A DNA stretch of 32,691 nucleotides from assembly GCA_003978565.1 (NCBI GenBank), contig QNZC01000062.1, positions 1 to 32,691 on the forward strand, given 5' to 3'. A program made the translations under genes and the position numbers. Every line of letters starts with the position of its first letter. Position 1 is the stretch's first letter. Of the stretch, positions 1 through 32,691 are shown piece by piece. The stretch is from Persephonella sp. (GTDB lineage: Bacteria > Aquificota > Aquificia > Aquificales > Hydrogenothermaceae). The notes under the pieces are model-generated. The model saw only the letters and a program-made list of their open reading frames with translations, was not told the DNA's origin and ran no database searches.

Positions 1-291
1 AAAGGGAAAAATATTAAAACAATTCTATCCTTTATGAGAGATAAAGATTTTCAAAAGATTTTAAAGATTGCCAAAAACTTCAGTGAAGAGGTTGTATTTG
101 TTGAAATGTCTTTTGATAGGGGAATGAAAACTGATGAGTTAAAAAAGCAATATCCAGATTTGAAATTTTTAAAGGATATTAATGAGATTAAAGAATTTAT
201 TCAAAATGAAAATGATAAAAACACAATCTTTCTTATAACAGGCTCATTATACTTTATAGGAGAAATTTTAGCTAAAGAAGGAATTGTATAG
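1..291 (+). CDS. folC: Folylpolyglutamate synthase/dihydrofolate synthase, C-terminal part
   Basis: The frame is open from base 1, so the 5' part lies outside the window; about 96 C-terminal residues are visible. They match the end of the Mur-ligase-like C-terminal domain of FolC: a segment reading SFMRDKDF, where the family has its 'dKD' motif, and a final FLITGSLYFIGE stretch, the family's typical 'GSLYLvGE' ending. FolC adds glutamate to (dihydro)folate in the cytoplasm. The first internal ATG (34) is not the gene start, because coding similarity begins before it. The last 24 bases overlap the 3' end of a convergent minus-strand gene. Identification rests on the C-terminal motifs only, so it is good but not certain. 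Confidence 0.8.
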   Translation, partial: KGKNIKTILSFMRDKDFQKILKIAKNFSEEVVFVEMSFDRGMKTDELKKQYPDLKFLKDINEIKEFIQNENDKNTIFLITGSLYFIGEILAKEGIV

Positions 292-585
292 TATATATAA
301 AGAACCCATTAATAAAAGTATTAAAAATATTCGCCATATTATTTTAAATGCAACACCAAAAATTTTAAGTATTATAGATAAAAGTATAAGAAATAGAATA
401 ATTACAACAATATCGCCTATTTCCCCAATCATTAAATTTGCTAAAGGTTCAGGCAAATGCTCTGCTATAAAATATTTTATATATATAAAAGTTTTCTCTA
501 TAAATGAAAGCTTTTCATCTGTTTTCTCTTCAATCTCCCTTAACTTTTCAATATCCAACTGGGCATATAAGACCTGTCTCCCCAT
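268..585 (-). CDS. Small membrane protein of unknown function
   Basis: About 105 residues. The N-terminal half is polar and charged (around IEKLREIEEKTDEKL), followed by a region able to form an amphipathic helix. The C-terminal half has two long hydrophobic stretches (around IGDIVVIILFLILLSII and IIWRIFLILLLMGSLYI), consistent with two membrane helices. I chose the ATG at 583-585 because AAAGGAG (593-599) lies 7 bases upstream; the ATG at 589-591 is too close to it and the longer version would swallow it. The gene lies downstream of speH on the same strand, with a hairpin between, and its 3' end overlaps folC by 24 bases. I do not recognise the family. It could be a chance ORF, but the strong ribosome binding site and clean membrane pattern favour a real gene. 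Confidence 0.5.
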   Translation of the reverse strand: MGRQVLYAQLDIEKLREIEEKTDEKLSFIEKTFIYIKYFIAEHLPEPLANLMIGEIGDIVVIILFLILLSIILKIFGVAFKIIWRIFLILLLMGSLYILYNSFFS

Positions 586-592
586 CCCCATA

Positions 593-625
593 CTCCTTTG
601 GGGGCACACCGCAGGAGGTAGCCCC
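593..625 (-). promoter_or_regulatory. Hairpin with possible pseudoknot onto a ribosome binding site
   Basis: On the minus strand GGGGC (625-621) pairs with GCCCC (605-601), with an inner ACC/GGT pairing. The loop holds CCTCCT (618-613), whose CTCCT is perfectly complementary to AGGAG (597-593) in the ribosome binding site of the following membrane-protein gene. The arrangement is that of an H-type pseudoknot able to block initiation. The pairings are seen directly; the regulatory role is inferred. Confidence 0.35.
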
Positions 626-668
626 GTTAAAAATTAGCCTAATTATAAATATATTGTGTAAAATTTAT

Positions 669-1073
669 TTATACAGTTTCCAGTTTAATCTTTTCTATAT
701 TTGTTTCAAGGTTAATATTTACTGGGACTACCCCTCTTTCTGCTACCTTTTCATCAACTCTCTTAGGCTTGAGAACTTTTAAAATATATTCCATAGCCTT
801 AAATGTTTTTTCTTTACCTCCGCAGGTGTAAACATCTATAGCCGCATAGCCATGTTCTGGCCAAGTGTGGATTGATATGTGAGATTCTTCAAGGAGAATT
901 ATCCCTGTTGCTCCGTGAGGATAAAACTGATGAAAATGAGATGATAATTTACTTAGATTTGCATACTTTACAGCGTTTTCTAAAAGCTCCTTAACATCTT
1001 CAACATTATCAATTTTGTCAAAATCAACTCCGTAAAGGTCCGCTAAGATATGCAGTCCGAGGGTTTTTTCCAT
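669..1073 (-). CDS. speH: S-adenosylmethionine decarboxylase proenzyme (SpeH/SpeD class 1b)
   Basis: A 134-residue proenzyme matching the small prokaryotic AdoMet decarboxylases (about 120-140 residues). It removes the carboxyl group of S-adenosylmethionine to give the aminopropyl donor for spermidine synthesis. The self-cleavage site is visible as Glu63-Ser64 within LLEESHISIHTWPEHG; Ser64 would become the pyruvoyl group. His69 and Cys84 (VYTCGG) are the expected processing and proton-donor residues. The start is supported by AAGGAGG (1081-1087) upstream of the ATG. No spermidine synthase gene is adjacent. The leader contains a hairpin and a possible overlapping short ORF, described separately. 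Confidence 0.95.
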   Translation of the reverse strand: MEKTLGLHILADLYGVDFDKIDNVEDVKELLENAVKYANLSKLSSHFHQFYPHGATGIILLEESHISIHTWPEHGYAAIDVYTCGGKEKTFKAMEYILKVLKPKRVDEKVAERGVVPVNINLETNIEKIKLETV

Positions 1074-1138
1074 TTTCTATCCTCCTTAAAAATTTTTATT
1101 TTTAAGCCTATAATTTTCCTAGGGCTACTGCCCTCCAT
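1043..1138 (-). other. Possible 31-codon upstream ORF overlapping the speH start
   Basis: An ATG at 1136-1138 lies 10 bases after a GGAGG (1149-1153) and opens 31 codons that end in TAG at 1043-1045, overlapping the speH start by 31 bases in another frame. The first codons also lie in the hairpin AGGGC-AGTA-GCCCT. It could couple or restrain translation of speH, but an ORF this short can arise by chance. Confidence 0.22.
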
Positions 1139-1348
1139 AACAGATTAACCTCCGAATACTTTAAAGGTTTTTTAAACATAGCAAATAATTATTATATCAT
1201 ATAAATTTTTTATAAAAAAATGATAATTTTCAAGGGTGTAAGTTCACTTTTCTAATTTTTACCTGCAACTTAAATTTTCTACTTTGATTTTATTGCAAGA
1301 TTGTAATATTATTTAATAATAATTAACTAAATTTTAGAAGGTGAAATA

Positions 1349-2290
1349 ATGAGTGAAGAGATAAAAAATAATGAAGAAAATAAAACTGAAGAGTTTAAAG
1401 CTGGATTTGTGGCATTAGCGGGAAAACCAAATGTTGGAAAATCAACTATTTTAAATAATATTCTAGGGACAAAACTATCTATAGTAAGTCCAAAACCCCA
1501 AACTACCAGAATGAGGATTTTAGGTGTCAAACATGATGACGATGCTCAAATAATATTTTTAGACACTCCCGGTGTCCAAAAGGGAAAAGATTTGTTAACC
1601 CAGTCTGTTATGGAAAGTGCAGTTGGAAGTCTAAATGAAGCTGATGTTATAGCATTTATAATAGATGATAGGGGATGGACTAAAGAGGATGAAGAGATTT
1701 TAGAAAATTATGTTAAACCTTTAAATAAACCTACTATACTGGTAATAAATAAAGTTGATAAAATCAAGGATAAAAGGCAATTACTACCACTTATAGATAA
1801 GGTTTCAAAAAAATACAACTTTGTTGAGATTATTCCAATGTCTGCCACCAAGGGAGATAATCTATTTGATTTTGTAGATACATTAAAAAAATATTTACCT
1901 GTTTCACCACCTCTCTATCCAAAGGAACAGATAACAGACTTACCTTTAAAGTTTTATATAGCTGAAATTATAAGGGAGAAGGTTTTTCATAATACATCTA
2001 AAGAAATTCCTTACTCTGTTGCAGTTGAGGTTGAGAGTATAGAGGAAGGAAAGTTTAATAAAAATCTACTTATTATTAGAGCTATCATATATGTGGAGAG
2101 GGAAAATCATAAGAAGATTGTAATAGGTAAGAAGGGGCAGATGTTAAAGAAAATAGGTAAACAGGCAAGGGAAGAGTTAGAGCATTTACTAGGTAAAAAG
2201 GTTCATTTAGAGTTATGGGTTAAAGTGAAACCTAGATGGAAGGAAGATTTAAGACTTTTAAGGGATTTAGGCTATCAAAATTTAAGTTAA
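1349..2290 (+). CDS. era: GTPase Era, ribosome assembly factor
   Basis: A 313-residue protein of normal Era length with a slightly long acidic N-terminus. It has an N-terminal GTPase domain and a C-terminal KH RNA-binding domain. The G1 loop GKPNVGKST is at residues 25-33, the switch/G2 region follows (SPKPQTTR), DTPG is at 72-75 and NKVD at 134-137. After the GTPase domain comes the Era-specific IREKVFHNTSKEIPYSV segment, then the KH motif around VIGKKGQMLKKIG. Era binds the 3' end of 16S rRNA during 30S maturation. The start has GAAGGTG (1337-1343) 5 bases upstream. It is divergent from speH and stands alone on its strand here. Confidence 0.97.
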   Translation: MSEEIKNNEENKTEEFKAGFVALAGKPNVGKSTILNNILGTKLSIVSPKPQTTRMRILGVKHDDDAQIIFLDTPGVQKGKDLLTQSVMESAVGSLNEADVIAFIIDDRGWTKEDEEILENYVKPLNKPTILVINKVDKIKDKRQLLPLIDKVSKKYNFVEIIPMSATKGDNLFDFVDTLKKYLPVSPPLYPKEQITDLPLKFYIAEIIREKVFHNTSKEIPYSVAVEVESIEEGKFNKNLLIIRAIIYVERENHKKIVIGKKGQMLKKIGKQAREELEHLLGKKVHLELWVKVKPRWKEDLRLLRDLGYQNLS

Positions 2291-2607
2291 AAATTTTTAA
2301 TTATTTGACTTTTTCCTTTTCTCCTATAGATTTTTATTTTTTATATTGTCGTTATAAGAAAAATCTTCTTTTTTTATCCTATATTTCTTTATAGCTTTAT
2401 CAAGAGTTTTTTATAGGGTGTTTAAAAAATCTGAAAATAAAAAATAACAAATATTTAAAAGTGTGTAAAATTTTAAAGAAAAATAAATTTACCGCTGTAA
2501 ATTAGCTTAAATTCGTTAGATTTCTATTTAATTTTTAAACACACTATTGCATGTTTTGATATATTTCAAAATAAATTACCATTATCCTAAAAATTTTACT
2601 TTTGCTA
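2291..2607. other. Gene-free AT-rich gap between convergent era and bioW
   Basis: No plausible gene is seen. Near the era end, GATTTTT and AAAAATC could form an AT-only hairpin followed by a T-rich run (about 2329-2375), a weak terminator candidate. Further on lies the inverted-repeat element described separately. Confidence 0.5.
2418..2544. repeat. Short element bounded by inverted repeats
   Basis: GTGTTTAAAAA at 2418-2428 is inverted as TTTTTAAACACAC at 2532-2544, bounding about 127 bases. Inside is a perfect 7-bp stem AATTTAC-CGCT-GTAAATT (about 2488-2505). A further copy of TTTTTAAACACAC in the second orientation occurs at 2616-2628, within the 3' end of bioW. The element could be a small non-autonomous mobile element or a folded RNA or terminator region. 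No target-site duplication was identified. Confidence 0.35.
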
Positions 2608-3360
2608 TTATATCTTTTTTAAACACACATCTTTTATAAGAATTGGATAATTTTCTAAATAGTTGTATAACTCATTTATATCTGTATCGTTTTTAACAAA
2701 GTAAATTCTTCCACCTTTTCTATTTCCCTTTTCCTTTAAAGGAAAAATTCTTATATACTCCTCTTTAGTTGCAATATAACCTGTGATATAGTCCCTATCA
2801 TCTGAAACACAGTATTCAGCCAAAATATTTTCGTTATAAAGGTTTTTTGTTGACAATGCCAAAGCGTCTAATGTTCTCTCTGTAAATCCTAAATCCAGTA
2901 GCCTTTTTAAAATATCTTCCCTATAGATAAAATCCACAGTTGTTGTCCTTACTCCCCTATACCTATCTAACTCTAACCTTTCCCCTCTCTGATTAACAAT
3001 CATTGCACCTCTCATATTTTCTCCATTAGGGGAAGCTCCAGAATGGATAAGAGCAATTAGATAACTTAATCTTTCTTTTTTAATACCTGTTATCTCTGAT
3101 AAATAATCAATTGCGAAACTATTTGCCTCTCTAAAATTACTAAACTTTAATTCTTTTATACATAAACTTTTCTTTAAGATAATTGGTTTTCTATCTAATT
3201 TTTCAATTTTTATAGATATGAAGTCTGCATTTTCCCTATTAACTTTCTTTAAAATATTTAAAACTGTTTTTTCTAGCTCTTTAATGCTGACTATTCTTTC
3301 AGCACCAGAAATATGTATATCCTCTCTTGAGGAACGGGCTTTTATTGAGAATAACTCCAT
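2608..3360 (-). CDS. bioW: 6-carboxyhexanoate-CoA ligase (pimeloyl-CoA synthetase)
   Basis: A 250-residue protein of the usual BioW length. BioW activates pimelate with ATP and CoA to pimeloyl-CoA, the first dedicated step of one biotin route. The N-terminus (SIKARSSREDIHISGAERI) carries the family's opening signature. A central GASPNGENMRGAMIVN segment and RYRGVRTTTVD are typical of the adenylate-forming core. No other biotin gene is nearby. It starts 4 bases after the stop of the upstream psiE-like gene and is probably co-transcribed with it and surE. The 3' end overlaps a copy of a short repeated motif. Confidence 0.92.
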   Translation of the reverse strand: MELFSIKARSSREDIHISGAERIVSIKELEKTVLNILKKVNRENADFISIKIEKLDRKPIILKKSLCIKELKFSNFREANSFAIDYLSEITGIKKERLSYLIALIHSGASPNGENMRGAMIVNQRGERLELDRYRGVRTTTVDFIYREDILKRLLDLGFTERTLDALALSTKNLYNENILAEYCVSDDRDYITGYIATKEEYIRIFPLKEKGNRKGGRIYFVKNDTDINELYNYLENYPILIKDVCLKKI

Positions 3361-3364
3361 CCCT

Positions 3365-3688
3365 TTAATGTTCTAATTTAGTTATGCTTTTTTCCTTCCT
3401 TACGATTAAATAATAAACAATTCCCAATGCTAATAGTATTCCTCCATAGGATAATAAAACTTTACTATCTTTAGGTGATAGAGAAACAATCAGTATCTTT
3501 CTTATAATAGCGGCAAGGGCTACACTTATAAATGCAGTAATAGGAAAGCTTCCACCTTGTAAATGTTTTATTTCCTCTCCCATAAGTTCAGCTACTGCCC
3601 ACAGAATTAATAGACTACCTAAAGTTTTTAATATCCCTTCCTCTATAGAAACACTTCCATTTATCTGTTCAAATGTTTCTATTATCAT
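3365..3688 (-). CDS. PsiE-like small membrane protein
   Basis: A 107-residue protein with three or four hydrophobic segments: about 22-38, 48-68 (with the conserved-looking FISVALAAIIRKILIV) and 80-96. The pattern of an E-rich 'GEEIKHL' before a helix carrying 'AIIRKI' matches the phosphate-starvation-inducible PsiE family of inner-membrane proteins, whose biochemical role is unknown. It starts 4 bases after the surE stop and ends 4 bases before bioW, so it is likely part of one operon. No phosphate-regulation site was recognised. The family call is moderate. Confidence 0.7.
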   Translation of the reverse strand: MIIETFEQINGSVSIEEGILKTLGSLLILWAVAELMGEEIKHLQGGSFPITAFISVALAAIIRKILIVSLSPKDSKVLLSYGGILLALGIVYYLIVRKEKSITKLEH

Positions 3689-3692
3689 AGCC

Positions 3693-4457
3693 TCAATTCC
3701 TAAAGTAATTTTTTAAAAATTCTATATACTCATAGGCTGTTAAATCTATTTTAATCGGAGTAATTGATATATATCCATCCTTTACAGCAGTGTAGTCTGA
3801 ATTTTCATCACATTGAGCAGACAAATTTTCCCTTCCACCTATCCAGTAGTATAGATAACCTGATGGAGATATATACTCTCTAACTTCCTCCTCATAAGCC
3901 CCTCTTCCCTGTTTAGTTATCTTTATTCCCTTTATTTTGTCTTTAGGAACTGTTGGTATAGTGATATTTAAAAATGTTTTTTCTGGTAAACCTTTTTCTA
4001 TTACAGTTTCTATAAGGGGCATACAGATTTTTGCAATCTCTTTAAAATATCTTACTCTTGAAGAAGATGGAGATATTGCTATGGAAGGGAAACCTAACAT
4101 AGTTCCCTCTCTAGCTCCTCCAACTGTTCCTGAGTAGAATATATCGTTTCCTAAATTTGGTCCTGTATTTATTCCAGAAACTAAAAGGTTTGGTTTTTTT
4201 TCTTTCAAAACTGCAAAGTATCCAAGATGGACACAGTCGGCAGGTGTTCCATCCTCTATATAGTAAAAATCTTCTTCTAATTTAACTATCCTTAAGGGTC
4301 TAGTAAATGTTAATGAATGGCTTGAACCTGACATATTTCTATCTGGAGCTACAGTTATAACTTTATAACCTTTTTCTTTTAACTCCTCTCTAATTGCCAA
4401 AAGTCCCTCTGACCTATAACCATCATCATTTACAAGTAAAATAGTTTTTTCTGACAT
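3693..4457 (-). CDS. surE: 5'/3'-nucleotidase SurE
   Basis: About 254 residues, the usual SurE length. It is a metal-dependent nucleoside monophosphate phosphatase of the cytoplasm. The signature ILLVNDDGY at the N-terminus supplies the paired metal-binding aspartates. [28 protein letters not shown] and the following GTVGGAREG region complete the active site. I chose the ATG at 4455-4457, which gives [14 protein letters not shown]; a TTG four codons upstream would only add MDFI and has no better ribosome binding site. It heads the surE/psiE-like/bioW run. Confidence 0.95.
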
Positions 4458-4612
4458 TATAAAATCCAACTTTTTTTTAGATTTAGACTTTAATTATAGC
4501 ACCAAACTTTTATCTTTAATTAAAGAAACTACAATGTAGTTGTTGAATTAGTTGTTTGAGATAAACAGTTTTAAATTAATCTATTAGCAATAAAAAATTT
4601 CCTTAAAATTTA

Positions 4613-4621
4613 TGTTATAAT
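4613..4621 (+). promoter_or_regulatory. Extended -10 promoter for slyD
   Basis: TGTTATAAT is a perfect extended -10 (TG-N-TATAAT). No good -35 hexamer is seen 16-18 bases upstream. The predicted transcript would start near 4628 and carry a leader of about 100 bases before slyD. The same nine bases occur before rpsO. Confidence 0.55.
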
Positions 4622-4644
4622 ATAAAAATTATACTTTTTAAAAG

Positions 4645-4700
4645 TTCCTTTAGTTTTCTTAAAAAATTCCAAGGAAGGCTAAAGGAATTTTTAAATTTTT
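4645..4700 (+). promoter_or_regulatory. Attenuator-like leader of slyD with competing hairpins
   Basis: TTCCTTTAG (4645-4653) pairs perfectly with CTAAAGGAA (4679-4687), and the stem is followed directly by a T-rich run, as in an intrinsic terminator. TTCCTT (4645-4650) can alternatively pair with AAGGAA (4671-4676), which would prevent the terminator stem. The structure lies between the predicted start and the slyD ribosome binding site. No ligand class is recognised. Confidence 0.45.
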
Positions 4701-4726
4701 TATAATTTTTGGAGGTAAATTTTACA

Positions 4727-5197
4727 ATGGCTAAAGTTGAAAAAAACAAAGTCGTTAAGTTTCATTACACACTTAAGGATAAGGAAACAGGAGAAATTCT
4801 AGATAGTAGTCAACACTATGGAGAACCTTTATCTGTTTTAATAGGTGCAAACAATATAATCCCCGGTCTAGAAAGACAGATGGAAGGAATGGAGGTTGGA
4901 GAAAAGAGAACTATAGAAGTGAAAGCTGAAGAGGCTTACGGAGCTAAAGATGAAAGCTTAATACAGAAAGCCCCTAGAGAGTATTTTCAAGGAATAGAAC
5001 TCCAAAAAGGTATGCCTTTACAAGCTCAAACACCAGATGGACAGATTATAAATTTAACTGTTGTAGATTTTGACGATAACGAGGTTACAGTTGATATGAA
5101 CCATCCTTTAGCAGGAAAAGATTTAGTTTTTGATGTTGAAATTGTTGATGTTAGAGATGCTACACTTGAAGAACTAGCACATGGTCATGCTCACTAA
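4727..5197 (+). CDS. slyD: FKBP-type peptidyl-prolyl isomerase, SlyD-like
   Basis: About 156 residues. An FKBP domain (HYTLKDKETGEILDSS; LIGANNIIPGLERQMEGM) is interrupted at roughly residues 70-120 by the insert-in-flap chaperone domain typical of SlyD, then FKBP resumes (HPLAGKDLVFDVEIVDV). It catalyses cis-trans isomerisation of prolyl bonds and assists folding in the cytoplasm. The C-terminus has only a short His-containing tail (HGHAH) rather than the long metal-binding tail of E. coli SlyD. The start is the ATG with GGAGGT (4711-4716) 10 bases upstream; a TTG at 4709 would contain that site. It is followed by a terminator-like hairpin. Confidence 0.92.
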   Translation: MAKVEKNKVVKFHYTLKDKETGEILDSSQHYGEPLSVLIGANNIIPGLERQMEGMEVGEKRTIEVKAEEAYGAKDESLIQKAPREYFQGIELQKGMPLQAQTPDGQIINLTVVDFDDNEVTVDMNHPLAGKDLVFDVEIVDVRDATLEELAHGHAH

Positions 5198-5207
5198 TTA
5201 ATCTATA

Positions 5208-5225
5208 AACTCCCTCTTGGGAGTT
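5208..5225 (+). terminator. Terminator-like hairpin after slyD
   Basis: AACTCCC-TCTT-GGGAGTT forms a perfect 7-bp stem with a 4-base loop, 11 bases after the slyD stop, followed by pyrimidine- and T-rich sequence. The T run is not continuous, so termination strength is uncertain. Confidence 0.6.
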
Positions 5226-5402
5226 CCTCTATATTTAAATTTTTCAAGTGCTTAATTTCTCTTAATCTCTAATATCAATTTTCAATTTTGCAAAATTAAA
5301 AATTTAAAAGTCTTTGAAAGGTATATATAGAAGAATTTAGTTAATGGCATTAATTTTGCTTCTGATAAATCTGGATTGAAGATAAACTTAGAGGAGCAAA
5401 AT

Positions 5403-6296
5403 ATGATTTGTTTTTTCCAAAGAACTATAAAAAGAGAAGTTGAAATAAATGGAATAGGTTTACATACAGGGGAAAAAACTAAAATAAAATTAATTCCTGC
5501 TGTTGAGAATACTGGAATTGTTTTTATTAAAGATAAAGTAGAAATTCCCGCTAAAGTTGATTTTGCAAAAAAATTTGATTTTTCCACAAGTTTAGAAAAA
5601 GATGGAGAAGTTATAAATACTATAGAACATCTCTTATCTGCTCTATACTTTACAGGTATTGATAATATCTATATAGAGATAGAAGGAAGTGAAATTCCAA
5701 TTTTAGACGGTAGTTCACATCAATTTATTGAGTATATAAAAAAGGCTGGAATACGAGGTTTAAAGGAAGAAAAGATTTATGCAGTTTTAGATAGAGAAAT
5801 TACAGTTAAAGATGGAGACAAGTATATATCTGGAAAACCCTCTGAAGAGGTAATCTTCACATATCACGCAGTTTATCAAAATAAAATAATTGGTGATAGA
5901 AAGTTTAGTTATATTCCAACTGAAAGGGAAAGTTTTAATACAGTGTCAAGGGCAAGAACATACTGTTTTATAGAGGAGGTTGAATATTTAAAAAAGTTAG
6001 GATTAGCAAAAGGTGGCTCTTTAGAGAATGCAGTTGTTTTTGATGGAGACAAGGTTTTAAATCCGGAAGGTTTAAGATATGAGGATGAACCTGTTAGACA
6101 TAAATTATTAGATTTGATAGGAGATTTATATCTTTTAGGTTTTCCTTTATGGGCTGAAGTTTATTCATACAAAGGTGGTCATAGATTAAATGCTGAATTT
6201 GTAAGAAAGCTAAAAGAAGAAAAAGCATTTGATTTATACTATGCCTCTGAGATTTTAGATAAAAATAAACTTTCTGAAAATTTAATGGTTAGATAG
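5403..6296 (+). CDS. lpxC: UDP-3-O-acyl-N-acetylglucosamine deacetylase
   Basis: About 297 residues, normal for LpxC. This zinc enzyme carries out the committed step of lipid A synthesis, so the organism makes lipopolysaccharide. The zinc ligands are visible: His76 in NTIEHLLSAL, and His233 and Asp237 in VRHKLLDLIGDL. The catalytic His260 is in KGGHRLN. The N-terminal QRTIKREVEINGIGLHTGE is the family opening. The start is the ATG preceded by GAGGAG (5391-5396); an upstream TTG at 5376 would include this site. The 14-base palindrome AATTTTGCAAAATT lies about 105 bases upstream. It converges with the acyl-CoA ligase. Confidence 0.96.
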   Translation: MICFFQRTIKREVEINGIGLHTGEKTKIKLIPAVENTGIVFIKDKVEIPAKVDFAKKFDFSTSLEKDGEVINTIEHLLSALYFTGIDNIYIEIEGSEIPILDGSSHQFIEYIKKAGIRGLKEEKIYAVLDREITVKDGDKYISGKPSEEVIFTYHAVYQNKIIGDRKFSYIPTERESFNTVSRARTYCFIEEVEYLKKLGLAKGGSLENAVVFDGDKVLNPEGLRYEDEPVRHKLLDLIGDLYLLGFPLWAEVYSYKGGHRLNAEFVRKLKEEKAFDLYYASEILDKNKLSENLMVR

Positions 6297-6305
6297 AAAT
6301 ATCTA
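6290..6305. terminator. AT-rich hairpin between convergent genes
   Basis: TAGATA-GAAA-TATCTA is a perfect 6-bp stem with a GAAA loop overlapping the stops of lpxC and the acyl-CoA ligase, followed by T-rich sequence on the plus strand. It may act as a two-way terminator, though an AT stem would be weak in a thermophile. Confidence 0.35.
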
Positions 6306-7853
6306 TATTTTAAAAATTCCCTTTTCTAACATCTCTTTTAACTTTCTTTTTAATATTTTACCTGTTGCATTTTTAGGAAAATCTTCCACTATGAAAATAT
6401 GTTTTGGAATTTTATAATCTGCAATTTTTCCCTTTAAAAATCTCTTTATTTCCTTTTCTCCAAAATCTTTAATACCTTCAACAAGCTTTACAAATGCTAC
6501 AGGTATCTCTCCATAGTTTTTATCCTTTTTTCCGATAACTGCTGAAATCTCTATATTTGGATGTTCATTTAATAACTCCTCTATATCCCTTGGATATATA
6601 TTTATACCCTTTGAAATAATTAAATCCTTCTTTCTGTCAACTATATACAGATACCCTTCCTCATCAAACTTTCCTAAATCTCCTGTAAATAACCAACCAT
6701 CTTTTATAACCCTATCTGTTTCTTTTTTATTTTTGTAATAACCTTTCATAACACAATTACCTTTTACAATAATCTCCCCTATTTCTCCGACAGGTAGCTC
6801 ATTAAAATTATCATCAACAATTTTTACAGTATAGTCAGGCAAAGGCTTTCCTACAGACATAGGTTTGGGTCTTTCAGGTGGATTTATTGACACTACAGGA
6901 GAGCATTCTGTAAGCCCATACCCTTCAATTAAAGGAGTTTTAGGAAACTGTTTTCTCATCCTGTTAAATGTCTCAACTGGTAGAGGTGAACCGCCACTAA
7001 CAAAAAATCTGATATTGTGGAAAAACTTAAAATACCAGGGTAGTTTAGCTTTAGAAAGAGCGTTGTAAACCTCTGGGACACCTAAAAATATACTTACTCT
7101 TTTTAAAAGTGTCTGCTTTAAAACATTTGAAAATGGAAAGACAGACCTTATTATCACAAAGGAAGCTCCAAGGTATATAGGTAATAGTATAGATGCTGTT
7201 AATGTAAATGTATGAAACATCGGCAGATAGACGATAAATCTGTCTTTATCTGAAACTTTTCCGAGAAATGCTATATTCTCAACATTAGATATTAAATTTC
7301 TGTAGGATAACATTACAGCTTTAGGAGTTCCTGTTGTTCCTGATGTATAAAGAAGAACAGCTGTATCATCAATGGAAATATTTTCTTCAAAATCTAAAAA
7401 TTCTTTAAATTTTAAACCTTCCTTTAAAGAGTGTTTGCTATCTATATCTTTCCAGATTATATACTGAAGAAAAGGTTTTTCTTGTATACTCTCTAATTTT
7501 TTTTTGAATTCCCTTTCTGTAATTAAGGCTTTAGCTTCACTGTGATTTAATATATGCTCTATTTCCTCTGATTTTAAAAATGTATTAATAGGAACTGGAA
7601 TAGCCCCTATCTTTTGGATTGCAAATAGAGATATAACAAAATCTGGTGAATTTTTTAATAAAATGGCAACTTTATCACCTTTTCCTATTCCTAAATTTAT
7701 GAGATAACCTCCTAAACTATCTGTATAATCTTTTAACTGTTTATAAGTTAGATTTCCCTCTTCTGAGAATATCACTTTTTTGTTTTTAAACTTAACTGCA
7801 TTTTCTTTTATTACAGAGTAAAAATTTTTGTGTAAAAATTTAGCTAAACTCAT
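6303..7853 (-). CDS. AMP-dependent acyl-CoA synthetase, long-chain fatty acid ligase type
   Basis: 516 residues, the usual length for the ANL superfamily. It activates a carboxylic acid with ATP to an acyl-adenylate and then to the CoA thioester. Motifs in order: the P-loop-like LLYTSGTTGTPKAV, the GYGLTECSPV adenine-binding segment, GWLFTGDLG, the hinge DRKKDLIISKG, and the C-terminal PKNATGKILKRKL with the catalytic lysine. These fit FadD-like long- or medium-chain ligases, but the substrate cannot be read from sequence. The start overlaps the mtaB stop by 4 bases (ATGA), with GAGGAAG just upstream, so the two are translationally coupled. Confidence 0.88.
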   Translation of the reverse strand: MSLAKFLHKNFYSVIKENAVKFKNKKVIFSEEGNLTYKQLKDYTDSLGGYLINLGIGKGDKVAILLKNSPDFVISLFAIQKIGAIPVPINTFLKSEEIEHILNHSEAKALITEREFKKKLESIQEKPFLQYIIWKDIDSKHSLKEGLKFKEFLDFEENISIDDTAVLLYTSGTTGTPKAVMLSYRNLISNVENIAFLGKVSDKDRFIVYLPMFHTFTLTASILLPIYLGASFVIIRSVFPFSNVLKQTLLKRVSIFLGVPEVYNALSKAKLPWYFKFFHNIRFFVSGGSPLPVETFNRMRKQFPKTPLIEGYGLTECSPVVSINPPERPKPMSVGKPLPDYTVKIVDDNFNELPVGEIGEIIVKGNCVMKGYYKNKKETDRVIKDGWLFTGDLGKFDEEGYLYIVDRKKDLIISKGINIYPRDIEELLNEHPNIEISAVIGKKDKNYGEIPVAFVKLVEGIKDFGEKEIKRFLKGKIADYKIPKHIFIVEDFPKNATGKILKRKLKEMLEKGIFKI

Positions 7854-9157
7854 AATACTTCCTCACCGAAGTTGTCCTCCCTTTCTACTCCAATACTCTT
7901 TAGTTTAACTTTAGTTATCTCATTGGTATTTTTATCTGATATAAACTTAATATGAATATAATTTCCTGTAATGCCAACCTTATATTTGTCTCTCTTGGAT
8001 ATTACTAAAACTTCCAACTCTTTATTTAAAAATCTCCTTCTAAAGTTTAGATTTTTTTCTTCAGATAACTTAATTAATATATTTGTTCTTCTCTTTTTCT
8101 CTTGAGGGAATACAGTATCTCCAAACTTTTCTGCAGATGTTCCCTTCCTTTCTGAATAAGTAAATATATGCATATAGGCAAATGGAATTTTCTTTAAATT
8201 GTTATAACTTTCCTCAAAATCCTCTTCTGTTTCTGTTGGAAATCCTGTAATAACATCTGTTCCTATAGCCGTTTCTTTCCTTTTCTCAACAATTTTAAAA
8301 ACTTTTTCCATATACTCCTCAACTGTATAGTTTCTTTTCATATCCTTTAATACTTTGTTAGATGCAGACTGGATAGATAGATGAAAATGTGGAGCTATCT
8401 TTTCTTCAGATGTAATAAAATCTATCAGATTGTCGTCAAGCTCATTTATTCCCATTGAAGAAAGTCTAATTCTGTATAGACCTTCTATTTTTACTAACTC
8501 TTTTAATAAATCGTAAAGATAACCTTCCCTGCGGTCATATCCAAACTGTGAAAGCTGTGTTCCTGTTAAGACAATCTCTTTAAACCCTCTACTTACAAGT
8601 ATCTTAACCTGTTCCTTTATATTATCTATCTTTCCGCTTCTAACTTTTCCTCTAGCAAAAGGAATGATACAGAAACTACAAAAACTGTTGCAACCTTCTT
8701 GAACCTTTAAAATCGGTCTTGCTCCTTCATAAAATGTTGAAATCTGAAAAGTTTTAAACTGGTTTAATCTAAATATATTTTCTATGTAAACCTTTTCTTT
8801 TTTTCTTTCGTTTATGTAGTTTTCTACTATTTCATAAACGTCTTCTTTGTGGGAGTTTCCTATTACTAAATCTATTTCTTCTATATCTGCCAACTTATCT
8901 GGACTTACCTGTGCATAACATCCTGTAGCAACAACAATAGAATTAGGGTTTCTTCTTTTCGCCTGTCTAAGAATTTTTCTAGATGTTCTATCTGCATCAT
9001 TTGTAACAGTGCAGGTATTCACTATATAAACATCAGCTTTATCTTTAAAATCCGTTATATCAAAACCTTTTTTCTCAAACTTTTCTTCCAAACCGGAAGT
9101 TTCAAACTGGTTCATTCTACAACCTAAAGTGTAAAAGGCAACCTTCAGTTTTCTCAT
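7850..9157 (-). CDS. mtaB: tRNA t6A37 methylthiotransferase MtaB
   Basis: 435 residues. A radical-SAM methylthiotransferase that converts t6A37 of ANN-decoding tRNAs to ms2t6A. The N-terminal domain binds one iron-sulphur cluster through Cys13 (TLGCRMNQ), Cys49 (NTCTVTND) and Cys80 (ATGCYAQ). The radical-SAM cluster is Cys156, Cys160 and Cys163 in EGCNSFCSFCIIP. A TRAM-like C-terminal domain follows. The TLGC-R-MNQFE opening and NSFCSFC core place it with MtaB rather than MiaB or RimO. It lies in a minus-strand run with hemD upstream and the acyl-CoA ligase overlapping downstream. Confidence 0.92.
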   Translation of the reverse strand: MRKLKVAFYTLGCRMNQFETSGLEEKFEKKGFDITDFKDKADVYIVNTCTVTNDADRTSRKILRQAKRRNPNSIVVATGCYAQVSPDKLADIEEIDLVIGNSHKEDVYEIVENYINERKKEKVYIENIFRLNQFKTFQISTFYEGARPILKVQEGCNSFCSFCIIPFARGKVRSGKIDNIKEQVKILVSRGFKEIVLTGTQLSQFGYDRREGYLYDLLKELVKIEGLYRIRLSSMGINELDDNLIDFITSEEKIAPHFHLSIQSASNKVLKDMKRNYTVEEYMEKVFKIVEKRKETAIGTDVITGFPTETEEDFEESYNNLKKIPFAYMHIFTYSERKGTSAEKFGDTVFPQEKKRRTNILIKLSEEKNLNFRRRFLNKELEVLVISKRDKYKVGITGNYIHIKFISDKNTNEITKVKLKSIGVEREDNFGEEVL

Positions 9158-9231
9158 TTTCCCTTTTAATCCTTCTTTGAATTTTTTATAAAAAAATTAA
9201 ACAATTTCAGAGCTAAATTTTATGTTTATGA

Positions 9232-9975
9232 TTACTCTTTAAACAATTCTTGAATTAGGTCTAAAATATCTTCTACCGTTGATTTTCTAGGAATATAAAA
9301 ATCTGTTATTCCCTGCTCCTTTAGAGTTTTCCCTGTAGTTTTTCCTATAGAAATAACATTAACTTCTTTAAGAAAATTCTGCCACTCATCTTTAAAAATG
9401 TCTTTAAAACCTAAAAACGTTGAAGGACTTGTAAATATAACAGCTTTTATTTTTTTATTCTCAAATAAAGATTTAACCCCATCTACATTCTCCGGTTTGT
9501 TAAACAGAGTTTCATAAACATACAGAGGTTTAACATTCGGTAGTGTTTTTTCCAATAAATCAATTCCTCTTTTAGCTTTAGGAAACAGAATTTTCTTGTT
9601 TTTGTAATAATCCCAATCATTTTTTAACAAACTTAAAACCCCTTCAGAACTATAGACTTCAGGAATTTTAATATTTGTAAAACCTAAATCTCTTAGCTTT
9701 TCAGCAGTTTTTTCTCCTACAGCTATAAACTCTCTATCTTTCAGTTTTTCTAATCTATCAGAAATCTTTTGAAAAAAGTATTTTATTCCCTTTTTACTTC
9801 CAAATATAAAAATGTCGTAGTTAGTTATATTTTTCGTATCAAAGTCTAAAGGGACAGTTTTTATTGTAGGAAATAGTATAGGTATAAAACCTAAATTCTC
9901 TAATCTGTTTGCTAAAACTTTACCATCTTCAAGCTCCCTAGTTATTAAAACTCTATAGGTATGTATATTTTTCAT
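9232..9975 (-). CDS. hemD: Uroporphyrinogen-III synthase
   Basis: About 247 residues, normal for HemD. It cyclises hydroxymethylbilane to uroporphyrinogen III in tetrapyrrole synthesis. The family diverges strongly, but the N-terminal RVLITRELEDG segment, the FGSKKGIKYFF region, the AVGEKTAEKLRDLGF motif and the second-domain VIFTSPSTFLGF plus SIGKTTGKTLKEQG are the expected repeats of the two-domain fold. I chose the ATG at 9973-9975. An in-frame TTG at 9996 would add seven residues that are only the out-of-frame reading of a relic panB tail (9953-10003). The ATG lies within that relic, implying that panB and hemD once overlapped. Confidence 0.9.
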   Translation of the reverse strand: MKNIHTYRVLITRELEDGKVLANRLENLGFIPILFPTIKTVPLDFDTKNITNYDIFIFGSKKGIKYFFQKISDRLEKLKDREFIAVGEKTAEKLRDLGFTNIKIPEVYSSEGVLSLLKNDWDYYKNKKILFPKAKRGIDLLEKTLPNVKPLYVYETLFNKPENVDGVKSLFENKKIKAVIFTSPSTFLGFKDIFKDEWQNFLKEVNVISIGKTTGKTLKEQGITDFYIPRKSTVEDILDLIQELFKE

Positions 9976-10003
9976 CGGGAAAAGTTTCCTCTTCAACTTC
10001 CTT
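9953..10003 (-). repeat. Relic second copy of the panB 3' end overlapping the hemD start
   Basis: Read in the panB frame these 51 bases encode KEVEEETFPDEKYTYL and a TAG stop, against KEVEEETFPDEKHTYL and TAA at the true panB end (10600-10650). Six bases differ, five of them silent. The copy lies between hepT and hemD and covers the hemD start codon. It forms a direct repeat with the panB end, offset by 647 bases, flanking mntA-hepT. Confidence 0.9.
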
Positions 10004-10006
10004 TTG

Positions 10007-10225
10007 TTAATCTTTTATTTCATTTGAAATCTTTTCAATTTCATTTTTTAAATATGGAATATCCTCTTTTATTGTTAACCATATAATTTCTAAACTTCTA
10101 ATAAAAGCTCTTCTTAAATCTTCATTTCTTTCAAATTCCAAGAAAGTTAAATTTCCACTTCTGTTAATTAGATAATTACACTCTTCTAAAATATCATTTA
10201 TATAATCTTCGTAATATCTTTTCAT
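10007..10225 (-). CDS. hepT: HepT-like HEPN protein, shortened, lacking the catalytic motif
   Basis: 72 residues, where HepT (DUF86) proteins usually have about 110-120. Residues 1-48 match the family's first part (YYEDYINDILEECNYLI, then RRAFIRSLEII). Residues 49-72 (WLTIKEDIPYLKNEIEKI) match the family's last helix, normally preceded by a 'VDLEIVW' stretch. The roughly 40 residues expected between, which carry the R-x4-6-H-x-Y RNase motif, are absent, while the frame stays open. This looks like an in-frame deletion joining LEII to the final W. The protein should lack RNase activity and the tyrosine that MntA modifies. It overlaps mntA by 4 bases (ATGA). Alternatively it may be a naturally small non-toxic paralogue. 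Confidence 0.75.
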   Translation of the reverse strand: MKRYYEDYINDILEECNYLINRSGNLTFLEFERNEDLRRAFIRSLEIIWLTIKEDIPYLKNEIEKISNEIKD

Positions 10226-10515
10226 AAAGGGATAGCCTCTTTTAATATTTGTTTTTTTATATAAGGTTTTAAAGATTTTTTAATTACTAAATCAACCTTT
10301 AAGCCAAGAAGTTTTGAAAGATAATTTTCCAATTTTATAAACTGAATAAGGGTTATAGGCTTTTCAAATTCTACAAGAATATCTATATCACTTTCAGGAG
10401 TTTGTTCTCCTCTAACATATGAACCAAATACAGAAAGATTTTTTATAAAATATCTTTCTCTTAATTCTTTTTTATGTTCTTTTAAAATCTTTTTTATTTC
10501 CTCTAATGTTTTCAT
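10222..10515 (-). CDS. mntA: Minimal nucleotidyltransferase, MntA-type antitoxin
   Basis: 97 residues, the usual size for MNT proteins. The polymerase-beta-like signature is complete: GSYVRGEQTPESDIDILVEF with Gly31-Ser32, Asp43 and Asp45, and a third acidic residue Asp75 in LKVDLVI. In characterised pairs, MntA neutralises the HEPN toxin HepT by adding AMP to a tyrosine near its active site. Here the partner overlaps by 4 bases but lacks that region, so the enzyme may have lost its target. The gene lies about 85 bases after the panB stop. The pair is flanked by direct repeats of the panB end, suggesting acquisition. Confidence 0.88.
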   Translation of the reverse strand: MKTLEEIKKILKEHKKELRERYFIKNLSVFGSYVRGEQTPESDIDILVEFEKPITLIQFIKLENYLSKLLGLKVDLVIKKSLKPYIKKQILKEAIPL

Positions 10516-10599
10516 TTTATTAACCTTTTAAGTTTCTTATTTATTAATTTACGCTAACTAAAAAATCTAACTTAAGTTTTTTATATCAACTATTATTAA

Positions 10600-10650
10600 T
10601 TACAGATATGTATGTTTTTCATCTGGGAAAGTTTCCTCTTCAACTTCCTT
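10600..10650 (-). repeat. panB-proximal copy of the 51-bp direct repeat
   Basis: This is the functional panB 3' end. Together with 9953-10003 it brackets a 596-base segment holding mntA and hepT. The longest identical stretch, 24 bases, is the purine-rich codon run for KEVEEETF (10628-10651). Confidence 0.9.
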
Positions 10651-11391
10651 TATAAATTGAGAGATAGCATCTTTAAATAGTTTCTTTCCTTCTAAATATC
10701 TTTTAACAAACTTTGGAGATTTATCAAAAAATCCCAATAAATCGTGAAAAACTAAAACCTGACCGTCCGTTTTGTTTCCTGCACCAATCCCAATAGTTGG
10801 AATTTCTAAAGAATTTGTTATATCTTCAGCTAAACTCTTTGGAATAGCTTCTAAAACTATAGAGAAAACTCCAGCATCCTGTAAAAGTTTTGCATCTCTC
10901 TTTAATTTTTCCTGTTTCTCCTTAGTCTTCCCTTGAACTTTATAACCTCCTAAAGCATGGACAGACTGTGGAGTTAAACCTAAATGTCCCATTACAGGGA
11001 TACCAGATTTTACCAATTTTTCTACAGTTTCCAATATTTCCTCTCCACCTTCCAGTTTAACAGCATTAGCTCCTGTTTCTTGCATTATTCTTCCAGCATT
11101 TTTTAAAGCCTCTTCTTTGTTCACCTGGTATGTTAAAAATGGCATATCAACAACTATAAATGTATTTGGAGCTCCTCGCCTTACTGCTTTAGCATGATAG
11201 ATAATTTCATCTAAACTTACCGGTAAAGTGCTGTCCTGTCCTTGAACAACCATTCCCAGACTGTCCCCAACTAAGATACAGTCTATACCTACCTCTTCAC
11301 AGATTAAAGCTGACCAGTAATCATATGTAGAAATCATTGTTATCTTTTTATTTTCTCTCTTTACCTTTAAAAAATCTAAAATTGTTTTCAT
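10600..11391 (-). CDS. panB: 3-methyl-2-oxobutanoate hydroxymethyltransferase
   Basis: 263 residues, normal for PanB. It transfers a hydroxymethyl group from methylenetetrahydrofolate to 2-oxoisovalerate, giving ketopantoate for coenzyme A. Visible features are the N-terminal ISTYDYWSALICEEVGID, the metal-binding VGDSLGMV, the VVDMPFLTYQ segment, GHLGLTPQSVHALGGYKVQG, and the C-terminal IGIGAGNKTDGQVLVFHD. The 3' end (10600-10650) is duplicated at 9953-10003 next to hemD. The sequence before it (11392-11535) holds no gene. A TATAAT on the minus strand (11425-11430) is a possible -10 without a clear -35. Confidence 0.96.
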   Translation of the reverse strand: MKTILDFLKVKRENKKITMISTYDYWSALICEEVGIDCILVGDSLGMVVQGQDSTLPVSLDEIIYHAKAVRRGAPNTFIVVDMPFLTYQVNKEEALKNAGRIMQETGANAVKLEGGEEILETVEKLVKSGIPVMGHLGLTPQSVHALGGYKVQGKTKEKQEKLKRDAKLLQDAGVFSIVLEAIPKSLAEDITNSLEIPTIGIGAGNKTDGQVLVFHDLLGFFDKSPKFVKRYLEGKKLFKDAISQFIKEVEEETFPDEKHTYL

Positions 11392-11535
11392 CTCTATTCC
11401 TAAAATTTAATTGATACTGAAAAGATTATAAAATAATTCTCTGTTTCTTTTTAGTGATAAATGATATTTATATTTTTGATATAAGACTGGATTGTAATTA
11501 AGATGGTTGAGGTTTGATTTGGAGATTTTTTTTAA

Positions 11536-11611
11536 TGGCTGGGGAGGCAGGACTCGAACCTGCGACACCCGGTTCCAAAGACCGGTGTTCTGCCAACTGA
11601 ACTACTCCCCA
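11536..11611 (-). tRNA. tRNA-Gln (anticodon TTG)
   Basis: A full cloverleaf is visible on the minus strand: acceptor stem TGGGGAG/CTCCCCA, D arm GTTC/GAAC, anticodon stem CCGGT/ACCGG with loop CTTTGGA giving anticodon TTG, and T arm GCAGG-TTCGAGT-CCTGC. The discriminator is G and CCA is encoded. It begins 10 bases after the ispE stop, so it is probably processed from the same transcript. Confidence 0.97.
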
Positions 11612-11621
11612 ACACCGTATA

Positions 11622-12446
11622 TTATTTTAACCTAGTTTTTATTAATTTCCAACCTTTAGATTTACAAATTAGCTCTAATTTTTCGTCAGCAGTTCCAAAG
11701 GCATAAACACTACTACCGCTTCCGCTAATATATCCCTTGTATCCCAAAAACTCTAAAGTATGTAAAACTTCCTTTATTATGGGATATTCCTCTTTAGCTA
11801 TATCCCCTAACCTATTCTCTATGTAAGATAACCACTCTTCAAAATCACTATCCAGGTTAGATATTATAGGGATTTCATCTTTTTTTGTCAATAAATCTTC
11901 TCTAACCAGTTCATAAATTTTCTTAGTTGAAACTTGAATATTTGGATAGATAATAAAAATCTCTCTATTAAGTTTTTTGTCTAAAAATCTTAACTTATCT
12001 CCTATTCCTTCTCCTATGGCAAATCCACCTTTTAAAAAGAATGGGACATCTGCTCCTAATGTAGATGCTAAATTAAATAGCTCCTGCTCTGTTAAAGGGT
12101 TTCCTTCTAGCTCATTTACAGCCTTTAATACTACTGCAGAGTTTGAACTTCCTCCACCTAAACCAGCTCCCACGGGAATATTCTTTTCTATAAAGACCTC
12201 ATAATTTGGTTCAATACCAGTCCATTCTTCAAATTTCTTTAATGTTTTAAAAACTATATTTTCTTCATCTTCAGGAACTAACGGAGAGGAGGTTGAAACT
12301 TTCAGTTTCACAGATTTTTTTATATAGATTTTATCTCCAAAATCTACAGTATGATATATCGTGAATATATTGTGATAACCGTCTGGTCTTTTTCCTAAAA
12401 TCCATAAACCTAAATTTATTTTTGCCGGTGAGAATAAAACTTTCAT
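11622..12446 (-). CDS. ispE: 4-diphosphocytidyl-2-C-methyl-D-erythritol kinase
   Basis: 274 residues, normal for IspE, a GHMP kinase of the MEP isoprenoid pathway that phosphorylates CDP-methylerythritol. The N-terminal SPAKINLGLWILGKRPDGYH carries the conserved Lys9 and the family signature. The ATP-binding PVGAGLGGGSSNSA is at 91-104. LGADVPFFLKGG supplies the catalytic aspartate. The C-terminal YISGSGSSVYAFG is the third GHMP motif. It begins 15 bases after the nadC stop and is followed at once by tRNA-Gln. Confidence 0.96.
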   Translation of the reverse strand: MKVLFSPAKINLGLWILGKRPDGYHNIFTIYHTVDFGDKIYIKKSVKLKVSTSSPLVPEDEENIVFKTLKKFEEWTGIEPNYEVFIEKNIPVGAGLGGGSSNSAVVLKAVNELEGNPLTEQELFNLASTLGADVPFFLKGGFAIGEGIGDKLRFLDKKLNREIFIIYPNIQVSTKKIYELVREDLLTKKDEIPIISNLDSDFEEWLSYIENRLGDIAKEEYPIIKEVLHTLEFLGYKGYISGSGSSVYAFGTADEKLELICKSKGWKLIKTRLK

Positions 12447-12461
12447 CTTCCAATACCTCGT

Positions 12462-13278
12462 TTAAATTATCTCTACTCTCATTGATATATCTAACCACTT
12501 TGAAGAGTGTATAGTTGCCCCTGTAGATATAAAATCAACTCCAGTTAGAGCCACTTCTCTAATATTATCTAATGTAATATTTCCAGATGCTTCAAGTTTC
12601 ACTTTACCATTTACCAACTTCACAGCCTCTTTCATGTCCTCTAAATTCATATTATCAAGCATAATAATATCAACATCACACTCTAAAGCTTCTTTCAACT
12701 CTTCTAAATTTGAGACCTCAACTTCTATTTTTACCATTGGTGAGACTTTTTTCTTTATCTGTTTAACAGCTTCACTTATAGAGCCTGCCAGTAATATGTG
12801 ATTATCCTTTATCATCACCATATCGTATAGAGCAAATCTGTGATTTTCCCCTCCACCAACTTTTACCGCATACTTTTCAAAGTATCTAAATCCCGGTGTT
12901 GTTTTTCTGGTATCTAAAAGTTTCGTTTTTGTCCCTTCAAGTCTTTCAACATACTTTCTCGTTAATGTTGCAATTCCTGATAGCCTTTGAGTTATGTTTA
13001 ATGCAGTTCTTTCACCTTTTAATAAAGCCTTTCCATTCCCCTCTATTTCCAGTAAAACATCTCCTTTTTTTACACTTGAGCCATCTTTTTTGTAAGTTAT
13101 TACCTTTAGATTTTCATCTAAAATTTTAAATATAGAAATCGCGAAGTCTATTCCTGCTAAAACTCCATCATCTTTAGCTATAAAGTGTCCTCTTGCCTTC
13201 CTATCAACATCTAAACTGTCTGTAGTAATATCCTTTACTCCTATATCCTCTAATAAAAACTCTTTAAGTTTTTCTCAT
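12462..13278 (-). pseudogene. nadC: Quinolinate phosphoribosyltransferase with a one-base frameshift near the start
   Basis: Translation of the minus strand from about 13267 to 12462 gives an otherwise intact NadC: KLKEFLLEDIGVKDITTD, then LLDTRKTTPGFRYFEKYAV, GGGENHRFALYDMVMIKDNH, EVEVSNLEE, IIMLDNMN and KLEASGNITLDN. These are all the expected substrate and phosphoribosyl-pyrophosphate contacts. The ATG at 13276-13278 is in another frame: ATG AGA AAA ACT TAA. Removing one A from the run of five gives ATG AGA AAA CTT and a 271-residue protein of normal length. No other good start exists upstream of 12821 in the coding frame. It may be a sequencing or assembly error, a recent mutation, or a slippage site. 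It starts 1 base after the hisC stop and is clearly co-transcribed. NadC makes nicotinate mononucleotide for NAD synthesis. Confidence 0.88.
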
Positions 13279-13279
13279 C

Positions 13280-14332
13280 TCAGAAATTTTCCTCTAACAC
13301 TTTTTTTAATGCTTCTAAAAATATCTCATTTTCTTCAGGTTTTCCTATAGATACTCTTAAACAGTTTTCCATTTTAGGAATATGAGACATATTTCTAACT
13401 AAAACACCTTTTTCTATTAATTTTTTATGGACTAAATCACCGTTAGGAGTTTTTATAAGTATAAAGTTAGCATCTGAAGGATAAACTTTTATTCCATCAA
13501 AATTTTTTAGCTCATTTATCAGTTTTTCTCTCTCTTTCTTTAATATTTCAATCTGTTCTTTAATAACCGGTAAACCTTCCGTTAGAACCACTTTAGCTAT
13601 AATCTGTGTTGGATATGTAATATTAAAAGGTAATCTTCCTTTATTTATTTCAGTTGCCACTTCCTCTTTAGCAATTAAAACCCCCAATCTTATACTTGCA
13701 AGTCCTATCTTTGACATAGTTCTTAAAATAACTAGATTATCTCTATTTAATGCTTCATCTAGAAAACTTTCTTTATCTGAAAAATCAATGTAAGCCTCAT
13801 CAACTACAACAAAAACATTATTATCGGCAGTGTATTTTATTAATTCTCTATTAAAACTATTACCTGTTGGGTTATTAGGAGATGCATAGAATACCAAATC
13901 TGGTGATTTTTCTAAAGCTTTATCTATCTCATTTTTTTGTAAATCAAAATTTTCATCTAACTGAAATTCTACTTTTTCTCTACCTATTGTATCTGATGAA
14001 ACTTGATACATCGGAAATGTAGGTATTGGATAGGCTACAGGATTTTTTATATTGCCTATAGTCATTATTAAAAGTTGTATTAATTCGTCCGAGCCATTCC
14101 CAAAAACTAGGTTGCTCTCTTTTACATTGTATAAATTTGCTAAAATTTCCCTTAACTCTGAAACGTTAGGGTCAGGGTATCTTTGAAATGGAATTTTTTT
14201 TATTTCTTCTGCTATTTTTTCCTTTAACTCCTCTGGTAAATCAAATGGATTTTCATTTGAAGACAGTTTAACTTTACATGGAGTAGTTTCAGTTTTATAA
14301 CTTTTAAGTTTTTTTAATTTATCTAAAAACAT
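13280..14332 (-). CDS. hisC: Histidinol-phosphate aminotransferase
   Basis: 350 residues, a class II pyridoxal-phosphate aminotransferase of normal HisC length. It converts imidazole acetol phosphate to histidinol phosphate. Visible are the N-terminal KLSSNENPFDLP, the FGNGSDELIQLL phosphate-binding region, YASPNNPTGN with the conserved Asn-Pro-Thr-Gly, VVVDEAYIDF with the cofactor-contacting Asp and Tyr, and LRTMSKIGLASIRLG with the Schiff-base Lys208. Related aromatic or cobalamin (CobD) aminotransferases are possible, but the motifs favour HisC. It heads the minus-strand run and is divergent from trkA. Confidence 0.92.
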   Translation of the reverse strand: MFLDKLKKLKSYKTETTPCKVKLSSNENPFDLPEELKEKIAEEIKKIPFQRYPDPNVSELREILANLYNVKESNLVFGNGSDELIQLLIMTIGNIKNPVAYPIPTFPMYQVSSDTIGREKVEFQLDENFDLQKNEIDKALEKSPDLVFYASPNNPTGNSFNRELIKYTADNNVFVVVDEAYIDFSDKESFLDEALNRDNLVILRTMSKIGLASIRLGVLIAKEEVATEINKGRLPFNITYPTQIIAKVVLTEGLPVIKEQIEILKKEREKLINELKNFDGIKVYPSDANFILIKTPNGDLVHKKLIEKGVLVRNMSHIPKMENCLRVSIGKPEENEIFLEALKKVLEENF

Positions 14333-14378
14333 AACATACCTCTCAATCTTATATTGTGTTTTTAATAAAACATTATAA

Positions 14379-14406
14379 TTGAGACAATTGAAACTTTGCC
14401 TATAAT
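14379..14406 (+). promoter_or_regulatory. Promoter for trkA-trkH
   Basis: TTGAGA (14379-14384) and TATAAT (14401-14406) are separated by 16 bases in the hisC/trkA divergent region, giving a predicted start near 14413 and a leader of about 30 bases. Confidence 0.6.
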
Positions 14407-14441
14407 TATTTAGTGAATTTTATTAAAAATGAGAAAACATT

Positions 14442-15719
14442 ATGAGAATTTGTATAGTTGGGGCTGGAGTAGTAGGTAGTTATTTAGCTGAAAATCTCTC
14501 AAAAGAAGGATATGAGATAGCTATTGTTGACAAGGATAGAAGAAAAATAATTCCTATAGTGGAAAATTTTGATGTATTAGCTGTAGAGTGTGATATTTTA
14601 AAAGACAGATGTATCTACAAATTAAAGGATTTTGATTTATTTATAGTTGCAACAGACAGAGATGAGGTTAACATATCTATAGCCTTGCTACTTAGAGCTA
14701 TTTTAAAAACTCCAAAGATAATAGTAAGAACAAAGAAAACTGTTTTATTTGATAGAGAGATAGCTTCCTTTTTAGATATAGAGATATTTGATACATATAA
14801 TGAAGTAATTACAACTATAGATAATATTATTAAATATCCTTCAATATCATCTATATATGAGTTTGAGGATGGAAAGCTCATTTTATTTACATACAAAATA
14901 AAAAAGGATGATTTCTTAAATGGAAAAAAATTAATTGATTTGAGAGATGTAAGAAAAACTTTAAAATTTACAGTGGCTCTGGTGGAAAGAAATAACACTA
15001 AAATTATCCCTTCAGGCTCTACACAACTTTTAGAGGGAGACAATATATACATTTTATTAGAAAAGGACAACTTGCACCACTGGTTAGGAAAGTTCTCAAT
15101 AAAGAGTGAAATTATTAGAAATATTTATATTCTAGGATACTCAAAGTTAGGTATCCATATAATAGAACATTTACATAATAAGTTTAATATAAAGGTTTTT
15201 GAGCCAGATTTAAAAAAGTGTGAAGAGTTAGCAACCAGATTTCCAAAGATACTTGTATTAAACACAAGTTTGACAGATAAGGAAACTTTAATTATGGAAG
15301 AAATAGGAAATGCAGATTTAGTTATAAGTCCAAGCCATAGGGAAGATAGTATATTGGCTTCAATTCTCTCTAAACAGTTAGGAGCTAAAAAGGTAATGGC
15401 AGTTATTGAAAATCCTGAATATGAAAGAATAATTTCAACTTTAGGAATAGATATTCCTATCGTATCTAGAAAGTTAATTGCAAAGAGGGTATATAGGGCA
15501 GTAAGACATAGAAGGATACTAGATAGTTTTGATTTAGGAGAAGAAATCAGTTTAAAGGAGATTTTCGTAGATAGAGAGTTAAGGGATAAAAAAGTTCATC
15601 AAATTTCAAAAGAAAACTTTATAATTTTAAGTTTAGAGAGAAATGGGCAGTTATATCTTGTGGATGGGAATACACAGTTAAGAGAGGGAGATATATTACT
15701 GGTGTTAGAGAGAAAATGA
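14442..15719 (+). CDS. trkA: Trk potassium uptake regulatory subunit TrkA
   Basis: 425 residues, a double-length TrkA. There are two nucleotide-binding RCK_N domains, the first opening with IVGAGVVGSYLAENL and an acidic strand end (AIVDKD), the second with YILGYSKLGIHIIEHL (about residue 230). Each is followed by an RCK_C domain; the second ends in LVDGNTQLREGDILLVLE. TrkA binds NAD(H) or ATP on the cytoplasmic face and gates the TrkH channel. The stop overlaps the trkH start by 4 bases (ATGA). Confidence 0.94.
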   Translation: MRICIVGAGVVGSYLAENLSKEGYEIAIVDKDRRKIIPIVENFDVLAVECDILKDRCIYKLKDFDLFIVATDRDEVNISIALLLRAILKTPKIIVRTKKTVLFDREIASFLDIEIFDTYNEVITTIDNIIKYPSISSIYEFEDGKLILFTYKIKKDDFLNGKKLIDLRDVRKTLKFTVALVERNNTKIIPSGSTQLLEGDNIYILLEKDNLHHWLGKFSIKSEIIRNIYILGYSKLGIHIIEHLHNKFNIKVFEPDLKKCEELATRFPKILVLNTSLTDKETLIMEEIGNADLVISPSHREDSILASILSKQLGAKKVMAVIENPEYERIISTLGIDIPIVSRKLIAKRVYRAVRHRRILDSFDLGEEISLKEIFVDRELRDKKVHQISKENFIILSLERNGQLYLVDGNTQLREGDILLVLERK

Positions 15720-17194
15720 TAAATTTAACTAAACTGAATTTAAGATTTTTGTTAGTGTTAAAACTACTGTTGTCTATCTTATTTTTTATAACTAGTTTAA
15801 CTTTATCTATTCCTCTAATATACTCTATCTTTATTAAAGATGGTTTATTCCTTTACTACATTGAAACGATAGGATTTATCGGCATTTTATATTTATCAGT
15901 TTTTTTATTAACAAAATTTTTGAAAGTAGAGGATAAAAATTTTCCAAACAATAGGGAGGCTTTACTTGTTGCCGTATCTGTATGGTTTTTATTGCCATTG
16001 GTAATAGCTAATGTTTATGTATCAACTGGTTATATCAAATCTATAATTGATGGATACTTTGAGGCGGTTTCAGGTTTTACGACAACTGGAGCATCTATAC
16101 TAACAGATATAGAGGTTCTGCCAAAAAGTTTACTCCTGCTTAGAAATTTAACAAATTGGATAGGTGGGCTTGGTTTTGCAATTTTTACAATATCATTTAC
16201 ATCTATATCACCGTTAGTTGGAAAATCATTAATAAAATTTGAGGCACCTAAGGTTATAGAGGAGAGTATAGAGATAAAAATAAAGAAGATAACAATAATA
16301 ATTTTTACCGTTTATCTAGCATTAAGTATTTTAGAGACGATTTTACTACTTTTTACTGGATTAGATATATACAATGCCATAAACTATACATTTGCAACTG
16401 TAGCAACAGGCGGATTTGCTCCTAAAAATGAGAGTGTAGGAGCTTTTAACAGTTTTTCTGTAGAGCTAATTATTTCTGTATTTATGATTTTAGGAGCTAT
16501 TAATTTACAATTATACTATATAGCCTATAGAGAAAAGAGTTTATTAAAAATTTTTAAAGATGAGGAAGTCAAGATTTATCTATTAATCATTGGTATCTCT
16601 ATAGTGATTTCATCATTTATTCTGTTTAAAAATGGATACTATAGCTCTATATACGAAAGTATTAGATACTCTATTTTTCAGATTGTTTCAGCATCAACCA
16701 CTACAGGTTTTTCATCTACAGATTATTCCAATTGGCATCCTTTCGTATTAAGTTTAATGATGTTATTAGCTTTAATTGGTGCTGTAAGTGGCTCAACTGG
16801 AGGAGGTATAAAAATAGTCCGTCTAATATTTTTATTTAAGTCTGTAATTATTGAGTTAAAAAAATTAGCTCATCCAAAGGCTATTTACAGATTTAAAATC
16901 AGGGATAAAGTAATAGATAGTGAAACTGCAAATATAATGTGGGTTTTCCTATCATTGTATATTTTAACATTCATCTTCGTAGGGTTAGTTTTAGTTTTTG
17001 ATGGTTATGACATAATCACATCTTTTTCTTCTTCTGTTGCATGTATCACAAGTTTAGGACCCGGTTTGGGAGATGTTGGACCAACCTCTAACTTTTCCCA
17101 GTTTTCACAATTAGAGAAATTAATACTAGCATTTGAAATGATTTTAGGAAGATTGGAAATCATACCTGTTATAGGATTAACCTTTCTAAGATAG
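15716..17194 (+). CDS. trkH: Potassium uptake membrane subunit TrkH/KtrB family
   Basis: 492 residues with many hydrophobic helices, fitting the four M1-P-M2 repeats of the superfamily. The four filter loops are visible: SGFTTTGAS, ATVATGGFAPKN, SASTTTGFSSTDY and ITSLGPGLGDVGPTS. Each carries the glycine of a potassium filter. It forms the ion path in the inner membrane, with TrkA as its regulator. GGAGGGI-type sequence (TGGGIK) after the third filter is the usual intramembrane loop. TrkH and KtrB cannot be told apart with certainty; the paired full-length TrkA favours Trk. Confidence 0.93.
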   Translation: MINLTKLNLRFLLVLKLLLSILFFITSLTLSIPLIYSIFIKDGLFLYYIETIGFIGILYLSVFLLTKFLKVEDKNFPNNREALLVAVSVWFLLPLVIANVYVSTGYIKSIIDGYFEAVSGFTTTGASILTDIEVLPKSLLLLRNLTNWIGGLGFAIFTISFTSISPLVGKSLIKFEAPKVIEESIEIKIKKITIIIFTVYLALSILETILLLFTGLDIYNAINYTFATVATGGFAPKNESVGAFNSFSVELIISVFMILGAINLQLYYIAYREKSLLKIFKDEEVKIYLLIIGISIVISSFILFKNGYYSSIYESIRYSIFQIVSASTTTGFSSTDYSNWHPFVLSLMMLLALIGAVSGSTGGGIKIVRLIFLFKSVIIELKKLAHPKAIYRFKIRDKVIDSETANIMWVFLSLYILTFIFVGLVLVFDGYDIITSFSSSVACITSLGPGLGDVGPTSNFSQFSQLEKLILAFEMILGRLEIIPVIGLTFLR

Positions 17195-17200
17195 AAATAA

Positions 17201-17209
17201 TGTTATAAT
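17201..17209 (+). promoter_or_regulatory. Extended -10 promoter for rpsO-pnp
   Basis: TGTTATAAT lies 6 bases after the trkH stop and 45 bases before rpsO. It is identical to the nine bases before slyD. The -35 is not recognisable. It lets rpsO-pnp be transcribed independently of trkAH. Confidence 0.55.
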
Positions 17210-17254
17210 ATTTAATCTGAAATAATAGAAATTTTGTTAGGAGGTTATAGATAT

Positions 17255-17536
17255 ATGTCTATCACACCAGAGAAGAAGGCTGAAATCATACAAAAGTGGG
17301 CTAGGTATGAAGGAGATACAGGTTCTCCAGAGGTGCAAATAGCAATTTTAACAGAGAGAATTAGAAATTTAACAGAACATATAAAAAGAAATAAGAAAGA
17401 CTTACACTCTAGAAGAGGTCTTATTGGAATGGTTAATAAAAGAAGAAAATTATTAAAATACTTGAAAAGAAAAAATCCTGAGAGATACCAGCAAGTCATA
17501 AAGGAGCTAAAAATTAGAGAGGTAGGGAGTAAATAA
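17255..17536 (+). CDS. rpsO: 30S ribosomal protein S15
   Basis: 93 residues, close to the usual 89. The family signature is plain: [25 protein letters not shown], then [23 protein letters not shown]15 binds the 16S rRNA central domain early in 30S assembly. The ATG is preceded by AGGAGG (17241-17246); an in-frame TTG at 17234 would include this site. It is followed after 2 bases by pnp, the conserved rpsO-pnp order. Confidence 0.97.
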
Positions 17537-17538
17537 AG

Positions 17539-19695
17539 ATGGAGGGTTTTGAAGATATTACAGTAGAAAAAGTAGAAACCCTTGTCGGTTCTACTCCCAT
17601 CTCTATAGAAACTGGATACTTTGCTAAACAGGCAAGTGGTGCAGTTATTGTAAGACAAGGAGAAACGGCAGTATTAGTTGCCGTTGTTGTTTCTGAGGAA
17701 GTTCAGGAAGATATAGACTTTTTGCCTCTAACTGTTGAATACAGAGAGAAGCCATATTCTTATGGAAGAATACCCGGCGGTTTTGTTAAAAGAGAAGGGA
17801 AGCCTAACGAGAGAGAAATATTAGTTTCAAGATTAATTGATAGACCTATAAGACCTCTCTTTCCAAAAGGATTTTTTAATGATGTTGTTGTTTATGCTTT
17901 AACCTTATCTGCAGATGATAAGTATGACCCTGATGTTTTAGCTATGGTAGGAGCTTCATCCGCTTTACATATATCTGAAGCTCCATTTGAGGGACCAATA
18001 GCTGGCATTAGAGTTGCAAGGGTAGATGGGAAATTAATAGTTAATCCGACATATGAGGAGAGAGATAAAGCAGATTTAGATATAGTTGTTGCTGGAACGA
18101 AGGATGCAATTGTAATGGTTGAAGGTGGAGCAAATGAAGTTCCAGAAGAAGAGGTTTTAGAAGCAATCTTATATGCACAGGAGAGTATAAAAAATTTATG
18201 TGAGATACAGGAAGAATTAAGAAAGAAGGTAGGTAAAGAAAAAATAGTGGTAGAAGCACCTACCCAAGATGAAGAATTAAAGCATAAGATAAGAGAATTA
18301 ACTGAAGAAAAGATAAAGGAAGCCTTCAATATTACTGATAAAAAGGAAAGGAATAAAAGAATAGGAGAGATTTACGACTGTTTATTAGATAAGTTGAATG
18401 TAGAAGAAGAGGAAAAGAAAAAGGTTGAGGTTCTCTTTAAGGAAGTTGAATCTGAAATAATGAGAGAGATGGTTCTTAAGGAACATAGAAGGATAGACGG
18501 AAGAAAACCTGATGAGATAAGACCTATATGGATTAAACTTGGATTATTCCCAAGGTCTCATGGTTCAGCAATATTTACTAGAGGTCAAACACAGGCACTT
18601 GTAATGACAACTTTAGGAGCTTTAGGAGAAGAACAGATAGAGGAGAGTATAGAGGAGGGGGAGGAAAAGAAAAGATTTATACTTCACTATAACTTCCCAG
18701 CATTCTCAACTGGAGAAGCTAAACCGCCAAAAGCACCTTCTAGAAGAGAAATAGGACACGGACATTTAGCAGAAAGGGCTTTAGAGCCATTAATACCTTC
18801 AGAGGAAAATTTCCCATATGTTATAAGAGTTGTTTCTGAAATATTAGAAAGCAATGGTTCGTCATCAATGGCTACAGTTTGTGGAGCATCATTATCGCTA
18901 TTTGATGCAGGGGTGCCTTTACCTAAACATGTTGCCGGTATAGCTATGGGATTACTGAAAGAGGGAGATAACTATGTTGTTCTTACAGATATTCTTGGAG
19001 ATGAAGACCATTTAGGAGATATGGATTTTAAAGTTGCTGGAACTAGAGATGGTATCACTTCAATACAGATGGATATAAAGATTAAAGGATTAACTAAAGA
19101 AATACTCCAAGATGCTCTAAAACAGGCGAATAAAGCGAGAATGAAAATATTAGATATAATGTATAATGTAATTCCTGAGCCTAGACCTGAAGTTTCTAAA
19201 TATGCTCCTAAAGTTATAATAATGGAAGTATCTCCAGAAAAGATACCTTTAATTATTGGGCCTGCCGGTAAAAATATTAAAAGAATAATAGATGAAACTG
19301 GTGTGAAAATAGATTTAGAAGAGGACGGAATAGTTAGAATTTATGCACCTTCCAAGGAAGCAGGAGATAAAGCTAGGAAGATGATAGAACAGATAATTAT
19401 TGATATAGAACCTGGTGAAGTTTATATGGGTAAGGTAGTTAGAGTAGAGGATTATGGAGCTTTCGTGGAGTTATTCCCGGGGAAACTTTCACTATTACAT
19501 GTTTCTAAAATTAGTCATCAAAGGGTAAGGTCTGCTAAAGACCACGTGAAAGTTGGTGATATTATTACTGTAAAAGTTGTTGAAGTAGATGAGCAAGGAA
19601 GACCTAGAGTTTCTCTAAAGGATGTTAAGAAAGGAGAGGAAGCAAAAAATAAATATCTATATGAAAATCTGCAACAAACTAAAGAAGATAATTAA
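17539..19695 (+). CDS. pnp: Polyribonucleotide nucleotidyltransferase (PNPase)
   Basis: 718 residues, normal for PNPase, the phosphate-dependent 3'-5' exonuclease of mRNA turnover. Domains in order: first RNase PH-like core (about 15-145, EYREKPYSYGRIPGGF), helical linker, second RNase PH core (about 325-540, with RRIDGRKPDEIRP and the catalytic DILGDEDHLGDMDFKVAGT acidic cluster), KH (about 565-630, IIGPAGKNIKRIIDETG) and S1 (about 635-705, GKVVRVEDYGAFVEL). It starts 2 bases after rpsO. With RNase Y in the same window it supplies two of the main RNA decay enzymes. Confidence 0.98.
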   Translation: MEGFEDITVEKVETLVGSTPISIETGYFAKQASGAVIVRQGETAVLVAVVVSEEVQEDIDFLPLTVEYREKPYSYGRIPGGFVKREGKPNEREILVSRLIDRPIRPLFPKGFFNDVVVYALTLSADDKYDPDVLAMVGASSALHISEAPFEGPIAGIRVARVDGKLIVNPTYEERDKADLDIVVAGTKDAIVMVEGGANEVPEEEVLEAILYAQESIKNLCEIQEELRKKVGKEKIVVEAPTQDEELKHKIRELTEEKIKEAFNITDKKERNKRIGEIYDCLLDKLNVEEEEKKKVEVLFKEVESEIMREMVLKEHRRIDGRKPDEIRPIWIKLGLFPRSHGSAIFTRGQTQALVMTTLGALGEEQIEESIEEGEEKKRFILHYNFPAFSTGEAKPPKAPSRREIGHGHLAERALEPLIPSEENFPYVIRVVSEILESNGSSSMATVCGASLSLFDAGVPLPKHVAGIAMGLLKEGDNYVVLTDILGDEDHLGDMDFKVAGTRDGITSIQMDIKIKGLTKEILQDALKQANKARMKILDIMYNVIPEPRPEVSKYAPKVIIMEVSPEKIPLIIGPAGKNIKRIIDETGVKIDLEEDGIVRIYAPSKEAGDKARKMIEQIIIDIEPGEVYMGKVVRVEDYGAFVELFPGKLSLLHVSKISHQRVRSAKDHVKVGDIITVKVVEVDEQGRPRVSLKDVKKGEEAKNKYLYENLQQTKEDN

Positions 19696-19804
19696 GTTTT
19701 TTGTCTTTTCTTCTTTTCATCATTTCACATAATTTAAAATCTATATATAATTTATATTTGACTTTGTTTGATTTAATGGTCATTTCATAAGGAGGTAATA
19801 TTCA

Positions 19805-22684
19805 TTGTCAAAAATAAAAGTATCAGATTTAGCAAAAGAGTTAGGTGTTAACTGGAAGGATATAGCAAAAGCTTTAGCTGATATAACAGGAGAAAAAATA
19901 AAAACACCTTCAAAAAAAATAGATGAAGAAACTGCAAATTTAATAAGAGATTTTCTAGGAGTTTATGAAGAAACTCCAGAGGAAAAAGAGGAAATACAGA
20001 TTAAAACCGAGGAGAAAAAATACAGAATTTACGATTTATATCATGATTGGGGAGTTAGTTTTGAAGAGTTCAAAGAAGCATTAAGAAAGTGTGGTTATGA
20101 AGGTGAGATAAATAGTTTTACTGAGATAAATAAAGATTTGGTTGGTAAGGTAAGAGGGGAACTAGAGGAGCTTATAAAAAAGAAAAAAGAAGAGGAAGAA
20201 AGAAGAAGAAAAGAGGAAGAAGAAAGAAGAAAGAGAGAGGAAGAATTAAGAAGGTTATTAGAAGAGCAGGAAAGGGAAAGAAGAGAGAAGGAAAGAAAGA
20301 AAGAAGAGGAGGAGGCAAAGAAGAGAGAAGTAAAAGAAAATAAAGAAGAAAAAGAAATAAAAGAGATTAAGAAAGAGGAAATAAAAGAAACAGAGAAAGA
20401 AGAAATAAGAGAAATAGAGAAAGGAGAAGTAAGAGAGGCGAAAGTTTCATCTAAAGAAATAAAAGAAGGTAGAGAAACAAAAGAAAGAAGATATAAGAAG
20501 GAAAGATTTGATAAAAGGAAGAAAAGGGACTTTAAAGAAAGAAAAAGAGATTTTAGAAAAGATGAAAAACGAAAAAAAGAAGAAAAACAGAAAAGAGATG
20601 AAAAACAGAAAAAAGAAGACTTTAGAAAAAGCAAATTTGAAAAAGTTAAGGAAAAACAAGAAGGATTTAGTTTACAGGCTGAATTGGAGCAGGCTCAAAT
20701 CCATTCAGTAAAAGATGAAGAGAAGGAAAGAGAAAAAGCTCAAGCAGCAGAAATAGAGAGAAGAAAGGAAAGTAAAGAGGAAAAAGCGGAACTTGAGGCA
20801 TTAAGAAAACTTTTAGGTGATAGTGGAAGAAAGAAAAAGAAGAAGAAAAAGAAAAAGGAAGATAAGGAGAAGAAGGAAGTTGAAGCAAAAGAAGAAGATG
20901 ATGTAAAAATTGCTATAATTCCAGAAGTTTTAACAGTTAAAGACTTATCAGATATTTTAAATATTCCACCAAACCAGATAATCCTTGAATTAATGAAAAA
21001 AGGAGTCCTTGCAACTATAAATCAAAATATAGACCCAGAGATTGCATTACAGATAGCTGAAGAACATGGATTTTTAGCAGAAATAAAGAGAGAAGGTGAG
21101 GAACTAAGTATAGTTGAGGAATTACCAGATGAAGAAAAGGAAAAAGTTTTAACTGAAGAGAAGGAAGAAGATGAAGAAAATCTAGTGGAGAGACCACCTG
21201 TAGTAACTGTGATGGGGCACGTTGACCACGGAAAGACAACTTTACTTGACACTATAAGAAAAACTGATGTAGCCGCTAGAGAAAAAGGAGGAATTACACA
21301 GCATATAGGGGCTTATAAGATAAAGTTAGAAAATGGTAAGGAAATAACATTCTTAGACACTCCCGGACACGAAGCATTTACAACATTAAGGGCGAGAGGT
21401 TCTAAAGTTGCAGATATTGCAGTTTTAGTTGTTGCTGCTGATGACGGTGTGAAACCACAAACGATAGAAGCTCTAAACCACGCTAAAAGTGCAAATGTTC
21501 CAATTATTGTTGCTATAAATAAGATAGATAAACCGGGTTCAGACCCTGAGAGAGTTAAAAGGGAGCTATCCCAATACAATCTCATCCCGGAAGAGTGGGG
21601 TGGAGATACAATAATGGTGCCTGTTTCTGCAAAAACAGGTAAAAATATAGACGAGTTATTGGAAAATATACTATTGGTGGCAGAATTACTTGAGTTAAAG
21701 GCAAATCCAAATAAACCGGCTATAGGAACTGTAATAGAATCAAAACTAGATACTAAAAAAGGTCCTGTAGCAACTGTTTTAATAGAAAACGGAACTTTAA
21801 AAAGAGGTGATTACTTTGTAGCTGGCTACACATGGGGAAAAGTTAGAGCAATGTTAGATGAAAGAGGTAGAAATCTAAAAGAAGCTGGCCCAGGAACCCC
21901 TGTTGAGATTTTAGGATTTAATGAAGTTCCAAAGGCTGGGGATAAATTTATAGTTAAATCTTCAGAAAAAGAAGCTAGACAGTTAGCTGAACAGAGAAAA
22001 CAGAAGTTAGAGGAAGAACTGTTAGCTAAAAGAAAAAGATTACATTTAGAAAACTTACAGGATGCTAAGGAGATTAACATAATTTTAAAAGCTGACGTTC
22101 AAGGTTCATTAGAGGCGATTATAAAATCAATAGAGGAGATTGGTAAAAAGTTTGAAAATGTAAATATAAATATTATTCACAGTGGTATAGGAGCTATAAC
22201 GGAAAGTGATGTGATGTTAGCGGCGGCTTCAAATGGTTTAGTTATAGGTTTCAATGTTAGACCAGATGGGACAGCTAGAAAATCTGCCGAGGAGGAAGAC
22301 GTTGATATAAAAATATATGGTGTAATATATGACTTACTTGAAGATTTAGAGAAAGCTCTTAAAGGATTACTTGAGCCTAAGAAGAAAGAAGAACTTCTCG
22401 GAATTTGTGAAGTTAAGAAAATATTCAGAATTAAAGGTGTTGGAACGATAGCAGGTTGTATAGTTATAGAGGGAGTTATAAGAAGAAATTCTAAAGCTAG
22501 ATTGGTTAGAGATGGTGTAGTTATATACGATGGAGAAATTTCCTCTCTAAAGAGATTTAAAGATGATGTTAAAGAAGTAGCAAAAGGTTATGAATGTGGA
22601 TTAATGTTAAAAGACTTCAACGATATAAAACCGGGAGACCAGATAGAAAGTTATGAAATTGTAGAAGAAAAGGAAGTAAGTTAA
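19805..22684 (+). CDS. infB: Translation initiation factor IF-2
   Basis: 959 residues, one of the longer IF-2 proteins. A small N-terminal IF2N-like domain is followed by a very long Lys/Glu/Arg-rich linker (about 120-365), a second IF2N domain (TVKDLSDILNIPPNQIILELM), and the GTPase domain with GHVDHGKTT (about 470), DTPGHEAF and NKID. Domains II, III and IV follow (KADVQGSLEAI; GCIVIEGVIRRNSKARLVRDG). IF-2 brings initiator tRNA to the 30S subunit. The start is TTG, supported by AAGGAGGT (19790-19797) 7 bases upstream; no ATG fits. The linker is nearly all purine on the plus strand and is predicted to be one long charged helix. Confidence 0.97.
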   Translation: MSKIKVSDLAKELGVNWKDIAKALADITGEKIKTPSKKIDEETANLIRDFLGVYEETPEEKEEIQIKTEEKKYRIYDLYHDWGVSFEEFKEALRKCGYEGEINSFTEINKDLVGKVRGELEELIKKKKEEEERRRKEEEERRKREEELRRLLEEQERERREKERKKEEEEAKKREVKENKEEKEIKEIKKEEIKETEKEEIREIEKGEVREAKVSSKEIKEGRETKERRYKKERFDKRKKRDFKERKRDFRKDEKRKKEEKQKRDEKQKKEDFRKSKFEKVKEKQEGFSLQAELEQAQIHSVKDEEKEREKAQAAEIERRKESKEEKAELEALRKLLGDSGRKKKKKKKKKEDKEKKEVEAKEEDDVKIAIIPEVLTVKDLSDILNIPPNQIILELMKKGVLATINQNIDPEIALQIAEEHGFLAEIKREGEELSIVEELPDEEKEKVLTEEKEEDEENLVERPPVVTVMGHVDHGKTTLLDTIRKTDVAAREKGGITQHIGAYKIKLENGKEITFLDTPGHEAFTTLRARGSKVADIAVLVVAADDGVKPQTIEALNHAKSANVPIIVAINKIDKPGSDPERVKRELSQYNLIPEEWGGDTIMVPVSAKTGKNIDELLENILLVAELLELKANPNKPAIGTVIESKLDTKKGPVATVLIENGTLKRGDYFVAGYTWGKVRAMLDERGRNLKEAGPGTPVEILGFNEVPKAGDKFIVKSSEKEARQLAEQRKQKLEEELLAKRKRLHLENLQDAKEINIILKADVQGSLEAIIKSIEEIGKKFENVNINIIHSGIGAITESDVMLAAASNGLVIGFNVRPDGTARKSAEEEDVDIKIYGVIYDLLEDLEKALKGLLEPKKKEELLGICEVKKIFRIKGVGTIAGCIVIEGVIRRNSKARLVRDGVVIYDGEISSLKRFKDDVKEVAKGYECGLMLKDFNDIKPGDQIESYEIVEEKEVS

Positions 22685-22696
22685 ACAGGTGAAAAA

Positions 22697-23299
22697 ATGA
22701 AGATTTTAATGATAGATAATTACGACAGCTTTACATATAACATAGTTCAATATCTATATGAGCTTGGAGCAGATGTAGAAGTTTACAGAAACGACCAGAT
22801 AGATATTGAAGATATAGAAGGCATGAGTGATATTGATGGGATTGTAATATCACCGGGACCTTGCACCCCAAATGAAGCAGGTATATCTGTAGATGTTATA
22901 AGAAGATTTAAAGGAAGATATCCAATTCTTGGAGTGTGTTTAGGACACCAATCTATAGGTGTTGCTTTCGGAGGTAAGATAATAAAGGCTAAATGTCTAA
23001 TGCACGGTAAATTATCAGACATATACCACAATGGGAAAGAGTTGTTTGAGGGAATACCATCTCCATTTAAAGCAGTTAGATACCACTCATTAGTTATAGA
23101 TAAAAATAGCCTTCCTGAAGATATAGAAATAACAGCTTGGACTAAGGAAGATGACGAAATAATGGGGATAAAACATAAAAAATATGCTATATGGGGAATT
23201 CAGTTTCATCCTGAAAGCATACTAACAGATTACGGTAAGAAGATTTTAGAAAATTATTTAAAACTTGCAGAAAAGTTTAACACTTCAAAAACAGTATAG
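22697..23299 (+). CDS. trpG: Glutamine amidotransferase, anthranilate/aminodeoxychorismate synthase component II
   Basis: 200 residues, a class I amidotransferase. [13 protein letters not shown] is the TrpG/PabA opening, [11 protein letters not shown] the second motif, [10 protein letters not shown] holds the nucleophile Cys81, and [10 protein letters not shown] holds His171 and Glu173. It supplies ammonia to component I to make anthranilate (tryptophan) or aminodeoxychorismate (folate). Neither trpE nor pabB is adjacent, so the role may be shared. It begins 12 bases after infB and is followed closely by hemJ. Confidence 0.92.
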
Positions 23300-23308
23300 A
23301 GGTTAAAA

Positions 23309-23737
23309 ATGTTTATATGGATTAAAGCCATTCATCTTATATCTGTAATAACTTTAATGGCAGTCATATTTTACCTTCCTAGACTTTTCGTTTACCATTT
23401 GGAGAACAGGGACAAAAAGGAATTTGTAGATGTTATAAAGGTTATGGAAGTAAAGCTTCATAAATTTATCGGTGTTCCATCTTTTTGGATTACACTCTTA
23501 ACAGGTTTAGGAATGTTATTTATTAATCCATCTATATTTAAGACAGGTGGTTGGATACATGCAAAGATTACTTTAGCCATATTAATGCTAATTTACTACA
23601 TTTCATTAGCAGTTTTTCTAAAAAGAATACAGTCTGATAGCTGTAAACTATCTTCTAAGTTTTTTAGATTTTATAACGAAGTTCCAACAATACTTTTAAT
23701 ATTAATAGTTATACTTGTGATAGTAAGACCATTCTAA
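23309..23737 (+). CDS. hemJ: Protoporphyrinogen IX oxidase, HemJ family
   Basis: 142 residues, the usual HemJ (UPF0093) length, with four hydrophobic helices. The opening FIWIKAIHLISVI with His9, followed by FYLPRLFVYH, is the signature of the family. A KLHKFIGVPSFWITLLTGLG segment and the WIHAKITLA motif with a conserved His-x-Lys follow. HemJ oxidises protoporphyrinogen IX in the inner membrane, the penultimate haem step in many bacteria lacking HemG or HemY. It starts 9 bases after trpG. hemD is elsewhere in the window. Confidence 0.9.
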   Translation: MFIWIKAIHLISVITLMAVIFYLPRLFVYHLENRDKKEFVDVIKVMEVKLHKFIGVPSFWITLLTGLGMLFINPSIFKTGGWIHAKITLAILMLIYYISLAVFLKRIQSDSCKLSSKFFRFYNEVPTILLILIVILVIVRPF

Positions 23738-23748
23738 AGGAGAAGAAA

Positions 23749-24324
23749 ATGAAGATTATATATATACACGGTTTTAACTCAGCTGGTTATGGGAATAAAA
23801 TAACCAAACTTAAAGATGCGTTTGGTGATGAGAACGTTATAGCTTTAACACTTCCATACAACCCAGAGAAAGCTATGAAACTTTTAGAGTTTTTAACAGA
23901 GACCTTAAAGGAAAAGGATAATCTAATTTTAGTAGGAACATCATTAGGAGGATTTTACGGATTATATCTAGGGGCAAAATATAAAGTTCCATCAGTCCTA
24001 ATAAATCCGTCTACAGACCCATACAACTCATTAAAAAAACAAGTTGGTAAGCAGAAAAATTATAAGACAGATGAAGAGTATGAGTTCAGCTATAAAGATT
24101 TGGAAAGTTTAAAAAAATACTATCTTTCAGAAAGAGAGATAGAGAAAGCTAAACCATACATATACGTTTATCTAGATGAGGAAGATGAGCTTTTAGACAG
24201 TAGAAAGACTAAAGAGTTTTTTGAGAAGTTTGGTATATATGTAAAAATTTATCCAAATGGCGACCATAGATTTCAACATATGGATGAATTAATTGAAGAT
24301 TTAAGGGAAAAGTTAAATTTATAA
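23749..24324 (+). CDS. YqiA-like alpha/beta hydrolase
   Basis: 191 residues. The small alpha/beta-hydrolase fold of the UPF0227/YqiA esterase group: IYIHGFNSAG oxyanion segment at the N-terminus, nucleophile Ser65 in VGTSLGGFYG, a probable acid Asp146 in YLDEEDELLD, and His173 in NGDHRFQHM. All three catalytic residues are present. Substrate is unknown; relatives hydrolyse short acyl esters in vitro. It begins 11 bases after hemJ with AAGGAG upstream, probably the same transcript. Confidence 0.82.
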   Translation: MKIIYIHGFNSAGYGNKITKLKDAFGDENVIALTLPYNPEKAMKLLEFLTETLKEKDNLILVGTSLGGFYGLYLGAKYKVPSVLINPSTDPYNSLKKQVGKQKNYKTDEEYEFSYKDLESLKKYYLSEREIEKAKPYIYVYLDEEDELLDSRKTKEFFEKFGIYVKIYPNGDHRFQHMDELIEDLREKLNL

Positions 24325-24340
24325 ATAACGTCGGCATACG

Positions 24341-24910
24341 ATGGAGTTCAAAGAGTATATTACAGCGATTGAAAAAAATTTGAAAAATTTGACCCAGTTT
24401 AATATATATCTATCAGAGGAAGATATAAACATAATTAGGAGCTGGTATAAAAAAGATATTCCTTTAGAAAGGATAAATAAAACTATTTATAACTGTTTAT
24501 CAAATATTCCAAAGAAAAAAAGAAAGTTTTTATCTTTAAAAAAGATAGATAAAGAAATATACAAACTTAAAACTTCCAAAATCTTTAAAGAAGATAAATC
24601 ATTTAAAGAAAACACTAGGCAGGAATACACTATCAATCCAGAAATTCAATTGTTAATTGAACAGTTGGAAAACCTTGGAATAAAGGTTAATATCAACGGT
24701 TATAGAGACGAAACAGAGCTAAAAGAGTATTTAGAGAGAAAAATCATAAGCTTTATATGGAAAAATATAAGTGATGAAGAAAGGGAAATAATAAGAAAGG
24801 AGGCTTTAAAAGAGTTAAAGACAAAGTATAATCTGTCCCACACTGATAAAAAAGAGGCTTTGAAATTTATAGTTGCGAATAAGATAAAGAAAATCTACAA
24901 TCTTCCATAG
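24341..24910 (+). CDS. Conserved-looking helical protein of unknown function
   Basis: 189 residues, Lys/Glu/Ile-rich and predicted mainly helical, with no signal peptide or membrane segment. The N-terminal part has a SEEDINIIRSWYKKDIPLERI stretch followed by NKTIYNCLSNIP, which reads like a helix-turn-helix-sized helical bundle. The middle (about 80-100) is likely disordered. The C-terminal part has SDEEREIIRKEALKELKTKY. I do not recognise the family. It is 16 bases after the hydrolase gene and likely in the same operon. The start lacks a strong ribosome binding site. Confidence 0.65.
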   Translation: MEFKEYITAIEKNLKNLTQFNIYLSEEDINIIRSWYKKDIPLERINKTIYNCLSNIPKKKRKFLSLKKIDKEIYKLKTSKIFKEDKSFKENTRQEYTINPEIQLLIEQLENLGIKVNINGYRDETELKEYLERKIISFIWKNISDEEREIIRKEALKELKTKYNLSHTDKKEALKFIVANKIKKIYNLP

Positions 24911-24989
24911 ATTACTTTAATTTTAAAAGTTGCAAAAAAGTTCATTTATAATAATTTATTTGAAATAAAAATACTATAAGGAGTTATAA

Positions 24990-25415
24990 ATGATAAAAAT
25001 CTCATTGAAAAGGATTATTTTACTTTTCTCAACAATCTTTGTTTTCTCAAGTTGCTTAAGCACAATCCAACTGGCAACTCAAGAAACTCCTATAGAGTTA
25101 ATACCAAGAAATAAAGTTATGGGTGGATTTTCATTTGTTATCCCAGATAACTTTAGATTTTTAAACGAACAATCTTTAATTTATGATTATAGAGGAGATA
25201 TTAGAGCTTATCTAGTTTATGCAGGTAAAGCTTCAACAGTTCAACTTATAAACTTCTTTACAGACTATATGCCAGAGAAAGGTTGGAAACCAGACTTTGC
25301 GACGGTTTCTACCGATGGAATGTTGGCCTTCAAAAAGGAAGATAGGCTTATAGTTATTAAAATTGTCCCCGATGTAGCTGGTATTTCTTATTTAAAGATA
25401 CTCCTAACTAAGTAG
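24990..25415 (+). CDS. Predicted lipoprotein of unknown function
   Basis: 141 residues. A positively charged N-terminus (MIKISLKR), a hydrophobic stretch and VFSSC form a lipobox with the lipidation cysteine at about residue 22. The mature part is small and probably beta-rich, including VMGGFSFVIPDNFRF, TVQLINFFTDYMPEKGW and LIVIKIVPD. The pattern of a two-residue-rich 'YMPEKGW' after a helix resembles small outer-membrane lipoproteins of unknown role found in thermophilic bacteria. AAGGAG (24979-24984) lies 5 bases before the ATG. No Asp follows the cysteine, so transport to the outer membrane is likely. Confidence 0.78.
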   Translation: MIKISLKRIILLFSTIFVFSSCLSTIQLATQETPIELIPRNKVMGGFSFVIPDNFRFLNEQSLIYDYRGDIRAYLVYAGKASTVQLINFFTDYMPEKGWKPDFATVSTDGMLAFKKEDRLIVIKIVPDVAGISYLKILLTK

Positions 25416-25417
25416 CT

Positions 25418-25648
25418 ATGAAGAAGAAAGGCATTAAAGAATACTTTTATGCATTTATTACTTTATTTTTCCTCTCTTTATCTATATTTGTTATTTTCCT
25501 AACAATTCCCTTTATCTTCCATAAACTTATCTTTAGTCAAATTTTTGTTTATAAATTCCAGTTTTTATTTGTAATACTATTTTGGCTATCTGTAGTTGCA
25601 ATTTTGTGGAGTATAAAGATATTAACAATCATAAAAAAGCAGTTTTAA
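25418..25648 (+). CDS. Small two-helix membrane protein
   Basis: 76 residues: a basic N-terminus, a hydrophobic stretch at about 10-34, a short turn with Lys and His, a second stretch at about 44-68, and a basic end. This fits an inner-membrane hairpin with both ends in the cytoplasm. It starts 2 bases after the lipoprotein stop without a clear ribosome binding site, so translation may be coupled. No family recognised. Confidence 0.5.
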   Translation: MKKKGIKEYFYAFITLFFLSLSIFVIFLTIPFIFHKLIFSQIFVYKFQFLFVILFWLSVVAILWSIKILTIIKKQF

Positions 25649-25675
25649 AGACTGACTGACAGGCACTTTATTGAT

Positions 25676-25705
25676 TTGCCAATTTTAAAGAAAATCATTT
25701 ATACT
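25676..25705 (+). promoter_or_regulatory. Promoter for rpmI-rplT-pheS-pheT
   Basis: TTGCCA (25676-25681) and TATACT (25700-25705), each one base from consensus, are separated by 18 bases. The predicted start is near 25712, giving a leader of about 50 bases before rpmI. Confidence 0.5.
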
Positions 25706-25761
25706 AATGTGTCTGAATTTAAACTTTTAGTTTATACAATCTAAAGGAGGGAATTTTTATT

Positions 25762-25965
25762 ATGGCAAAGAAGATGAAGACAAATAAAACTGCAGCTAAA
25801 AGGTTTAAAGTTACTGCAAAGGGCAAGATAAAGTATTGGAAAGGTGGAGTTTCTCACTACAACACTAAAAAAACTAGAAAGAGAAAGAGACAGGGAAGAA
25901 AGGCTCAGTATGTGCCAGAAAATTTAGTTGATAAAGTCAAAAAATTAATACCTAATATGGTTTAA
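25762..25965 (+). CDS. rpmI: 50S ribosomal protein L35
   Basis: 67 residues, strongly basic, normal for L35. The opening AKKMKTNKTAAKRFKVTAKG and the later HYNTKKTRKRKRQ are the family signature. AAAGGAGG (25743-25750) precedes the ATG. In most bacteria infC lies just before rpmI; here it does not, and the gene has its own promoter. rplT follows after 28 bases. Confidence 0.96.
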   Translation: MAKKMKTNKTAAKRFKVTAKGKIKYWKGGVSHYNTKKTRKRKRQGRKAQYVPENLVDKVKKLIPNMV

Positions 25966-25993
25966 AACTGAAAAAAATTGGAGGTAGAAATAG

Positions 25994-26365
25994 ATGAGAG
26001 TTAAAGGACCATCTTCAAAAAAACATAAGAAAAAGATATTAAAGTTAGCAAAAGGTTATTATGGGCAGAAAAGCAGAGTTTACAGAAGAGCTAAGGAGCA
26101 GGTTTTAAGGTCTTTACAGTATGAGTATAGAGATAGAAGATTAAGAAAGAGAGAATTTAGAAGATTGTGGATAACAAGAATAAACATTGCCGCTAGACTA
26201 AACGGTTTATCTTACAGCCAATTTATGCACGGATTAAAGTTAGCTGGAATAGAGCTAAATAGAAAAGTTTTAGCAGATATGGCTGTAAGCGACCCTGAAG
26301 GTTTCAAAAAATTAGCTGAAATATCTAAGGCTAAATTAGAGGAAAAACAGACGGCAAATGTATAG
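25994..26365 (+). CDS. rplT: 50S ribosomal protein L20
   Basis: 123 residues, normal for L20, with a long basic N-terminal extension ([28 protein letters not shown]) and the globular [20 protein letters not shown] region. L20 binds 23S rRNA in early 50S assembly and in several bacteria represses its own operon by binding the leader; whether that happens here cannot be told. GGAGGT (25981-25986) lies 7 bases before the ATG. Confidence 0.97.
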
Positions 26366-26399
26366 AACTTTATAAACAAATGTAGGGCAGGTGTAGGTT

Positions 26400-27425
26400 G
26401 TGGGCTTAAAGGAAGATTTACTAAAGTTAAAGGAAGAGGCTAAAAAACTTATAGAAGAGGCTAAAGATAAAAATTCATTAGATAAGATAAAAGTTAAATT
26501 TTTAGGAAAAAAGGGGGAAATAAAACAGGTTTTAAAAAGTTTAGGGAAACTCTCTCCTGAGGAAAGGAAAGATATAGGTAAGGTAGCTAATCGGATAAAA
26601 GAGGAGATAGAAGGCTTATTAAAGGATAAATTAGCCTATATAAAGAGAATTGAACTGGAAAGGGAATTAAGGGAAAACAGAATAGATATAACTCTACCTT
26701 CCCATTGGATAGAGACAGGACATCAGCATTTAATAACTAAAACATTGCAGGAGGTAGTTGATATTTTCATATCTATGGGCTTTTCCGTTGCTGAAGGTCC
26801 TGAAATTGAAAGGGAAGATTATAACTTTGACATGTTAAATATCCCTAAAGACCATCCTGCTAGAGATATGCAGGATACATTCTTTATAAATAAAGATGGG
26901 TATGTTTTAAGAACCCACACCTCACCTGTCCAAATAAGAACAATGTTAACTGAAAAACCACCTATAGCAATTGTTGCACCGGGAAGAGTTTACAGAAAGG
27001 ATATGGACCCTACCCATACTCCTATGTTTCATCAGATAGAAGGTTTACTTGTTGATAGAAATATCACATATAGAGATTTAAAAGGAACATTACAAAAATT
27101 CTTACAGGAAGTTTTTGGGAAGGATACCAGAATAAGATTAAGACCTAGCTATTTCCCATTCACAGAGCCTTCCTTTGAGGTTGATATAAGCTGTAGTATG
27201 TGTGATGGTGAAGGTTGTAGAGTTTGTAAAGGAGCTGGATGGTTGGAAATATTGGGAAGTGGTATGGTTGACCCAAATGTTTTTGAAGCTGTAGGGATTA
27301 ATCCAGAGGAATATTCAGGTTTTGCTTTTGGTCTAGGAGTTGAAAGAATAGTGATGCTTAAATACAGAATTCCGGATATTAGATTATTCTACTATGGAGA
27401 TATGAGATTTATAAAACAATTTTAA
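26400..27425 (+). CDS. pheS: Phenylalanine-tRNA ligase alpha subunit
   Basis: 341 residues, normal for PheS. An N-terminal coiled coil (about 1-85) is followed by the class II core: motif 1 around FSVAEGPEIE, motif 2 around RVYRKDMDPTHTPMFHQIEG, and motif 3 FGLGVERIVMLKYRIPD. A four-cysteine CSMCDGEGCRVCKGAGW stretch lies before motif 3, as in many bacterial PheS proteins. The GTG start at 26400 is the only one fitting; upstream ATG and GTG codons run straight into stops. pheT follows after 24 bases. The two subunits form an (alpha-beta)2 enzyme. Confidence 0.96.
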   Translation: MGLKEDLLKLKEEAKKLIEEAKDKNSLDKIKVKFLGKKGEIKQVLKSLGKLSPEERKDIGKVANRIKEEIEGLLKDKLAYIKRIELERELRENRIDITLPSHWIETGHQHLITKTLQEVVDIFISMGFSVAEGPEIEREDYNFDMLNIPKDHPARDMQDTFFINKDGYVLRTHTSPVQIRTMLTEKPPIAIVAPGRVYRKDMDPTHTPMFHQIEGLLVDRNITYRDLKGTLQKFLQEVFGKDTRIRLRPSYFPFTEPSFEVDISCSMCDGEGCRVCKGAGWLEILGSGMVDPNVFEAVGINPEEYSGFAFGLGVERIVMLKYRIPDIRLFYYGDMRFIKQF

Positions 27426-27449
27426 TTCTTTGTAAAAAGGAGAAAGGAT

Positions 27450-29867
27450 GTGAAAGTTCCGTATAGCTGGATAAAAGAATTTGTGGATATAGATAAATCT
27501 GCAGAGGAAGTTGTTGAGAAATTAAATGAAACTGGACTTGAGGCTACAGTTGAAACATTTGGGGAGTATATACCGAACATAATAACCGTAAAAGTTTTAT
27601 CTGTTAAAAAACATCCTGAAAAGGATAGACTATATATATGTGAAGCTACAGATGGAAATAAAACTTATCAGATAATAACCGGTGCAGATAATGTTAAAAA
27701 GGACAGTATTGTATTACTTGCCCAAATTGGAGCTGATATAAAGGGAATAACAATAAAAGAGAGAAAGTTTGGAAGTTATACATCAGAGGGAATGTTTTTA
27801 TCTTTAGAGGAGTTAGGTTTAGCTGATAATGCCGATGGAGTTTGGTTATTGCCACCGGATACACCTGTAGGAGTTGACGGTAGTAAACTTTTAGGTTTAG
27901 GAGAAGAAAAATTAATAGAGATAGATATAACTCCAAACAGAGGAGATGCTCTAAATGTAAAAGGGCTAGCGAGAGAGATAGGGGCTATATTCAATATAAA
28001 GAGAAAAGAGAAGAAAACAGATATTAAGATTTTAAACAGGTTAATACCAAATATCTCTTTAGAAACAGATAAATGTTATAGATACAGAGGAATAGTTATT
28101 AATAATGTGGAAATTAAACCTTCAAGTTTGGAAGTTCAGTTAAAACTTATAAAATCAGGACAGAAACCTATAAACAATGTTGTAGATATAACCAACTATA
28201 TCCTTCTACAGGAAGGACAACCTTTACATGCATTTGATTTAGATAAAATAGAAGGAAAGATAACTGTAAGAAATGCAAAAGATGGTGAGAAATTTTTAGC
28301 TTTAGATGGAAATGAATACAGTTTAAAGAGTGATGATATAGTGATAGCAGATGAGAATGGAGTTATAGCTTTAGGAGGTATTATAGGAGGAGAAACAACA
28401 AAAGTTGATGAAAATACTAAAAATATACTTCTTGAGGCAGCTAACTTTGATTATATCTCTATAAGAAAAACTTCTAAAAGATTAGCCATAACAACAGAAA
28501 GCTCATACAGATTTGAAAGAGGTATTGATGTAGAGAGCTTACCTGAAGCTGAAAACAAAGCAGTAGAGATGATTTTAGACCTTGCTGGAAATAACTCAGA
28601 GGTTATGGGAGAAAAAGACATATATCTTTATCCTTATCAACCTAAAGAGATAAAAGTTAGGGAAAGGACAGTTAAAAGAATTATAGGAATAGACATACCT
28701 AAAGAGGAAATAGCAGATATTTTAAACAGATTGGAGATACCAACGGAAACTATAGAAGATGGGACAGTTTCTAAAATACCTGCATTCAGGTCATTAGATT
28801 TAACTAGAGAGATAGATTTAGTTGAGGAAGTTGGAAGACTAAAGGGATTTAATGAGATTGAAGAAAGCTTTCCAAGTATTCCAATAAACACAGATAAAAA
28901 TATCTCTTACTACAAATTTGAAAATAGAACCAGAGATTTCTTTATTGATAACGGTATAAATGAGGTGATAACTTACTCATTTGTAGGAGAGAGAATTTAC
29001 AAATCTTTAAACTTACCTTTACCAGATATTGAGATAACGAACCACTTAACTACAGATTTTAGATTTATGAGAGATAACTTAGCTGTAAGTTTGATACAGG
29101 TTCAAAAGGAAAATTTAAGACATCAGATAAAAGATATTGCAGTATTTGAAATTGGGGAAGTCTTCTTTAATGATTTTGAGGAAATTAGGATAGGTATATT
29201 ACTGAGAGGTGATTTTATAAAAGGATTTAACTTTAAAAAGAATAAAATTTTCTTTACCACAAAAGAGAAATGGAGCTTTTTAGAAGTTAAAGGTTTAATA
29301 GAAAGTTATTTAAAGCTTTTAGGAATAACCGATTTTGAGCTAAAACACTCTGAAAAAACTTACCTTAACCAATATGAAAGTGCAGAGATATTTGTAAGAG
29401 GATTTAATGTTGGATACTTTGGAAAAATTCACCCAGAAGTTGCAGAGAAGGTTGAAATACATAAGGATACATATATAGGAGAGTTAAAACTAAAGTATGT
29501 TTCAAGAAAGTTAAAAGAAAATGCTCTAAAAGATGGTTATTTATACACATACTTTAAGCTAAAGGATACTCCAACATTTAAAGACTTACCTAAATATCCA
29601 TCAGTTAAAAGGGATTTAGCTTTTGAAGTAGATGATACAGTTTCAGTGGAAGAGATATTTAAAGAGTTAGGAAACTCAAGTAAACTTATAGAAAAAATTA
29701 GTCTGTTTGACATATATTATTTAGATGAAAATAGAAAAAGTATTGCAGTATCGGTAGATTTTAGAGACAGAGAAAAAAGTTTATCTGATGAAGAGATAAA
29801 CAGGGAAGTTGAAAGTATAGTTAAAAAACTTAAAGAAAAGATAAAAGGTTTAAAACTTAGAGGTTAA
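27450..29867 (+). CDS. pheT: Phenylalanine-tRNA ligase beta subunit
   Basis: 805 residues, the usual bacterial length. In order: an N-terminal B1/B8 region with an OB-fold tRNA-binding domain (about 40-150), the B3/B4 editing domain (about 210-370, with NVVDITNYILLQEGQPLHAFD), the B5 domain (about 400-470), a class II-like core without catalytic motifs, and the C-terminal FDX-ACB domain (about 710-805, YPSVKRDLAFEVDD). The start is GTG; the overlapping ATG (27448) meets an immediate stop. AAAGGAG upstream supports it. The strand-wide minus ORFs inside are shadows. Confidence 0.97.
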   Translation: MKVPYSWIKEFVDIDKSAEEVVEKLNETGLEATVETFGEYIPNIITVKVLSVKKHPEKDRLYICEATDGNKTYQIITGADNVKKDSIVLLAQIGADIKGITIKERKFGSYTSEGMFLSLEELGLADNADGVWLLPPDTPVGVDGSKLLGLGEEKLIEIDITPNRGDALNVKGLAREIGAIFNIKRKEKKTDIKILNRLIPNISLETDKCYRYRGIVINNVEIKPSSLEVQLKLIKSGQKPINNVVDITNYILLQEGQPLHAFDLDKIEGKITVRNAKDGEKFLALDGNEYSLKSDDIVIADENGVIALGGIIGGETTKVDENTKNILLEAANFDYISIRKTSKRLAITTESSYRFERGIDVESLPEAENKAVEMILDLAGNNSEVMGEKDIYLYPYQPKEIKVRERTVKRIIGIDIPKEEIADILNRLEIPTETIEDGTVSKIPAFRSLDLTREIDLVEEVGRLKGFNEIEESFPSIPINTDKNISYYKFENRTRDFFIDNGINEVITYSFVGERIYKSLNLPLPDIEITNHLTTDFRFMRDNLAVSLIQVQKENLRHQIKDIAVFEIGEVFFNDFEEIRIGILLRGDFIKGFNFKKNKIFFTTKEKWSFLEVKGLIESYLKLLGITDFELKHSEKTYLNQYESAEIFVRGFNVGYFGKIHPEVAEKVEIHKDTYIGELKLKYVSRKLKENALKDGYLYTYFKLKDTPTFKDLPKYPSVKRDLAFEVDDTVSVEEIFKELGNSSKLIEKISLFDIYYLDENRKSIAVSVDFRDREKSLSDEEINREVESIVKKLKEKIKGLKLRG

Positions 29868-29960
29868 AAGGAAGGTTTTTCGCGGTTTGATATAAAGGAA
29901 ATAAAATAGATTAAAATAATAAAAATATTAAAGATAAGATAGTATATAAAAACTATATAA

Positions 29961-29966
29961 TATAAT
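29961..29966 (+). promoter_or_regulatory. -10 element for the structured RNA
   Basis: TATAAT lies in AT-rich sequence 4-7 bases before the first base-paired segment of the RNA (29970). No clear -35 is seen. It places the transcript start at about 29970-29973, agreeing with the folded boundary. Confidence 0.6.
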
Positions 29967-29969
29967 GAA

Positions 29970-30183
29970 CCTGCGGGGTTCGGAGGTGGCTTTATACCAC
30001 AGGGAGCATAGGTTAGCTTCTGGGCTATAGCTAACTTAAAGGGAGCCTTACATCCCAATGTCTCCCGCCGTGGAGCATTGGTGCGGGCACCCACCTTTCG
30101 GGAGGGTCCAGAAAGGACCAGCTCTCTAAACGACCCCGTGGGGCTAAATTCTTTCCTTAAGAATAGGTTAGGCAAACCGCGGG
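29970..30183 (+). ncRNA. ssrS: GC-rich structured RNA, probable 6S RNA
   Basis: A 214-base stretch, far richer in GC than the flanks, with no convincing coding potential on the plus strand. CCTGCGG (29970-29976) pairs with CCGCGGG (30177-30183) to close it. Inside are several stems: GTGG/CCAC (about 29986-30000), AGGTTAGCT/AGCTAACTT, CCAATG/CATTGG, GGTCC-AGAAA-GGACC, CCCC/GGGG and ATTCTT/AAGAAT. Length, a -10 element right before it, and position directly upstream of the 5-formyltetrahydrofolate cyclo-ligase gene fit 6S RNA, which binds RNA polymerase; in proteobacteria ssrS precedes ygfA. The segment from GCCTTA to CACCCACCTT also resembles the 6S 3' half. The many branches are not typical of the 6S rod, so the family call is tentative. 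It lacks the SRP, tmRNA and RNase P signatures. Confidence 0.6.
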
Positions 30184-30205
30184 ACCTTCCATAAATTGGG
30201 AGGTC
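30183..30205 (+). promoter_or_regulatory. Hairpin covering the ribosome binding site of the cyclo-ligase gene
   Basis: GACCTTCC (30183-30190) pairs with GGGAGGTC (30198-30205) across a 7-base loop, one G-U pair included. The second arm holds the GGGAGGT ribosome binding site for the ATG at 30211. The first arm joins the 3' end of the structured RNA, so processing of that RNA could free or trap the site. Confidence 0.45.
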
Positions 30206-30210
30206 AACGA

Positions 30211-30789
30211 ATGACATATAGTCAAATTAAAAATGAGATAAGAAAGAGAATTTTAAAACTTAGAGAAAGTTATCAAGTAAACAAAGAGGATATATATAAA
30301 ATAAAAGAAAAATTTCTATCTCTTTTAGATAAATATAAATCTGAAAGGATACTTTTATACTATCCACATAAAAATGAAATAAACACAATTCCCATAATAG
30401 AGGAACTTCTAAAAAGAAAAAAAACTGTTCTTCTACCTAAAGTTGAAAAAGGTAAAATATTACCTATTTTAATTTCAGATATTTCAAACTTAAAGGTTGG
30501 TTTTGCAGGAATTAAAGAGCCTGAAGGGGAAGTTTTTCCTAAAAATAGTATTGATATAACAGTTGTTCCAGCTGTTGCTTATGACAGGAGAGGATATAGA
30601 CTAGGTTATGGAAAAGGATTTTACGACAGATTTCTGCAGGACTTTAAAAATCTTAAGGTAGGTTTAGCCTACAAATTTCAAGTGTTAGATAAAATACCCT
30701 TTGAAAAACATGATATACCAGTTGATATAATCATAACTCATGAGGAGGTGATAGAAGCGGGGAGAGAAAGAAGCTTTTTAAACAAATAA
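30211..30789 (+). CDS. fthC: 5-formyltetrahydrofolate cyclo-ligase
   Basis: About 192 residues, normal for the YgfA/MTHFS family. It converts 5-formyltetrahydrofolate with ATP to methenyltetrahydrofolate. The N-terminal helix (EIRKRILKLRESY) precedes YYPHKNEINT. The signature AYDRRGYRLGYGKGFYDRFL binds nucleotide and phosphate. DIPVDIIIT is the C-terminal motif. The ATG at 30211 follows GGGAGGT; a TTG at 30196 would include that site. It lies 27 bases after the structured RNA with no terminator between. rny follows after 21 bases. Confidence 0.94.
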   Translation: MTYSQIKNEIRKRILKLRESYQVNKEDIYKIKEKFLSLLDKYKSERILLYYPHKNEINTIPIIEELLKRKKTVLLPKVEKGKILPILISDISNLKVGFAGIKEPEGEVFPKNSIDITVVPAVAYDRRGYRLGYGKGFYDRFLQDFKNLKVGLAYKFQVLDKIPFEKHDIPVDIIITHEEVIEAGRERSFLNK

Positions 30790-30810
30790 AAAATTTAAAG
30801 GAGGTAAAAA

Positions 30811-32526
30811 ATGTTAGAAATAATCATAGGAATATCTACTTTAATTGTCGGTGGTGGTGCTGGTTATTTTGCAGGGAAATCGGTTGTAGAAAAAAAGATT
30901 GAAGAAAAAGAAAGAGAATTAAAAGAGAAAGAAAAACATTATAGAGAAGTTTTATCCGAAAAGGATAGAATAATTAACTCTGCAAAAAGTGAGGCTGAAA
31001 AATTAGTTAAAGAGAAGGAAAAGGAAGCAGAGATAAAGGCTCAAGAAATATTAAAGGAAGCAGAATTAAAATCACAGGAGATAAGAAGGGAAGCTGAAAA
31101 ATTAAAGGAACAACAGGAAATACTTATAGAGAAAGAGATACTAAAAAGAAAAAAGGAGTTAGAGGAAGAAATAAAAAGAGAAAGGGAAGAGTTAGCTAAA
31201 CTTCAGAAAAAGTTATCTGAAAGGGAGCTTGAGCTTGAGAAGAAACTGGCTAGACTTGAACATAAGGAAGAAGATTTAGAGAAAAGATTTAATGAACTAA
31301 TGGAAGAAAAAAGAGAAGTAGAGAAACTTAGGGAGGAACTTAGGGAGAAAGAGGCAAAATTAAAGGATGCTGAGGAACAGTATATTTTAGAGTTGCAGAG
31401 AATAGCATCTATGACTAAAGAGGAAGCAAAAGAAGAATTATTTAAAAAGATTGAAGAAGAAGCTAAACTTGAAGCGGTTAGACTTGCAAAGGAGATAGAG
31501 GAGGAGGCTAAAAAAGAAGCTGAAAAAGAAGCTAAATGGACTTTAGTTACTGCTATCCAGAGATTAGCTCCTGAAATAACAACAACTCATAATATATCTG
31601 TTGTAGATTTACCTAGTAATGACTTAAAGGGAAGAATTATAGGAAGAGAGGGAAGAAATATTAGAGCATTTGAGATGGAAACTGGAGTTGATTTAATAAT
31701 TGATGACACACCAGATATTGTAACTATTTCGTCATTTGACCCATTAAGAAGGGAAATAGCTAAACAGTCTCTAGAGAAACTTATTGCAGATGGAAGAATT
31801 CATCCGGGAAGGATTGAAGAAGTTGTATCTAAAGTTAAAGAAGAAATGGATGCTCACATAAGGAAACTTGGAGAGGAAACCTGTTTAGAGCTTGGATTTA
31901 CAGATGTTCATCCAGAACTTTACTACTATATAGGAAAACTTTATTACAGAACATCTTACACTCAAAATGTTTTACTACACACTAAAGAAGTTGCTTACCT
32001 AGCAGGATTGATGGCGGCAGAACTTGGATTAGATGAAAAGGTAGCAAGAAGAGGAGGATTAATGCACGATATAGGTAAGGCTATATCTCATGAGGTTGGT
32101 GGTTCACACTCTAAAGTTGGGGCAGAGTTAGCTAAAAGATACGGAGAACCAGATGTTGTTATAAATGCTATCTTGTATCACCATAATGACGAGCCTGCTA
32201 GATACCCTGAAGCAGTTTTAGTTGCAGCTGCTGATGCACTCTCTGCTGCAAGACCGGGGGCAAGAAGGGAAGCATTACAGTCTTATATAAACAGACTTGA
32301 AAAGATTGAAGCTATAGTAAACTCCTTTGAGAATGTTGAAAAATCTTTTGCTATACAGGCAGGTAGGGAAGTTAGAATAATTGTTAATGCTGAAAAACTC
32401 TCAGATGAGGAAGCTTATCTACTTACGAAAGAAATTGCAAAGAGAATTGAGAAAGAAGTTGAATTTCCGGGACAGATTAAGATTACAACTATAAGAGAAA
32501 GCAGATTTATAGAGGTAGCTAAATAG
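30811..32526 (+). CDS. rny: Ribonuclease Y
   Basis: 571 residues, slightly longer than the typical 520. An N-terminal membrane helix (LEIIIGISTLIVGGGAGYFAG) is followed by a long charged coiled coil (about 25-240), a KH domain (GRIIGREGRNIRAFEMETGVD), and an HD hydrolase domain with the metal-binding His-Asp in LMHDIGKAI and the downstream YHHND and AADALSAARPGARRE. RNase Y is the membrane-bound endonuclease that starts mRNA decay in many bacteria without RNase E. AAGGAGG (30799-30805) precedes the ATG. It is in line with fthC. Confidence 0.97.
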   Translation: MLEIIIGISTLIVGGGAGYFAGKSVVEKKIEEKERELKEKEKHYREVLSEKDRIINSAKSEAEKLVKEKEKEAEIKAQEILKEAELKSQEIRREAEKLKEQQEILIEKEILKRKKELEEEIKREREELAKLQKKLSERELELEKKLARLEHKEEDLEKRFNELMEEKREVEKLREELREKEAKLKDAEEQYILELQRIASMTKEEAKEELFKKIEEEAKLEAVRLAKEIEEEAKKEAEKEAKWTLVTAIQRLAPEITTTHNISVVDLPSNDLKGRIIGREGRNIRAFEMETGVDLIIDDTPDIVTISSFDPLRREIAKQSLEKLIADGRIHPGRIEEVVSKVKEEMDAHIRKLGEETCLELGFTDVHPELYYYIGKLYYRTSYTQNVLLHTKEVAYLAGLMAAELGLDEKVARRGGLMHDIGKAISHEVGGSHSKVGAELAKRYGEPDVVINAILYHHNDEPARYPEAVLVAAADALSAARPGARREALQSYINRLEKIEAIVNSFENVEKSFAIQAGREVRIIVNAEKLSDEEAYLLTKEIAKRIEKEVEFPGQIKITTIRESRFIEVAK

Positions 32527-32620
32527 TTTTTCCTCACTTCTTTTTTTCTTTTTCACTAGATAAATAGATATTTATTTAGAAGAAACGTAAAAGTTTTAAT
32601 TAAAACATTAATCTGCTTAT

Positions 32621-32660
32621 TAGTTTATGGGTTAAAAATTTAGTTTATGGGTTAAAAATC
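32621..32660 (+). repeat. Two tandem copies of a 20-bp unit
   Basis: TAGTTTATGGGTTAAAAATT (32621-32640) is followed directly by a copy differing at the last base (32641-32660). The unit is AT-rich with a GGG core. Just after it, TCTAA-CTA-TTAGA (32674-32686) is a short palindrome. The window ends 5 bases later, so it is unclear whether a larger array follows. Confidence 0.75.
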
Positions 32661-32691
32661 ATTCCCATATAAATCTAACTATTAGAATTTT

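Follow-up and report, generated by a model that had tools for sequence, protein, structure and literature searches.

How did a small toxin-antitoxin-type gene pair come to lie between two housekeeping genes with the end of one of them repeated on either side? This question is raised by the window analysed here, a 32,691-nt contig (C10) of a heat-loving Persephonella sp. whose draft genome is 69% complete and consists of 88 contigs. On the minus strand the gene order is panB, an 84-nt spacer, mntA, a short hepT, a second panB tail and hemD (Table 1). An earlier note on this DNA had observed the repeated tail and attributed it to the gain of a panB-mntA-hepT end from a related strain; its observation is confirmed and its interpretation supported in part, and the locus is an instructive if local example of a type of event already known. 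The reading that we favour, at somewhat better than even confidence, is that mntA-hepT entered the panB/hemD junction when hemD already lay behind panB, that the event duplicated at least 51 nt, and that HepT was later disarmed.

Table 1. Features of the panB-hemD junction in the window
Feature	Position	Strand	Remarks
panB (3-methyl-2-oxobutanoate hydroxymethyltransferase), intact, 263 aa	10600..11391	-	NCBIfam TIGR00222
Outer repeat copy, functional panB 3' end	10601..10651	-	Repeat search; reads KEVEEETFPDEKHTYL followed by a stop
Spacer, panB stop to mntA start	10516..10599	-	84 nt
mntA, MNT adenylyltransferase antitoxin, 97 aa	10222..10515	-	Pfam PF01909; GSX10DXD intact (GSYVRGEQTPESDID)
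hepT remnant, 72 aa	10007..10225	-	Overlaps mntA stop by 4 nt (ATGA)
Deletion scar GAAATTAT, 8 nt	10083..10090	-	One copy; intact hepT of G040 (L143) has two, 126 nt apart
Inner repeat copy, relic panB tail, KEVEEETFPDEKYTYL	9954..10004	-	Stop TAG at 9953-9955
GAGG, Shine-Dalgarno-like	9988..9991	-	Within relic tail, 12 nt before hemD ATG; presumed function
Overlap of relic panB reading frame with hemD	9953..9975	-	23 nt, sequence
hemD (uroporphyrinogen-III synthase)	9232..9975	-	Pfam HEM4 157 bits; ATG 9975-9973 in relic tail

The panB product scores 376 bits against its NCBIfam model (cut-off 207.6) and shares 81% amino acid identity with that of the same-genus genome G031. The outer repeat copy completes this intact gene and is, as had been claimed, the true panB 3' end. 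Together with the inner copy, which begins 2 nt past the hepT stop, it forms a direct repeat (D1) of 51 nt at 90% identity and a spacing of 647 around mntA-hepT, and comparing the module's two flanks with BLAST gave E = 5e-16. Against its whole own genome the second tail copy gave E ~1e-14 to 4e-14, with a 15-mer as the next best match, and BLAST found no panB-tail repeat elsewhere in the draft. The copies differ at five positions within the 51 nt and at the stop codon, six in total (TTC/TTT, CCA/CCC, CAT/TAT for His/Tyr, TAT/TAC, CTG/CTA and TAA/TAG), and our recount agrees with the earlier one that five of the six are silent in the panB frame. A transposon-type target site duplication was rejected, as the insert has no transposase ORF and 51 nt is far above the usual length for such duplications.

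Could the repeat be an artefact, with two strains of a metagenome joined into an assembly chimera? The draft is fragmented and incomplete, and the copies diverge about as much as two species do, both of which speak for a chimera. The window is, however, free of Ns and the longest exact run common to both tails is 24 nt, which makes a k-mer assembly chimera unlikely; in addition, the hemD frame is intact across the join and the genome holds no other duplicate of the tail. We consider this explanation very improbable.

The role of the inner copy emerges from a comparison of HemD sequences. Relatives align with the window protein only from its residue 4 or later, most of them from residues 7-9, and residues 1-7 (MKNIHTY) result from reading the panB tail in a different frame. 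The protein reads MKNIHTY-RVLITRE, with YRVLITRE standing where relatives start MKVLITRE or similar, and the stretch from the relic-tail ATG to the conserved VLITRE strand offers no further ATG, GTG or TTG in frame. Because hemD has apparently lost its own start, the inner panB tail most likely gives it a start codon, its first seven codons and a Shine-Dalgarno-like site. The out-of-frame residues thus establish that panB tail and hemD were joined in this lineage. They bear out the description of the inner copy as the relic of a panB 3' end that has been fused to hemD, and the relic stop lies inside hemD with the 23-base overlap that the earlier note had given.

The repeat may continue past the panB stop into hemD as a gapped match (TTAATAA-TAG / TTAATAACTAG), which at p ~0.06 is weak and was not used. 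Since the evidence for duplication beyond the stop is of this strength, the order of events that we infer, hemD first and cassette second, is not proven. An older panB-hemD junction overlapping by ATGA, with one G lost later, would fit the TATAGAGTT join; it was rejected for want of independent support.

We next compared the neighbourhoods of panB and hemD in relatives. The panB 3' end overlaps or touches the start of tsaC in nearly all of 29 relatives, by 1 to 23 nt in most, and at three loci (L007, L016 and L020) the tsaC ATG falls on the same panB Asp-Glu codons as the hemD ATG of the window. In relatives, hemD is usually found behind an ion-channel-like gene, and its position differs even within the genus. 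The two genes are adjacent in none of the family genomes in which both were found, and are far from each other in all of them. With panB normally next to tsaC and hemD elsewhere, their contact is lineage-specific rather than a family trait; the relocation of hemD relative to all relatives, along with its variable position in the genus, indicates that hemD has moved here, and the 23-nt overlap is, on the gene orders compared, a local innovation. The relatives used for this comparison are too distant to test a lineage-specific state. The earlier note had expected insert-free relatives to show the panB-hemD overlap and had named its absence from them as counter-evidence. This absence is what the family genomes display, so its claim that the genes once overlapped may hold for this lineage and fails as an ancestral state.

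The mobility of hemD also bears on a reversed order of events, in which panB-mntA-hepT came first and hemD arrived later out of a panB-hemD haplotype, together with part of the panB tail. The displaced and variable position of hemD agrees with such an arrival, as does a cassette that is undated, but the incoming tail would have had to end up no more than 2 nt from the hepT stop, and we regard this order as quite unlikely.

Two close genomes were considered as witnesses of an empty site and rejected. In G031, panB and hemD are on different contigs. In the sister species G032 (93% DNA identity), a contig gap spans window positions of about 4,377-13,082, with contigs ending on either side, and lies exactly over the panB-hemD site. 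The same-genus G031 (L002/L031) carries an OmpH/Skp-like gene behind panB, in place of tsaC or hemD, and the 3' side of panB has thus been rearranged more than once in the genus.

Alignment with G032 also brought out two differences elsewhere in the window. A 107-aa ORF at 3365-3688 is an in-frame fusion relative to L258 (G032:C35, about 3305-3898); G032 has ~590 nt more in this region, encoding an extra N-terminal domain that by eye looks globin-sensor-like, and this additional domain was lost in the window between short TTTAT repeats. In nadC (about 13240-13280, minus strand), ~17 nt present in G032 are missing directly after the ATG and the frame is shifted, so that the in-frame start codon is apparently lost.

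What does the divergence of the two tails say about their origin? Of random changes in the panB tail, a fraction of 0.235 would be silent; had all six observed changes fallen on an inner copy free of constraint, the chance of at least five silent ones would be P = 0.003. With G031 as outgroup, about three changes are assigned to the inner copy, one of them an amino acid change and two silent. Outer-copy changes are silent because that copy still is panB, so only the inner-copy changes are informative; for three of these the corresponding probability is P = 0.14 and for four it is 0.04. The silent pattern thus excludes only the model with all six changes on an unconstrained inner copy, and the earlier argument that silent differences speak against a target duplication was too strong. 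A long target duplication made inside one genome as mntA-hepT inserted, with all divergence arising after the event, also accounts for a right border 2 nt past the hepT stop and for the missing transposase, and long, variable target duplications have been described for restriction-modification units (PMC3874152). It requires that most inner-copy changes be panB-silent by chance, at the probabilities just given, and no similar duplication is seen at other mntA-hepT loci. Taken alone, we rate it unlikely, albeit well above an assembly artefact.

The alternative proposed in the earlier note is that an incoming panB end with mntA-hepT from a related strain replaced the resident end, which would make the outer tail foreign and the inner one resident. 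When 17-codon windows of the present genome and G032 were compared, they had a mean of 2.5 silent changes, with 5 or more in 14.5% of them. The panB tails, with 5 silent changes in 17 codons, are within this sister-species range, and a donor as closely related as the 93%-identical G032 is therefore possible and unproven. The high silent fraction would suit this origin, although for the outer copy every model predicts silent changes. Elsewhere in the family, the PanB tails of L004 and L022 show the His to Tyr change as well, and between G031 and the window dS is lower for mntA (~0.9) than for panB (~3, saturated), a weak hint of a later transfer. The divergence thus fits a sister species quantitatively, but neither a donor nor a recipient haplotype was found among the genomes compared. 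The panB-tail tree suggested in the earlier note was set aside as uninformative, given 51 nt and a single congener. We hold this replacement to be possible, though on balance improbable.

The inserted genes themselves were then examined. MntA matches Pfam PF01909 at 79.3 bits (cut-off 21) and NCBIfam MntA_antitoxin at 57.4 bits, just below the cut-off of 60, and its GSX10DXD is the motif shown to transfer AMP (PMC7641770). The HepT remnant scores 19.6 bits against the Pfam HepT-like model, below the cut-off of 23.5, and has no match in NCBIfam. It aligns with intact HepT (G040, G028 and G029) in two blocks, covering query residues 1-48 and 87-108, with 85% amino acid identity to G040 HepT over the first 48 residues. 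Its closest relatives retain RDKxIHDY, the catalytic and AMP-accepting centre. Forty-two internal residues that include this RX4HXY centre are missing from the window protein, and the alignment shows HepT to have been disarmed, as far as can be read from its coding sequence, through the in-frame loss of 126 nt between two GAAATTAT repeats. With its RNase and AMP-accepting centre removed, the locus should no longer act as a toxin-antitoxin pair. The toxin-antitoxin pair of the earlier note is thus not an intact one: MntA keeps its motif and HepT does not.

A related situation is seen in G031, where an orphan mntA (L142, 1501-1788) that is 80% identical to window MntA stands behind an rng-like gene with no hepT beside it. 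Pairwise dN/dS between the two mntA genes is ~0.12; as an average, this value could date from before the toxin was lost. Given a disarmed HepT in the window, an absent hepT in G031 and a conserved MntA motif in both, MntA might outlive the toxin in this genus, either counteracting other HepT toxins on its own or transferring AMP to a different target, a suggestion that we consider doubtful.

Is duplication of flanking host sequence a general property of this module? No flanking host-gene duplication was found at the 33 other mntA-hepT loci of the phylum. The window is the sole case among 34, and duplication is thus not a habit of the module. Candidates at L211 and L229 proved to be tandem toxin-antitoxin copies and were rejected. 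At L210 (G070), mntA-hepT lies between uvrC-like and pyrD-like genes, with repeats at 1229-1433 and 2269-2417 that belong to a dispersed family of ~80-130 nt with dozens of copies in G070 and G073; the 132-nt, 92% repeat there was accordingly rejected as a second example. In G031 mntA follows rng, which is the case neither in the window genome nor in G032, and the cassette thus sits at different sites within the genus. In the window, no homology was evident between the 84-nt spacer and the sequences upstream of other mntA genes.

In our preferred reading, an insertion that duplicated the overlap, hemD would have come to lie directly behind panB in this lineage, a direction of movement that we infer. 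The start signal of hemD would then have fallen within the panB tail, where relatives have the start of tsaC. The small mntA-hepT cassette would later have entered the junction and left one panB 3' end on either side, the outer completing panB and the inner presumably retained because it carries the hemD ribosome-binding site and start codon. HepT would have been disarmed subsequently, by the deletion described above. Where the end of panB overlaps the start of the next gene, an insertion must duplicate the tail if both genes are to be spared; insertions into overlapping genes thus survive only with a duplicated overlap, and selection favours seeing such cases. Three routes to the duplication are likeliest and are inseparable here. 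A circle of related-species DNA bearing the panB tail and the cassette may have integrated by a single crossover, related-species DNA bearing the panB tail and mntA-hepT may have entered by one-sided, homology-facilitated recombination, or the cassette may have inserted with a long target duplication, as restriction-modification genes do.

These observations suggest that a tight gene overlap can take in a small gene pair without killing its neighbours, provided that the event duplicates the overlap, and that the next gene then takes its start region from the spare copy. They also present a toxin-antitoxin pair caught mid-decay with its antitoxin intact and, given sister-strain sequence across the junction, a clean site for telling long target duplication from donor recombination.

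A comparison with characterized systems places the locus among several known phenomena. It resembles the type VII HepT-MntA system (PMC7641770) in its adjacent genes, an MNT protein with GSX10DXD and clear HepT sequence similarity, and differs in a HepT that, lacking 42 residues with RX4HXY among them, is predicted to be a non-working toxin. When restriction-modification genes insert, they duplicate target sequence on the order of 100 bp (PMC3874152, reviewing Nobusato 2000 and Furuta 2010), and the window shares with them a selfish-type pair, a lack of transposase, a direct repeat of host sequence and a location between housekeeping genes. Unlike those cases, it has a type VII toxin-antitoxin cargo and a 51-nt repeat whose copies are 10% different, other mntA-hepT loci in the phylum have no flanking repeat, and no empty site was seen. 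Single crossovers in E. coli leave duplications of 109-950 bp beside the insert (PMC3240628), and for homology-facilitated illegitimate recombination, a downstream displacement of old 3' ends has been proposed (PMC5361080). As in these integrations, the displaced 3' end of the anchor gene lies downstream of the new genes; in contrast to them, the displaced end in the window is most likely reused as the start of the next gene.
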